Origin: Mucilaginibacter sp.
Lineage (GTDB): Bacteria; Bacteroidota; Bacteroidia; Sphingobacteriales; Sphingobacteriaceae
Reading direction: 5' to 3'
DNA: 64,000 nucleotides
Assembly (NCBI GenBank): GCA_028288025.1
Contig: JAQBOM010000013.1
Location: forward strand, 62,001-126,000
The notes beneath the pieces were generated by a model that worked only from the letters and a program-made list of their open reading frames with translations, was not told the DNA's origin and made no database searches. A program made the translations under genes and the position numbers. Shown one piece after another: positions 1-64,000 of this stretch. Position 1 is the first letter of the stretch. Each line of letters opens with the position of its first letter.

Positions 1-116
1 TTGAATAAGCCTAAATAAAATTTGATATTTTGAAGTATGCGAGACGGAGCCGGCCAAATAAAGCCAGGAAATAAAATGAAAGTATTCTATAAGTGGTATG
101 CGTGAAACGTACTAGC

Positions 117-1490
117 CTACTTCTTAGTCGTGTTTAACAACTGAAAGCCAACCAGTTCGTCCCAGCGGGCGCCGGGTGGGTGATAGTATACAAGCAGCTG
201 ATAATCGTTTTCGGTTTCATAATGACTGCCGGTTAAAGCCGTATCATCCGGTTTACCTGTAGCTTTATCCACCCATACATAAGTATAATCATATACGCCC
301 TGTTTCAGCAACTGGGATATGACATACTTTCCGGTGGACGGATCAAAATGCAATTTGCTGTTGTCATCCAGCTTATAATCATTAAATCGTCCAACTATAT
401 ACAAGGCACCGGTAGCAGATGACTTTTTTGTCAGCAATGAAAAATATAGCCTTGTATAATCGGCATCGGTGCGGGGATCGGTGCCGTCCTGATTCAGGAT
501 ATAGAAACTGCCGTTGAGGTCGTACTGTAATGTATAGTTTGGCTGGTTCCGGTCGGCGTCGGTTAATAACAGTATGGTATTGGCGGTATCGCGGTAAATA
601 TGGGCTATATGCTCCGAATTCAGTTTAAGGCTTCGGGTATCAAAATGCAGGAATTCATTCCCGCCCGGGAAATCATTCATATTTACATCGTTATAGATCA
701 GCTGCGAACCGCGGATATAAGTAGGTTGGGTATTCCACTGTCCGGTTTCGCTACGGGCGTTTTGCATGATCAGCACACGAATGTCAGCCCCGGGATTTTG
801 AACCCGCAGGCTGCCGTAATTAAGGGTGAAATTTACCTTTTGATTGGTTTGTCTTGTCGACACATCATTTGAGGGTACTATTTCGGCAGCTATTGAAATT
901 TGCGGATTAACAACATATAAACGCCTTGTTAGTATCAACTTTGTTGGATCGCTATCCTCGTAAACTTTTAACACATAATTGCCGGCGACTTTTGGCGCAA
1001 TATTCTCATTTGGCAGCTTGAGCTCGTAGTGAGTATATTTTTGAATGGTGCCGGTTGAGTAGCTATAGCCTGTTATTTTATCGTCGGTGTAGTTGTGCAG
1101 GTATTCGGCCGGCGAAAGATTGGATGAGTTCCAGTTGGCATCGCAATGCTCAAGGGTATAATTATAGGTTTGCGTGCCGCCGCGCAGGTTATCGAACGCC
1201 AACAGTACTTTGTCGTTTGACCGTAGTGTAATAATGGGAAAAGAAGCTTGTTTGGCGGTATTGTAAAATTCAACGCTTTTTATTTCGGGGCGGTAGACGG
1301 TGTTATCATAGGATTGCGCAAAGGAGTTGAAGCTAACTATCAATAAGAATACAGCAATCGGCACTTTAAAAAACCACTTGTCATTGCGAGCGACAGCGTG
1401 GCAACCGCGAACTATGCAGGGCCGCCCTGCATAGTTCGCGGTTGCTTCGTCGTTCCTCCTCGCAATGAAATAATTTTTTATATGCGTCAT
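117..1490 (-). CDS. DUF5103-like secreted protein (type IX secretion-associated family in Bacteroidota); N-terminus carries an in-frame palindromic repeat
   Basis: Long ORF; signal-peptide-like segment [23 protein letters not shown]; content resembles DUF5103 ([12 protein letters not shown]..., [29 protein letters not shown]). Confidence 0.75.
1380..1468. repeat. Imperfect palindromic repeat, family A (TCATTGCGAG...CTCGCAATGA), inside the CDS
   Basis: Arms tcattgcgag..caaccgcgaactatgcagggc and its reverse complement tcattgcgagg..gcaaccgcgaactatgcagggc; related copy at 52611-52693 and partial copy at 50494-50520. Confidence 0.9.
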
Positions 1491-1547
1491 TTCTCTTTCA
1501 GAGTAAATTAACCAATTCCGAAATCGAAAATCCGAATTCCGAAATCC

Positions 1548-3470
1548 TTATGCTTCTAACTCCATTATCTGGTCAGCTAAAGCCTCCCATTGTAATTGTA
1601 CATGACCCAGCTCCAGTTTCTTCATTTCGTAATTTTTATTGACTTCATTTAGCTTAGGCAGATCATTGTATAACTTATCATCGGCCAACTCTGCTTCCAG
1701 TTGTTTTACGATTTTTTCCAGCGATGCGATCTGTTCTTCCAGCTTAGCCATATCCTGGTTTAGCTTTTTCAGCTGCTGCGATTTATTTTCAGACGGATGC
1801 TTAACTGGTTCAGCCTCTTTTTTCTCTTCCTTTTTAGGCTGCGGAATTGGCGCGGCGGCTTTTGGTTCCAGTTTGCGCTTGGCGTACCAAACGTCGAACT
1901 CGGCATAAGTGCCCGGGTATTGTTTGATTTGTTGGTCCTCAATAAACCATATTTTGTTGGCGACGTTATCGAGGAAATAACGGTCGTGCGAAACCACGAT
2001 AAACGTTCCTTCAAACTGCTCCAGCGCCTGTATCAATATGTTCACCGATTGAATATCCAGGTGGTTGGTGGGCTCATCAAGTATCAGGAAATTGGCGTCC
2101 GCGGTAAGCGCCTTTGCCAAAGCCACCCTTGATTTTTCGCCCCCGGATAATACTTTTATCTTTTTAAATACATCATCGCCCGTAAACAGGAACGAACCCA
2201 ATATGGACCGCAACTCGGTTTCGGTATGCTTTGGCGCGAACGACTGCAGTTCCTGCAGGGCTGTGCTTTCCAGGTGCAAGGCTTCCAGCTGGTGCTGGGC
2301 AAAAAAAGTTTCGGTTACGTTATGGCCAGTAACCATTTTGCCTTCAAAATCTTTATCGGCGTCGGCAATTATGCGCAGCAGGGTTGATTTACCTTTGCCG
2401 TTGGCGCCGATCAACGCTATTTTATCTCCTTTTTCAATTACCGCTTCAGCATTTGATAAAATATCGATGGCCGGATATTTTTTGGTGATGTTCTCCAGCG
2501 TTACCACGTGCCTGCCAGATTGCTTGGAGAAACGGAAGCTGAAGTTCACCGACGGGTTATCGTCATCCACATCATCCACACGCTCCAGCTTGTCCAAAGC
2601 TTTGATACGCGATTGAGCCATTTTAGCCTTGGATGCTTTCGCCCGGAAACGCTCGATCAAACGCTCTTCCTGCTTTATTTTCGACTGCTGGTTTTTAAAT
2701 TCACCGCGTTGGATATCTTCGCGCTGAGCCTTTTCTTCCAGGTAGAAAGAATAATTCCCGGCGTAAACGGTGAGCTTGCCTTTACGTGATTCAACCGTAC
2801 GGTTGATCACCTTATCCAAAAACCACCTATCGTGCGATACGATAACCACTGCGCCTTCAAAGGCTTTCAGATAATCTTCCAGCCATTGTATCGACGGTAA
2901 GTCAAGGTGGTTGGTAGGCTCATCCAATAATAAGATGTCAGGAGCTTGTAAAAGTATCTTGGCCAGCATCACGCGCATGCGCCAACCGCCCGAAAACTCG
3001 CTCAACTTGCGATGTGTATCCGGTTCGGTGAATCCCAAACCGGCTAAAATTTCGTGTGCTTTGTATTCGATGTTGTAACCGTCCAGTAACTCAAACTCAT
3101 GCTGTTTGTCGCTTAGCTTGTGCAGCAGGTCCTCGGTATAATCGGTCTCCAGCTTTTTAAGCAGGCTTTCTATTTCATCATGCAGCTGGTTCTGTCGCTC
3201 GAAAGCTTCCATGGCCACATGCAGTATATTTTTATCAGACGAGTACGAGAGCAGGTCCTGGTTAAGGTAGCCGATGGTCAGGTCCTTAGCCATGGATATG
3301 GTGCCCGAAGTAGGCGTATAATCGCCGACTATAATTTTTAAAAGGGTAGTTTTTCCAGTACCATTGGCGCCGATAAGGCCAATTTTTTCACCGGGTTTTA
3401 TATGCCAGTTAGCTTCATCGTATAATGCCCGCGCACCAATCTCAAACGTAAGGTTATTTATAGCTATCAT
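1548..3470 (-). CDS. ABC-F family ATP-binding protein
   Basis: Two ABC domains (GANGTGKTTLL, LSEFSGGWRMR, GANGKGKSTLL, LSGGEKSR), no TM segments; start taken at MIAINNLTF rather than the upstream Met of the ORF track. Confidence 0.9.
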   Translation of the reverse strand: MIAINNLTFEIGARALYDEANWHIKPGEKIGLIGANGTGKTTLLKIIVGDYTPTSGTISMAKDLTIGYLNQDLLSYSSDKNILHVAMEAFERQNQLHDEIESLLKKLETDYTEDLLHKLSDKQHEFELLDGYNIEYKAHEILAGLGFTEPDTHRKLSEFSGGWRMRVMLAKILLQAPDILLLDEPTNHLDLPSIQWLEDYLKAFEGAVVIVSHDRWFLDKVINRTVESRKGKLTVYAGNYSFYLEEKAQREDIQRGEFKNQQSKIKQEERLIERFRAKASKAKMAQSRIKALDKLERVDDVDDDNPSVNFSFRFSKQSGRHVVTLENITKKYPAIDILSNAEAVIEKGDKIALIGANGKGKSTLLRIIADADKDFEGKMVTGHNVTETFFAQHQLEALHLESTALQELQSFAPKHTETELRSILGSFLFTGDDVFKKIKVLSGGEKSRVALAKALTADANFLILDEPTNHLDIQSVNILIQALEQFEGTFIVVSHDRYFLDNVANKIWFIEDQQIKQYPGTYAEFDVWYAKRKLEPKAAAPIPQPKKEEKKEAEPVKHPSENKSQQLKKLNQDMAKLEEQIASLEKIVKQLEAELADDKLYNDLPKLNEVNKNYEMKKLELGHVQLQWEALADQIMELEA

Positions 3471-3623
3471 TTGCGCGCAAAGATACGGATTTGAGGCGAA
3501 AGGATAAAGGCTAAAGGTGAAGGGTTTGGTGTGAAAGTCCGGAAGAATTCTGCCATGAACTATCAACTATGAACCATGAACCGGAGTTATGAACCATGAA
3601 CCAAAAAAACTAACTTCGCAACC

Positions 3624-4661
3624 ATGTATTTTTTGATAAAGCCACTGCTTTTTGAGTTCGATCCCGAAAAGGTACATCACTTTGTTACCGCGAATTTGAA
3701 ACGTGTTAATCGCTTCCCCGGCGGACAGGCTTTAAGCCGCTCGTTGTGGGGTTTGGATGATCAGCGGTTGGAAAGGAACGTATTTGGACTGCGTTTTAAA
3801 AACCCAGTAGGGCTGGCGGCGGGCTTTGATAAAAATGCCGAAATGATGGGCGAAATGGCCAACCTGGGCTTTGGTTTTGTTGAGGTGGGCACCGTGACGC
3901 CCCTGCCACAACCGGGAAACGCTAAGCCAAGAATGTTCAGGTTGCCGGAAGATGGTGGGCTGATCAACCGCATGGGTTTTAATAATGACGGGGTGGAAAT
4001 GGTGGCTGAACGCATTGCCGCATTTCGTGCTAAAGGAGATTATAAACAACTGATCATCGGTGGCAACATCGGCAAAAATAAAGTTACACCCAATGAGGAT
4101 GCGGTAAGCGATTACATCAAATGCTTCGACCGTTTATTTGATGTGGTAGACTACTTTGTAGTGAACGTGAGTTCGCCCAATACGCCCGGCCTGCGCGAGC
4201 TGCAGGAAAAGGAGCCGCTCATGCAATTGTTGGGCACGTTGCAGCAACGCAATTCAAAAAACGGCATCAGCAGGCCCATCTTACTAAAAATAGCGCCCGA
4301 CCTGACCGACGAACAGCTTGATGATATTGTAGATATTGTGCAGCAAACCGGTATTGCCGGGATAATCGCTACCAATACCACCATCAGCCGGGAAGGCCTG
4401 GTATCAAAGGACGAATTAAAAAATGAAACAGGCGGTTTGAGCGGCAAGCCTTTAACTAAGCGTTCCACTGAAGTGATCTGTTATCTTGCAAAAAAATCTA
4501 AAGGGGCTTTCCCTATTATCGGTGTCGGCGGTATACATTCCGGAGAAGACGCGGTGGAAAAGTTAAAAGCCGGAGCCTCGCTGGTACAGCTTTACACCGG
4601 CTTTATTTACGAAGGGCCGGGGCTGATAAAGCGGATCAACAAGAAGATATTATCCTTGTAA
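3624..4661 (+). CDS. pyrD: Dihydroorotate dehydrogenase (quinone), class 2
   Basis: Motifs [61 protein letters not shown]. Confidence 0.95.
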
Positions 4662-4663
4662 TC

Positions 4664-4686
4664 GTAGAGACGCAATGCGTCTCTAC
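4664..4686 (+). terminator. Perfect hairpin after pyrD (GTAGAGACGC-AAT-GCGTCTCTAC)
   Basis: 10-bp perfect inverted repeat beginning 2 nt after the pyrD stop. Confidence 0.6.
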
Positions 4687-4715
4687 CGGTGTACAAAAAA
4701 GTTTACCCATAAAAA

Positions 4716-4745
4716 AATCCTGCCGGTTTTGCAACCAGCAGGATT
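4716..4745 (-). terminator. Intrinsic terminator for the small ORF at 4786-4962
   Basis: AATCCTGC...GCAGGATT hairpin followed on the minus strand by a T-run (seven A's on plus at 4711-4717). Confidence 0.75.
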
Positions 4746-4785
4746 TGGAATATCATTTTTGCAATCTTTTAGCCCTTCGGGTAAA

Positions 4786-4962
4786 TTATTTTGCGGCGGC
4801 TGCTTTTGATAAAGCAGCGTTGTTGATAGCTATCTGGTTGTTCTTTTTCTCAGCTGAACGGCTACCGGCTTCCAGGTTAGTGGCAAGCTTTAAAAATTGC
4901 ACTTCTAACCTCGAAGTGGTTTTGTTTTTTCTATCTTTTCTTTTTAAACGAGTAACGCCCAT
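4786..4962 (-). CDS. Small basic protein, 58 aa (MGVTRLKRKDRKNKTTSRLEVQFLKLATNLEAGSRSAEKKNNQIAINNAALSKAAAAK); absent from ORF track
   Basis: ATG at 4962 to TAA at 4786, own terminator at 4716-4745; composition resembles a small nucleic-acid/ribosome-associated protein. Confidence 0.75.
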   Translation of the reverse strand: MGVTRLKRKDRKNKTTSRLEVQFLKLATNLEAGSRSAEKKNNQIAINNAALSKAAAAK

Positions 4963-4992
4963 GGTATTATAGTTTTAATGTTTTAATTCTCG

Positions 4993-5063
4993 AGGTCGGG
5001 AGCGGATTCGAACCGCTGTAAAAGGTTTTGCAGACCTCTGCCTAGCCACTCGGCCACCCGACC
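4993..5063 (-). tRNA. tRNA-Cys (GCA)
   Basis: GGTCGGG/CCCGACC acceptor, loop CTGCAAA, T-loop GTTCGAATC, discriminator U73. Confidence 0.95.
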
Positions 5064-5110
5064 AATTTTCAAGGTTGCAAAAATAGCAATAATTTGTTGG
5101 CTGCCAACAT

Positions 5111-5860
5111 TTATTTGAATGATTTTCTGACTACCTCCGAACAAAACAAAGCCGTAGCAATGGCTACGTTTAACGATTCGGCATTTCCCTTTCGCGGTAT
5201 TGTTACCGCTTTACTGATCAGTTTCGCTACATCCGGCCTCAAACCGCTGCCTTCGTTGCCCATTATAATTAAGCCTTCCGGGCCAAAATCGGTATCGTAA
5301 ATGTTTTCGCCATCCAGCATTGCGGCAAAAATAGGGAGGCCGATTTGTTGTAAAATGGCGGGCAAATCAGCATAATGTACATTTATCCGCGAAAGCGAGC
5401 CCATACTGGCCTGTACTACCTTTGGGTTATAAACATCAACCGTATCGTCGGAGCAAATGATATGCTGCATGCCAAACCAGTCGGCGGTGCGGATGATGGT
5501 ACCCATATTGCCGGGGTCCTGTATCCCATCTAAAACTAACGAGAACTTTTGCTTCAGCTGTGTGTTATCCAACGCGGGCCAAACCGGTATTTTGACCATG
5601 GCAATAACCTGCTGCGGCGTTTTCAAACTGCTGACTTTTTCCATGTCTGTAACTGAAATTTCAGTTATATTTATTTTTTGGGATAATTTCAGCACTTTTG
5701 GGTCAAAAGACGCCGTATGGTAGATAGCCCCGATCTGGTAAGCGGAATGAATAAATTCAATGACTGATTTTAAACCTTCAACCAAAAATAAACTCTGTTG
5801 GGTACGATCTTTTTTATTTTGTAAGGACCTAAGTAAACTGATTTGAGATTTTGAAAGCAT
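5111..5860 (-). CDS. TrmH/SpoU family RNA methyltransferase
   Basis: LDGIQDPGNMGTIIRTADWFG, MGNEGSGLRPDVAKLISKAVTIPRKGNAESLNVAIATAL. Confidence 0.93.
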   Translation of the reverse strand: MLSKSQISLLRSLQNKKDRTQQSLFLVEGLKSVIEFIHSAYQIGAIYHTASFDPKVLKLSQKINITEISVTDMEKVSSLKTPQQVIAMVKIPVWPALDNTQLKQKFSLVLDGIQDPGNMGTIIRTADWFGMQHIICSDDTVDVYNPKVVQASMGSLSRINVHYADLPAILQQIGLPIFAAMLDGENIYDTDFGPEGLIIMGNEGSGLRPDVAKLISKAVTIPRKGNAESLNVAIATALFCSEVVRKSFK

Positions 5861-8238
5861 ATAGTAAACCCGGTTATTACCGCCTTACAATATTAAGTAT
5901 TATCCTGCTCATTCTGGTTTCGGGCTGCAGTTTAACGCGGGGCATTAAGAACAACCAGGCGCTGGTGCGTAAAATTACCATGAAAGGCATGGACGAAGAT
6001 TATGCCGAAGCCGCGGTGAACTACGTCGACAAGGAGCAGCAGCCAAACAACTGGCTCAACCTTCAATTTTATTATGCGTTTAGCAACAAGGGTAAAAGAA
6101 GCATCGGCGAAGCCCCCCGGATACTGGACAGCAACCTGGTGGAGTTTTCGCGGCTGCAGATCGAAAAGTTCCTGCGCAGCAGGGGGTACCTGAAAGCAAG
6201 GGTAGTGGACACCGTCAATATCAAAAAGAAACGGGCCGAACTGGTTTTTACGGCGGTGGAGGGCCCAATGTTTAAGATCCGCACCTTTAAGGATAGTATT
6301 TACGATAAAAAGGTAAAAGAACTGTACCGGGTAAACCGTCCATCGTTTTCGCATGTGAAGCCTGGGGGGCGCTTTGATACCGATAGCCTGGCATTCGACC
6401 GCGACGAGTTTTACCTCATTATGAAACGGCATGGCTATTACGATTTTTACCGCCAGTATATCAATTTTAATTACGACTCCACTTATAACAAAAGCATAGT
6501 AGATGTAACCATGATCATCGATAACCCTATCGGGAAGGCTGCACACCCGGTGTATCGGATCAACAATACACTCATCACTATTACAAACAGCGCCGGCCGC
6601 ACGCCCGGTAAGGAGGATACCCTGCAGGTCGACTCGCAGTATAGGTTTGTCGATTTTTCGCACCGGTTTACGCCGCGCACAGTTACCGACTATATTTTTC
6701 AAAAAAAGGGCGATATCTATAATATCGATAAACAAACACTCACCACCTCGCGGTTGTCGGAGCTCAATGTATTCCGGAATGTGCCCAACCCTACGTACCA
6801 GAAATCGTCCGACAGTACCAACCGCTTAAATATCAAGCTCGACATTGTCCCGATCAAAAAAATGTCAGACAGGGTGGAGGGCGAGTTCCTGTTTAATGCT
6901 GGTCAGTATGGTTACAACCTTGGCAATACCTTTACCAAGCGCGACTTGTTCAAGCAGGCTGCTATTTTACAGATCAAGGCCAACTATAGCGTATTATTTG
7001 ATAACGCGAAAAGCTTAACCAATCCCAATGGTATCGAAAACCAGGATTTCAGGATAGGAGCCAGCCTTATTTATCCGCGGTTGATCACACCGTTCCATCT
7101 TCCTGTTTTGGGGCGGTATGGCATTCCGCATACCACCTTTTCAACCAACTACCAATGGTTTTATCAAAAAAGCCTGGTTACCCGCGAAAGTTTCGTTAAC
7201 TCCATCACCTATGATTTTTTCGAAACCGACCGCAAGCAACACAGCATTACTCCAATCGATATCGAATTTTCGAGAGGCATTATTGATCCAAGCGCGCAGC
7301 GCCTGTTATTGACCGACAACCTCTACGCCTACAGTTATCTAATAGGCCGCACCATTTTTTCGTCGGGCAGCCAGTACACGTTCCAGTATAACGCGATTGA
7401 GCTTAACTCGTACCGCAATTTTATCTATTTCCGCGGCAGTGTTGATGTGGGCGGTAATACTTTGTATTTATTAAGCAGCGTGCTGAATACCCGCAGGGAT
7501 ACGCTTGGCCAGCGTACCATACTTGGCCGCGCATTTGCGCAGTATGCCAAGGGCGAGGTCGACCTGCGCATTTACCGCAGCCTGGGCGGCGAGCGCCAGT
7601 TCATTTTCCGGTTAAATGCCGGCGTGGGCGATCCATACGGCAACAGCAACCAGCTGATATTTGAAAAAGATTTTTATACCGGCGGCGCCAACGATATGCG
7701 CGCCTGGCTGCCCCGCACACTTGGCCCCGGCCAGTTTAACAGGGCCGCTTTTTATGGCCCGCCGGGTGTTAACGGGGTGCCCTCAAAAGGCGACTCCCTG
7801 CGTACACGCCTAAAATACCTCGACCAGTTTGGCGAGGTAAAAGTGATTGCCAATGCCGAGTTCCGGTACAAAATTGTGGATGATTTTTTTGGCTCGAAAT
7901 TAAAGGGCGCTTTATTTATTGATGCCGGTAACGTTTGGCGATTGCATGCACAGCCCGGCCAGCCTAATGTGGAGTTCCGGTTCAATAATATGCTTAATTC
8001 ATCGGCAATGGATATTGGTACCGGTTTGCGGTTTGATCTGGCCTTTTTCGTGTTCCGGCTGGATGCCGCGCTTAAATTTAAGGACCCGCAGTTTAACGGC
8101 TCCGAGCAATGGGTGCTCATCAACCACTTTAATGAACTCTTCCATACCGGGCCGTTTAAAGCCGCCTACCGCGCCAACAACAGCGGCGATACCTATAACT
8201 TTATGCAGCTCAACTTCGGCATAGGAATGCCGTTTTGA
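5851..8238 (+). CDS. tamL: TamL-like lipoprotein, BamA/TamA (Omp85) family
   Basis: Lipobox LILVSGC, POTRA-like N-terminus, C-terminal surface-antigen barrel (GGANDMRAW, GLRFDLAFFVFRLDAALKF); TTG start. Confidence 0.85.
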   Translation: MKAYSKPGYYRLTILSIILLILVSGCSLTRGIKNNQALVRKITMKGMDEDYAEAAVNYVDKEQQPNNWLNLQFYYAFSNKGKRSIGEAPRILDSNLVEFSRLQIEKFLRSRGYLKARVVDTVNIKKKRAELVFTAVEGPMFKIRTFKDSIYDKKVKELYRVNRPSFSHVKPGGRFDTDSLAFDRDEFYLIMKRHGYYDFYRQYINFNYDSTYNKSIVDVTMIIDNPIGKAAHPVYRINNTLITITNSAGRTPGKEDTLQVDSQYRFVDFSHRFTPRTVTDYIFQKKGDIYNIDKQTLTTSRLSELNVFRNVPNPTYQKSSDSTNRLNIKLDIVPIKKMSDRVEGEFLFNAGQYGYNLGNTFTKRDLFKQAAILQIKANYSVLFDNAKSLTNPNGIENQDFRIGASLIYPRLITPFHLPVLGRYGIPHTTFSTNYQWFYQKSLVTRESFVNSITYDFFETDRKQHSITPIDIEFSRGIIDPSAQRLLLTDNLYAYSYLIGRTIFSSGSQYTFQYNAIELNSYRNFIYFRGSVDVGGNTLYLLSSVLNTRRDTLGQRTILGRAFAQYAKGEVDLRIYRSLGGERQFIFRLNAGVGDPYGNSNQLIFEKDFYTGGANDMRAWLPRTLGPGQFNRAAFYGPPGVNGVPSKGDSLRTRLKYLDQFGEVKVIANAEFRYKIVDDFFGSKLKGALFIDAGNVWRLHAQPGQPNVEFRFNNMLNSSAMDIGTGLRFDLAFFVFRLDAALKFKDPQFNGSEQWVLINHFNELFHTGPFKAAYRANNSGDTYNFMQLNFGIGMPF

Positions 8239-8249
8239 TTTGAGATTTT

Positions 8250-8338
8250 GTCATCCTGAGCGGAGCGAAGGATCTTCTTCATCATAACAGTACCGGTGGT
8301 TTTACGCGAAGAAGATATTTCACGATGTTCAGGATAAC
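8250..8338. repeat. Imperfect palindromic repeat, family B (GTCATCCTGAGC...TTCAGGATAAC)
   Basis: gtcatcctgagcggagcgaaggatcttcttc and reverse complement of the right arm gttatcctgaacatcgtgaaatatcttcttc. Confidence 0.8.
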
Positions 8339-8346
8339 AAAGATAC

Positions 8347-8385
8347 GCACATCTGCAAACTGTATCATTTTTGAAAAAGATACAG
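8347..8385. repeat. Copy 1 of GCACATC..CTGTATC-N12-GATACAG element
   Basis: gcacatctgcaaactgtatcatttttgaaaaagatacag; second copy at 10227-10265. Confidence 0.7.
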
Positions 8386-8591
8386 TGTCGCGTCCAGAAA
8401 AGTTGTCACTTAATACAAGTGTACCACCCGGTACAGGTGGACACACCTGAACACACCTGGATACAGTTTGTTACCAAATTAATACTTGGTTGTAATTATA
8501 TATGTGATATATAATTGATACTACGTATATCAAACATAAAAATCGGTAACGATATATGAGTTGGGACAAGATAAAAAATATCTACAGGTTA

Positions 8592-9038
8592 TTAAGACCA
8601 AAATTTCAAAATATGCATCCATGGGAAGTGGTGATAGCACCACTTGGTTACCTCAAAAAAACCATACAACCCTGCTAAACCCGTTCCGATTGATAGAGTC
8701 CAATTCTGAAATTGACCCTGATAGAATTTGATTACATCTTTTCTATGTCTTTTGACGTAACCCATGAAATAATAGCCGTCTAATGTAATTGAAAAAATAT
8801 CTACGTTTTTAACCAAAATAAATCCATCCTTTTCAAGTTTATGAAGAACCCTTTTAAATTCGGGTTCACTTAGGTTGGCATTATATCTCAAATTCATGCC
8901 GGTTAATAGGCCACCATACCTTTGCTCGTCGTTGTGGATTATTAAAGCCAGCAATACAAGGTCAAGTTTTTCCCGGTAATTGTACGGCTTTTTAGGTTTT
9001 GGCCTGTATGCGAATATTTGACTTATTTGTTTTGCCAT
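8592..9038 (-). CDS. Hypothetical protein, winged-helix-like N-terminus with C-terminal hydrophobic segment
   Basis: 148-aa ORF; hydrophobic WTLSIGTGLAGLYGFF near the C-terminus. Confidence 0.65.
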   Translation of the reverse strand: MAKQISQIFAYRPKPKKPYNYREKLDLVLLALIIHNDEQRYGGLLTGMNLRYNANLSEPEFKRVLHKLEKDGFILVKNVDIFSITLDGYYFMGYVKRHRKDVIKFYQGQFQNWTLSIGTGLAGLYGFFEVTKWCYHHFPWMHILKFWS

Positions 9039-9095
9039 AAAAGGGGGCGATAGGGTTAAACTTTCAATAAAATCACTATATAGAGGTAAAAAAAA

Positions 9096-9512
9096 CTATC
9101 TAATTATTTTTAACTTTACCAAAAGCCAGGTTCCAAATATCAAGACGATTAATCCTGTTATAATGAATTTTACCCAATCGTTATTAAAATTAATGAATCT
9201 CCATATTCCTTTTTGGTACTTTTCATTGGTTGTAGTCGGTGCGGTGCTATTCGGGGTTTGGGTTGGCAGACGCTCCTCAAGTTCGTTTACGGGAACTAAA
9301 GACTTTTCATAAGCATCTATGGTATTGTATAGTAGCAAAAGTTTTCTTGCCTCTCCAGTTAAAAGGTAATTTGATGAAACCTCAAAAATAAGTCCGTCCT
9401 CGATTAATTCGGTGATAAGACACTGTTGTTCATACGAACTAAACATAGATTTTAGTTGATACCCTGAATTTAACTGATATAAGATTTCGGTTTTCTTTTC
9501 ATTTTTAGTCAT
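9096..9512 (-). CDS. Hypothetical protein, small N-terminal domain plus single C-terminal TM
   Basis: 138-aa ORF ending VKFIITGLIVLIFGTWLLVKLKIIR. Confidence 0.65.
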   Translation of the reverse strand: MTKNEKKTEILYQLNSGYQLKSMFSSYEQQCLITELIEDGLIFEVSSNYLLTGEARKLLLLYNTIDAYEKSLVPVNELEERLPTQTPNSTAPTTTNEKYQKGIWRFINFNNDWVKFIITGLIVLIFGTWLLVKLKIIR

Positions 9513-9557
9513 AAAAAAAAGGCTTAGAGCCTCTCAATATATGAAATTAGAATTTAA

Positions 9558-9800
9558 TTAGAGGGTTCGTTTCTCCTTTAGGGATTTCAATTGATCTCCC
9601 TTACCGTGCTTTTTAATTGGATTGTCAACCTTATGAAAATCTTTACCACTGTCAGATATTTTTTTTGCTAACTGCTCCCCCTGTTTCGGCTTTATAAAAA
9701 ACACTTTCATAGCCTCATCAAAACCCCCATTAATAGCAAGGTTACTTTTCTCGTATTTCTCCGGGCGTGGTTTTGCCTCTTTCTTCTTTGCCATACTCAA
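9558..9800 (-). CDS. Hypothetical small basic protein
   Basis: 80-aa ORF, Lys-rich. Confidence 0.5.
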   Translation of the reverse strand: MSMAKKKEAKPRPEKYEKSNLAINGGFDEAMKVFFIKPKQGEQLAKKISDSGKDFHKVDNPIKKHGKGDQLKSLKEKRTL

Positions 9801-9820
9801 ATTTACGAAATTAAGTTAGC

Positions 9821-10130
9821 CTAAGTCAAACGTTTGCCGTTAACATTTTTGATAGCATCTTCAAATCTTACCACATCTTTAACCTGACGGCTGTTGTAAC
9901 GGTATCCGAACTCATGGCAATAACCGTGTAGGTGCTTCGGGCTTACTTGGTGATAGATACCTATTATACCTCTTTCAAGCAATGACCAAAGCCCTCGATA
10001 GTATTTGTATGATCGTCGCCTACTGTTATGTAGTTGCCCTCTGTGTGCTTAATAGCAACGTGAGTATAGTTAGCGGCTAAACCACAATATGAACGGTAAG
10101 CATCGGTTACAATTTTGCTATCAGCCTTTT
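9821..10130 (-). pseudogene. C-terminal fragment of ISXO2-like (IS1595 family) transposase, frameshifted
   Basis: SKIVTDAYRSYCGLAANYTHVAIKHTEGNYITVGDDHTNTIEGF then, in another frame, WSLLERGIIGIYHQVSPKHLHGYCHEFGYRYNSRQVKDVVRFEDAIKNVNGKRLT. Confidence 0.85.
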
Positions 10131-10226
10131 GAGATTTGAGATTTGAGATTAGGTACGCAGGTTTTACAGCATCTGCACATATAAAATTTGCACATCTGCA
10201 CATCTAAAATCTGCACATCGCAATCT

Positions 10227-10265
10227 GCACATCGCAAGCTGTATCTCTTTCAAAAAATGATACAG
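10227..10265. repeat. Copy 2 of GCACATC..CTGTATC-N13-GATACAG element
   Basis: gcacatcgcaagctgtatctctttcaaaaaatgatacag. Confidence 0.7.
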
Positions 10266-10303
10266 GTGAAACACTATGATACAGTTGATACACCATGATA
10301 CAG
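10257..10303. promoter_or_regulatory. Three ATGATACAG boxes at exact 19-nt spacing
   Basis: ATGATACAG begins at 10257, 10276 and 10295. Confidence 0.5.
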
Positions 10304-10429
10304 GCCCGAACACCCCCGAACACTGACAGAATACTGTCAGTATTCTGTTTCCGGAAGGGTTTTTGTTTGCCTCTGCAACCTCTTTAAAAGATAAGGTATT
10401 ATGCCTATCTTAGTGATAACCTTTACCGC

Positions 10430-11011
10430 ATGAAAATCACCCTTATTACCTTCACCGCGCTGGTGCTAAGCAGCTTTGCAGCCGCCTTCGGACAAGCCGG
10501 GCACCGCGACAGTACGGACATCCGGCGAAGTTTATGGGGAGCCTCGGGCCTGGGCGGCAGTTCGCTTGGGGCTTTGTCATTTATGGCCAATGGCAATGCC
10601 GAAATTCAGCACCATTGGCTTTTATCCGTCAGTGCACAGGCCGAATCCAGCACCTTCTTCAATCTTACGGCAAAACCCACCACCGGGGTAAATACTTATG
10701 GGGTATTGGCAGGCAAAATAATTAAACCAAGGTTCGCGTTTTTTACCATTTCGGCAGGGGCGGCCCTGGTTAATGTGTACACCCATACCAATCCCGGGCT
10801 TTTTGGTACGGGGCCCCAAACCCGCACAAGCCGCTACACCATTGGCTTTCCCATTTTACTGCAGGGCTATGGCGTGCTGTTCCGGGCGCTGGGGGTAGGC
10901 CTTAGCGGTTATGTAAATATCAACAGCGTCAAAACCACATCCGGCATTCATATGAGCATGGCCGTTGGCAGGTTAACAACGCGAAAAAATAGGTATATAA
11001 TTACCCGGTAA
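10430..11011 (+). CDS. Secreted/outer-membrane hypothetical protein, paralog of 12307-12942
   Basis: Signal peptide; SLWGASGLGGSSLGAL..NAEI..HW parallels NYWGSISFGASSLGSL..NAEL..HW in 12307-12942. Confidence 0.7.
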   Translation: MKITLITFTALVLSSFAAAFGQAGHRDSTDIRRSLWGASGLGGSSLGALSFMANGNAEIQHHWLLSVSAQAESSTFFNLTAKPTTGVNTYGVLAGKIIKPRFAFFTISAGAALVNVYTHTNPGLFGTGPQTRTSRYTIGFPILLQGYGVLFRALGVGLSGYVNINSVKTTSGIHMSMAVGRLTTRKNRYIITR

Positions 11012-11147
11012 AATACCGGCTTTGTTTTTTGTTCCTGCGGCATATCTCGGAGAGGGCGCTCAGGCAAGCATATTTTGATACCCGCATCATGGCTTTTGGA
11101 TTTCAAACCGCCGAATGTTATCTTAGGTGTCTCAACGATAATTAAAC

Positions 11148-11747
11148 ATGACAATAAGTAAATGTGCCAGGGCGGTTTTGGCGGTTTCGCTGTTAACCCT
11201 AACCGGTTTTTCGGCAAAGGTTAATGACGGTGTTGTTAACTATTTTGACATACCTGAAACCATTTCATTTAATAAACTCGACTATAAACTGGCCTGGAGC
11301 TCGCATCCGAACACTATTTATTACAAGCAGGAATATGTTCCCGCCGGTGACACCGTTACACGGTTCCAGGATATGATCATGATTGATTTTATTCAAATCG
11401 GTCTGCCGGTAAAAGCAGCCGTCGAAGCACAGGTTAAAACAATTATTGAACGTAAGAAGACCGATAAGGTGTGCAACTACCAGGTACTCAAGAAATCCGA
11501 CGATGATTTAATTCTCGACTTTGTAATGAGCGACTACAGCAGCGCCGACAACGTTGTGGAATGGAGCGCCTACCACTACAGTCAGTATACAGATAAAGCC
11601 GGGCACAAAGGCGTATTGCTGTTCGGCGTAAGTCATCGTGCATATAAGGACCAGATAATTCCTTTTATGACGTCTTTACTCAAATATAAAACCGATAATC
11701 TCAAAGCACTAAGTACATTCCCGGTGCCCGAAATTCAGATCAAATAA
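11148..11747 (+). CDS. Secreted hypothetical protein
   Basis: ORF with N-terminal signal sequence. Confidence 0.65.
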   Translation: MTISKCARAVLAVSLLTLTGFSAKVNDGVVNYFDIPETISFNKLDYKLAWSSHPNTIYYKQEYVPAGDTVTRFQDMIMIDFIQIGLPVKAAVEAQVKTIIERKKTDKVCNYQVLKKSDDDLILDFVMSDYSSADNVVEWSAYHYSQYTDKAGHKGVLLFGVSHRAYKDQIIPFMTSLLKYKTDNLKALSTFPVPEIQIK

Positions 11748-11825
11748 CCTGCTTATTTTTGTCCCCGCATCATATCTTTGGATTTCAGGCCGCTAAATAA
11801 TACCTTAGATTCTTAAACCTTACCA

Positions 11826-11912
11826 ATGGAGATTTTCGATAAATTATTTAAGATAAAAAAGCCGGACGTAGCCAACTTTCTAATATTGACCTCCGACATG
11901 CATCTTAATTAA
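11826..11912 (+). pseudogene. 28-aa truncated ORF (MEIFDKLFKIKKPDVANFLILTSDMHLN) ending in a perfect palindrome
   Basis: ORF follows a duplicated upstream element; its stop lies in palindrome 11898-11925. Confidence 0.35.
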
Positions 11913-11925
11913 AATTAAGATGCAT
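11898..11925. repeat. Perfect palindrome ATGCATCTTAATT-AA-AATTAAGATGCAT
   Basis: 13-bp arms, 2-nt spacer. Confidence 0.85.
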
Positions 11926-11992
11926 TTGTTTCCAGTTCATAATCTCACAATTGATTTCTTTATTTGTTACCAGTAAATTCGCATTAGCAATC

Positions 11993-12229
11993 ATGGAAAA
12001 CTATTTCGAAATAAGCATAGGGCACGGCCCAGACTTGAAAACGTTCGAGGTAAAGGACTATGCCCATCACGAAGGCGATCAATGCAAGTTTGAGGTATTC
12101 AGCTCGGGCAAGCTGGTGCTGAGCCTTGAGCCGGACGGCCATTTTTTACGCACCTGCCAAAACCCCGGCGCGCTGGATGAAGACATCATCCACGCCATCA
12201 TGGAGAACATCGAGGCGATGCATTTGTAG
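11993..12229 (+). CDS. Hypothetical protein
   Basis: Start at MENYFEISIGHG preferred over upstream Met. Confidence 0.6.
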   Translation: MENYFEISIGHGPDLKTFEVKDYAHHEGDQCKFEVFSSGKLVLSLEPDGHFLRTCQNPGALDEDIIHAIMENIEAMHL

Positions 12230-12306
12230 CTTTTTTTCATAGCTTTAGCATGGGGTAACTTATTGTTAACCCTTGCAACCCATAACCTACAACTCACAAC
12301 CTAAAC

Positions 12307-12942
12307 TTGAAAATCCCAACGATCATATTTTTTTCCGCTATACTAATATTGGGCAACTTTAAAAAGGCACACGGCCAGGTTATAAAGGCCGACAGCATTA
12401 CCGCAAGGCGCAATTATTGGGGCAGCATTAGCTTCGGGGCCAGTTCGCTCGGATCATTGGCAGCCGGGTTAGACGCAAATGCCGAGCTGGCAAGTCACTG
12501 GGCGGTTACGATAGAAGCAAGAGGGGAGTTAAACAGGTTTTGGGGTATATATCAGGAAACCCCAAATGTAGATGTGAATACATATAATGTTTTAGGCGGA
12601 AAAATATTCAAGCAAAGATCATCCTTCCTTGTCGTGTCGGCAGGCGTTGGCCTCGTGGATGTTTATAGTTACACCTACCTTCTCCCCAACGGATCGTACG
12701 CGCACGACATAACCAGCCAGCAAGACCGGTACGCGTTAAACGTTCCCGTTGAGGTGCAAATGTATTTTGTGCCGGTAACGCCGTTTGCTGTTAGCATTGG
12801 CGCCTATGTAAACCTCAATAAACTAAAAACAACAGCCGGAATTACCGGCAAGTTTGCATTTGGCCGCATGTCAACACACAACACGCGCCGCCCCCCGCTG
12901 CTGCCCTTGCCGCCGCCCTGGCTACCCGGGCCAAAAAAATAA
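12307..12942 (+). CDS. Secreted/outer-membrane hypothetical protein, paralog of 10430-11011
   Basis: Signal peptide and shared motifs (VNTYNVLGGKIFKQR..FLVVSAGVGLVDVYSYT). Confidence 0.7.
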   Translation: MKIPTIIFFSAILILGNFKKAHGQVIKADSITARRNYWGSISFGASSLGSLAAGLDANAELASHWAVTIEARGELNRFWGIYQETPNVDVNTYNVLGGKIFKQRSSFLVVSAGVGLVDVYSYTYLLPNGSYAHDITSQQDRYALNVPVEVQMYFVPVTPFAVSIGAYVNLNKLKTTAGITGKFAFGRMSTHNTRRPPLLPLPPPWLPGPKK

Positions 12943-13079
12943 GCTCCCAAGCCGTTTACCTGTAAACCACCTTTCGCCTTTCACCCTTCGCCTTTCTCAA
13001 TAAACTTTTTCTCCCAACCAATTACATTTATTAATATATTTATAATATTCCATTACAGGCCAGCCATTTGATACCGCGA

Positions 13080-13889
13080 ATGTTAAATTTCACAGACATT
13101 GATGTTAAATCTCTCGAAAAAATAAACAATATCCCCAAATACTGGGAAAGCCTGAAGCCGCAGAACAACGTTTGCACCGCCATTGAGGAAAGCTGGCGGA
13201 AGAAGATGGAGTTTATGGACGATGTGTCTGTGCAAAATAACGTGGTGGTTTTGTTGTGGAACGCGTTCACCAATAAGTTTTTATACATCAGCGACAAGAT
13301 GCAGACACTGTCGTACTACGACCCTGCCCAGTTTACCGCCGAAAACGGCGTGCCCTATTTGCTTTCGCTGATACACCCGGCCCATATCGATGGCGTGCTG
13401 CTGATGATACAGCAACTGATCATCAACTACTGCGCCAAGCACAATAAGCCCGACTTTAAGAATGTTAAGATATCGCTGAACTATATGTTTAAAAACGGGC
13501 AGGGCGAATACCTGCAGATATTGCACCGTCCCGTTATTTTGGAGGTGGACGAAAACAACAAGCCCACCCTGGTGCTCAACGTTACCCACCATGTAGACCA
13601 TATCAAAAAGGAAGATTCGATAGGCGGCATTATCGTTACCGACCAGGACAATTTTATTTTCGACTACGACCTTGAAAAAAAATGTCTTGAACCGCCAAAA
13701 AACTTGTCAGACCAGGAAATGAAAATATTGCAGCTGCTTGGCAAGGGCCTGGATACCCGCGATATTGCCGAAAAACTGTTTATCAGTCCGCACACGGTTG
13801 ATACCCATCGCCGTAACATTATCAAAAAAACCAGCTGCATGGATACCACGGGCGTGGTGGCTTATGCCAAAATAGCGGGCCTGATATAA
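13080..13889 (+). CDS. PAS-like + LuxR-type HTH transcriptional regulator
   Basis: C-terminal LSDQEMKILQLLGKGLDTRDIAEKLFISPHTVDTHRRNIIKK. Confidence 0.88.
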   Translation: MLNFTDIDVKSLEKINNIPKYWESLKPQNNVCTAIEESWRKKMEFMDDVSVQNNVVVLLWNAFTNKFLYISDKMQTLSYYDPAQFTAENGVPYLLSLIHPAHIDGVLLMIQQLIINYCAKHNKPDFKNVKISLNYMFKNGQGEYLQILHRPVILEVDENNKPTLVLNVTHHVDHIKKEDSIGGIIVTDQDNFIFDYDLEKKCLEPPKNLSDQEMKILQLLGKGLDTRDIAEKLFISPHTVDTHRRNIIKKTSCMDTTGVVAYAKIAGLI

Positions 13890-14117
13890 AACTTCAAATG
13901 GCTGGCCGCTCTGGCAGTTCAATTCATTTTTCGTACCGGGCTTAACGAGCTTACCTGGCATGCCTTCTACTCAAACTAAGTATTTTATACATATACTCAA
14001 TTTAAGTATTGCCGCGGGCGGCTGGTGCATTGATATTTACATAACGCAAAAGCAGCGATTTAATGCGGGTTTTTGGCCGGGGTAAATAAAAGCTTAACAC
14101 ATGCTAAAAACGATACG

Positions 14118-14702
14118 ATGAAAAAAGGCATTTACTTAATGATCATGCTAGCCGGGGCCGGCCTTAGTTGCGCAAATGCCCAAAGTTCAGTGCTCGACCT
14201 GGGTGTCAGGCTGCAAAAGACGGTCAACCTGTACAGCGAAAATGGTATCGCGGTTAGTTATTCAGACAAAGGCCTGCTGGCCGACAGGCTGTATTTTGGA
14301 GCCAGCTATGCTACCAGCCGCCTGGGTACCGCTTTTCACTCAAACGCTATAAAGCAGGATAATTACCTGGTCTCTGCAGCCTGGTTCTTTCGGCGCGACC
14401 ACGTGATAAGGCCGTTTGTACGCGCCAATGGTGGTTATTTTTCGGCCAGTTATGGCGGGAAAATATTCGATGTGCTGCCGCACAGCTCGCCGCTGTTATC
14501 GTCCGACCTGGGCATTAGCTTTCAAACCGGTCTGCCGGTAAAAATAGCAACTTCGCTGGGCTACAACTTTATTACGGGCAACGGCTTAAGCGGCCCGGGC
14601 ACACTGTTCCCTGTTTTTTACCAGCTAACTGTATCGTGGAACCTGTTTGATCATGCCAAAATAAACCGCCACGAACGGCTTGCCCGAAAACTGAAACTAT
14701 AA
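14118..14702 (+). CDS. Secreted beta-barrel-like hypothetical protein
   Basis: Signal peptide MKKGIYLMIMLAGAGLSCANAQ; alternating beta-strand composition. Confidence 0.65.
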   Translation: MKKGIYLMIMLAGAGLSCANAQSSVLDLGVRLQKTVNLYSENGIAVSYSDKGLLADRLYFGASYATSRLGTAFHSNAIKQDNYLVSAAWFFRRDHVIRPFVRANGGYFSASYGGKIFDVLPHSSPLLSSDLGISFQTGLPVKIATSLGYNFITGNGLSGPGTLFPVFYQLTVSWNLFDHAKINRHERLARKLKL

Positions 14703-14726
14703 TATCACAGTCATAAAATAAAGCTT

Positions 14727-15659
14727 ATGAAAAAAATATTACTCGCCGCTATTATAATCACTGCGTTTGCCGCGTGCAAAAAAAACCCGGTTATACCAGC
14801 CGCCGACCTGGGCGGGGGACAAGTGTTCGATCCCTCGGTTTACAACCCGGCAAAGTACCTGGTATCAGCAGCCAACCCAACGCCAAACGCTTCCGACGCG
14901 CTGAAGCCGGTGATCATAGCCTGCCACGGCTATTCGGCCACCACATTTGAATGGGATGAGTTCAGGGCATGGTCGGCCGGAAGGACTGATTATTTTATTT
15001 CGCAGGTGCTGCTTGCGGGCCATGGTACCACTTACGCCGATTTTAAAGCCGCCACCTGGCACAACTGGCAGGCTTCCATCGCCGCCGAATACAACACGCT
15101 GGTTAGTGAGGGATATAAAAATATAAACTTCGCGGCTTCGTCGACAAGTTGCCCGCTGATCCTGGATATGATACACGCAGGCTTTTTTAATAATACAGGC
15201 ACTACCGTTCATATATTCCTTGTCGACCCGATCATTATACCGGCCGATAAAAACTTGTCGCTTATTGGCATACTGGGCCCAATGCTTGGGTATATAACAT
15301 CAAACAATGCGCCCGGCGAAGAAAAATATTACTACCATTACCGCCCGCAGGAAAGCCTGCAGCAGCTGCAGGATGTACTGAACGTGGCACGCAACGAACT
15401 ACAGGATGGCTTTACATTGCCAAAAAATGTTTACCTGAAAGTATATAAATCAATAAAGGACCCCACCGCCGACCCGGTAAGCGCCGTGCTGATCTATAAC
15501 GGCATTAAAACCTATAACGGCGGCCATATCGGCATTGATCTCATCAATTCCAATATCCACGTATTTACACGGTTAAGCCTTGTGCCGGATGTTACCGCCC
15601 GCGATAAGGCCAACCAGGTATATGCTTTTAATGACATAACAACGCAAATATTTCAATAA
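14727..15659 (+). CDS. Lipoprotein alpha/beta-hydrolase-like
   Basis: Lipobox ITAFAACKK; VIIACHGYSATTFEWDEFR, GHGTTYADFKAATWHNW. Confidence 0.7.
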   Translation: MKKILLAAIIITAFAACKKNPVIPAADLGGGQVFDPSVYNPAKYLVSAANPTPNASDALKPVIIACHGYSATTFEWDEFRAWSAGRTDYFISQVLLAGHGTTYADFKAATWHNWQASIAAEYNTLVSEGYKNINFAASSTSCPLILDMIHAGFFNNTGTTVHIFLVDPIIIPADKNLSLIGILGPMLGYITSNNAPGEEKYYYHYRPQESLQQLQDVLNVARNELQDGFTLPKNVYLKVYKSIKDPTADPVSAVLIYNGIKTYNGGHIGIDLINSNIHVFTRLSLVPDVTARDKANQVYAFNDITTQIFQ

Positions 15660-15720
15660 TAGCAAAACAAACTTCTTATAATTCACTTAATATGTACTCA
15701 CACCTAAATTTAAAAAAATC

Positions 15721-16350
15721 ATGAAAAAATGTCTATTGTTACTTTGCTTTACGTCCATCGCCGGGCTTTCATTCGCCCAATCCGTAAGCTTCGGTGTTAA
15801 GGCCGGGGTAAATTTTTCAAAACTAACCACCTCATCAAGTGGTATAAGCGTCACATCCGCCACTTTAACCGGTTTCCATGTTGGCGCCGTTGCCGATGTC
15901 GGGTTGGGCAGCTGGTCGCTTCAGCCTGGCGTGCTTTTTTCAACCAAAGGCGGCAGTTATGGCAACGGGTCATCAAACGGTTCGTTAAAGCTTACCCTCA
16001 ATTATATTGAAGTTCCGGTAAACCTGTTGTATAACATCCCGGTTGGCGTTGGTAAGGTATTTATTGGCGCCGGCCCATACGTGGGGTTGGGCGTTTCGGG
16101 CAAGGGTACAACTACCGGCTCGGCAACATCCTCAGGCAGCGGTACCGAAACAACCAATATAACTTTTGGCAGCGGCCCGAATGATACCAAAAACCCCGAT
16201 TATGGTATAAATATTTTAGGTGGGATGCGTTTTACTTCTGGCCTCTCGCTTAGCGCCGGTTACGGAATCGGTTTGGCCAATCTTTCAAATGACAACTCCG
16301 GAACGATAAAAAACAATGTGCTAAGTTTCTCGGTAGGATACTTTTTTTAA
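15721..16350 (+). CDS. Outer membrane beta-barrel protein (porin family)
   Basis: Signal peptide, SVSFGVKAGVNFSKL, C-terminal aromatic VGYFF. Confidence 0.85.
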   Translation: MKKCLLLLCFTSIAGLSFAQSVSFGVKAGVNFSKLTTSSSGISVTSATLTGFHVGAVADVGLGSWSLQPGVLFSTKGGSYGNGSSNGSLKLTLNYIEVPVNLLYNIPVGVGKVFIGAGPYVGLGVSGKGTTTGSATSSGSGTETTNITFGSGPNDTKNPDYGINILGGMRFTSGLSLSAGYGIGLANLSNDNSGTIKNNVLSFSVGYFF

Positions 16351-16380
16351 CAGGCGGCACTTTAATGTAGGAATTAACTA

Positions 16381-16413
16381 CAATCCGGCAGAGGTATGCG
16401 CTTTGCCGGATTG
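16381..16413 (+). terminator. Hairpin after porin gene (CAATCCGGCA...TGCCGGATTG)
   Basis: 10-bp perfect stem. Confidence 0.65.
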
Positions 16414-16465
16414 TTGATTTACTACCGCAGCGTGTCTCTTTCAAGTTACAACCTGCAACTTTCCC

Positions 16466-16999
16466 CTAAAAAATCCCTTTCAGCCCGTCAATAATGCTCT
16501 CAAAAAATGTAGGGATGCTGAGGCCGTTGTGGTAGTTGAAGTACATAAAAATGCAGAAGATGATAATGGCAATAATAATAAACCGCTTAAACATGTACGC
16601 CAGCACGATGAGCGCGCAGGGTATGGCCAGCAGCAATATCCAGCTGATGTGGAAGGGGCTCAGCTTATCGTCGTGTTTATAAATGTAGTACAGCAGCGAA
16701 TGGGTGCCGCTTTCGTTGATGTGCCTGGCGTATAAAAAGGTTGAACGTTCAATTTTATGGCGGTAAAAAGCGGTGCCTTTGTCAAACTGCAGGGTATCCT
16801 GAAAGCCGTTGATGGTAAAATTGAATACGCCGCTCACGTTCTCCTGTATATTGCCCAGCGAGTCGGTGGCTACTACGGCCACTTCGCTTTTGGCAAACGG
16901 GTTCTCCTTAATAACAAAATGATTGATGGCGATGCCGCCTGCAAAAGCATAACCGGCCGAAAGGATTGCCAGGCAAAAAATGAGCGCTATTTTTTTCAT
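16466..16999 (-). CDS. Secreted/membrane hypothetical protein
   Basis: Signal peptide and two C-terminal hydrophobic segments. Confidence 0.65.
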   Translation of the reverse strand: MKKIALIFCLAILSAGYAFAGGIAINHFVIKENPFAKSEVAVVATDSLGNIQENVSGVFNFTINGFQDTLQFDKGTAFYRHKIERSTFLYARHINESGTHSLLYYIYKHDDKLSPFHISWILLLAIPCALIVLAYMFKRFIIIAIIIFCIFMYFNYHNGLSIPTFFESIIDGLKGIF

Positions 17000-17040
17000 T
17001 CCTTAGGTTGAGTTCTAAAACGGTTATAAAAGTACGGCTT

Positions 17041-17215
17041 TTATGGTTAGTTGATTGGGTGAGTAGTTGATTAGGTTGATTAAGTTGGTAGGTGATTGGG
17101 TTGATTAAGTTGGATTAAGTGAGTAGTTGTCGATTCGTGCTATTTAATTCGCCCAACCCAATACGTAACCCAATCAAATCAATCCAATTCAATCAACAAT
17201 AGTTAATCAATGATC
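17041..17215. repeat. TTGATTGGGTTG-type low-complexity inverted repeat, copy 1
   Basis: Left half ttgattgggttgattaagttgg, core gtcgattcgtgctatttaattc, right half cccaacccaat..aatcaatccaattcaatcaac. Confidence 0.8.
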
Positions 17216-17400
17216 AAAGTAAATTTAATAGGCTAACTTACAGAGGATTAAATAATCAATTGAAAATATTCTATAAAGTCTATAGGAATTATAGATTAAT
17301 ACATATATTTGCCTCATGATCGCTCTTTATAAATGCTTAGCCGGAAAGCCATACCGGTAAGTGGTTTAGTCGTTTTATTTGATTATTAGTTTTTTTTAAA

Positions 17401-17469
17401 GTCGCGTGACCGAGAGGATAGGTGGGAGTCTGCAAAACCCCGTACGGCAGTTCGAATCTGCCCGCGACA
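17401..17469 (+). tRNA. Divergent tRNA-Cys-like gene (anticodon GCA), possibly non-canonical or pseudo-tRNA
   Basis: 6-bp acceptor GTCGCG/CGCGAC, T-arm GGCAG-TTCGAAT-CTGCC perfect, D-loop with GG, loop CTGCAAA, one A-C mismatch in anticodon stem, discriminator A instead of U. Confidence 0.6.
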
Positions 17470-17496
17470 TCTATAGTTGACTGACCTCGCTATTGG

Positions 17497-17690
17497 GTGG
17501 GTAGTTGATTGGGTTGGATTAAGTTGATTAAGTGAGTAGTTGATTAGGTTGGATTAAGTGAGTAGTTTCGATTTGCTCTATTTAATAAGCTTAACCCAGC
17601 TCAATCCAATCCAACCCAACCCAACCAAACTCAATCCAACCCAATCCAACCCAACTCAATCCAACCCAACCAATCAACCAATAACAAACT
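17497..17690. repeat. TTGATTGGGTTG-type low-complexity inverted repeat, copy 2
   Basis: Same orientation and same core (tcgatttgctctatttaat) as copy 1. Confidence 0.8.
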
Positions 17691-17783
17691 AATTACACAA
17701 CTATTTCTAAACATTGTGTACTATTGGCTGTCATACATTCCGGGCGGATAATAAGCCTTAATGCCGCCGCGGCGCTTTTTTTT

Positions 17784-20700
17784 ATGAATGAACTAAGTAT
17801 TGTTTTGGGTGATGACCGCCCCGACCTGGTGAGAGATGAAACCCTTGCCGAACTATTCCGTACGTCGGCCCGTGAATATGCAGGCAATACTGCCCTTATT
17901 TTTAACGGCCAATCATTAACTTATACCGAATTGGATGAGTGGAGCGATACCATCGCCGCGTACCTGGCCGGGCAGGGGCTGGGCCGCGGCGCCTATATCG
18001 GCGTTTGGTGGCAGCGGGGGCTCGAGCTGCACGCGATCATACTAGGTATCGTAAAATCAGGTGCAACGTATGTCCCTGTCGACCGGGAGATCCCTGCCGA
18101 GCGGGTGGAAGTAATACTGGAAGAAGTTGGCGCAGCCGCTTGTTTTAGTTTGCAGGAGTTGAATACAGAGTGTTTGATGTTGCAGGCCTCACCCAAACCC
18201 TCTCCAAAGGAGAGTGCTTTAAAAATGGGCGCAGCTAAAGTCTCTCCTTTTGGGGGAGATTTAGAGGGGGCTCCCATTGGGTCAGACTGCGCATATGTTT
18301 TATACACTTCCGGCAGCACAGGGAAGCCTAAGGGGATACCCATAAGCCAGAAACAGATATGCCACCTGGTACGGTCGGAGCAAACCGTTTTACAGATACA
18401 GCCCGGTGATAAGGTTTACCAGGGCTTCTCGGTATCGTTTGATATGTGGTGCGAGGAAACCTGGATAAGCTACTTTGCCGGTGCCACCTTATGGATTGCC
18501 GATAACACCACCTCAAAGGCGATAGATGAACTGGCGGATACTTTAAGAAATGAAAATATAACCATACTGCATGCGGTGCCAAGCCTGCTGGCTGTTATGG
18601 ACGATGATATACCCTCATTGCGATTGGTAAATGCCGGCGGCGAGGCTTGCACGCCCCGTGTGCTAGCCAAATGGGCAAAACCGGGCATCCGGTTTTTTAA
18701 CAGCTATGGCCCTACCGAAACCACGGTTACGGCTACCATGGCCGAACTACAGCCGGGCGATCCGATCGTGATCGGCGACCCCTTGCCCAACTATAACTTA
18801 GCCGTTGTTGACGAAGCGCTGAACCCGGTGCCTGTCGGCGAGGCAGGCGAGCTGGTGATAACAGGCCCGGGCGTGTCATCAGGCTATGTAAAGCTGCCGC
18901 AGCTCACAAATGAAAAATTTGTACCCAAACCCGCAACGCTGGCCGCGCTGCCAGGCGATATTGTGTATCGTACAGGCGATATCGCGATCATACATCCGGA
19001 CGGCAGCGTTGAAATGCAGGGACGTGTTGACGACCAGATAAAGCTGCGGGGCTACCGCATTGAGTTAGGCGAGATCGAGGTAAAGCTGGGCGAAATTGCA
19101 GGCGTGCAGTCGGCAGCGGTAGCCGTGAAAAAAGATAGCAGCGGCCAGGAGCATTTGGTGGGCTACGTCATCACCGAGGGGTTGGAGTGCATCGAGGAAA
19201 ATATATTCCGCGTGGAGCTTTCAAAAAGCCTGCCGTCGTATATGGTACCCTCAACCATTATGATCCTGTCCGAAATGCCGCGCATGCCAAGCGGAAAGAT
19301 CAACCGCAAGGCCTTGCCGGTTCCGGATTCGCTTGTCGCGGATTTGAACGGCGCGTCCGAAACGCTTGACGTTAACGCCCCCGTGCCCGACAGGATATTG
19401 GCGGTGCTGCACAGGATATTCCAAAACCGCGAGATCAACCCGTCGATGGATTTTTTCAACGACCTGGGCGGGCATTCCTTATTGGCAGCCGGTTTTGTAT
19501 CCCAACTCAGGCGTGATGCCGGCCTTCCCAACGCCTCGTTAAAGGATGTTTACATCCACCGGCCGTTAAGCAATTTAATAACCGAATGGAGCAAGCTGCA
19601 GGAAACTAAAACCAGGCCCAGGCGTGTATTTAATAAAGTACCGGCACTAAGATATATCACCTGCTGGCTGGCGCAAACCGTTTCACTGCTGGTTATTTAC
19701 GGGTTGTTTGCCTTTCAAATATTTATCCCTTACCTCGGTTACTATTACGTCGACCAGGAAACCAATAATATTTTATACGCCATTATAACCTCGTTGCTGC
19801 TGTTCGCACTTATGCCGCCCATATTTACCATTATTTCTATCGGGACAAAATGGCTGGTTATCGGCAAAATGAAGGCCGGCGACTACCCGCTATGGGGCAG
19901 CTATTATTTCAGGTGGTGGCTGGTAAAAACCATGCAGCGGCTGCTGCCAGCGCAGTTTCTAAACGGTACGCCGCTGTATCCGCATTACCTGCGCCTGTTA
20001 GGCGTAAAAGTGGCCCCCGATGCGCAGATCAGTGATTTCAGCTTCGGGGCTGAAGACCTGATCACCATCGGCAGTGACGTGAGCATCAGCTCGCAAACCA
20101 ATTTGAACAACGCTTTTGTTGAAGACGGACTTTTAAAATTACGCTCCATCACGCTCGGCGACCATGCCTATATCGGCAGCAGTGCAGTTATATCAGGCGA
20201 CAGCCACATAGCCGAATGGGGCGAATTGCAGGACCTTAGCTTTTTGCAGCCGGGCAAAACCATCGGCCCGGGCGAAGTTTGGCAGGGCAGCCCCGCGCAG
20301 TTAAAAGAAACGAAAAATATTGAAGACCTTCCTCAGCCATTGCCGGTTTCAACGGTCAGGCGACGAAAGTATAAGATCGTTTTTATCTTGTCGATCCTGG
20401 TATTCCCGTTCATCATTTTATTGCCCCTGCTCCCCACCATTATTACCATAAACAAGCTGGATAACGCCGCCAGCGACTATGATTTTACCTATTTGATAAG
20501 TGCGCCGGGGCTGGCATTGATCTATATCATTTTGTTTGCCGCCGAAACGATTTTGCTTACGCGGATACTGCAGCGCGGCATACAGCCCGGCAAATATCCC
20601 ATCTATAGCTTATTTTACGTCCGCAAGTGGTTTTCCGACCAGCTGATGTCGCTGAGCCTGATCGTTTTGCACCCCATTTACGCAACGGTGTATATTGCAA

Positions 20701-21761
20701 GATTTTTCAGGGCGCTTGGCGCGACTATCGGCAAGGACACCGAAATATCCACAGCCAGCAGTGTCACTCATCCCTTGCTTAAAATCGGCGACGGTGCTTT
20801 TATTGCCGATGCGGTTACACTTGGCGAATCGGATATCCGCGCACAGCAGCTAATATTGAGCCAAACAACCATCGATAGCAACAGCTTTGTGGGCAACAGC
20901 GCGCTTATCCCGCAAGGTTACCACCTTTTTGGCAACATGCTCATCGGGGTACTGTCAACGCCACCGGAGCCGGGGCAAATGGCTGCCAACAACGCAAAAG
21001 ATTGGTTTGGCTCGCCCGCTATTCCGCTGCCGCGCAGGCAACAGAGCCATCCATTCCCGCCGGAGTTAACCATTCATCCCAATAAACGCCGGAAAACGGC
21101 GCGGGCATTGGTGGAGTTTATCCGCATTATTTTACCCGAAAGCGCTATCATCTGCTGTTCTATCCTTTTCATAGCCTACGGCCACGACCTGCTTGTTGAA
21201 AAGCCTTTATGGAAGATCATCCTGTATTTTCCCTTCTACTACCTGTTTTTTATGGGTATTCCTGCCTTTTTACTGACCGTTTTATTAAAGTGGGCCTTCA
21301 TTGGGAAATATAAGCCGAAGCAGCGGCCCATGTGGAGCTGGAACGTGTGGCGCAGCGAGGCCATCACGTCGACGTATGAGGCGTTGTCAATCCCGTTTTT
21401 ACTTGAGTATATGCAGGGAACGCCATGGCTGCCGCTGATGATGCGACTGCTTGGGGTAAAAATGGGCAAGCGCGTGTGGATGAACACTACGGACATTACC
21501 GAGTTTGATATGGTAACCATCTGCGACGACGCAGCACTAAACGCCGACTGCGGCCCGCAAACACACCTGTTCGAAGACCGTGTAATGAAGGTGGGCCATG
21601 TAAAAATAGGGGCGAGGAGCAGCGTAGGCGCGGGTACCATTATTTTGTATGATAGTGAGTTGGGCGATGATACCCACGTTGAAGCCTTATCGTTAGTGAT
21701 GAAAGGTGAACGCCTGGCCCCTGGAACCGATTGGACAGGCAGCCCCGTAAAACCGCTATGA
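17784..21761 (+). CDS. Pls/PosA-family non-ribosomal peptide synthetase: adenylation + PCP + three TM-flanked left-handed beta-helix domains
   Basis: A3 YVLYTSGSTGKPKG, A5 NSYGPTETT, A7 YRTGD, A8 GRVDDQIKLRGYRIELGEIE, A10 PRMPSGKINRKAL, PCP GGHSLLAAG; three repeats ending WQGSPAQ / WFGSPAI / WTGSPVK separated by TM pairs. Confidence 0.88.
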   Translation: MNELSIVLGDDRPDLVRDETLAELFRTSAREYAGNTALIFNGQSLTYTELDEWSDTIAAYLAGQGLGRGAYIGVWWQRGLELHAIILGIVKSGATYVPVDREIPAERVEVILEEVGAAACFSLQELNTECLMLQASPKPSPKESALKMGAAKVSPFGGDLEGAPIGSDCAYVLYTSGSTGKPKGIPISQKQICHLVRSEQTVLQIQPGDKVYQGFSVSFDMWCEETWISYFAGATLWIADNTTSKAIDELADTLRNENITILHAVPSLLAVMDDDIPSLRLVNAGGEACTPRVLAKWAKPGIRFFNSYGPTETTVTATMAELQPGDPIVIGDPLPNYNLAVVDEALNPVPVGEAGELVITGPGVSSGYVKLPQLTNEKFVPKPATLAALPGDIVYRTGDIAIIHPDGSVEMQGRVDDQIKLRGYRIELGEIEVKLGEIAGVQSAAVAVKKDSSGQEHLVGYVITEGLECIEENIFRVELSKSLPSYMVPSTIMILSEMPRMPSGKINRKALPVPDSLVADLNGASETLDVNAPVPDRILAVLHRIFQNREINPSMDFFNDLGGHSLLAAGFVSQLRRDAGLPNASLKDVYIHRPLSNLITEWSKLQETKTRPRRVFNKVPALRYITCWLAQTVSLLVIYGLFAFQIFIPYLGYYYVDQETNNILYAIITSLLLFALMPPIFTIISIGTKWLVIGKMKAGDYPLWGSYYFRWWLVKTMQRLLPAQFLNGTPLYPHYLRLLGVKVAPDAQISDFSFGAEDLITIGSDVSISSQTNLNNAFVEDGLLKLRSITLGDHAYIGSSAVISGDSHIAEWGELQDLSFLQPGKTIGPGEVWQGSPAQLKETKNIEDLPQPLPVSTVRRRKYKIVFILSILVFPFIILLPLLPTIITINKLDNAASDYDFTYLISAPGLALIYIILFAAETILLTRILQRGIQPGKYPIYSLFYVRKWFSDQLMSLSLIVLHPIYATVYIARFFRALGATIGKDTEISTASSVTHPLLKIGDGAFIADAVTLGESDIRAQQLILSQTTIDSNSFVGNSALIPQGYHLFGNMLIGVLSTPPEPGQMAANNAKDWFGSPAIPLPRRQQSHPFPPELTIHPNKRRKTARALVEFIRIILPESAIICCSILFIAYGHDLLVEKPLWKIILYFPFYYLFFMGIPAFLLTVLLKWAFIGKYKPKQRPMWSWNVWRSEAITSTYEALSIPFLLEYMQGTPWLPLMMRLLGVKMGKRVWMNTTDITEFDMVTICDDAALNADCGPQTHLFEDRVMKVGHVKIGARSSVGAGTIILYDSELGDDTHVEALSLVMKGERLAPGTDWTGSPVKPL
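18187..18274. repeat. Palindromic repeat, family C (CTCTCC..GGAGAG), in frame inside the adenylation domain
   Basis: Left arm cctcacccaaaccctctccaaaggagagtgcttt; reverse complement of right arm ggagccccctctaaatctcccccaaaaggagagacttt. Confidence 0.8.
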
Positions 21762-21767
21762 TGATTT

Positions 21768-21800
21768 AGATTTGTCAACTTTTTAAAAGTTGACAAATCT
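21768..21800. terminator. 33-bp perfect palindrome AGATTTGTCAACTTTT-T-AAAAGTTGACAAATCT between convergent genes
   Basis: 16-1-16 geometry; lies between NRPS stop and transglutaminase stop. Confidence 0.75.
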
Positions 21801-21810
21801 ATTCACCGGC

Positions 21811-22656
21811 TTACAAATAAGACAATCCCTTTATGCCCGACTGTTCGTAATAAAAAGGTTCAAAATTTTCTTCGGCAAGTTCGCAGCTCACCAGCATCGA
21901 GGTGAACATAACGTTGCCAAAAATATTGGCGATGGCGGTATCCGCAGCGTCCCGGCCCGATGCGATCTTGATCAAACCATTCAGCGGGACTAATTTTGTC
22001 GCATCAAACAGCACCCACTCTTCACCGATATAAGCCTCAAAACAGGCGTGGAAGTCGGCGGGTTTTAATTGGTAGGCATATCCTGTAAAATAACGCGCCG
22101 GTATGGTTAACGCACGGCACAGCGCGATGCCCAGGTGGGCAAAATCGCGGCAAACGCCGGCTTGCTCGGTCACGGTATCGTAGGCCGATGTTTGGGAGTT
22201 GGTTGTGCCGCTCAGGTACTGTACATTTTGATGTATCCAGTCGGTAAGTGCCGACACCTTTTCAAACGGATTGATGATATGGCCGAATAGATGGTTCGCA
22301 AGCCTGTATAATTTGTCCGACTGGCAATATCGGCTGGGATATAGGTAGGGCATAACAGCAGGGTCCATTTTGGCTACCGGGATCTCTTCCAGCTGATTGT
22401 AATCCTTTATTTCGCAAAAATTGTCTACTGTAGCTTTATAGGTTACCTTGATAGAAGTGCCATCCTGTATCTCAAACCGCATCAGCCGGTTCTCTCTATT
22501 CGGAGATACCAATTCCTCAACTTTCGTATAAGGTTCAATGGCAAATATTTCGCTGATAACCGTTTGACGGGGCGTCCGTAAAGCATGGATATTTAATATC
22601 AATGTGCCCGGCGATTGCGCCGAATATTCCATCTCAGTGCGGACGTCAAATTTCAT
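21811..22656 (-). CDS. Transglutaminase-like cysteine protease family protein
   Basis: Triad motifs GVCRDFAHL, DFHACFEAY, WVLFDAT; transglutaminase-like N-terminal region. Confidence 0.88.
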   Translation of the reverse strand: MKFDVRTEMEYSAQSPGTLILNIHALRTPRQTVISEIFAIEPYTKVEELVSPNRENRLMRFEIQDGTSIKVTYKATVDNFCEIKDYNQLEEIPVAKMDPAVMPYLYPSRYCQSDKLYRLANHLFGHIINPFEKVSALTDWIHQNVQYLSGTTNSQTSAYDTVTEQAGVCRDFAHLGIALCRALTIPARYFTGYAYQLKPADFHACFEAYIGEEWVLFDATKLVPLNGLIKIASGRDAADTAIANIFGNVMFTSMLVSCELAEENFEPFYYEQSGIKGLSYL

Positions 22657-22765
22657 GTTTCGTGTTGTACCGTTATAATGTTACAGGGCTGTAGATGTTT
22701 TAGGCGTTTAAAAATATTACGAAAGTAAAAGCCCAACCTTTTCACCTTTACAACTTTTCCAACAA

Positions 22766-23485
22766 CTACAACTCCTTATCAAAAGCCGATTCCATCCACT
22801 CCTCCGAAATATTTTCGAGGGCGGTTTTCAATTCTTCGGCCCATTGGGCTGATATATATTCGAGGTCTTTTTTTTCGTATCGTTTTTCGATCATGTGAAA
22901 GCTACCGCTTTTGTAAATCGCCACATCTATCGGGAAATCAACGTTATTTGAACTCACCCGGGTTGAATCAAAAGAAAGGAATCCCGTCTTCAATGCCTGT
23001 TTTAAACTTGAGTCTTCGTTCAATATACGGTTCAGGATAGCCTTTCCGTGCCCCGAGTTGCCGATGATCACAAAAGGTGCGCCCTGTCCAAGCTCAACCC
23101 AGTTCCCTTCGGGATATAGCAGGAATAGTTTATGTTCGTCATCGCCGGAGAGCTGGCCACCGATTATGGTATTCAAATCAAATTTAAAACCCGATTTTTC
23201 TAAAGCTGCCCGGTCTTCCTGCGCCACCCTTTTTACCTGCTCACCAAAAGCGTTAACTGCTTTGTATAGCTTGTCAAATTCTTTGGTTTCTATCAGTTCG
23301 GTAAAATATACGATCGCCTTGTCGCGCACCGAGCGTAAACCGCTGGTCATAATAAAAAGCGAAAATTTATCCTTTTGCTCGATCGTGATCTTCTTCTTAA
23401 CAGTCGTGTCGGTACCCGACGTAATACGTGTATCGGCAATGGCCAGCAGGCCTTCTTTAACTTTTATTCCTAAACAATAAGTCAT
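22766..23485 (-). CDS. Anbu-type proteasome-like peptidase (Ntn hydrolase)
   Basis: MTYCLGIKVKEGLLAIADTRITSGTDT: Thr at position 2 as N-terminal nucleophile candidate; GGQLSGDDEHKLFLLYPEGNWVE, ~240 aa. Confidence 0.82.
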   Translation of the reverse strand: MTYCLGIKVKEGLLAIADTRITSGTDTTVKKKITIEQKDKFSLFIMTSGLRSVRDKAIVYFTELIETKEFDKLYKAVNAFGEQVKRVAQEDRAALEKSGFKFDLNTIIGGQLSGDDEHKLFLLYPEGNWVELGQGAPFVIIGNSGHGKAILNRILNEDSSLKQALKTGFLSFDSTRVSSNNVDFPIDVAIYKSGSFHMIEKRYEKKDLEYISAQWAEELKTALENISEEWMESAFDKEL

Positions 23486-23580
23486 TTACAGTAACGATTT
23501 GTTTGATCTGGTGACTGGTCACCTGTATTCAAGGTACGAAGATAAGGCAATCAACTTAATCCGCCCTCATTAACTTGAAA

Positions 23581-25002
23581 CTACTTTGGTAATACCGTTA
23601 CAATAACTCTTTTATACCGGGTCAGCCTGGGCGAGCCTTTATCGGTAACTTTTAGTATAAAATGTATAGTTTGAGGGCTGTTTACTACGGGCGCCGTTAC
23701 CGGGATGTCGTATAAATTAGGCGCATAGGGCGAAAAACTAATCAATCCCTTATAACTACCAGCTTCAGGGTACTGGAACCAGAGGTAGCTTAATGAATCA
23801 CCATCAGGGTCATAAGTTCCGGCCGCGCTCAAATGAAATTGCTCGCCTGATTTCACCGAAAAATGGTCCGGGTGCCCAAGCCTGGGAACGGGTGGGTGAT
23901 TCGCTTCCTTATAGCTTTTTGTTGTCCAGGCCATACGGGCGGCAAAATCATTCTGGTATTCTTCCCGCCAGCGCCATATTGTAGCCTGGATGTTTTTATG
24001 CCACATTTTATCGATGGTCGAGTAAACAGAATCTTCAGTATTTGCCCATAACGGCCGGGTCTCCTGCTCAGTAACAGGCCAGTTTGGCCTTGGATTTGCC
24101 TCCGGCGTGTGTGACAGCTGCGGTGTATAAAAAACATAGCGCCCGCCCCAGCCGCCATAGTCGGGGTGTTCCTGATCGTTAAGCCCGTTTGATATCAGCG
24201 ACATAAACGAGGGCGAGTCGCCTTCCATGCCATAGGCAACATCCGGGTAAGCTGCTCCTAATGGCCCGTGGCCCTGCTGTATATTTTTCGCGATCCATTC
24301 ATTGCTCACCACCTCCTTGTTCGATCCGGGTACACCAAAGCTAAAACCCACCCAGGTGGCATTACCATAAGTATAGCCCGGACTGCAGATAAAAAATATA
24401 TCCGGAAATGTTTTTCGTATCCACGGCCCGGCATCGTCCTGGTCGGATATGGTATAAATTCTCAGTTTTTTGTAAAGCTTCCCGGCCTGCGCGGCTGTTT
24501 GAGTATGCTGTATCTTCCACAACGCCTGTGCCAGGCAATTGGTACCGCCCCAAACGCAAACCCACACCGGCCGGTCATCATTCCTTTGCAGCACTTTGAT
24601 GATCCATTCCGAACCTTCCGAATCATGGCCCGCGCCCACACCTTCCATCCCGTAAACGGGCAAGCCTTTTTTTACTTTCGGCTGCAGTTCGGCAAAGGCC
24701 GGAAAGCCTTTCTCATGTTTTAATAAATTGGGCTGTATCTTGTTGTAGGCTTCTAAAATTTTAACGATGGTTTCGGATGCAACCTTCTTTTTTTGGTGAA
24801 TGGATGTGGTGGCGATCAAACCCTCGATATCCCACTGGTTGCTGTAGGTCAAAAACCGTATCAGCGATTGCGAATCATCCGGATCAGCTTCAATATCCGT
24901 GGTAACTAAAACCCGTAGCTTTTTGCCGGCTTGCGCCGATAAAACGAAAGGTAAAGCAGCCAGCAGGGTGAGAATAACATAACGAAAACCTATCTTTCTC
25001 AT
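23581..25002 (-). CDS. DUF1593 (nucleoside-hydrolase-like) secreted protein
   Basis: LRVLVTTDIEADPDDSQSLIRFL; signal peptide; C-terminal beta region. Confidence 0.85.
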   Translation of the reverse strand: MRKIGFRYVILTLLAALPFVLSAQAGKKLRVLVTTDIEADPDDSQSLIRFLTYSNQWDIEGLIATTSIHQKKKVASETIVKILEAYNKIQPNLLKHEKGFPAFAELQPKVKKGLPVYGMEGVGAGHDSEGSEWIIKVLQRNDDRPVWVCVWGGTNCLAQALWKIQHTQTAAQAGKLYKKLRIYTISDQDDAGPWIRKTFPDIFFICSPGYTYGNATWVGFSFGVPGSNKEVVSNEWIAKNIQQGHGPLGAAYPDVAYGMEGDSPSFMSLISNGLNDQEHPDYGGWGGRYVFYTPQLSHTPEANPRPNWPVTEQETRPLWANTEDSVYSTIDKMWHKNIQATIWRWREEYQNDFAARMAWTTKSYKEANHPPVPRLGHPDHFSVKSGEQFHLSAAGTYDPDGDSLSYLWFQYPEAGSYKGLISFSPYAPNLYDIPVTAPVVNSPQTIHFILKVTDKGSPRLTRYKRVIVTVLPK

Positions 25003-25051
25003 AAGTTATTTGGACGCTTCTAAAATATAGCGTTTATTTGTTCAAAGGGTC

Positions 25052-25798
25052 TTATTTAAAATAGTTAACCAACGTACCGATTAATTCCTTTATGTAAAAA
25101 TCCCACGTCCATAAAACATCGGCCTTTGGAATAAATGAATCAGGACTTATTTTGCCATTGCCGGCCATATAATTACAGGGGTAGGGGATCATCTCCAACT
25201 TTGCTTTCTTAAAAATACCTAACGAACGCCGCAGGTGAAACGCAGAGGTCACCAGCAAATAAGGCGGCGAAAGATGGCGGGCCTCTATAAGGGTTTTTGA
25301 AAAAGCGGCATTTTCAAGGGTATTACGGCTTTTATTCTCAATCAGCACGCAACTATCCGGAACTTTAAACGCCTTCAATTGGGTTTTAACCCAGTCGGCC
25401 TCTGCAAATTTATCGTGCAATAAATTGCCGTTGCCGCTTGTGATCAGGATGTGTGAGGCTTTGCCCGTAACAATTAATTTTAATCCCTCTATAAATCTGT
25501 CTGCAGCCACATTAAAAACCCCATTCCCATTTGCATCTTCTCCGGTAAAGCCGCCAAGCACAATTACACAGCTGTATGAACCCGATTTTTTTAACGGAAC
25601 AGGAGCAATATCCCACCGCTTTGCGAATTGGTCTAATAAAAACGGGTTCGAAAATATTAAGGATAAGACAGCCGTGGTAATTAAAAGCCTGCGTTTAAGA
25701 ACTGGCTTTTTAATAAGAATAGCCGCGATTAAAAACCCTAATATCCAAGTAAACGGATAAATAAAGATAATCAGCAGCTTCGAAAAAATAAAAAACAT
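25052..25798 (-). CDS. YdcF/ElyC/SanA family protein
   Basis: VIVLGGFTGED..A.DR..EGLKLIV, ENKSRNTLENAAFSK, LLVTSAFHLRRS; start at MFFIFSKLL preferred. Confidence 0.82.
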   Translation of the reverse strand: MFFIFSKLLIIFIYPFTWILGFLIAAILIKKPVLKRRLLITTAVLSLIFSNPFLLDQFAKRWDIAPVPLKKSGSYSCVIVLGGFTGEDANGNGVFNVAADRFIEGLKLIVTGKASHILITSGNGNLLHDKFAEADWVKTQLKAFKVPDSCVLIENKSRNTLENAAFSKTLIEARHLSPPYLLVTSAFHLRRSLGIFKKAKLEMIPYPCNYMAGNGKISPDSFIPKADVLWTWDFYIKELIGTLVNYFK

Positions 25799-25931
25799 AT
25801 AAGGCCTATTTGCAGTAAAAATACTTTTTTCCGTGATTAATAAGTAGTATACCACAAGTACTGCAAATAAAAAACACCGGCAATTCAAAATAGCCGATGT
25901 TTGCTTAAATAGAATTGATTGATATAATTGG

Positions 25932-26996
25932 TTAGTTGAAACCGGTATCCCTAAGCCGGATGTAATCATCCAGCGTGTGCACATTCATTCCCTTATCTTT
26001 TATCTTTTTGATATACTCTGCGTTTACACCGTGATCGCGCAGCTCGCGGGCTTTATCGAGCGAAACATCGTTAAAACCGAGCGCGTGAATGCTTTTTATA
26101 AATTCTGGATTTACACCATGGTCCTTTAACTCCCGTGCTTTATCAAGCGTGATATCCTTATAACCCATTTGCTGAATGCTGCTGATAAACTGCGGGTTAA
26201 CACCATGATCTCTTAATTCCACCGCCTTGTCCAGCGATATCTTTTCATACCCCATTTTTTGAATGCTGGTTATAAACTCCGGCGTTACACCATGGTCGCG
26301 TAATTCCAGGGCCTTATCTAAAGGAATTTGCTCATGATAACCCATTTGGCGAAAACTGTTTACAAACCCCGCGTTCACGCCATGCTCGCGCAGTTCTACA
26401 ATTTTGTCGAGAGACTGGTGCCCGTAATCTTCTGTTTTAAAAAGCGCGAAATAGTCTTCCATCACCTTGCGGTTCAGATCTTGCTGTGCAAGGTCCCTTA
26501 ATTGCTGATTTGAAATACTGGCGTACCCGTTTTCTTTTAAAAATTCAAAGTAACCCTTGTTGATATCTGTAAGGAAAATATCCAGCATCAGTTCTTTATC
26601 CAGGTCCGAATAGCCCCTTTGCTGCAGGTACGATTTAAAAGCAGCATTCTCGGCAAATGTGTAAAACCCATGTCCTTTGCCGCCGGCAAATTCGCCTTTA
26701 AAGTTTATTGTGCCGGCTTCGCGGGTCAGCGCAAATGTTCCCTCGTTTCCGGTTGGCAACATGCCAGTTTCTGTTAACAGGAATGTTCTGCCGGTGTTCC
26801 AGTCTTCCCCGGTAAATTGGATATGAACTTTTTCGCCCGCGATATAGGCAACCCAGGTTCCCGGCACGTGACTGCCGCTGTTACCCGTTCTATGCATATT
26901 TTTAACGGCAACTTTTACATTTGCAGACTGCGCAAGGCTGGATAGTGCTGAAAACAGCACTGCAATAAATAGCCCGGCGATAATATTTTTTTTCAT
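25932..26996 (-). CDS. Secreted beta domain + 29-aa repeat protein (ELRDHGVNPxFI..)
   Basis: Signal peptide MKKNIIAGLFIAVLFSALSSLAQS; domain F.LTREAGTINFKGEFAGGKGHGFYTF; repeats ELRDHGVNPQFISSIQQMGYKDITLDKA. Confidence 0.8.
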   Translation of the reverse strand: MKKNIIAGLFIAVLFSALSSLAQSANVKVAVKNMHRTGNSGSHVPGTWVAYIAGEKVHIQFTGEDWNTGRTFLLTETGMLPTGNEGTFALTREAGTINFKGEFAGGKGHGFYTFAENAAFKSYLQQRGYSDLDKELMLDIFLTDINKGYFEFLKENGYASISNQQLRDLAQQDLNRKVMEDYFALFKTEDYGHQSLDKIVELREHGVNAGFVNSFRQMGYHEQIPLDKALELRDHGVTPEFITSIQKMGYEKISLDKAVELRDHGVNPQFISSIQQMGYKDITLDKARELKDHGVNPEFIKSIHALGFNDVSLDKARELRDHGVNAEYIKKIKDKGMNVHTLDDYIRLRDTGFN

Positions 26997-27067
26997 GACA
27001 TTATTCAAATTAACAGTACTAACAATTAACCTAATCAACTTAATGCAACCCAATCAACCAACCTCAA

Positions 27068-28606
27068 CTATTCACTATCCTTAAATGCATTTTTCAACCG
27101 CATATACTTCCGCAGGTCGTTTGACTTAAATCCTTTCCCCTGCATCGACGCTACATATTCGGGCGTAACGCCGGTTGATTTAAGGCCGGGCAGTTCATTT
27201 AACGGGATGTCGGTAAAGCCAAGCTTTTTGAATCCGTTGATATACTGCGGCGTAATACCCATTGATTTTAGGGGCAGAAGGCTGTGCAACGATATATCCT
27301 TATAGCCTGCTTCTTCAAACCCCCTGATATATTCAGGTGTAATGCCCATCGACTTTAACATGACCAGGTCGTGCGCCGGAATATTTTTATAACCAACAGC
27401 TTCAAAGCTTTTTATATAAGCACCATCGATGTTCGACGATTTCAATGAGATCAGGTCGTGAACCGGGATGTTTTTATAGCCCAGGTCCATGTATTCCTTT
27501 ACAAATTCCGGCGTAATGTTCATCGACTTCATGGCGGTAAGCTGATTGTAGGGAATATTATCATACCCCACTGCCTTAAATGAATTCACATACGCCGCAT
27601 CAATATTCATCGACTTATAGGCTACAAGCTGGTTAGCCGGAGGTAAACCACTCTCGCTATCGTCTTTGCGCAGACCCCTGATATAGTCGCCGGTAATGTG
27701 CTGCGATTTAAAACTTATCAGCTGGTTGAATGAAATATCTTTATACCCTGCATCGCGGATCTCTTTCACATAAGCCGCATCAATCTCCATCGATTTGCCG
27801 GCAACCAGGTGGTTGGGCGAAATATCGTTAAAGCCGTTCTCCTTCCACATTTTTATATAAGGCTCATCAATTTTCATCGACGCCATTGCTATCAGGTTAC
27901 CTCTCGACATATCTTTAAACCCGTTTCGCACCAGCATCTCTACATAGTTCCTTTTAAGGTTCACCACAAAAAAAGCAAACGCATTGCGCTCATCGTCGCC
28001 GGTTATGCCCTGGGTTTTTATATAATCATCAAATGCTTTATCAGCAACGAACTTATAGTGTCCATAACCCAGGTCATCGTCGAACTTGCCTGTAAACGTC
28101 ATGGTTCCGGCCTCTCTTTTTAGTGAGAATTCTCCTTTTTGGCCCCTGGGCAGCGACGGAAATTCGCTCAGCATAAAATCCGAATTGCTCGACCAGTGGT
28201 AGTTTTCATCATCGCTTCTGAATTCGATCATGATCTTATCGCCCTTAATGCTGGCAAACCAGCTCCCTTCATTGCGGTCAATGCCGGTAATATTCACATT
28301 AACGTCGGCGTTAACACCTATATTGATGTTCGGGATAACGATAGACGGTACCACAGCATTAACAACCGGGGTTACATTGGCGCTGACCGTTGAACCCATA
28401 ACCGGGTCAACAATTGCATTTATGGTTGACTTCACAATCGGTTTAACGCGGGTGTTAACCCGGGCATGTACCGCTTGGTTAATGTTGGTTGTTATAACAA
28501 CCGGGGTAACCGTTGCTTGTGCATTGGCGGCCGGATTGTTAAGGCAGCCCAGCAGCGGCACCAGGAAGAAATACTTCCTGAGTGCAGCGATAATTGGTTT
28601 TTTCAT
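27068..28606 (-). CDS. Secreted paralog of the BlaR1-like ectodomain with 29-aa repeats
   Basis: RKYFFLVPLLGCLNNPAANAQ leader; EGSWFASIKGDKIMIEFRSDDENYHWSSNSDFMLSEF; repeats LKSMGITPEYIRGFEEAGYKDISLHSLLP. Confidence 0.8.
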   Translation of the reverse strand: MKKPIIAALRKYFFLVPLLGCLNNPAANAQATVTPVVITTNINQAVHARVNTRVKPIVKSTINAIVDPVMGSTVSANVTPVVNAVVPSIVIPNINIGVNADVNVNITGIDRNEGSWFASIKGDKIMIEFRSDDENYHWSSNSDFMLSEFPSLPRGQKGEFSLKREAGTMTFTGKFDDDLGYGHYKFVADKAFDDYIKTQGITGDDERNAFAFFVVNLKRNYVEMLVRNGFKDMSRGNLIAMASMKIDEPYIKMWKENGFNDISPNHLVAGKSMEIDAAYVKEIRDAGYKDISFNQLISFKSQHITGDYIRGLRKDDSESGLPPANQLVAYKSMNIDAAYVNSFKAVGYDNIPYNQLTAMKSMNITPEFVKEYMDLGYKNIPVHDLISLKSSNIDGAYIKSFEAVGYKNIPAHDLVMLKSMGITPEYIRGFEEAGYKDISLHSLLPLKSMGITPQYINGFKKLGFTDIPLNELPGLKSTGVTPEYVASMQGKGFKSNDLRKYMRLKNAFKDSE

Positions 28607-28613
28607 AATTGAT

Positions 28614-31094
28614 TTATCTGAATGCGCTTTTTAGTTCAATGTATTTGTTTAGGTCGTCCGACTTAAAGCCCTTTTCTTTCATTTGGGTAACATAATCCGG
28701 GGTAACACCCATCGCTTTTAAGGAGGTGGCCTCGTCAAGCGTGATATTGTTATAACCGATCTTCCTGAAGCCTTCGATGAAATCAGCAGTTATGCCCAAT
28801 GCTTTTAACGATGAGATATGGTCAACCGAAATGTTTTTATAACCGATATCGCGGAAACTCTGGATATACTGCGGGGTGATACCCAGTGCTTTAATGGACG
28901 AAAGCTCATCTATCGGGATGTTTTTAATGCCGGCGCTTTCAAAGCTTTTAGCGTATTCAGGCGTTATCCCGAGTGACTTGATAGAGATCAGGTTGTCAAC
29001 CGAAATATTATGATAGCCGGCAGCTTGTAAACTTTCAATAAATTGAGGTGTCACACCCACCGCTTTCATGCCGCTCAGGTTATCGGCGGAGATATTTTTA
29101 TAGCCCAATGCCGCGAAGCTTTTTACAAACTCAGGGGTAACACCCAGCGATTTTAGCGATACAAGTCCTTCAGCCGGGATGTTTTTATATCCTGCGGCCC
29201 TGAAACCTTCGATATATGCCGGTGTAACGCCAACAGCTTTCATACCGGTTAGGTCGCTCAGTGAAACATTGGTATAACCTGCCTTTTGAATAGCACTAAC
29301 ATAGCTTTCATCCACATTCAGCGCTTTAACCGATACCACGTCATCGGCGGATAATTTATTTGCCGTCTGGCTATTTTTGCCGTTCGTTCCTGCTTTGGTA
29401 TCAGCGCCATGCAGCCCGGCGATATATTTACCGGTAACGCCGGTGGCTTTAAAGCTTACCAGTTGTTCAAAAGTAATATGTGTGTAACCGGCTTTGCGGA
29501 TCTCACTTACATAAGCGCCGTTAATCCCGAGCGCTTTGCCCGATACCAGCTCATCAGGCGTTAAAGTATAGCCCATCTCCTTCCAGAAACGAATGTAGGG
29601 GGCATCAACTTTAAGCGCGCCCATGGCAATCAGTTCATCTTTGGTAAGGTGCTTATAGCCATTGCTTTCCAGCATGGTAATATAATCCTTCCTGATATTG
29701 ATAATAAAAAACGCGAATTCATCCCCTTCTTCAACACCTTTAATACCATAGTTCGCCAATGTGTTTTTAAATTCGGTGCTGGCTTTAAATTTATAGTGGC
29801 CGTAACCCTGGCCGCCGTCAAATTTGCCGTTAAATGTTATCGTACCGGCTTCGCGGGTTAAGGTAAAATCACCTTTTTTATCGCGCGGCAGCGTCGAAAA
29901 TTCGCTCAGCATAAAATCGGAGTTGCTCGACCAGTTATGATCATCCGAATCACTGCGGAACTCAATTTTTACTTTATCATTTTTTATGGTAGCAAACCAG
30001 CTTCCCTCGGTTTCGGTATTATTTGACCAACGCGGATTATTTGAATGGCTTTTTACTTTGGGTTTAACGATCTGCGCATAAACTTGCGGGTCGTTTAGTG
30101 CGCAGGCCAGTATCCCCAGCAATGGCACCAGGAAAAAGTATTTCCACATAATATGGATGTTTGACCGTTTGGAGTTCATCATCAATATCCTTCTTTTTAA
30201 TAACGACTGGTTATAATTTGTGGTAATGCCCAACGATAAATGCGGGGCCGATACCTTTAGCAGGCTCATCTGGTAGCTCGACCGTTCGATCTCCTTATGT
30301 TCAAGCACGGCATCATCGGTTAAAAATTCCAGGTTGCTTTCCACTTCCGTGCGATAGAGCCAGGCAAAAGGGTTAAACCACTGCAGCACCAACACCAGCT
30401 CGGCTATCAAAATATCAAAGCTATGGCCTTGCCGGATGTGAATTTTTTCGTGGAGCAGTATCTGGCTGTAGGTATCCCAGTCATATTTTTCGGGATTGAT
30501 AAAAATGTTATTGCCAAATGAGCATGGCGCTTTATCGCCGGTTAGCTCAATAATGCGGAACTTGCCGTCCCTGATAACCGGTTTGGTATATGCCTGGAAA
30601 AGCAATACCACCAGCTGAAGCAAAAGGTTTAAACCAAATGCGGCAACACCTATCCAATAGATATAGAACAACCATTTGATAACGCGTGGTAATAACGATG
30701 TTGTTGCTGCGGTGGTCGTGGTAGTATTTTTTATGGCTGCTGCCTGAACGATAGTCGCTTGAGCGGCCCTTGCTATGGTATGATTAACTTTTGGCGATGC
30801 ATTGGCTGTTGCGCTTGCTGTAACAGCGGCTTTTATGGCAGCCTGCTTTTGCGTCACCACGTTTTGCGCATAGCTATTAACGGCATCAACCGCTGTATTA
30901 GCCGCAGGGGCGGGGCTTTCCCTGAAAGCCCATTGCTGCGGTATAGGTATAAGTGGCAGGCCAAAGGATAACGCCATGCAAAAAACCAATATCCACCGGT
31001 TTAATTTGTAAAAAGTTTCCTTTTGTAATAATACTTTATAAAACAGCAGGCAAACTGAAATAAGCAGCGCCACGTGCAAAATGTATGGTATCAT
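28614..31094 (-). CDS. BlaR1/MecR1-like M56 metallopeptidase with C-terminal beta domain and long 29-aa repeat array
   Basis: HEKIH zinc motif, FNPFAW, several TM segments, then EGSWFATIKNDKVKIEF and about 12 repeats such as SIKALGITPQYIQSFRDIGYKNISVDHIS. Confidence 0.88.
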   Translation of the reverse strand: MIPYILHVALLISVCLLFYKVLLQKETFYKLNRWILVFCMALSFGLPLIPIPQQWAFRESPAPAANTAVDAVNSYAQNVVTQKQAAIKAAVTASATANASPKVNHTIARAAQATIVQAAAIKNTTTTTAATTSLLPRVIKWLFYIYWIGVAAFGLNLLLQLVVLLFQAYTKPVIRDGKFRIIELTGDKAPCSFGNNIFINPEKYDWDTYSQILLHEKIHIRQGHSFDILIAELVLVLQWFNPFAWLYRTEVESNLEFLTDDAVLEHKEIERSSYQMSLLKVSAPHLSLGITTNYNQSLLKRRILMMNSKRSNIHIMWKYFFLVPLLGILACALNDPQVYAQIVKPKVKSHSNNPRWSNNTETEGSWFATIKNDKVKIEFRSDSDDHNWSSNSDFMLSEFSTLPRDKKGDFTLTREAGTITFNGKFDGGQGYGHYKFKASTEFKNTLANYGIKGVEEGDEFAFFIINIRKDYITMLESNGYKHLTKDELIAMGALKVDAPYIRFWKEMGYTLTPDELVSGKALGINGAYVSEIRKAGYTHITFEQLVSFKATGVTGKYIAGLHGADTKAGTNGKNSQTANKLSADDVVSVKALNVDESYVSAIQKAGYTNVSLSDLTGMKAVGVTPAYIEGFRAAGYKNIPAEGLVSLKSLGVTPEFVKSFAALGYKNISADNLSGMKAVGVTPQFIESLQAAGYHNISVDNLISIKSLGITPEYAKSFESAGIKNIPIDELSSIKALGITPQYIQSFRDIGYKNISVDHISSLKALGITADFIEGFRKIGYNNITLDEATSLKAMGVTPDYVTQMKEKGFKSDDLNKYIELKSAFR

Positions 31095-31453
31095 TTTTTT
31101 TGTGATTTAATAAGGTTTACTATTTCATTTAATTCCTCTTCCGATATCTTTTGCTCCTTCGCAAAAAACATCAGCATATTGGGGTACGAGCTGTCGAAAT
31201 ATTGGGTTACGATATCTTTCATGGCATGCTGCTGATACAGCGCTTTTGATATGACAGGGTAATAGCGGAAAACGTTACCAACCGCTTCATGTTCAAGGAA
31301 ACCTTTGTCTTCCAAAATCTTTACCATAGTGGCAATGGTATTATAATGCGGCTTCGGATCGGGCATTTCGTTTATGATCTCTTTGATAAATGCATGCCCC
31401 AGTTGCCACATAGCCTGCATTATTTGTTCTTCCCTTTTAGCCAGTTTTTGCAT
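31091..31453 (-). CDS. BlaI/MecI/CopY family repressor
   Basis: LAKREEQIMQAMWQLGHAFIKEIINEMPDPKPHYNTIATMVKILEDKGFLEHEAVGNVFRYYPVIS; 4-nt overlap with M56 gene. Confidence 0.93.
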   Translation of the reverse strand: MQKLAKREEQIMQAMWQLGHAFIKEIINEMPDPKPHYNTIATMVKILEDKGFLEHEAVGNVFRYYPVISKALYQQHAMKDIVTQYFDSSYPNMLMFFAKEQKISEEELNEIVNLIKSQKK

Positions 31454-31704
31454 AACGATCTATAATTTTTATAAAGTTGCTACTAATAAATTAGTATTAC
31501 AACTAATCGATTAGTATTTGCAGCAATATCGGTATAACATGTTGATTTTCAGTCAGAAAAAATTATCATTGCCCGCGTTCAGGATCAGGTGCGGCTAAAC
31601 AACCTGATGCGCGATTAGGAAAGGAGGTATAATTTAATGGCGGTTATAGCCGCAAAATATGCGTTTATGCTTGATTGGAGATATGCATAGGGAGTAGTAG
31701 TTTA

Positions 31705-31887
31705 TTATAGCTTTTTCTTTTGCTCCTGTTTTTTTACGGCTTTTCGCAGCTTTGTTTCTGCTTTTTTCACCTCATCCTTTTCGCTAAGCGGAAAGTCTGA
31801 TTTAAGCCGCGTGCTTTCACTGTCCGGTAAGCGTGTGCCTTCTTTTTTACCCTCGTTTGAATTATCTATTCCTGTAATCGCGTTCAT
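31705..31887 (-). CDS. Small charged hypothetical protein
   Basis: 60-aa ORF, Lys/Glu rich. Confidence 0.4.
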   Translation of the reverse strand: MNAITGIDNSNEGKKEGTRLPDSESTRLKSDFPLSEKDEVKKAETKLRKAVKKQEQKKKL

Positions 31888-31954
31888 GATATGGAGTTCT
31901 TATTGGTTAAACTGTTCATAAACGTATATGTTTCGATTTAGGCGACAATCGGCG

Positions 31955-33172
31955 TTATTTTGTCAGCCTCAGCACCACTACATCATCCGGCGCTATAGAT
32001 TGTTTAAAGGCTTTGCCGGTAGTGCCGGCATCCTTTTTCGTCCATACATCCCGGAGCTTATAAGTGGTTTGGTTAAAGTCGATATTGATCTTTGATATAT
32101 CCTCGGTTATAGCATGGTCCTTCCAGTCATAATTTATCATCTGCGTGCGTTTTGAACGGTTTAAAAAGCAAACAGCCAATTCATTATTCGCCAATGGCTT
32201 TACAAATATCTCCAGCCCGTCGAATGAGTAATATTTAAAACATTCAATACCCAGCGGGTCCTGGTCAATGGCTATCATTTCTTTATTCGTAAGTATCCCT
32301 GTAATTTGCGCCGGCATTTTGCGCAGATCGTTACCGGCCATTAGGGGCGCCGCCAGCATGCACCACAGTGAAAAGTGTGCTTTATCCTGGGTGTAGGTCA
32401 TCCCGTTACCAACTTCCAGCATATCCGGGTCGTTCCAATGGCCCGGGCCCGCATATTGCCTGATGCTGTCCTGACGGTCCAGTATGTTGAGCACGCTTAA
32501 AGGCGTCCAGCCATTCCTGGTTACAGGTTTATCAAATGCAACGCCTATATCCCCGGTGCTGCGCCATAATTGACCAACGTTTTTAGCCCATCGCCACGGT
32601 TGATGTTCCCCCCACTCGCACAGGCTGAATATCATAGGCCTGCCCGCCGCGCGGATAGCCTTGCTCATCATTGCGTAAGCTTCACGGGCATTTATGCCCG
32701 CGGTATTGCACCAGTCAAATTTCAGGTAATCAACATCCCACGAAGCATATAAGCGCGCGTCCTGGTATTCGTAGCCGCGGGTGCCCGGATAACCAGCACA
32801 TGTTTTTGTTCCGGCGCAGTTGTAAATGCCAAATTTTAATCCTTTTGAATGCACATAGTCGGCAAAGGCTTTCATCCCGTGCGGAAACTTTTTAGGGTCG
32901 GCTACCAGGTTGCCGTCCTTGTCTCTTTCCATCGCCATCCAGCCATCGTCTAAAACAAAATAAGTATATCCCGCATCCCGCATGCCCGATGACACATAGG
33001 CATCCACCATGCCCTTAAGCAAAGGTTCGTCAATATGGGTTTGAAAAATGTTCCAGCTATTCCAGCCCATGGGCGGGGTTTGAGCCAGTTCTTCGAATTT
33101 TTGCGCAAATAAAGTTGTGCACACGGCAATATTGATCGCGAATGCAAATAGGAAGCGGTTCAAAGATTTCAT
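31955..33172 (-). CDS. Alpha-galactosidase, GH27-like
   Basis: TPPMGWNSWNIF, YFVLDDGWM, YLKFDWCNT, GHWNDPDMLEVGNG. Confidence 0.93.
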   Translation of the reverse strand: MKSLNRFLFAFAINIAVCTTLFAQKFEELAQTPPMGWNSWNIFQTHIDEPLLKGMVDAYVSSGMRDAGYTYFVLDDGWMAMERDKDGNLVADPKKFPHGMKAFADYVHSKGLKFGIYNCAGTKTCAGYPGTRGYEYQDARLYASWDVDYLKFDWCNTAGINAREAYAMMSKAIRAAGRPMIFSLCEWGEHQPWRWAKNVGQLWRSTGDIGVAFDKPVTRNGWTPLSVLNILDRQDSIRQYAGPGHWNDPDMLEVGNGMTYTQDKAHFSLWCMLAAPLMAGNDLRKMPAQITGILTNKEMIAIDQDPLGIECFKYYSFDGLEIFVKPLANNELAVCFLNRSKRTQMINYDWKDHAITEDISKINIDFNQTTYKLRDVWTKKDAGTTGKAFKQSIAPDDVVVLRLTK

Positions 33173-33401
33173 TTTTACGGTTTATTCTGTGGGATATAAA
33201 AACTAAATCTAAAGATAATTTATCTTTTATCTGCAACTATAATATGCGGCATTGCTTTATTTGAATTTGAAAATATGGCCGCCTGCAACGACAAAATTTG
33301 TGGTAAATTGCTTAGGCCCGCTATAAATGACAAACATCTTACCAAGTTTTTTGTAGTAAGCACATCATTATGTTACAGAAGTAAATACCTTTATCGGATT
33401 A

Positions 33402-34211
33402 ATGAGTAAAACAAATACCACATCACTACCTGAAGAAAAGACCGGCGTTTCACTTAAAGAACGCCTGGCAGAATTTTTCGCCGATCTTTATAAGGTTCAC
33501 TTGTTTGTGCTCCGGTTTTTTAAAGAAGCGTTTGTGCCGCCGTTTGAATTTAGGGAAATTGTGCGGCAGTGTTTTGAAGTAGGGGTGCGCTCATTCACAC
33601 TCATCACGGTAACAGGATTTATCGTAGGACTTATATTTACCAAACAATCGCGGCCCTCACTTTCGGAATTCGGCGCCACCTCATGGCTGCCATCATTGGT
33701 GTCAATTGCCATTATGCGCGCGCTGGCGCCGCTCGTTACCGCGCTCATTGCATCGGGCAAAGTAGGCTCAAGCATAGGCGCCGAACTGGGCTCAATGCGC
33801 GTGACGGAACAAATTGATGCGATGGAGGTTTCGGGTACCAAGCCGTTTAAATATTTGGTTTGCACCCGGGTAATCGCAACCACAATTACTATTCCTGTTT
33901 TAGCCAGCTACACCGCATTTATTGCTTTACTCGGCGGCTATTTAAACGTGAGCATGAATGAAGGTACCAGCTACACCACTTTTATGGAGCAGGTTTTTGA
34001 GCCGCTTACGTTTCTCGATTTTACCGCGTCGTTAATAAAATCTATCGTTTTTGGTTTTACGATCGGAATTGTGGGCTGTTACCAGGGATATTATTCGACC
34101 AAAGGTACCGAGGGGGTGGGTAAGGCAGCCAATGGCGCAGTAGTTACCGCGATGTTTATCGTATTTATAGAAGAGATTATTATCGTGCAGATTATCGGTA
34201 ACTTCCGCTGA
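33402..34211 (+). CDS. MlaE-family ABC transporter permease
   Basis: IMRALAPLVTALIASGKVGSSIGAELGSMRVTEQIDAMEVSG. Confidence 0.92.
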   Translation: MSKTNTTSLPEEKTGVSLKERLAEFFADLYKVHLFVLRFFKEAFVPPFEFREIVRQCFEVGVRSFTLITVTGFIVGLIFTKQSRPSLSEFGATSWLPSLVSIAIMRALAPLVTALIASGKVGSSIGAELGSMRVTEQIDAMEVSGTKPFKYLVCTRVIATTITIPVLASYTAFIALLGGYLNVSMNEGTSYTTFMEQVFEPLTFLDFTASLIKSIVFGFTIGIVGCYQGYYSTKGTEGVGKAANGAVVTAMFIVFIEEIIIVQIIGNFR

Positions 34212-34227
34212 TTTGAGGTAAAAAATT

Positions 34228-35001
34228 ATGGACAAGGCAAAAGCACATATCGACCACAATAAAAAGGTGATCACCATCAGGGGCCTCGAGAAGTCATTTG
34301 AAGATTACGCCGTGCTGTGCGGGATTGACCTCGACCTGTACCAGGGCGAAAACCTCGTGGTACTTGGACGCTCGGGAACCGGCAAGTCGGTACTCATAAA
34401 GCTGATATCGGGCCTTTTAAAGCCCGACAAAGGCACTATCGAAGTTTTGGGCCAGGACATAACAAAGATCAGTGAAAAAGAATTACAGGAACTGCGCATC
34501 CGGATAGGTTTTTCATTCCAGAGCAGTGCTTTATATGATAGTATGACGGTGCGTAAAAACCTGGAATTCCCGCTGGTGCGCAATCGCAAAAACATTACAC
34601 GGGAAGAGATAGATACAGAAGTGGAAAAGGTTCTTGACGCTGTTGGCCTTTCACAAACCATCAATCAAATGCCGGCAGAGCTTTCGGGCGGGCAGCGAAA
34701 GCGCATAGGTATCGCACGCACGCTCATATTAAACCCCGAGATCATGCTGTATGATGAGCCAACCGCTGGCCTTGACCCGATCACCTGTATCGAGATAAAC
34801 GATTTGATTAACGAGGTGCAGCAGCGATTCAATACGTCGTCAATTATCATTACACACGACCTTACCTGTGCTAAATCGACCGGCGACCGGGTGGCCATGC
34901 TCCTGGACGGAAAATTCCAGCGGGTAGGTACTTTCGACGAAGTATTTAATACGGATGATGATAGGGTAAAACCTTTTTTTGATTATAACTTTATACAATA
35001 G
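34228..35001 (+). CDS. MlaF-family ABC transporter ATP-binding protein
   Basis: GRSGTGKSVLIK, LSGGQRKRIGIAR, LYDEPTAGLDP. Confidence 0.93.
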   Translation: MDKAKAHIDHNKKVITIRGLEKSFEDYAVLCGIDLDLYQGENLVVLGRSGTGKSVLIKLISGLLKPDKGTIEVLGQDITKISEKELQELRIRIGFSFQSSALYDSMTVRKNLEFPLVRNRKNITREEIDTEVEKVLDAVGLSQTINQMPAELSGGQRKRIGIARTLILNPEIMLYDEPTAGLDPITCIEINDLINEVQQRFNTSSIIITHDLTCAKSTGDRVAMLLDGKFQRVGTFDEVFNTDDDRVKPFFDYNFIQ

Positions 35002-35005
35002 ATTT

Positions 35006-35992
35006 ATGGCTACGACAGATAACAGGAAAGCAATAACGGTCGGCATTTTTTTGGCGCTTGGAATGGTCATATTTTTACTGGGTGTGTTTACCCTTGGCGG
35101 CCAGCAAAAAAGCTTTGCAAAAACCCTTCATATCAGCGCTATATTTGATGATGTTGCCGGCCTGAAAAAAGGGAATAATATTTGGTTCTCGGGCGTTAAA
35201 GTGGGCACTATCAGCAGCATTCATTTTACCGGAGCATCAAAGGTGGATGTAATGATGAATGTCGACCAGGCTACGCAGCAGTATATTCATCGGAATGCCG
35301 GGGTACGGATAGGGTCGGACGGGCTGATCGGAAACAAGATCATCGTTATTGACGGCGGGAGCCCCCAGGCGCCTGTTGTACAGGATGGCGATGTGCTGCA
35401 GGCCGAAAAATTGTTATCAACTGATGATATGCTGAAAGTGCTTCAGCAAAACAACCAGAACCTGCTTGGCATAACAACCGATTTCAAGATATTAAGCCAT
35501 AAAATGCTGCAGGGAAAAGGAACTGTAGGCGCATTATTAGCGGATAGCCTGATGGGCGAACAGTTAAAAACCTCGATGCGTAATTTGCAGGCTGCTACCA
35601 CCAGCGCCGCGCGTTTGGCTACGCAGCTTAACCAGTTCAGCAATAAAATAAATACCAAAGGTGGCCTTGCCGATAAGTTATTTACCGACACAGTAACATT
35701 TAACCGTTTAAAAGCAGCTGCGGCACAATTACAGCAAGCGGCGGCTAATGCAACTACGCTCACGAACAACCTCAATAAAGCAAGCAATAAATTAAACACG
35801 ACAGATAATGCATTAGGCATATTGCTAAACGATCAGAAGAGTGCTGCACAGGTACAATCAACAATTACCAACCTGCACCAAAGCTCGGTGCTGTTAAACC
35901 AGGATCTTGAAGCCGTACAGCATAACTTTTTACTAAAAGGCTTTTTCAAGAAAAAGGCAAAAGCGAAAGCTGATAGTTTGGCGCGGAAGTGA
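35006..35992 (+). CDS. MlaD-family MCE domain protein
   Basis: N-terminal TM and MCE motif FDDVAGLKKGNNIWFSGVKVGTI; start at MATTDNRK. Confidence 0.9.
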   Translation: MATTDNRKAITVGIFLALGMVIFLLGVFTLGGQQKSFAKTLHISAIFDDVAGLKKGNNIWFSGVKVGTISSIHFTGASKVDVMMNVDQATQQYIHRNAGVRIGSDGLIGNKIIVIDGGSPQAPVVQDGDVLQAEKLLSTDDMLKVLQQNNQNLLGITTDFKILSHKMLQGKGTVGALLADSLMGEQLKTSMRNLQAATTSAARLATQLNQFSNKINTKGGLADKLFTDTVTFNRLKAAAAQLQQAAANATTLTNNLNKASNKLNTTDNALGILLNDQKSAAQVQSTITNLHQSSVLLNQDLEAVQHNFLLKGFFKKKAKAKADSLARK

Positions 35993-36149
35993 TGGTGATT
36001 GGAGGTTAGGGAATAGAGACTTGTTTTAACCAATTGGATTACAGCAATAACAATCTAACAATTAAACAAACAACAATTGACAATATATCATTTAGCAATC
36101 AACTTTTATCTTTACTTCCGGAATGATTAACCTTATCCTTTGAAAAACC

Positions 36150-36812
36150 ATGTGTGCTAAAATTGAAGACGACACTCTTAACGGTGAACTATATAAAAAT
36201 TTGCTGAAAGGAAACAGGCAGTTTGTCCAGGATACGCTGAAGTTAGACCCTCACTATTTTGAGAACCTGGCGAAGGGACAGTCGCCGCCTGTTTTATGGA
36301 TAGGCTGCGCCGATAGCCGTGTACCGGCCAATCAAATAACCAATACCGCACCGGGCGAAATATTTGTGCACCGTAATATTGCCAATATGGTTATCCATTC
36401 GGATATGAATATGCTTTCGGTGCTCGATTACGCGGTAAACGTGTTAAAGGTAAAGCAGGTTATCGTTACCGGCCACTATGGTTGCGGCGGTGTAATGGCT
36501 GCCATCAGTAACGAGCAGTTTGGGTTAATTGATAACTGGCTGCGGCACATAAAGGATGTATACCGCCTGCACGCTGATGAACTCGACAAGATCACAGATA
36601 TTGATGAGCGCTGCGACCGGCTGGTTGAATACAACGTGATCGAAAACGTTTATAACCTCTGCAAAACTTCTATCGTGCAAAACGCCTGGCATAGTGGCCA
36701 GCCTTTAGGTGTCCATGGATGGGTGTACAGCCTTAAAACGGGCATTATTACCGATTTAAAGGTAAGCGCCTACGATGATGCCAATATGGATAACGTGTTT
36801 AAGTTTAAGTAG
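36150..36812 (+). CDS. Beta-carbonic anhydrase
   Basis: WIGCADSRVPANQI, HRNIANMV, VTGHYGCGGVMAA. Confidence 0.95.
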   Translation: MCAKIEDDTLNGELYKNLLKGNRQFVQDTLKLDPHYFENLAKGQSPPVLWIGCADSRVPANQITNTAPGEIFVHRNIANMVIHSDMNMLSVLDYAVNVLKVKQVIVTGHYGCGGVMAAISNEQFGLIDNWLRHIKDVYRLHADELDKITDIDERCDRLVEYNVIENVYNLCKTSIVQNAWHSGQPLGVHGWVYSLKTGIITDLKVSAYDDANMDNVFKFK

Positions 36813-36814
36813 AT

Positions 36815-36936
36815 TAGTCGATAGTCCATGGTCCATAGACCATAGCAAATTAACTTATTCTGCCACGGACCATCGACCATAACAAATTCACTTACTGATT
36901 CTGCCATGGACTATGGTCTATCGACTATGGACTAAC
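36815..36936. repeat. Imperfect inverted repeat (ATAGTCCATGGTCCATAGACCATAG / CTATGGTCTATCGACTATGGACTA)
   Basis: Multiple complementary 10-20 nt segments between two convergent genes. Confidence 0.7.
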
Positions 36937-38560
36937 CCAAAAACGGATACCTGTAATCTTTCGGTGGATCAAATGTTTCTTTAATGGTGCGCGGCGATAC
37001 CCAGCGTAATAAATTGATCATTGATCCTGCTTTGTCATTCGTTCCCGATCCCCTGGCTCCGCCAAAAGGCTGCTGGCCCACTACGGCGCCGGTAGGTTTA
37101 TCGTTTATATAAAAGTTTCCGGCAGCATTGCGTAAGCGATATGTCGCTTCGGCAATCGCATACCTGTCCTGGGAGATAACTGCGCCTGTTAAGGCGTATA
37201 TTGATGTTTTGTCGATAATATCCAGCACCTCGTCAAATTTATTATCCTCGTACACAAATACTGATAACACTGGCCCGAACAATTCCTCGCACATGGTTAC
37301 GTAGTACGGATCGTTTACCTTAATTACGGTTGGCTCAATAAACCAACCATTGGTTTTGTCGTACTTGCCGCCTGCAACAATTTCTACATTCTTGTCGGCT
37401 TTAGCCGCATCAATATATTTCGCCAGCTTATCAAACGATTTTTCGTCGATCACGGCATTGATAAAGTTCCCGAAGTCTTCCACCGGGCCCATTTTTAACG
37501 AAGCCATATCGCGCTGCATTTTTTCTTTAACTGCAGGCCATAACGAAGCCGGTATATAAGCCCTTGAAGCAGCCGAACATTTTTGCCCCTGGTATTCAAA
37601 TGCGCCGCGAAGCAGGGCAACGTTTACCACATCGGCATTGGCACTTGGATGTGCCAAAACAAAGTCCTTGCCGCCTGTTTCACCCACTATGCGGGGGTAA
37701 GTTTTGTATTTATGAATGTTGGTGCCGATCGTTTTCCAGATATTTTGAAACACCCCTGTTGAACCTGTAAAGTGTATCCCGGCAAAATCAGGGTGGTTAA
37801 ATATAACCTCCCCTGCTAAAGGCCCGTCAACATATACCAGGTTGATAACACCCGGCGGAACCCCCGCTTCGCGGAACACCTGCATCAGCACATTGGCGGC
37901 ATAAATTTGTGTATTGGCGGGCTTCCAAACCACCACGTTGCCCATAAGGGCGGCAGAAGATGGCAGGTTACCGGCGATAGCTGTAAAGTTAAACGGTGTT
38001 AACGCAAACACAAAACCCTCCAGCGGACGCTGTTCAACCCTGTTCCAAACGCCCTTGCCCGAAATAGGTGGCTGCTGTTCGTATATCTGGCTCATGTAAT
38101 GCACGTTAAAGCGCAAAAAGTCGATCAGTTCACAGGCGCTGTCAATTTCGGCCTGGTACGCGTTTTTCGACTGCCCAAGCATAGTAGCCGCATTTACTTT
38201 AGCCCGGTAAGGACCGGCTAGCAGGTCGGCAGCTTTTAAAAATATGGCAGCCCGTTGCTCCCATGGTAATTTCTCCCAATTGGTTTTTGCAGCGAGCGCA
38301 GCGTCAATGGCCGCTTCCACGTGGCTTTTATCACCGTCGTGGTAAGTTGCCAGTATGTGTTTATGATCGTGCGGTGGACGTATATAGGCAGTTTTGCCCG
38401 TTCTTACTTCCTTGTCGCCGATATACATCGGAATGTCTGTCTGGGATGAACGCGCATCAGCCAGCGCCGCTTTAAGCGCTGCGCGTTCCGGGCTTCCCGG
38501 GGCATAATTTAGCACAGGCTCGTTTTGCGGCACCGGAACATTAAAAAATCCTTTAAGCAT
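36932..38560 (-). CDS. pruA: L-glutamate gamma-semialdehyde (1-pyrroline-5-carboxylate) dehydrogenase
   Basis: GFVFALTPFNFTAIAGNLPSSAALMGN, IVGETGGKDFV, GAFEYQGQKCSAASRAYIP, QPFGGARGSGTNDKAG. Confidence 0.95.
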   Translation of the reverse strand: MLKGFFNVPVPQNEPVLNYAPGSPERAALKAALADARSSQTDIPMYIGDKEVRTGKTAYIRPPHDHKHILATYHDGDKSHVEAAIDAALAAKTNWEKLPWEQRAAIFLKAADLLAGPYRAKVNAATMLGQSKNAYQAEIDSACELIDFLRFNVHYMSQIYEQQPPISGKGVWNRVEQRPLEGFVFALTPFNFTAIAGNLPSSAALMGNVVVWKPANTQIYAANVLMQVFREAGVPPGVINLVYVDGPLAGEVIFNHPDFAGIHFTGSTGVFQNIWKTIGTNIHKYKTYPRIVGETGGKDFVLAHPSANADVVNVALLRGAFEYQGQKCSAASRAYIPASLWPAVKEKMQRDMASLKMGPVEDFGNFINAVIDEKSFDKLAKYIDAAKADKNVEIVAGGKYDKTNGWFIEPTVIKVNDPYYVTMCEELFGPVLSVFVYEDNKFDEVLDIIDKTSIYALTGAVISQDRYAIAEATYRLRNAAGNFYINDKPTGAVVGQQPFGGARGSGTNDKAGSMINLLRWVSPRTIKETFDPPKDYRYPFLG

Positions 38561-38653
38561 AGTCAGTTATTATGCCGTAAAGATAAGGTTAATGTGCATA
38601 TTTTTAACGCGCCTACAAGCAGATTGCAGGGCGATGACAGTATGCCCTTGGTA

Positions 38654-39076
38654 TTATCGTTTATCGTTTTTCGGATAACCTTCTTCATCCAGGTCGTCGC
38701 GATCATCTTCGGGGGTGTGGCCCAGGGCGCGGTCCATTGCATTCAGTTCAATGATATCGCCGTCGTCTACATGCATGCCCAGCTTATCCACATCCGTTTC
38801 GAGCGACTCATTTGGTATATACTCATCAACGGCGTCAAACGGGTTAGCCTCATCGTACGTTGAATTCATATCCTCGCCATTTTTTACTGAAGTATTGTAA
38901 GGGTCGGGATGCTGATAATCCGGGTCGTCGCTTTTAACATCATATTCAAAGCTGTTATCCTCAGCATTAAAAGTCAGGTCTTCCTTGTCGATGGTTTCGC
39001 CCAGCTCGTCTTTCAAAGTTTTGTCCCTGTCTTCGTTTTCATCGTCAAAGCCAGGATAAAAGGTATCTTTGTTCAT
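38654..39076 (-). CDS. Highly acidic hypothetical protein
   Basis: 140-aa Asp/Glu-rich ORF. Confidence 0.6.
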   Translation of the reverse strand: MNKDTFYPGFDDENEDRDKTLKDELGETIDKEDLTFNAEDNSFEYDVKSDDPDYQHPDPYNTSVKNGEDMNSTYDEANPFDAVDEYIPNESLETDVDKLGMHVDDGDIIELNAMDRALGHTPEDDRDDLDEEGYPKNDKR

Positions 39077-39139
39077 AGGAGGTTAAGTTTAATATGTATA
39101 TAATACGCTAAAAACCTTGCCAAATTGTGCGAACTTATC

Positions 39140-39172
39140 AGACTTACGAAGTTTTCAAAACTTCGTAAGTCT
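39140..39172. repeat. 33-bp perfect palindrome AGACTTACGAAGTTTT-C-AAAACTTCGTAAGTCT
   Basis: 16-1-16 geometry; near-identical copy at 60174-60206. Confidence 0.9.
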
Positions 39173-39220
39173 TTCACCTTTCACCTTTCACCTTTCACCT
39201 TTCACCTTTCACCTTTCACC
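39172..39220. repeat. Heptanucleotide tandem repeat (TTTCACC)x7
   Basis: Seven perfect TTTCACC units directly after the palindrome, ending next to the stop of 39222-39938. Confidence 0.95.
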
Positions 39221-39221
39221 A

Positions 39222-39938
39222 TTAATATTGAATTTGCTTCCGGTATGACGTTGTTGCGCCGCCAACTGCAAATTTTACGCCTAGTGTAAACTGCGAGTAG
39301 ACATCATGGTGGCCGTTGCCCGTTGAAAAACCATCCAGTTCATCTCCTAATACATAATTGTATCCGTAACCCAGGTCGACTTTAAAGCTGGGTTGGTTAT
39401 ATTTATTAAAAAGTTTAAACTCATAACCTATCCGCAACGGGATAAAAGGTTCCTGGCTGTTATTCTGGCCATCGGTGAAAAATCCCGGTACCTGGTGCGA
39501 GTACCTGCTGATGGAGGTAATGCGGTTAACTACAAATCCAAAACCGGCAGAGATGTACAGGTTTTTAAGCGCGTTGTACAAACGGTTATTGGAATAATCT
39601 ATCAATTCGCCGGCTTGAATTTGCCCCCTGAGTAAAAAAGCGCTGAAGTCGTTGTTGAACTGCATGCCGCTTTTTGATTTCAAAGAGTCGCCGCCCCTGA
39701 GCTTGCCCAGCTGGGCCTCAAAAACAAAATTCGTATAGGGGGTTGCGTTATAAGTCAAATTAAAATGAATGGATTGGGTTGAAGTTGTCGTTTCGGGGTT
39801 ACCATGTACAGTATTGAAACCAACCGCTGTGCCGATGTCATACTGCGAAAAGTTGTATCCCAATTGCGCTTTGGCAATTAACGTTATACAACAAACAAAT
39901 AAGGTTAAAAATGCTGTTTTAGTAATCAGTTTTATCAT
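39222..39938 (-). CDS. Outer-membrane beta-barrel-like hypothetical protein
   Basis: Signal peptide, LGYNFSQYDIGTAVGFN, RIGYEFKLF, LGVKFAVGG. Confidence 0.75.
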   Translation of the reverse strand: MIKLITKTAFLTLFVCCITLIAKAQLGYNFSQYDIGTAVGFNTVHGNPETTTSTQSIHFNLTYNATPYTNFVFEAQLGKLRGGDSLKSKSGMQFNNDFSAFLLRGQIQAGELIDYSNNRLYNALKNLYISAGFGFVVNRITSISRYSHQVPGFFTDGQNNSQEPFIPLRIGYEFKLFNKYNQPSFKVDLGYGYNYVLGDELDGFSTGNGHHDVYSQFTLGVKFAVGGATTSYRKQIQY

Positions 39939-40155
39939 AATGTTAAGGCGTGCTGGTAAATAACAAGATTAACCAATTTTTGATTGATATATTTTATAAA
40001 AGTAACATCAAAGTTTGTATAAATGGCAACTCATTTAAATAAAGTTAGGTAATGAGTGCTCAATAGTGAATAGAAAATAAGAAAAAACTGACTATTCATT
40101 GCGTACTATCTCAATATCAATTTTATATATTTGACGCCACTAAAAAAAATACCCA

Positions 40156-41388
40156 ATGACGTCAAAAATAAAAGTAGCAAACCCGGTAGTTGAACTGGAC
40201 GGGGATGAAATGACCCGCATTATTTGGAAATTTATAAAGGATAAGCTGATATTTCCTTATCTCGAACTTGATATCAAATACTACGATTTGGGTATTGAAT
40301 ACCGTGATGAAACGAACGACCAGGTAACTATTGATGCCGCAAATGCCATTAAACAATACGGCGTTGGTATCAAGTGTGCCACCATAACACCTGATGAAGA
40401 CCGTGTAAAGGAATTCAACCTGAAACAGATGTGGAAATCGCCGAACGGCACTATTCGTAACATTTTGGACGGTACCGTTTTTCGCGAACCTATCGTAATG
40501 GCTAACGTACCTCGTTTGGTGCCTAACTGGACAGCCCCGATATGCATAGGCCGCCACGCTTTTGGCGACCAGTACCGCGCAACCGATTTCGTAACCAAAG
40601 GTAAAGGTAAACTCACCATAACATTTACGCCCGAAGATGGCGGGAAAGAGCAGTCATTTGAAGTTTATAACTTTAAAGGCGATGGTGTGGCCCTGGCTAT
40701 GTACAATACCGATGAGTCGATCAAAGGCTTTGCCCGTGCTTGCTTTAACCAGGCGCTGTTGAAAAAGTGGCCTTTATACCTGTCTACAAAAAATACCATT
40801 CTTAAAAAATATGATGGCCGCTTCAAGGATATTTTCCAGGAGATATACGAGCAGGAATTTAAACAGGAGTTTGAATCTAATCAGCTAACGTACGAGCACC
40901 GCCTGATCGATGATATGGTTGCGTCTGCCTTAAAATGGCATGGTAACTTCGTATGGGCCTGTAAAAATTATGATGGCGACGTTCAGTCGGATACGGTAGC
41001 ACAAGGTTTTGGCTCCCTGGGGTTAATGACCTCGACTTTAGTAACGCCGGACGGCACGGTAATGGAAGCGGAAGCAGCGCATGGTACAGTTACCCGTCAT
41101 TACCGCGAGCACCAGGCAGGCAAGCCAACTTCAACAAACCCGATAGCATCCATTTTTGCCTGGACCCGGGGTTTAGAATTCCGTGGTTTACTGGACAACA
41201 ACCAGGAACTGATTAAATTCTGCAAAACATTGGAAGAGGTTTGTATTGAGACTGTTGAAAGCGGAAAAATGACCAAGGATCTGGCCATTACCATAAAACC
41301 AAAGGTTGAGCATGGCAAAGATTTCTTATACACTGAAGAATTTTTAGCTGCGATTGATGAAAATTTGAAAAAGAAGCTGGGGAAATAA
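40156..41388 (+). CDS. icd: Isocitrate dehydrogenase (NADP+), eukaryotic-like class
   Basis: [61 protein letters not shown]. Confidence 0.95.
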
Positions 41389-41426
41389 AACGTTCGTTTT
41401 CGTTCTTTACATGCAATTTTTATAAA

Positions 41427-41452
41427 AATCCTGTGGTTAATTTTACAGGATT
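41427..41452 (+). terminator. Intrinsic terminator after icd
   Basis: AATCCTGT...ACAGGATT followed by TTTTTG. Confidence 0.8.
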
Positions 41453-41484
41453 TTTTTGTTTTTGATACATTAAAGTAGACGCTA

Positions 41485-41961
41485 TTAAGCCGAAGCATTT
41501 TGTTGTTTCATAATAGCCTTTTTAATTCTATATGAAGTTATCCTAAGTTCTAACCAGATTAAACCTAAAAACAATAGGAAAAATATAAAGATCGTTATAA
41601 AGCTTTCAAATGGGATATCTCCTCTAATAACTCGTGACAAACTGAAAATTAATCCGAAACAAAAAAGGAAAAACAATATCATTGCCAGGGTGCTTAAACG
41701 GAATGCGTAATAAAGGCTGGTTTCATCTTTAGGCAGGCTGAAAATTATGTTTGGTAAAAACACCTCTATCGAATTTTTTATGCGCATAAAATATAACCCT
41801 TTTTTATTTTCATATCCAAAGAAGCGCTTATCCGTACCGATATTGGATGTTGAAAATTCTAGTTGCCCAAATCCATCGCGTTTTATAGCGCTTTTACGAA
41901 AAGCTGCTTCTATATCTACTTTATCTGAATGATTAAAATAAACTTTTTTAAAATTGACCAT
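41485..41961 (-). CDS. Membrane hypothetical protein
   Basis: 158-aa ORF with two hydrophobic segments. Confidence 0.55.
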   Translation of the reverse strand: MVNFKKVYFNHSDKVDIEAAFRKSAIKRDGFGQLEFSTSNIGTDKRFFGYENKKGLYFMRIKNSIEVFLPNIIFSLPKDETSLYYAFRLSTLAMILFFLFCFGLIFSLSRVIRGDIPFESFITIFIFFLLFLGLIWLELRITSYRIKKAIMKQQNASA

Positions 41962-42076
41962 TTTAAGGTTTTGGTGTTGACAATTTTAAGAGCTAAATTT
42001 CCCTATCACTGTAAATATAAAATAAACTACTCTGCATTCCTGAAGTTGCATTAGAAATAATTGACTATATTGAAAT

Positions 42077-42244
42077 ATGAAATTTACAGCAATAATTGAA
42101 ATGGGAGAGAGTGGTTGGTATGTAGGCCAAATAGAAGGGGTCCCGGCTGCTATTTCCCAGGGTGAAACCACTGAAGAGTTAAAAGAGAATTTGTTGGATG
42201 CCTTAAGACTGGTACTGGATAGCCATGAAGTCGAGTTGAATTAA
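42077..42244 (+). CDS. Orphan HicB-like antitoxin-fold protein, 55 aa (missing from ORF track)
   Basis: MKFTAIIEMGESGWYVGQIEGVPAAISQGETTEELKENLLDALRLVLDSHEVELN; typical HicB/UPF0150 pattern. Confidence 0.78.
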   Translation: MKFTAIIEMGESGWYVGQIEGVPAAISQGETTEELKENLLDALRLVLDSHEVELN

Positions 42245-42353
42245 ATAGCTCGTATTGACAAAACATTTTGCAGATATTTTGCCATTATCCGCAGGTTCTT
42301 TTGTTTAGCAAAACCAATACTGTTATTTATGAGATAAGCTTTATATTTGCTTT

Positions 42354-42644
42354 ATGCTTGATCTTAGTAAAACAAAAAATATCCTTTCCTATCTTAAGCC
42401 CGAGCTGGTAAAGAAGTATCCCATTGCTTCTATCGGTTTGTTCGGTTCTATTGTCCGTGATGATTTTACTGAAAGTAGCGATATCGATATTATTGTTGAT
42501 TTTAATGATAAGATAGGTATAGAGTTTATAACTCTTGCTGATGAACTTGAACTAAAACTTAACCACAAAGTTGACCTGGTTTCCAGGGGCGGCATAAAAC
42601 AGAAGTATTTTAATGTGATTGAACCCGAAATAGTCTATGTCTAA
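42354..42644 (+). CDS. mntA: MntA-type minimal nucleotidyltransferase antitoxin
   Basis: GLFGSIVRDDFTESSDIDIIVDF (GS..DxD). Confidence 0.88.
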   Translation: MLDLSKTKNILSYLKPELVKKYPIASIGLFGSIVRDDFTESSDIDIIVDFNDKIGIEFITLADELELKLNHKVDLVSRGGIKQKYFNVIEPEIVYV

Positions 42645-42977
42645 CCGTCAGCCCAAACTTCTGCTGGAAGATATTCTTGAAAGCGCTAAAAAATCATTAC
42701 ATATACCGAATCCTTAACTTACGACGAATTTATTGCTGACAGCAAGACAATTGATGCTGTGATAAGAAATTTTGAAATTATTGGGGAGGCGGCTAACAGA
42801 CTACCAGATGAGTTAAAAGATAATAATAGTGAAGTCGACTGGCATAAGTTACGGGGATTAAGAAACCGGATAGTACATGGCTATTTCGGAATTAACTATA
42901 AGATTATTTGGTCAATTATCCAGGAATACCTCCCCGAACTAATTTCTCGAATTCAAAAACTTATTGACACATATTAA
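42637..42977 (+). pseudogene. hepT: HepT-type (DUF86) toxin with a 1-nt frameshift at an A6 tract
   Basis: Frame 1 MSNRQPKLLLEDILESAKK then, after a 1-nt shift, IITYTESLTYDEFIADSKTIDAVIRNFEIIGEAANRL...RNRIVHGYFGI. Confidence 0.82.
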
Positions 42978-42998
42978 GTTTATACATAAAATTTTACC

Positions 42999-43979
42999 AT
43001 GTCATCGTTATACCCGTTAAAATTCCAAACCATTTATAAAGACAAAATATGGGGTGGAAAAAAAATAAAAACCTATCTGCATAAGAACTTCGGCGATCTG
43101 CCAAACTGCGGCGAAACCTGGGAAATATCCGGGGTGAAATCTGATGTCTCGGTTGTTTCAAATGGCGAGCTGACAGGTGTATCCTTAGCTGCATTGCTCG
43201 AAAACTACAAAGATCAGTTGGTTGGCAAAAAAGTATACGAGCGTTTCGGCGACACTTTCCCTTTGCTGGTGAAGTTTATTGATGCCAATGAAGACTTGTC
43301 TATCCAGGTTCACCCGGATGATGAGCTGGCAAAAAAACGCCATGATTCGTTCGGCAAAACCGAAATGTGGTATGTGATACAAGCCGATCCCGGTTCAACA
43401 TTGATAGCCGGCTTTAATAAAGAACTGGACGAAAAGGAATACCTCGAAAAATTCAACAGCGGACATATTACTGATATTTTAAACAAGGAAGACGTAAAGG
43501 CCGGCGATGTTTTCTTCTTGCCCGCAGGCAGGGTGCACACTATCGGAAAAGGTTTATTGATAGCTGAAATTCAGCAAACATCGGATATTACTTACCGTAT
43601 TTATGATTTCGACCGGGTTGATGATAAGGGGAATAAACGGGAGTTGCATACCGAAGAAGCACTTGCAGCTATCGATTATAAGCATTATCCCGAATATAAA
43701 ACCAAATATCAGCCGCAAAAAGATGCCGTAGTTAAACTGGTAAGCTGTCCTTATTTTACCACCAATTTACTGGATTTTACAAAAAAAACAACCCGCGACT
43801 ATACCCAACTCGACTCTTTTGTAATATATGTATGCCTTAAAGGCGATTTCATTATAAAATACAATAAAAAGGAATATCCGGTGAAGATGGGCGATAGTAT
43901 TTTGCTTCCGAAAACGATCAACAAAGTAACCCTTGAAACATCAGGTGCTTTTAAGATACTGGAAAGCTATATTGAGTAG
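42999..43979 (+). CDS. manA: Mannose-6-phosphate isomerase, class I
   Basis: KDKIWGGKKIKTYL, LSIQVHPDDELAKKRHDSFGKTEMWYV, FFLPAGRVHTIGKGLLIAEIQQTSDITYRIYDF. Confidence 0.93.
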   Translation: MSSLYPLKFQTIYKDKIWGGKKIKTYLHKNFGDLPNCGETWEISGVKSDVSVVSNGELTGVSLAALLENYKDQLVGKKVYERFGDTFPLLVKFIDANEDLSIQVHPDDELAKKRHDSFGKTEMWYVIQADPGSTLIAGFNKELDEKEYLEKFNSGHITDILNKEDVKAGDVFFLPAGRVHTIGKGLLIAEIQQTSDITYRIYDFDRVDDKGNKRELHTEEALAAIDYKHYPEYKTKYQPQKDAVVKLVSCPYFTTNLLDFTKKTTRDYTQLDSFVIYVCLKGDFIIKYNKKEYPVKMGDSILLPKTINKVTLETSGAFKILESYIE

Positions 43980-44055
43980 TCTTTAAAGTTCGCTGTTTTC
44001 AGTTCGCAGTTTGCTTAAAAAATTCGTTTGCAAACTGCCCGTTGCAAACTCTTTA

Positions 44056-45534
44056 CTAAACCAGTCGTATAGTAAATTTTGTTCCCACATCCACCTTGCT
44101 GTCTATCTTAATCGAGCCGCCTAATGATTCTACCTGGTTTCGGGTTATAAACAGCCCGAGACCCTTTGAGTCGGGGTTTTGATGAAAGGTTTTATACATG
44201 CCAAAAACTTTGTCGCCATAGCGCTCGAGGTCAATTCCCACACCGTTGTCTTCAAATATCAAATAAACATGTTTATGGTTTTTAGTCGTTCGGCAATTTA
44301 TAACCGGATTGCGGTCGGTATGGCGGTATTTTAATGCGTTGGTCAGTAAATTTTGGAGGATACTTTCCAGGTAAGCCGGTATATAATTGATTACCGGGCA
44401 TTGGGTGAAATCATAATTAACTTCGGCGCCTGTATTCTCAATATTATTCTGAAGGGCCGAAACCACATTTTTAAATATAACTTCAAACTCAACGGCCTTT
44501 CTTTCCTTTTTAATATCAGTGTGAATTTTTACGATCTCGTTGAGGTGTTCAATGGTTGAGTTAAGGCTGCTGCTTATTGACTTGATGTGCGAAAATACCT
44601 CGGCACGGTCATCTGCCGACTCGCTCTCTTCATGCAGATTCACCATGAATTGCAAATTGCCGGTATGTGACCTCAAGTTATGCGACACGATATAAGCGAA
44701 ATTCTGCAGCCGTTTATTTTGGTCGTTTAATACATTAATTGACGATTGTAAACCAAGTCCATCCTTTTTGATGCCATCAATATCTTGGAATATACCTCGT
44801 ATTTTAACGCATTTACCAAAGTCATCAATAATAGGCAAGCCTTTAGCCTTGATCCATATCACATTATTTTTAGCCGTCCTGAATAACAGTTCCAAATCAA
44901 ACGGTCGGCATGATTTTATTGCACTTTCAACAGCTACCTTAAATACGGGCCGGTAATAAGGCTCGAAAAAGTTAATTACTTCATCAAGGCTAAACTGATC
45001 CTGGTCATTTACTTCATAAATATTATAGGCTTCTTTTGTTAATTTTAAACAGTGCGAAGATATATCTATTTCCCAGCCGCTGATTTTAGCGATAGCGCCC
45101 ATTTCTTTAAACTCGCAACCATTTTGAGCGGCGGTTAAATCCAGTAACTTATATTGATGTATGTTAACCAGCGACCCCGTAAATTTAGTTTCCTGGCCGT
45201 CACCTGATTTTTGGGCGGTGCTTTCAAACCACTGGCAGCCGGCATTTTTTGTCAGAAGCCGGAAATGCACCTTATTTAAAGTACCCTCATTGTGGTTATG
45301 GATGGCATCCAGCAACAGGGGTTTATCCTGGTGATAAAGCAAATGATCCAGAAAGAAACTGTAGGAACATTCTATCTCGCCGGGTTTATAACCTAAAATG
45401 GAGTAAAAACCGGCCGACCATTTAACCTGGTTGGTATTAATATTATATTCCCAGATGCCGATATTAATATGGTCAATAATATTAGCAAGATGAGATGCAT
45501 CTTCTGCACTGAAATTATTCCCTCCTGCACTCAT
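44056..45534 (-). CDS. PAS-domain sensor histidine kinase
   Basis: H-box YIVSHNLRSHTGNL, N-box LQNLLTNALKYR, EDNGVGIDLERYG, GLGLFITRNQVE. Confidence 0.92.
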   Translation of the reverse strand: MSAGGNNFSAEDASHLANIIDHINIGIWEYNINTNQVKWSAGFYSILGYKPGEIECSYSFFLDHLLYHQDKPLLLDAIHNHNEGTLNKVHFRLLTKNAGCQWFESTAQKSGDGQETKFTGSLVNIHQYKLLDLTAAQNGCEFKEMGAIAKISGWEIDISSHCLKLTKEAYNIYEVNDQDQFSLDEVINFFEPYYRPVFKVAVESAIKSCRPFDLELLFRTAKNNVIWIKAKGLPIIDDFGKCVKIRGIFQDIDGIKKDGLGLQSSINVLNDQNKRLQNFAYIVSHNLRSHTGNLQFMVNLHEESESADDRAEVFSHIKSISSSLNSTIEHLNEIVKIHTDIKKERKAVEFEVIFKNVVSALQNNIENTGAEVNYDFTQCPVINYIPAYLESILQNLLTNALKYRHTDRNPVINCRTTKNHKHVYLIFEDNGVGIDLERYGDKVFGMYKTFHQNPDSKGLGLFITRNQVESLGGSIKIDSKVDVGTKFTIRLV

Positions 45535-45736
45535 TTTAATTGTTGAACCGTAATTATATTAACCAAAAGTTTGGGGTAATATAGAGAAATATTTTATAAA
45601 AGTAAAAACTTGCCATAACTGGTTCACTTATTACGAATTATAAAATAAATAGTTGTAATAATATTGATGTAACACGCTTTTAACGCTTTAAAAGTGAATG
45701 TTTTGTGACGCTGATATGTTTGAAGAAACGAAAAAA

Positions 45737-45765
45737 AACCCGTCTTGATAATATCAGGACGGGTT
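45737..45765 (-). terminator. Intrinsic terminator for the hppD transcript
   Basis: AACCCGTC...GACGGGTT stem with T-run on the minus strand. Confidence 0.8.
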
Positions 45766-45779
45766 GCCTGATTTTAATA

Positions 45780-46904
45780 TTACAGGTTGCCCCTTAATTC
45801 CTGTTCGCGCTCAATGGCTTCAAACAAGGCCTTAAAATTACCGGCGCCAAACGATTTTGCCCCTTTACGCTGGATGATCTCAAAAAATAGGGTAGGCCTG
45901 TCTTCAACGGGCTTCGTGAAAATTTGAAGCAGGTAACCCTCATCATCACGGTCAACGAGGATGCCCAATCTTTTTAATGGCCCCAGATCTTCGTCTATAT
46001 GGCCAACGCGGTCGGTAAGCTCATCATAATACGAAGTAGGCACGGTTAAAAACTCCACGCCGCGGCTTTGCAGGTCAGTTACCGTTTTAACAATGTTGGC
46101 AGTAGCAAGTGCCAGGTGCTGCACACCTTCGCCTTCATAAAATTCAAGGTATTCCTCTATCTGCGATTTCTTTTTACCCTCCGCCGGCTCATTTATCGGG
46201 AATTTAACATACCCGTTGCCATTGCTCATTACCTTGCTCATAAGCGCCGAGTATTCGGTCGAGATCATCTTATCGTCGAAGGTTAAGATATTTTTGAAGC
46301 CCATTACGTCTTCATAAAAATTAACCCACTCGTTCATTTTGTGCCAGCCCACATTGCCTACACAATGATCAATATATAATAACCCGGCTTCTGTTGGGTT
46401 ATAGGTGGATCCCATTTTTTCATAGCCTGGTAGAAAAGCGCCGTGGTAATTCTTTCGTTCAACAAAAAGATGCACTGTTTCGCCATATAGCTTTATTCCG
46501 CTTGTTCGTATCTCGCCAAACTCGTCGGTTAATGTTTGGGGTTCCTGGTAAGGTACTGCTCCGCGGCTTGTTGTTTGTTTAAAGGCGTCGTAGGCATCAT
46601 TAACAGAGAGGGCAAGTATCTTTACCCCGTCGCCGTGTTTTTTAATATGATCGGCAATAGGGTGGTCTGAGTGAAGTGGGGTGGTTAAAACCAAACGTAT
46701 TTTGCCCTGCTGCAAAACATATGATGCCCTGTCACGAACGCCTGTTTCCGGCCCGGCATATGCCAGGTTCTGAAACCCGAAAGCGGTTTTGTAGTAATGG
46801 GCGGCCTGCTTGGCGTTACCTACATAAAATTCAACGTAATCGGTACCGTTAAGCGGTAAAAAATCAGTTGCTTGCGTTTCTTTATTTATGGTTAGTGTTT
46901 CCAT
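45780..46904 (-). CDS. hppD: 4-hydroxyphenylpyruvate dioxygenase
   Basis: IDHCVGNV, EGVQHLALATANIVKTV, GYLLQIFTKPVEDRPTLFFEIIQRKGAKSFGAGNFKALFEAIEREQ; start at METLTINK. Confidence 0.95.
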   Translation of the reverse strand: METLTINKETQATDFLPLNGTDYVEFYVGNAKQAAHYYKTAFGFQNLAYAGPETGVRDRASYVLQQGKIRLVLTTPLHSDHPIADHIKKHGDGVKILALSVNDAYDAFKQTTSRGAVPYQEPQTLTDEFGEIRTSGIKLYGETVHLFVERKNYHGAFLPGYEKMGSTYNPTEAGLLYIDHCVGNVGWHKMNEWVNFYEDVMGFKNILTFDDKMISTEYSALMSKVMSNGNGYVKFPINEPAEGKKKSQIEEYLEFYEGEGVQHLALATANIVKTVTDLQSRGVEFLTVPTSYYDELTDRVGHIDEDLGPLKRLGILVDRDDEGYLLQIFTKPVEDRPTLFFEIIQRKGAKSFGAGNFKALFEAIEREQELRGNL

Positions 46905-47006
46905 TTTTGTTATAAATGTTGTAGTAGTTGTAAATGTTGTAGTAGTTAATTTTCGTTCAGATTGCAATGTTTAACGTTTTAAACCCTTACAACCTTTGCA
47001 ACGTTT

Positions 47007-48170
47007 TCAACTGCCTGACGCCCAGCTCTTATAGTAATCGCCATCCTCAATTTTAATGGCATCTTCAGTCAGCATCAGCGGGCGGAACGGATCGATCATT
47101 ACCGCCAACTCGTCAGTTGATTCTTTCCCGATAGATTTCTCAACCGTTCCGGGATGCGGGCCGTGCGGTATGCCGCCCGGGTGAAGTGTGATCTGGCCTT
47201 TCACCACGCTTTTGCGGCTCATAAAATCACCATCAACATAATATAATAGCTCGTCGCTGTCTACATTGCTGTGATTATAGGGCGCAGGTATCGAGAGCGG
47301 GTGGTAGTCATATTTACGTGGCACAAATGAGCAGATAACGAAGTTATGCCCTTCAAATGTCTGGTGCACCGGCGGCGGCTGGTGCAGCCTGCCGGTTATG
47401 GGTTCAAAGTCGTGTATCGAAAAGGCCCAGGGATAGTGGAAACCATCCCATCCGATAAAATCAAAGGGGTGTGTTCCATAGATATACGGATATATCAACC
47501 CTTGTTTTTTTATCAGGATCTTAAAATCTCCCTTTTGATCGTGGGTTTCTAAATTAGTTGGTTTTTTTATATCCCTTTCACAATATGGTGATTGTTCCAT
47601 TAGCTGGCCATACGCATTGGTATACCGCTTAGGTATCCTGATCGGGCTAAAGCTTTCAATGATAAACAGTCGGTTATCGGGCGTATCAAATTCCATTTGA
47701 TAAATAGTACCCCGCGGGATGATCAGGTAGTCGCCATAGCCAAACTTTATATTGCCATAGCCAGTTTTCAATGTTCCTGTGCCTTCATGAACAAAAACCA
47801 CCTCATCGGCCTGGCTATTTTTATAAAAATAATCGGTCATGGATTTGCGCGGCGCGGCCAGCGAAATATGCAGGTCGCTGTTAACCAGGACAGGTTTCCG
47901 GCTTTGCAGGTAATCATCTGCCGGCTCAATTTTAAATCCCAGCAAACTGGTATGTTTTAAATGTTTTTCGCGGGCAATTTTGGGTTCAACGCTGTATGGC
48001 TCGCCCAATTCCTTTACCAGAGTAGGCGGATAGGTATGGTACACCAGCGAATACAGGCTTGAAAAACCCTCGGTTGAAACCAGTTCCTCAGCATATAACG
48101 TACCATCGGGCTTACGGAATTGTGTATGCCGCTTCGGCGGGATGGCTCCTAAAGTATGATAAACGGGCAT
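47007..48170 (-). CDS. hmgA: Homogentisate 1,2-dioxygenase
   Basis: VFVHEGTGTLKTGYGNIKFGYGDYLIIPRGTIYQMEFD, IPHGPHPGTVEKSIG, VMIDPFRPL. Confidence 0.92.
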   Translation of the reverse strand: MPVYHTLGAIPPKRHTQFRKPDGTLYAEELVSTEGFSSLYSLVYHTYPPTLVKELGEPYSVEPKIAREKHLKHTSLLGFKIEPADDYLQSRKPVLVNSDLHISLAAPRKSMTDYFYKNSQADEVVFVHEGTGTLKTGYGNIKFGYGDYLIIPRGTIYQMEFDTPDNRLFIIESFSPIRIPKRYTNAYGQLMEQSPYCERDIKKPTNLETHDQKGDFKILIKKQGLIYPYIYGTHPFDFIGWDGFHYPWAFSIHDFEPITGRLHQPPPVHQTFEGHNFVICSFVPRKYDYHPLSIPAPYNHSNVDSDELLYYVDGDFMSRKSVVKGQITLHPGGIPHGPHPGTVEKSIGKESTDELAVMIDPFRPLMLTEDAIKIEDGDYYKSWASGS

Positions 48171-48582
48171 GATGGTTTATAATTGGTTAAGTTAGAAACG
48201 TTTAAATAGTTGCAATAGTTTCAGAGAAGTGTTAGGGTTGTAAAAGTTTAAAATGTTGCAATAGCATAACATTTACAACCTCGATAACTAAATTAGTATT
48301 GCGCAAGCACGATCTTTGCGAGCATAGCATCCCTGAACGAAGACGCATCACTCATTGACGTGAGGCCGAGGGAAAAAAGAAAATGCTTTTGTATGCTCAT
48401 AAATGGATATACTAAATTAGGGCTATTATTTTTAATATGCAAGAATGGTTTATTAAGTTCATTATGTGAATAATTGATGAGGGTATAAACAGGGGATAAA
48501 TATTAACTCAATCAACCTAACCAACTTAGTCAACCCAATAAACTAAAAATGTTTAGTTTTGATTTCCTTAACCAATAAACCG

Positions 48583-49578
48583 ATGAAGCTAGTATCCTAT
48601 AAAACCGAAGACCGTGAGCATTTGGGCGTTTTTATAAACGGACACATCTATAATCTCAACTCGTGCGATAAGCTGATACCCGACAATATGAATGCTTTTT
48701 TGTGGGGAGGCGATGAGCTGATGGACCGGGCGCAGCGCGTGAATAAGGCGATATCTTCCGGGAAGATGGAGGCCAAAGAGGAGTTATTTTTTGAGATGAT
48801 GGCGCCTGTGCCGCACCCCACATCGTGCAGGGACGGATATGCCTTCAGGCAGCACGTTGCAGCTGCCCGTCGTAACCGGAAGGTGGATATGATACCTGAG
48901 TTTGACCAATACCCGATATTTTATTTCACGAATCATAACGCCATACAGGGCCCCGGCGAGATCGAGTGCATGCCCGACCACTTCCAGAAGCTTGATTTTG
49001 AATTGGAGGTGGCCGTGGTGCTCAATAAAAAAGCACGAAATATCAGGGCCGCTGATGCGGATAGTCTTATTGCCGGGTACATGATCATGAATGACATGAG
49101 CGCGCGCACTCTGCAAATGGAAGAGATGATCTTAAACCTCGGGCCTGCCAAAGGGAAGGATTTTAGCACTGTTATCGGCCCGTGGTTGGTAACACCCGAT
49201 GAGCTGGAGCAATATAAAACAGCGCCAAAGGCGGGGCATACAGGCAATGCATACAAGCTTGAAATGACATGCGCGGTAAACGGCAAGCAGGTTTCAAAAG
49301 GCAGCATGGCCGATATGGACTGGACCTTTGCCGAGATAATTGAACGTTGTGCGTACGGCTGCGATGTGCTTCCTGGCGATGTGATAGGTTCCGGGACAGT
49401 TGGCACCGGTTGTTTCCTGGAACTGAACGGTACCGGCCTGCTGAATGACCCCAATTATAAACCCCACTGGCTGCAGCCTGGCGATCTGGTTGAAATGGAA
49501 GTCACCGGACTGGGCATGCTGGGCAACATTATTAAAAAAGCGGATAGTGATTTTTCTATTCTTAAACTAAAAAAATGA
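48583..49578 (+). CDS. Fumarylacetoacetate hydrolase family protein
   Basis: FDLEVAVVLN-type core (LDFELEVAVVLNKKARNI), MIMNDMSARTLQ, GPAKGKDFSTVIGPWLVT. Confidence 0.92.
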   Translation: MKLVSYKTEDREHLGVFINGHIYNLNSCDKLIPDNMNAFLWGGDELMDRAQRVNKAISSGKMEAKEELFFEMMAPVPHPTSCRDGYAFRQHVAAARRNRKVDMIPEFDQYPIFYFTNHNAIQGPGEIECMPDHFQKLDFELEVAVVLNKKARNIRAADADSLIAGYMIMNDMSARTLQMEEMILNLGPAKGKDFSTVIGPWLVTPDELEQYKTAPKAGHTGNAYKLEMTCAVNGKQVSKGSMADMDWTFAEIIERCAYGCDVLPGDVIGSGTVGTGCFLELNGTGLLNDPNYKPHWLQPGDLVEMEVTGLGMLGNIIKKADSDFSILKLKK

Positions 49579-49593
49579 ACTTCTTATAAAATA

Positions 49594-50481
49594 ATGCTAT
49601 CACTAAAAGTATCCGACCTCTCAATTCCCGAACTGCATAACTACCTGCAATACGCCATTGCGCCGCGGCCGATCTGTTTTGCATCAACGATTGATAAGGC
49701 GGGTAATATCAACCTTAGCCCGTTTAGTTTTTTTAATTTGTTTAGTACCAATCCGCCGGTTTGCGTTTTTTCACCATCGCGGAGAGTGAGAGATAACACC
49801 ACCAAGCATTCACTTGAAAACCTGCATGAAGTGCCCGAATGCGTCATCAATATCGTGAACTATGCTATGGTGCAGCAGGTGTCTTTGGCAAGCGTAGAAT
49901 ATCCAAAAAGCATTAACGAATTTATAAAATCAGGATTTACCATGCTGCCGTCGGAATTGGTAAAGCCACCCCGGGTAGCCGAGTCACCGGTTCAGTTTGA
50001 ATGCGTGGTGAACGAAATAAAATCATTGGGGAATACACCGGGCGCTGGTAACCTGGTCATCGCCGAGATCAAGCTTATGCATATCAACGAGGCCATTTTG
50101 GATGCAGATGGAAAGATAGACCAGGAAAAAATCGACCATGTGGCACGCCTCGGCGGCGACTGGTATTGCCGGGTTACCCCGGATAATCTTTTTAAGGTTG
50201 CCAAACCTGTTAAAACTGTCGGCATTGGTGTTGATGCTATTCCATTTGCTATTCGTAATTCTAAAATACTAACGGGCAACAACCTCGGCCAGCTTGGTAA
50301 TGTGGAAACTTTGCCTGCCGATGTTGAAATTGAGGCATACGCCCAATTGCCCGAAATAAAAGATGTATTAGACGCAACATTCGGCGATGCATCAACGCGC
50401 GAAACACAATTGCATTTAAAAGCCAAACAACTGTTGGATGCAGGAAAAGTGGCCGAGGCCTGGAAGCTATTGTTGCTGTAG
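49594..50481 (+). CDS. Flavin reductase family (FMN-binding split barrel) protein
   Basis: AIAPRPICFASTIDKAGNINLSPFSFFNLFSTNPPVCVFSPS. Confidence 0.87.
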   Translation: MLSLKVSDLSIPELHNYLQYAIAPRPICFASTIDKAGNINLSPFSFFNLFSTNPPVCVFSPSRRVRDNTTKHSLENLHEVPECVINIVNYAMVQQVSLASVEYPKSINEFIKSGFTMLPSELVKPPRVAESPVQFECVVNEIKSLGNTPGAGNLVIAEIKLMHINEAILDADGKIDQEKIDHVARLGGDWYCRVTPDNLFKVAKPVKTVGIGVDAIPFAIRNSKILTGNNLGQLGNVETLPADVEIEAYAQLPEIKDVLDATFGDASTRETQLHLKAKQLLDAGKVAEAWKLLLL

Positions 50482-50493
50482 CACTCTCAAACC

Positions 50494-50520
50494 GTCATTG
50501 CGAGGAACGAAGCAATCTAT
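50494..50520. repeat. Partial family A repeat (GTCATTGCGAGGAACGAAGCAATCTAT)
   Basis: Matches the left arm of 52611-52693. Confidence 0.7.
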
Positions 50521-50569
50521 ACGGAAGCAAGTCAACGGACCGGTGTTTTATTCAATGGATTAAGCCGGT

Positions 50570-51175
50570 TTACAACACCTGCATTTTCTCCAGTTCCTTC
50601 CGCGTCTCATCCGCCGAAGTATGATGTATCGATTTTATTCCTACTTTTTCAGCAGCCAAAATATTCCGGTAATTGTCATCAATAAATACCGCCTCGTCGG
50701 GCTTAACGTTATGGCGATCGAGCAATAACTGGTAAAATTCAGGATGCGGCTTACGCATTTTCTCAGCGCCGGATACTACGATACCATCAAACCAGTTTAA
50801 AAAATCATACCGGCTCACGGCATAAGGAAACGTTTCAGCCGACCAGTTGGTAAGCGCGTATATTTTGTATTTGCCGCTTTCTTTTAGCTCTTTAAATATC
50901 TCAATAGTATCCCAAAAAGGCTCGCCAAGCATTTCTTCCCAGCGCGAATAAAACGCGCGGATATTTGCTTCATGTTCCGGGAATTGTTTTACCAGCAGGT
51001 CCGTGCCTTCCTGTACAGTCCGGCCGCCATCCTGTTCTTCATTCCATTCGGATGTGCAAACCGTAGCCAGGAAGTTTTTCATTTCCCCTTCGTCGCTGAA
51101 CAGGGTGCGGTACATATAATGCGGGTTCCAGTCAATTAAAACCGCGCCAAGGTCGAATATTATGGTGTTGATCAT
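50570..51175 (-). CDS. HAD family hydrolase
   Basis: IIFDLGAVLIDWNP, YALTNWSAETF, KPHPEFYQLLL, VFIDDNYRNILAAEKVGI. Confidence 0.9.
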   Translation of the reverse strand: MINTIIFDLGAVLIDWNPHYMYRTLFSDEGEMKNFLATVCTSEWNEEQDGGRTVQEGTDLLVKQFPEHEANIRAFYSRWEEMLGEPFWDTIEIFKELKESGKYKIYALTNWSAETFPYAVSRYDFLNWFDGIVVSGAEKMRKPHPEFYQLLLDRHNVKPDEAVFIDDNYRNILAAEKVGIKSIHHTSADETRKELEKMQVL

Positions 51176-51277
51176 AGGTGTTGTAATAGATGAAAACCGT
51201 CATGCCGAACTTGTTTCGGCACCCCACAGGACTGGCCGCTTTCTAAGTGTACGTCATGCAATTGGTGGGTTGCAATA

Positions 51278-52588
51278 CTAATTATTCTTCAGCAAATATT
51301 CCTTAAACCCATCAAAATCCTTGCCTAACGCCACCAAATGTTTGTTCTTTTTCGTCAATGCCTTAACCTGTTCAGGAACATCAATTTTACAGGAGATGCT
51401 CTCCGGATAAACATCCGGGAATTTACACGGATGTGCGGTTGATAAAAACACGCCAGCTACATTCTGTTTAAAATTATCCTGCTGCCAATCTCTTAAAGCT
51501 TGCCAGGCGATAGCGGTATGCGGGCAGGCAACATAGTTATAATTATCAAAGATGAACTTTATAGCCGCCATTGTTTCCTCATCATCATAGCTATAGCCGG
51601 TAATGAGGTTTTTCAATGCTGACATATCGTTCCTAAACAGGTCGGCTATGCGTACCCAGTTGCTTGGGTCGCCAACATCCATGGCGTTTGAGAGTGTTGC
51701 AACTGAAGGCTTTGGCTGGTAAACACCGGTTCTAAAAAATTCAGGCACGGTGTCATTTACATTCGTAGCGGCTATAAAATGCTTAACCGGCAAGCCCATT
51801 TTCCAGGCCAGTAAGCCAGCACCGATATTGCCGAAGTTGCCGCTGGGCACCGAAAAAACTACCTTATTAATCCCCTGCTTTAATAGCTGAGCATAGGCAC
51901 CGAAGTAATAAAATGTTTGCGGGATAAGCCGGGCAATATTGATTGAATTGGCCGAGGTTAACCTGAATTTGTCGTTCAATTCTTTATCGGTAAAAGCCTG
52001 TTTAACCAATGCCTGGCAATCATCAAAGGTTCCGTCAATCTCCACAGCGCGGATGTTTTGCCCGTTTGTGGTCAGTTGCAGCTCCTGTATTTCGCTCACC
52101 TTGCCCTTTGGGTATAATATAGTCACCCGCGTATTCGGCACGCCCAGGAAGCCTAAGGCCACTGCGCCGCCGGTATCGCCGGAGGTAGCTACCAGCACAT
52201 CCAACTGCTTTTCGCCTTTTTCTAAAAAGTACGCCATAACCCGGCTCATAAACCGGGCGCCAAAATCCTTAAATGCCAACGAAGGGCCATGAAAAAGCTC
52301 CAGTACAAACACATTATCTTCCAGCCTGACCACAGGCGCAAGAAAGTTAATCGCATCATCTATAATAGCCTTCAAATCACTATCGGGAATATCATCACCC
52401 AATAAGTTTTTTGATACATGAAAAGCAATTTCGGGCAGGCTGTATTCACGAAGATTATTGATAAACTTATCGTCCAGGCGCGGGATAGTTACAGGCATAT
52501 AAAGCCCCTTGTCCTGGGGCATGCTGTTGAAAACCGCTTCCTTAAAGGACACACGGGTGGATGGGTTATTGGTGCTGTAGAAGTGCAA
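51278..52588 (-). CDS. thrC: Threonine synthase
   Basis: FHGPSLAFKDFGARFM, LVATSGDTGGAVALGF, VPSGNFGNIGAGLLAWKMGLP. Confidence 0.95.
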   Translation of the reverse strand: MHFYSTNNPSTRVSFKEAVFNSMPQDKGLYMPVTIPRLDDKFINNLREYSLPEIAFHVSKNLLGDDIPDSDLKAIIDDAINFLAPVVRLEDNVFVLELFHGPSLAFKDFGARFMSRVMAYFLEKGEKQLDVLVATSGDTGGAVALGFLGVPNTRVTILYPKGKVSEIQELQLTTNGQNIRAVEIDGTFDDCQALVKQAFTDKELNDKFRLTSANSINIARLIPQTFYYFGAYAQLLKQGINKVVFSVPSGNFGNIGAGLLAWKMGLPVKHFIAATNVNDTVPEFFRTGVYQPKPSVATLSNAMDVGDPSNWVRIADLFRNDMSALKNLITGYSYDDEETMAAIKFIFDNYNYVACPHTAIAWQALRDWQQDNFKQNVAGVFLSTAHPCKFPDVYPESISCKIDVPEQVKALTKKNKHLVALGKDFDGFKEYLLKNN

Positions 52589-52610
52589 TTTGATTTACGA
52601 TTAATGTTAT

Positions 52611-52693
52611 GTCATTGCGAGGTACGAAGCAATCGCGAACTTTGCAAGACCGCTCTGTAGGTTCGCGATTGCCGCGCTATCGCTCGCAATGAC
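52611..52693. repeat. Full-length family A palindromic repeat
   Basis: gtcattgcgaggtacgaagcaatcgcgaac...gttcgcgattgccgcgctatcgctcgcaatgac. Confidence 0.88.
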
Positions 52694-52705
52694 ATAGCTT
52701 TATTA

Positions 52706-53692
52706 TTAAATTATTTTCGGTCCCTGGTCGTTAATGGTCGATACATACGTATTCGACCCTATTTTCAGGTTTGTTAAGTGCTGCTGTAATTTTTGCGTGA
52801 TACGTTTCGCTGTTTCTTCATCTTTTGTAAAAGCGAAAACGGACGGGCCCGAGCCTGATATGCCGAAGCTCACCGCGCCCAGTTCCATGGCCATTTCGCG
52901 CATCCGGTAAAAATCAGGGATGAGCATAGAGCGCACTGGTTCAACTAAAATATCCTTCATGCTGCGGCCCATCAGGTCGATATCCTGCATAAATAGCCCG
53001 CTCACCAGGCCGGCGATATTTCCCCATTGGGTAACGGCGTCTTTCATTAATATTTTATTCCGGATGATCTCCCTGGCCTCGCGTGTCGGCACATCCACGT
53101 CGGGGAATACAATGGCACAATATAAACCGGCAGGATGGGGCAGGCGTACCACTTCAAGCGGGTCGTAGCTGCGTATCAGCACAAAGCCGCCTAACAGCGC
53201 GGGAGCAACATTATCGGCATGCCCGTGGCCGCAAGCCATTTCTTCGCCTTTCATGGCAAAAGGTAATAGTTTGGCAGGATCAGCGTTGTCACCCAGCAAA
53301 GTTTTTATTGCGTACAAACCAGCTACCGTACTGGCCGAGCTCGACCCAAGGCCGCTGCCGATAGGCATTTTTTTGTGCAGCTCAATATCCAGCCCGATGT
53401 CCGTCCGGCCAACGCTTTTTAAATAGTGCTGAACGCTTACGCTCACCGTATTTTTAGCAGGATCGAGCGGCAGGCGACCGTTATCACCTGTAATTTTACT
53501 GATGGTGATGCCGGGTTTGCTGGAAATACGCATTACCACCTCGTCGCCCGGTTCATTAACCGCGAAACCCAGCACGTCAAAGCCGCAAACCACGTTGGCA
53601 ACAGTAGCCGGGGCGAATACCTGGATGCTTTGCCCGGTTAAACTGCTTATTGACGCTATCGGCTGATTAATATCTTGTAAACTGTTTTCCAT
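52706..53692 (-). CDS. thrB: Homoserine kinase
   Basis: FAPATVANVVCGFDVLGFAV, MPIGSGLGSSSASTVAGLYA, FGISGSGPSVFAF. Confidence 0.95.
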   Translation of the reverse strand: MENSLQDINQPIASISSLTGQSIQVFAPATVANVVCGFDVLGFAVNEPGDEVVMRISSKPGITISKITGDNGRLPLDPAKNTVSVSVQHYLKSVGRTDIGLDIELHKKMPIGSGLGSSSASTVAGLYAIKTLLGDNADPAKLLPFAMKGEEMACGHGHADNVAPALLGGFVLIRSYDPLEVVRLPHPAGLYCAIVFPDVDVPTREAREIIRNKILMKDAVTQWGNIAGLVSGLFMQDIDLMGRSMKDILVEPVRSMLIPDFYRMREMAMELGAVSFGISGSGPSVFAFTKDEETAKRITQKLQQHLTNLKIGSNTYVSTINDQGPKII

Positions 53693-53694
53693 AA

Positions 53695-56142
53695 TTATGC
53701 TCCAATATTTATAAGGTCGGCAAATACACCTGCCGCGGTTACCTCGGCACCGGCACCGGGGCCTTTAACGACCAGCGGGCGCTCCTTGTACCGGTCGGTG
53801 GTAAAGGATATGATGTTATCACTTCCTGACAAGGTATAAAAAGGATGGTCTTCATCCACCATCTGCAGGGTGATCGCGGCTTTGCCATCTTCCAACTTGC
53901 CAATATAGCGCAATACCTTTTTACCAGCTTCAGCCTGGTTTTTTAATTGAGTAAAAAAAGCATCGTCAGCTTTTAATGCCGAATAAAAATCCTCAACGGT
54001 TTGCGCCTCCAAACAGGCTTGAGGTAAAATGCTTTCAATTTTTACGTCCGCAACTTCCATCGGGTAACCGGCATCACGGGCAAGGATCAGCATCTTGCGC
54101 ATAAAGTCCGTCCCCCGCAAGTCATCCCGCGGATCGGGTTCGGTATAGCCTTTTTCCTGGGCCAGTTTTACGACATCGTGGAAATTGGCGTCACTTTTAA
54201 AATTATTAAATATAAACGAGATGGTGCCCGACAGGATGGCTTCTATCTTCATGATCCGGTCGCCGCTGTTCATCAGGTCTTTCAGGGTACGGATAATAGG
54301 CAAACCGGCACCCACATTTGTTTCGTAAAAGAAATCAACGCCATGCTGTTTAGCCGCATCGTGAAAGGTTTTGTATTGCTTGTAGGATGCCGAATTGCCG
54401 ATCTTATTGCAGGTGATGACGGATATGTTTGATTTAAAAACTTCCTCATACACTTCAACAGGCTTTGGGCTGGCGGTATTGTCGATGAACACGCAATTGG
54501 GCAGGTTCATGCTTTTCATACGTTCAATAAATTCATCCAGGTCGGCTTTTTCATTTGAGGCGGCCATGTCGTCCTGCCAGTTGTCAAGCGATATGCCGTC
54601 GGTGTTAAATATCATTTTCCGGGTATTACTGATTCCGGCAATTTTTACCTGGATGCCATTATGCTGCCGCAAATATTCGCTGTGCGCGTTGAGCTGCCTG
54701 AAAAGCGTTTGCCCGATGTTGCCTGTCCCCAAACAAAAGGCATGCAGCGTTTTGGTAAGCTCTACAAAAAATGCATCATGTACGGCGTTTAATGCCTTGG
54801 CGAGATCATGCTCGGATATAATAACGGAAATATTATACTCGGACGATCCCTGCGCGATGGCCCTTACGTTTACCCCGTTTCGCCCCAGCGCATGAAACAA
54901 TTTGCCCGATACGCCGGGTGTTTGTTTCATATTCTCACCTACTACCGCGATAATAGCCAGGTTTTGCTCAATTACCACATGCTCCAGCTTTTTGGCGAGC
55001 AGTTCCAACTCAAATTCCTGCTCAATTAACCGGCGCGCCTTCTCGGTATCGCCTGGTTGTATAGCAAAGGTGATGCTATGTTCGGATGACGATTGGGTAA
55101 TTAAAATAATATTGATCTGCTCGCGGGCAAGTAAAGAGAACAGTCTGCCGCTAAAGCCTGATTTGCCCACCATGCCACTGCCTTCCAGGTTAAGGATGCT
55201 GATGTTGTTTATGGACGATATGCCTTTTATAGGCAGGTTTGAAGGTTTGCAATCATGCCGGATAACCGTGCCCTCAAAATTTGGTTCAAATGTATTTTTT
55301 ATGACGATGGGTATCCTCTTCAAAAAAGCGGGGATCATCGTAGGGGGGTAGATCACTTTAGCCCCAAAATATGAAAGCTCCATGGCTTCGGTATAGGTAA
55401 GCTCCGGTAACGAAAATGCCTTTTTTACCATACGCGGGTCGGCGGTCATCATGCCGTTTACATCTGTCCATATCTGGATTTCCCTCGCATTTAAAGCCGA
55501 ACCGAACAGCGCTGCGGTATAGTCGCTCCCACCGCGGCCCAGGGTAGTGATCTGCCCGGCTTTGTTTGCGGCTATAAACCCGGTCACGAAAAGCATTTTA
55601 TCACGATGTTCCTTATGAAAACTTTGAATCAATAAATTAGTCAGTTCAATGTCTACCCTTGCCTGGCCAAAAGAGCTGTCGGTTTTTATCAGTTCGGATG
55701 CATCCACACACAAAACTTCCGGGAAATGCTGCGCGGCTATTTTGCAGATCATCAGAGTAGCGCACCGCTCGCCATAGCTTAGCATCAGGTCGCGGGTTTT
55801 TGGTGTGAGTTCTCTTAAAGTTAATACACCCTGCAACAACTCTTCCAACTGGTTAAAATAAATCTTCAACCGGGTGAACGCAGGGTTCTGATGCTGCACG
55901 GAAAGGAGGCTTTTTACAACATCAAAATGGCGTTTTTCCAGTTCGGCTAAAGGTTCAGTAAAATCATTGCCGTTTGCTGCGTCTTCGGCCATAGCAGCCA
56001 GCAGGTTGGTAACCCCGCTCATGGCCGATAATACCACTACGGGTTTGTCCGTTGCCTTAACCTCATCCTTTAAAATGGTTAATAAGGTTTCGATGCTTTG
56101 AACTGATCCTACGGAAGTACCGCCAAATTTTAGAATTTTCAT
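53695..56142 (-). CDS. thrA: Bifunctional aspartokinase / homoserine dehydrogenase
   Basis: MKILKFGGTSVGSVQSI, TTLGRGGSDYTAAL, ACT regions, GTGNIGQTLFRQL, YETNVGAGLPIIRTLKDL. Confidence 0.96.
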   Translation of the reverse strand: MKILKFGGTSVGSVQSIETLLTILKDEVKATDKPVVVLSAMSGVTNLLAAMAEDAANGNDFTEPLAELEKRHFDVVKSLLSVQHQNPAFTRLKIYFNQLEELLQGVLTLRELTPKTRDLMLSYGERCATLMICKIAAQHFPEVLCVDASELIKTDSSFGQARVDIELTNLLIQSFHKEHRDKMLFVTGFIAANKAGQITTLGRGGSDYTAALFGSALNAREIQIWTDVNGMMTADPRMVKKAFSLPELTYTEAMELSYFGAKVIYPPTMIPAFLKRIPIVIKNTFEPNFEGTVIRHDCKPSNLPIKGISSINNISILNLEGSGMVGKSGFSGRLFSLLAREQINIILITQSSSEHSITFAIQPGDTEKARRLIEQEFELELLAKKLEHVVIEQNLAIIAVVGENMKQTPGVSGKLFHALGRNGVNVRAIAQGSSEYNISVIISEHDLAKALNAVHDAFFVELTKTLHAFCLGTGNIGQTLFRQLNAHSEYLRQHNGIQVKIAGISNTRKMIFNTDGISLDNWQDDMAASNEKADLDEFIERMKSMNLPNCVFIDNTASPKPVEVYEEVFKSNISVITCNKIGNSASYKQYKTFHDAAKQHGVDFFYETNVGAGLPIIRTLKDLMNSGDRIMKIEAILSGTISFIFNNFKSDANFHDVVKLAQEKGYTEPDPRDDLRGTDFMRKMLILARDAGYPMEVADVKIESILPQACLEAQTVEDFYSALKADDAFFTQLKNQAEAGKKVLRYIGKLEDGKAAITLQMVDEDHPFYTLSGSDNIISFTTDRYKERPLVVKGPGAGAEVTAAGVFADLINIGA

Positions 56143-56163
56143 TACGCGTTTGTATTAAACAAA

Positions 56164-56193
56164 AGCGCCTTCCTCTTTTCGGAGGAAGGCGCT
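56164..56193 (-). terminator. Threonine operon attenuator terminator
   Basis: 12-bp perfect stem AGCGCCTTCCTC/GAGGAAGGCGCT followed on the minus strand by TTTTGTTT. Confidence 0.92.
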
Positions 56194-56241
56194 CATTTGG
56201 TTTCTTTTATGTTTTTACACCATACGATTAGCTTCCTCCGA
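56179..56241 (-). promoter_or_regulatory. Antiterminator pairing in the thr leader
   Basis: TCGGAGGAAG at the leader-peptide end (56232-56241) is the exact complement of CTTCCTCCGA in the terminator 5' arm/loop (56179-56188). Confidence 0.85.
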
Positions 56242-56293
56242 GTTTTATCCCGGTGGTAGTAACTGTTGTTGTTGTGGTGTAGTTAATATTCAT
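56228..56293 (-). CDS. thrL: Threonine operon leader peptide, 21 aa: MNINYTTTTTVTTTGIKLGGS
   Basis: Eight Thr and two Ile codons, upstream of attenuator and thrA. Confidence 0.92.
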   Translation of the reverse strand: MNINYTTTTTVTTTGIKLGGS

Positions 56294-56369
56294 ATATAAT
56301 GTCGGTAAAGTAAGTAGAATATTTTTTAATAAACAAGCGTATTGTATTTTATTTTTATTTACCGCAATA

Positions 56370-57164
56370 TTATTTACCCGCGTACAATTCAGGCTTAAAC
56401 CTTTTGGCTAATAAACCCGTCGCCAAACCGGTATCTATTTTCACCACAAACACGCCCGGTTTCCCATAAGGCTGATGCGCCAGGCATCGCCCATCCGGGC
56501 CTATTACCGAACTTGCCGACTCGGGGTATCGCGTAGCATAATTTGAGCTTGCAAAATAAATAGTGTTTTCCATAGCGCGCATCATTATCGCCTTTTCGTA
56601 GTATGGATTATCTTTATTTCCCCATTCCGTCAGTGCTGGGCCTTCAATATTGCTTCCCGCAAAGTGCGGGTGAAAAACGATTTTTGCATCATTCCGGGCA
56701 GCCCACCGCACTGATTCAGGATACCTGAACCCCTCATGGCATATCGTGATCCCAAACTTTACACCATTTACCTCAAAAAGCTCGCGTTCAGTGCCGGGCA
56801 CCCAAATATCGTCTTCGGTAGGGTCTAACTGGTTTTTGGTTTGGTATCCCAATACCTCGCCCGTACCGGATATCACCTGTGCTACATTTAACATCCCGCC
56901 AGGCGTATACCAGTCCATCGGTAATATAATGGCTATATTATTTTCCGCTGCCATTTTACATGCTTTATTTAATGCTGCATGCATTTTTTGAGGAGAGCTA
57001 ATCTCAACCTCGAATTCTTCAGCCGGGTAGCCGGGAATATAGGATTCCGGGAAACAGATGATCTCCGCTTGTTGTTCCGCCGCTTCTTTCACCAGCTTTT
57101 CGACGTGGAATAAGCCATCTTCAATAGATTTCGGATAGGGTGGAGAGGCGATGGCAATTTTCAT
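56370..57164 (-). CDS. Carbon-nitrogen hydrolase (nitrilase superfamily)
   Basis: ICFPESYIPGYPAEEFE, GITICHEGFRYPESVRWAA, ASNYATRYPESASSVIGPDG. Confidence 0.88.
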   Translation of the reverse strand: MKIAIASPPYPKSIEDGLFHVEKLVKEAAEQQAEIICFPESYIPGYPAEEFEVEISSPQKMHAALNKACKMAAENNIAIILPMDWYTPGGMLNVAQVISGTGEVLGYQTKNQLDPTEDDIWVPGTERELFEVNGVKFGITICHEGFRYPESVRWAARNDAKIVFHPHFAGSNIEGPALTEWGNKDNPYYEKAIMMRAMENTIYFASSNYATRYPESASSVIGPDGRCLAHQPYGKPGVFVVKIDTGLATGLLAKRFKPELYAGK

Positions 57165-57274
57165 AAGGCTAAATTAAAATTAATATTCATGAAATTATTG
57201 GTTGCAGTTGAAACGGCTCTTTTATGTGAAATATATAAAAAAGTATATGTATATTTGATATATAATTTTGAAAC

Positions 57275-57532
57275 ATGAAAAGTATTCTGTTAAAATTAGA
57301 TGACAGATTGTTTGAAGAAACTGACAAGCAGGTCAAAGTTGAGAAAACAAGCCGTTCAAACTATATAAAGACGGCTATTGAACATTACAATAAATGGCTT
57401 AAGAAAAAAGCATTGGAAGAACAATTGGAAAGAGAAGCCAGGCTTTTAAAAGAATATGATCCCGATAAAGAACTTAAGAAGGAATTTGAGATTGCATCGT
57501 TATATGATCTAAAAAAATATTTAGATGATTAA
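57275..57532 (+). CDS. Ribbon-helix-helix (MazE-type) antitoxin
   Basis: KSILLKLDDRLFEETDKQVKVEKTSRSNYIKTAI; adjacent MazF. Confidence 0.8.
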   Translation: MKSILLKLDDRLFEETDKQVKVEKTSRSNYIKTAIEHYNKWLKKKALEEQLEREARLLKEYDPDKELKKEFEIASLYDLKKYLDD

Positions 57533-57881
57533 AGATTATCCTGCTCAGCACGAGATATGGGTGGCAGATTTAGATCCTCCGATTGGCAGTGAACCTGGAA
57601 AAGTACGTCCAATAGTAATATTGCAAACCGATAGTCTAAATAAGATCGGGCACGGTACATTTGTTGCTTGTGCAATTTCATCACAGCATAAAGAAGGTGT
57701 TTCATTGATCAGACTCCCGGTTAAACCGACTGATTTTAATGGTTTACTAAGAAACTCATATATTTTGTGCGATCAGATCAGGTCAATAGATGTGCAACGA
57801 TTAAAAGGTAGGATAGGAATACTGGATAAAGAAACCATCCAACGCTTAAACGAAAGTATAAAGGCTATTTTATCACTTTGA
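57525..57881 (+). CDS. MazF/PemK family endoribonuclease toxin
   Basis: EIWVADLDPPIGSEPGKVRPIVILQTDSLN, CDQIRSIDVQRLKGRIGILDKETI. Confidence 0.92.
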   Translation: MIKDYPAQHEIWVADLDPPIGSEPGKVRPIVILQTDSLNKIGHGTFVACAISSQHKEGVSLIRLPVKPTDFNGLLRNSYILCDQIRSIDVQRLKGRIGILDKETIQRLNESIKAILSL

Positions 57882-58801
57882 TGAAAGGTCTCATAACCAA
57901 ATCAACCGGCAGCTGGTACCAGCTGCAAACACCCGATGGCGAAAGAATAGATTGCCGCATTAAGGGAATATTCCGTACCAAAGGCATCACTACAACCAAT
58001 CCGCTGGCTGTTGGGGATATTGTTGATTTTGAAATGGAACCCGAACAGGGGACAGGGGTAATAACCAATTTACAGCAACGGAAAAACTATATTATCCGTA
58101 AATCAATCAATCTGTCAAAACAAGGGCAGATCATCGCCGCCAATCTTGACCAGGCGCTGCTGGTAGTAACCCTGGCATCGCCGCGTACCTCGCTGGGTTT
58201 TATCGACCGTTTCCTGGTGACTGCCGAGGCGTATGACATTCCCGCGAAACTTATTTTTAACAAACTTGACCTGTTTAGCGAGGAAGGCCTGGAGATATTA
58301 GCTGATTACAAGGCTATTTATGAAAAAGTCGGTTATCGATGTTATGAAGTATCGGCACTTGAGGGAACGAATATTGAGTTGGTAGAAGAACTGTTAAAAG
58401 ACAAAGTGACTTTATTCTCAGGTCATTCGGGTGTAGGTAAATCCAGCCTGATCAATGCCTTATTGCCCGACCTTGACCTGCGCACAAACCAGGTATCCGA
58501 CTGGAGCGATAAAGGCATGCACACCACTACCTTTGCCGAAATGTTCGAACTACCCCACGGCGGATTCATAATCGATACACCCGGCATCCGTGAACTGGGC
58601 GTGATCGACATCGAAAAACAAGAGCTCAGCCACTTTTTCCCCGAAATGCGTGAGCGCATGCACGATTGCCGTTTCAATAACTGCAGGCATATCAACGAGC
58701 CAGGCTGCGCTGTTCTGGAAGCATTACAAAACGGCGAAATTGAGCTATCCCGCTACGAAAGCTATTTGAGTATTTATAATGGGAATGATACGAGAGCGTG
58801 A
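57881..58801 (+). CDS. rsgA: Ribosome small-subunit-dependent GTPase A
   Basis: Circularly permuted GTPase motifs NKLDLF, SGHSGVGKSSLINALLP, DTPGIREL; Cys-rich C-terminus CRFNNCRHINEPGC. Confidence 0.95.
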   Translation: MKGLITKSTGSWYQLQTPDGERIDCRIKGIFRTKGITTTNPLAVGDIVDFEMEPEQGTGVITNLQQRKNYIIRKSINLSKQGQIIAANLDQALLVVTLASPRTSLGFIDRFLVTAEAYDIPAKLIFNKLDLFSEEGLEILADYKAIYEKVGYRCYEVSALEGTNIELVEELLKDKVTLFSGHSGVGKSSLINALLPDLDLRTNQVSDWSDKGMHTTTFAEMFELPHGGFIIDTPGIRELGVIDIEKQELSHFFPEMRERMHDCRFNNCRHINEPGCAVLEALQNGEIELSRYESYLSIYNGNDTRA

Positions 58802-58812
58802 TTTAGAGTCAG

Positions 58813-58879
58813 GAGTCAAGATTCAAGAGCCAAGACTCTGAATTTTGTCTTGATTCTTGGCTCTTACTGTCTTGATTCT
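58813..58879. repeat. Inverted repeat of GTCTTGATTCTTGGCTCTTG type; related segment at 60248-60279
   Basis: caagattcaagagccaagac / gtcttgattcttggctctt. Confidence 0.7.
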
Positions 58880-60120
58880 CATTTCTCACCCAACCCATTT
58901 TTAAAATCCTGCAAAAGATCATCTAAATCTTCGATCCCGATAGATAGCCTGATCATGGAATCAGATATACCCATTTCGGCACGTTTTACAGGACCCAGTT
59001 CATTGAATATGGTATGCGCCACGGGGATAGCCAGCGTACGGGTATCACCCAGGTTGCTTGACTTTACTATCAGCTTTAACTTGTTTAAAAATGCGAAGCA
59101 ATCGATACTGTCGTCCAGCTCAATGCTCATCAGGCTGCCATATTTTAAGAAAAGTTTGCCCGCCATTTCGTGCTGGGGATGTGATTCTAAACCGGGATAA
59201 TACACTTTTTTAATAAGCGGGTGCCCCTCAAAAAAAACCGCTAGGGCCAATGCGTTTGTGCAAGCCCGCTCCATCCGCAGCGCAAGGGTTTCTGAACCTA
59301 CAGAAATAGAATGTGCCGCTTCCGGCGCAAGTGTGCCGCCTGCATCGCGTAATCCTTTTTTCCTGATCTGGGTCATACCCAGTGTTTCGGGTTTAACCTG
59401 TTTTTTAAAGCCTTCAAAAATGTTAGGATAATTGGCCCAGTTAAATAAACCGGTATCGGTAACACTGCCCCCTAAAGCATTGCCATGGCCGCCAATGTAT
59501 TTAGTTAATGAATTGATCACCAGGCTGGCTTTCACATCAACCGGGCGGAATAAATACGGTGTGGTCATAGTGTTATCAACCACGTATATGATGCCTTTTT
59601 CGGTGCACAGGTCGCCAATTTTTGCCAGGTCGGCAATTTGCGTGGCGGGATTAGCGATGGTTTCAACAAAAACCATTTTGGTATTATCCCTTATCTCGTT
59701 TTTTACATTTTCACACGAAGTGGCATCCACGAAAGTGATATCGAGCCCGATGTCAATAAACGACTGGAAAATACTGCGGGTATTGCCAAACAAATATGAA
59801 CTGGCCAGCACATGGTTTCCTTTTTTGATGAGCGCTAATATGATAGCGGATATCCCGGCCATCCCGGTAGCAAAAGCGATGGTTGATAGCCCGTTTTCCA
59901 TTTGGGTAACCTTGTGTTCCAAAGCCGAAACAGTAGGATTGCCCTGCCTTGAATAGGCATATCCTTTTTTCTTATTCTGAAATATATCTACCAGGTCCTG
60001 TACATCATCATACCCGTAAGTTACCGAAGTATGTATGGGTTTATGCAATGCGCCATGCTCGGGATGGGTCAGCCGGTCGGAGTGTAATAATGTGGTTGTA
60101 AAGCCTCTCTTCGTCGTCAT
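58879..60120 (-). CDS. Cys/Met metabolism PLP-dependent enzyme (cystathionine gamma-synthase family)
   Basis: YAYSRQGNPTVSALE, FATGMAGISAI, VVDNTMTTPYLFRP, INSLTKYIGGHGNALGG. Confidence 0.92.
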   Translation of the reverse strand: MTTKRGFTTTLLHSDRLTHPEHGALHKPIHTSVTYGYDDVQDLVDIFQNKKKGYAYSRQGNPTVSALEHKVTQMENGLSTIAFATGMAGISAIILALIKKGNHVLASSYLFGNTRSIFQSFIDIGLDITFVDATSCENVKNEIRDNTKMVFVETIANPATQIADLAKIGDLCTEKGIIYVVDNTMTTPYLFRPVDVKASLVINSLTKYIGGHGNALGGSVTDTGLFNWANYPNIFEGFKKQVKPETLGMTQIRKKGLRDAGGTLAPEAAHSISVGSETLALRMERACTNALALAVFFEGHPLIKKVYYPGLESHPQHEMAGKLFLKYGSLMSIELDDSIDCFAFLNKLKLIVKSSNLGDTRTLAIPVAHTIFNELGPVKRAEMGISDSMIRLSIGIEDLDDLLQDFKNGLGEK

Positions 60121-60173
60121 GTTCTTATTGAAACAAATAGTTTGCGAACTTAAATGTTTTTCAAGAAAAAAAC

Positions 60174-60206
60174 AGACTTACGAAGTTTTAAAAACTTCGT
60201 AAGTCT
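60174..60206. repeat. 33-bp perfect palindrome AGACTTACGAAGTTTT-A-AAAACTTCGTAAGTCT
   Basis: Same arms as 39140-39172; lies between divergent genes. Confidence 0.92.
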
Positions 60207-60283
60207 TAAAAATCTCTGTTTTTGAACTAATTTCCGATTTCTGTTTATCTTGGCTCCTGATTCTTGAATCTTGATTCTACTCC

Positions 60284-60742
60284 ATGAGAGCTGTAATACA
60301 ACGTGTTTCGCAGGCAAGCTGCACGGTCGATAATAAAATAACCGGTGCTATACAAGTGGGATTTCTGGTATTGCTGGGTATTGAGGAGGCTGACACCGAC
60401 GAAGACCTGCAATGGCTGGCCCAAAAAATTTCGGGACTCCGTGTTTTTGGCGACGAAAACGGCCTGATGAATAAGGCTCTGGCAGATGTTGACGGGGATA
60501 TTTTGCTGATATCGCAGTTCACGCTTTTCGCGCAGACGAAAAAAGGAAACCGCCCGTCGTTTATCCGCGCGGCGAAACCGGATAAAGCTATTCCGATGTA
60601 TGAAAACATGGTAACAGCGCTTGAGGCAGCAACAGGCAAAAGAATAGCAACTGGGATTTTTGGCGCAGATATGAAGATCAGCTTACTGAACGATGGCCCG
60701 GTTACGATTATAATGGATACAAAGGACAAGGATAACCATTAG
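60284..60742 (+). CDS. dtd: D-aminoacyl-tRNA deacylase
   Basis: MRAVIQRVSQASCTVD, GLRVFGDENGLMNK, LLISQFTLFAQTKKGNRPSFIRAAKPD. Confidence 0.96.
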   Translation: MRAVIQRVSQASCTVDNKITGAIQVGFLVLLGIEEADTDEDLQWLAQKISGLRVFGDENGLMNKALADVDGDILLISQFTLFAQTKKGNRPSFIRAAKPDKAIPMYENMVTALEAATGKRIATGIFGADMKISLLNDGPVTIIMDTKDKDNH

Positions 60743-60814
60743 TGGCAGTGGCAGTTTAGAGTAGCAGTTAACTCATCTGCTGCCACTGCTACCGCTACTG
60801 CAACTAACAAATGC

Positions 60815-61141
60815 ATGACTATAGAAGACGCTCAAAAAACTGTTGACCAGTGGATAACTACTACCGGTATCCGTTATTTTAACGAACTAACCAACACCGC
60901 CATTTTAATGGAGGAAGTGGGTGAGGTGGCCCGCATTATGGCGCGGCAGTATGGCGAACAATCATTTAAAAAGTCGGATACCGAAGTAAACCTGGCCGAT
61001 GAAATGGCCGACGTGTTATTTGTACTGATATGCCTGGCCAACCAAACAGGTATTGACCTGACCGATGCGCTGGAGAAGAACATGGAGAAGAAAAATATCC
61101 GCGATGCAGACAGACATAAGAATAATGAGAAATTGAAATGA
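60815..61141 (+). CDS. MazG-like nucleotide pyrophosphohydrolase
   Basis: EEVGEVARIMAR..., LADEMADVLFVLICLANQTGIDL. Confidence 0.88.
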   Translation: MTIEDAQKTVDQWITTTGIRYFNELTNTAILMEEVGEVARIMARQYGEQSFKKSDTEVNLADEMADVLFVLICLANQTGIDLTDALEKNMEKKNIRDADRHKNNEKLK

Positions 61142-61196
61142 ATTAGTGACAGAGCGGCTTGTTTTCAAAAACTGCTACTGCCACTTTACACTGCCA

Positions 61197-61916
61197 CTAA
61201 TTGTTCAGTTTAACCAGTTTATCCCCTTCCAATACCGGTATAGTCGTAGTCAAATCCAACTGTAAGCAAAACTCGATATCCTTTTCAATACCTAATTTCT
61301 TCAGGCGCTCGCTATGGGATGTTTTTTTGAGGTATTCGTTTATATTGTCCTTTCCAATTTGGTAAAGGTCATTGGCGGCGATGGCCGCGTCATCAAGCAC
61401 AAATGGCATGTCTTTTAACTGTTCAACTACGGCGCCTGCAAATAAAGTGTCCTCGAGGTTGAAATTATTCTTCCACCCGGAACAAAGCAGTAAGATATTT
61501 TCATTCTGTTTTTTTAGCCAGCCGCACAGCGAGGTGAGGTTTAAGAAAGAGCCAATAACTATTTTTTTTGCTTGCCGCGACAAGTGCAGGGCATGAGTGC
61601 CGTTGGTGGTGGTCAATACGATAGTCTTACCCGATACTTTTTCTGTAGTGTAAGAAAACGGTGAGTTGCCAAAATCAAATCCTTCAACAACCTGCCCGTC
61701 GCGCTCGGCGGCTAATAAATATTTAAAGCCCTTTTCGCGGTAAGCGGCGCACTCTTCCACCTGCGAAACGGGTATAATGGCTTCGGCGCCATTGTCTATC
61801 CCATAGCATATGGATGAAGTTGCCCTGAAAATATCAATGATGACGACGATATGATCTTCAACCTGATAAAGGGGAATGAGCGCGGGGGTAAGGCAAACGT
61901 TTAGCTGGTTGGTCAT
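61197..61916 (-). CDS. comB: 2-phosphosulfolactate phosphatase (ComB family)
   Basis: VVIIDIFRATSSICYGIDNGAEAIIPV, LLAAERDGQVVEGFDFGNSP, TTTNGTHAL, CSGWKNNFNLEDTLFAGAVV. Confidence 0.9.
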   Translation of the reverse strand: MTNQLNVCLTPALIPLYQVEDHIVVIIDIFRATSSICYGIDNGAEAIIPVSQVEECAAYREKGFKYLLAAERDGQVVEGFDFGNSPFSYTTEKVSGKTIVLTTTNGTHALHLSRQAKKIVIGSFLNLTSLCGWLKKQNENILLLCSGWKNNFNLEDTLFAGAVVEQLKDMPFVLDDAAIAANDLYQIGKDNINEYLKKTSHSERLKKLGIEKDIEFCLQLDLTTTIPVLEGDKLVKLNN

Positions 61917-62004
61917 TAGTCATTGGGCATTGGTCATTGTGTCATTAGTCATTGGGCATTCTATAATATGCGAAAACCAAATGACTAATGACCAGTGACC
62001 AATG
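61916..62004. repeat. Imperfect inverted repeat of GTCATTAGTCATTGGGCATT type
   Basis: ttagtcattgggcattggtcatt... / aatgactaatgaccagtgaccaatgc. Confidence 0.65.
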
Positions 62005-62006
62005 CT

Positions 62007-63086
62007 TTATTTGTTGAAAGGCGGTTTAACAATTTTTGCTTTTATCTTGTTATCACGGATATTGATAAATATTTCTGTACCTTCTTTAGCGAAGTCCGTT
62101 TTAACATAGCCCATGCCAATGGCTTTTTGCAGGGAGGGCGATTGGGTGCCGGAAGTAACTTTGCCAATACTATTGCCTTCAGCGTCCACAATTTCATAAT
62201 CGTGGCGGGGAATGCCGCGGTCTATCATTTCAAAACCAACCAGTTTACGCTTTACGCCTTCTTGCTTTTGCTGCTGTAATGCGGCCGAATTGGTGAATTC
62301 TTTGCTGAACTTGGTTACCCATCCTAAACCTGCTTCAAGCGGCGATGTGGTGTCGTCAATATCATTGCCATACAAACAGAAACCCATTTCTAAACGCAAT
62401 GTATCCCTTGCGCCGAGGCCAATTGGCTTTATGCCAAAAGGTTCGCCGGCTTTAAAAATGGCGTTCCAGATATGTTCGGCATTTTGGTTGTCGAAATATA
62501 TTTCGAAACCTCCTGCGCCGGTATATCCCGTTGCTGAAACAAGCACGTTATCTATCCCGGCAAACTTTCCTTTTTTGAAGGTGTAATATTCCATTGAAGC
62601 CAGGTCAATGTCAGTAAGGCTTTGCAATGCTTCTGCCGCTTTAGGCCCCTGGATTGCCAGGAGGGACGTGCGGTCCGAAATATTCTTCATGTCGACACCC
62701 ATCGTATTGTATTTGGATATCCAATCCCAATCCTTTTCAATATTGGATGCGTTAACAACCAGCATATAGGTTTTTTCGTCTATCCGGTATACCAACAGGT
62801 CGTCAACAATGCCTCCTGTTTCGTTAGGCAGGCATGAGTATTGGACCTTCCCGTCGTAAAGTTTTGAAGCGTCGTTGCTGGTAACCCGCTGAATGAGGTC
62901 GAGCGCTTGATCGCCCTTTAAAATAAATTCGCCCATATGACTCACATCAAAAACCCCGACACCGTTGCGCACAGTTTCATGTTCGGCATTGATCCCTGCG
63001 TATTGCACAGGCATGTTATAACCTGCGAACGGCACCATTTTGGCGCCGGCCTTGATGTGTATATCAGTTAAAGCGGTATTTTTCAT
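62007..63086 (-). CDS. gcvT: Glycine cleavage system aminomethyltransferase T protein
   Basis: [61 protein letters not shown]. Confidence 0.96.
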
Positions 63087-63200
63087 AAAATATCAGTTAA
63101 GCGCAAAAGTAGGAATGATTTGCGAATTACGAATTCAGATTTTCGATGTTTGATCGTCAATTACACAATTAATCGTAACTCGCAGATCTAAAATCGTAAA

Positions 63201-64000
63201 TCAGCTTACGGTGTTATAAAATTGTATGAGGTTTTGGGTAACGGTATTAATATCGTACTGCTGTTCAATTAGTTTGCGGGCGTTGGCGCCTATCGCTTTA
63301 CAATATTCTTCATCGGTTATACACAGCCTGATCGCGTCGTAAAATTGATCCCGGTTATTGGCTATCAATATATTTTCACCGTCTGTAAAATTGATCCCTT
63401 CTGCACCCAGCGATGTGGAAATGATGCATTTTTGCATAGCCATCCCTTCTACGATTTTTACGCGCATACCCCCGCCAGACAGCAGTGGCACCACCATGAT
63501 CGACTTGCTATTCACAAATTCCAATGCATCGTCAACTTCGCCCTGGATAAATATTTTGCCCAACACCTCATAGTCATCAAAACGTTCAGGGATGTCGTTT
63601 CCTGCTACATAAAAGCGCACAGGCAGTTCGCCATCTATCAAATCCTGGTGAAAATTATCCAGGAACCATTCAATGCCCTCCCGGTTAGGCAGCCAGTCTA
63701 ACGATCCTAAAAAAAACAGGCTCGGAAATTCAGTCAGGCTGAGATCCGGCTTGTACCGGGTAAGGTCTATTCCCACAGGCAATATCTCTATCGGAATTCT
63801 AGTCCCGTATTCAAGCAACGTGGTTTTATCCTGCTCGGTAAACACGGCGATCCCGTCAAAATTATTCAGTTGTTGCAGCTCGTAGTTCTTTATCCGTTTG
63901 GCATGCATCCTCAAGTACGATTTTTTGAACGGATCTGATTTTTGCTGGGATAACCGTTGCCATATCTGGTTCTCGATATTATGCGCCCGGTATATCAGTT
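63201..64000 (-). CDS. Glycosyltransferase (GT4-like), 5' end beyond the window
   Basis: PVGIDLTRY, FLGSLDWLPNREGIEWFL, VVPLLSGGGMRVKIVEGMAMQKCIIST; open frame continues to 64000 (LIYRAHNIENQIWQRL). Confidence 0.9.
   Translation of the reverse strand, partial: LIYRAHNIENQIWQRLSQQKSDPFKKSYLRMHAKRIKNYELQQLNNFDGIAVFTEQDKTTLLEYGTRIPIEILPVGIDLTRYKPDLSLTEFPSLFFLGSLDWLPNREGIEWFLDNFHQDLIDGELPVRFYVAGNDIPERFDDYEVLGKIFIQGEVDDALEFVNSKSIMVVPLLSGGGMRVKIVEGMAMQKCIISTSLGAEGINFTDGENILIANNRDQFYDAIRLCITDEEYCKAIGANARKLIEQQYDINTVTQNLIQFYNTVS

Follow-up and report, generated by a model that had tools for sequence, protein, structure and literature searches.

The DNA analyzed here, referred to as the window, is a 64,000-nucleotide stretch of a Mucilaginibacter genome of 4.45 Mb, a 55-contig draft of 92% completeness. 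Near its first letter lie two genes on the reverse strand, an ABC-F ATPase gene and, behind it, a gene for a type of secretion-system protein, the T9SS plug (Table 1). The product of the latter, which read as originally predicted, matched PF17116 (T9SS_plug_1st) over residues 70 to 194 (E = 7.4e-43). The spacer that separates the ABC-F stop from the plug ATG has a AATTCCGAAATC/GGATTTCGGAATTCGG motif (1501-1555), and like motifs were present in this spacer in L205, L207, and L021. Within the plug open reading frame (ORF), close to its start, lies a palindrome with a core of 88 nt (1381-1468), and the prediction that this palindrome is in frame was borne out. The element ends in an intact TGTC at 1379-1382 and a degenerate TTTC at 1467-1470, and its predicted RNA fold of −60 kcal/mol (z = −9.9) was equaled by none of 200 shuffled sequences.

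Table 1. Features of the plug locus and related elements in the window
Feature	Position	Strand	Basis or remark
T9SS plug protein ORF, 457 aa, ATG at 1488-1490	117..1490	-	ORF list
ABC-F ATPase gene, immediately upstream of the plug gene	1548..3470	-	junction kept in nearly all genus orthologs
Family A element (CGTC-type REP doublet), 92 nt including terminal tetranucleotides	1379..1470	.	sequence, fold, family
Outer stem, 8 bp, ATTGCGAG / CTCGCAAT	1383-1390 and 1459-1466 (span 1383..1466)	.	
Inner stem, perfect 21-bp inverted repeat GCAACCGCGAACTATGCAGGG, 3-nt loop	1401..1445	.	
Post-repeat segment, 21 aa	1317..1379	-	hydrophobic core and cleavage region; length equals the whole signal peptide of clean orthologs
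GTG, sole alternative in-frame start after the repeat leaving at least 15 aa	1362..1364	-	
Second full family A copy, intergenic (core 52612-52692)	52610..52694	.	
Solo half unit CGTCATTGCGAGGAACGAAGCAATC, just past the stop of ORF 49594-50481	50493..50517	+	

The original prediction held the in-frame block to be exactly the repeat found between genes at 52611-52693. The identity was not exact: the intergenic core is 81 nt long, and 70 of 80 aligned bases (87.5%) were identical, with 9 further gap positions. Judging from their letters, the two copies are members of one family with differing arm modules, which we define as family A. Family A is dispersed through the genome, as TCATTGCGAG occurred 96 times, compared with 3 for a reversed control, and full head-to-head doublets numbered 18, with 0 in the control. 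Family A occupies about 60 sites, nearly all of them between genes. The head preceding ATTGCGAG was TGTC at 46 and CGTC at 43 of the 94 distinct ends (89 in total), and the end of the element reads CTCGCAATGAC, which contains ATGAC. Units begin with AT, and single units fold to 5 bp or a bulged 8 bp. Three repeat-rich relatives contain 84, 104, and 201 full dimers. An Rfam search matched only a tRNA, and an exact-sequence search of the literature gave no match. Two Y1_Tnp proteins are encoded in the window genome, and a RAYT link for family A was rejected because ATTGCGAG was absent from the 4 to 5 kb around either gene.

Repeats of other kinds were also seen. Inverted repeats of 35 nt (ATAGCGATGGGTTTGAAACCCATCGCTAT), unrelated to family A, lie at 2034-2068 and 2529-2563 of L361, near a Y1_Tnp gene of the window genome. 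In the window itself, adjacent reverse-strand ORFs at 25932-31094 carry an 87-nt (29-aa) periodic repeat, and the start of the last of them (28614-31094) resembles an M56/BlaR1-type membrane peptidase. An intergenic array of the heptamer CACCTTT occupies 39161-39230, with a second degenerate stretch at 12968-13009, and imperfect AT-rich repeats of the GATTGGGTGGGTAGTTGATTAAGTT type are found at 17054-17568.

A search of 151 genomes of the genus gave 145 plug orthologs, from which 144 distinct N termini were read. Palindrome-derived sequence was present in frame between the start and the hydrophobic core in 26 of the 144, with three more uncertain (L258, which is cut by a contig end, L318, and L319), several of these classifications having been made by eye. 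Most orthologs have a short signal peptide with a median of 19 aa, such as MRKHYYLLVLLFTTLRGFAQ, and the captured orthologs have a median of 55 aa. Three unrelated palindrome families were found at the site: family A (ATTGCGAG), family B (CATGCTGAGG type), and family C (CCCTCTCGAGAGGG type). In the closest relative, L203 (97% identity across 262 columns), the site is occupied by family B instead of the family A seen in the window gene. The N terminus of Mucilaginibacter sp. OK283 (L073) is the same as that of L026, with the predicted repeat-encoded peptide MKPVIARYEAIPNYTR.

The original prediction placed the palindrome inside a signal peptide. The in-frame block is real, and it lies where the 5′ spacer meets the signal peptide. 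A different native start in orthologs without the repeat was to refute the prediction, and in part such orthologs do so: they begin right at the hydrophobic core (MRKHYYLL..., MKWLIVLG...), and thus the insertion point corresponds to the start codon and not to an internal position of the signal peptide. Moreover, the post-repeat segment of the window gene lacks only a start codon by comparison with a normal signal peptide, and because its length matches the normal one, the insertion would have occurred at the old start codon. The MTHIKNY that precedes the repeat is probably recruited spacer and not native signal peptide. We found no empty-site relative of the window gene itself among the genus orthologs, and a landing at the native start codon, rather than within the signal peptide, is most likely from the comparisons above.

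Insertion points could be read in other members of the genus. Comparison of L286 with L277, L287, and L042 places the element at the native start codon. In L300, L313, L311, and L291, the ATG arises where an A adjoins TGTCATTGCGAG from the element itself (or the decayed form TGTCATTTCGAG); the start reads MSLRG or MSFRV, and the homologous ATG stays in frame despite decay of the palindrome. A family C element lies behind an MKKAL or MKQAF start in L035 and L250, and the clean ortholog L252 has that start too. L035 (G024) appears to encode a first signal peptide that is complete in itself (MKKALYLYFLHILSRISNSFA), then the family C insert, and then a second hydrophobic core with a cleavage site.

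The repeat could be either coding sequence or an untranslated leader, a 5′ untranslated-region hairpin with initiation at the downstream GTG or at a nonstandard start. Consistent with a leader, that GTG is present in the window gene, the hairpin starts 22 nt after the ATG, and most of the N-terminal REPs of P. putida, C. koseri, and S. maltophilia were judged noncoding, their translation being doubted since a downstream start could not be excluded (Di Nocera 2013, PMC3733652). Initiation at the GTG, however, would yield a 16-aa signal peptide with no K or R before the core, and such a start is unlikely for the window gene. Moreover, nine orthologs in a like situation (L207, L215, L230, L300, L313, L311, L291, L035, and L258) offer no ATG, GTG, or TTG downstream of the repeat from which a signal peptide of at least 15 aa could begin, and the repeat must therefore be translated there. 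Of the 26 captured orthologs, 25 have a K or R in the 15 residues that precede the core, often in the repeat-encoded part only. Codon-position counts in shared insertions revealed no clear purifying selection acting on the residues that the repeat encodes. We consider it unlikely that the repeat is an untranslated leader. A hint of translational coupling, in which the start lay near the ABC-F stop in 8 of 26 captured versus 2 of 90 clean orthologs, is not claimed, as part of the difference is arithmetic and a single clade of four contributes to it.

Another way in which a palindrome could come to lie in frame is by chance, if the junction were an intergenic sink for repeats, the protein were unaffected, and the gene were in no way special. 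Family A was found within 400 nt upstream of 41 of 144 plug genes, compared with 0 of 30 PorV and 3 of 30 OmpH genes, the control loci being the 30 best matches of each family rather than a random draw. The junction is thus indeed a sink, and most frames of the element are open. Upstream of other genes, however, family A nearly always spares the native ATG, which at the plug gene has been lost in many lineages. In-frame capture was seen in none of 29 PorV and none of 27 OmpH N termini, secreted-protein genes of the same genus (0 of 56 in all; Fisher p = 6e-5 against the plug gene, uncorrected for relatedness). When 45 full-length elements were drawn in map order from the three repeat-rich relatives, none proved to be captured, and all lay outside ATG-started genes; 3 of the 45 are open into a gene, each leaving an ATG 6 to 19 codons downstream and none upstream. 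Fourteen other sites, chosen for their long open frames, looked like captures, and all were rejected as intergenic with the native ATG downstream. Among the family A sites of the window genome, the plug gene alone was clearly captured. In-frame insertion of family A is rare elsewhere and concentrated in the plug gene, and a mere chance match of frame seems to us rather improbable.

A single in-frame insertion in the ancestor of the genus, since diverged and lost in the clean species, has a precedent in the proposal made for RPE-4/6/7. Some insertions are indeed common by descent, namely, those of L300, L313, L311, and L291 and those of L026, L265, and L253. Moreover, L230 and L232 carry a near-identical captured repeat, including the nonpalindromic loop, yet are not sisters on the tree, and each stands beside a clean relative (L227 and L234); either the repeat was lost twice or the signal region was transferred. 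Against one ancient event, families A, B, and C share no sequence relationship, clean sisters that keep a conserved short signal peptide are scattered among the captured species, and L286 and L035 have clear empty-site relatives. On a tree built from the ABC-F C terminus and 62 plug residues, the captured state required at least 18 changes, 6 of them forced by well-supported branches. We conclude that independent captures are fewer than 26, as some captured states share ancestry, and that a single ancient insertion is very unlikely. An assembly artefact or a decaying pseudogene, which the draft state and completeness of the genome might suggest, is hardly credible, as the full-length ORF contains no stops and near-complete genomes show captures of a similar kind.

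We think it probable that a REP doublet was captured at the start of the plug gene, that the upstream ATG is now used, and that the junction is a recurrent capture site for several families. In the window species, a REP doublet of the CGTC type, whose two hairpin units are joined head to head into a single palindrome, would have landed at the 5′ end of the plug gene, within the short spacer that separates it from the ABC-F gene, and would have displaced the native start codon. The element is open in the frame that runs from the upstream ATG at 1490 into the former signal-peptide core, and for that reason the plug gene would have stayed in use. Translation from this ATG through the repeat would yield a signal peptide about 58 aa long, in which the n-region, including Arg and Lys, would be largely repeat encoded; behind the repeat, the Sec-type hydrophobic core and the cleavage site are intact. 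Across Mucilaginibacter, the junction keeps gathering palindromes of several unrelated families, many of them captured as coding sequence, and in some species the ATG comes from the end of the element itself. The element and its family membership, the open frame, the repeated occurrence at this site, and the control results were observed directly; for the window species, we infer translation through the repeat and normal export of the product, as well as the way in which the element moves. Evenly poised, in our judgment, is the broader proposal that the ABC-F/T9SS-plug junction is a genus-wide site of repeated signal-peptide renewal, at which palindromes of unrelated families arrive at the start codon, some supply a new start, and they become a working n-region, possibly tuning translation through the hairpin.

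The genus thus offers a record of selfish palindromes turning into coding sequence, with empty, captured, and decayed captured sites. The nine orthologs without a standard alternative start bear on the doubt over translation of N-terminal REPs (PMC3733652). Both the start-site annotation of such genes and the idea of near-free variation in signal-peptide n-regions are now directly testable.

In-frame palindromes in bacterial genes are already known from Rickettsia and from other REP-bearing species. Repeated capture of several families at the signal peptide of one gene across a genus was not found described in the openly searchable literature. By its [C/T]GTC heads and head-to-head doublets, family A matches the CGTC superfamily of REPs, in which a unit has an unpaired CGTC (or TGTC/CCTC) head, an 8- to 9-bp stem beginning with AT, and a loop of 4 to 5 nt, CGTC is often TGTC, and head-to-head dimers dominate (PMC3733652). 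That superfamily is likewise mostly intergenic, known in Bacteroidetes, not associated with a transposase gene, and occasionally intragenic, including at N termini, and it counts RPE-4 and RPE-6 of R. conorii among its members. Against its stem of 8 to 9 bp, single family A units fold to 5 bp or to a bulged stem, and recurrent capture of several families at one signal peptide is not described in that paper.

The original prediction likened the element to Rickettsia palindromic elements. The likeness stands for the [C/T]GTC head (89 of 94 ends) and for the ATGAC at the end, a motif described for RPE-4/6/7 (PMC3767692), the comparison of family A with RPE-4 and RPE-6 being one of described motifs rather than a letter-to-letter alignment. 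It extends (PMC3767692; Ogata 2000, 2002 via PMC10969869) to palindromes in frame in coding genes and to different element groups at one locus among orthologs. It does not extend to distribution: Rickettsia belongs to another phylum and its elements lie inside many unrelated genes, whereas insertion here is concentrated at the 5′ end of essentially one gene, and sister species are clean. GTAG-type REP/RAYT systems also form short dispersed palindromic doublets between genes, and the window genome has its two Y1_Tnp proteins, but family A has no GTAG head and no copies flanking a Y1_Tnp (RAYT) gene. Finally, different REPs occur at about one site of the orthologous recB gene of Xanthomonas (in PMC3733652); that case concerns two species and a cytoplasmic enzyme, whereas the captures described here concern dozens of species and a signal peptide.
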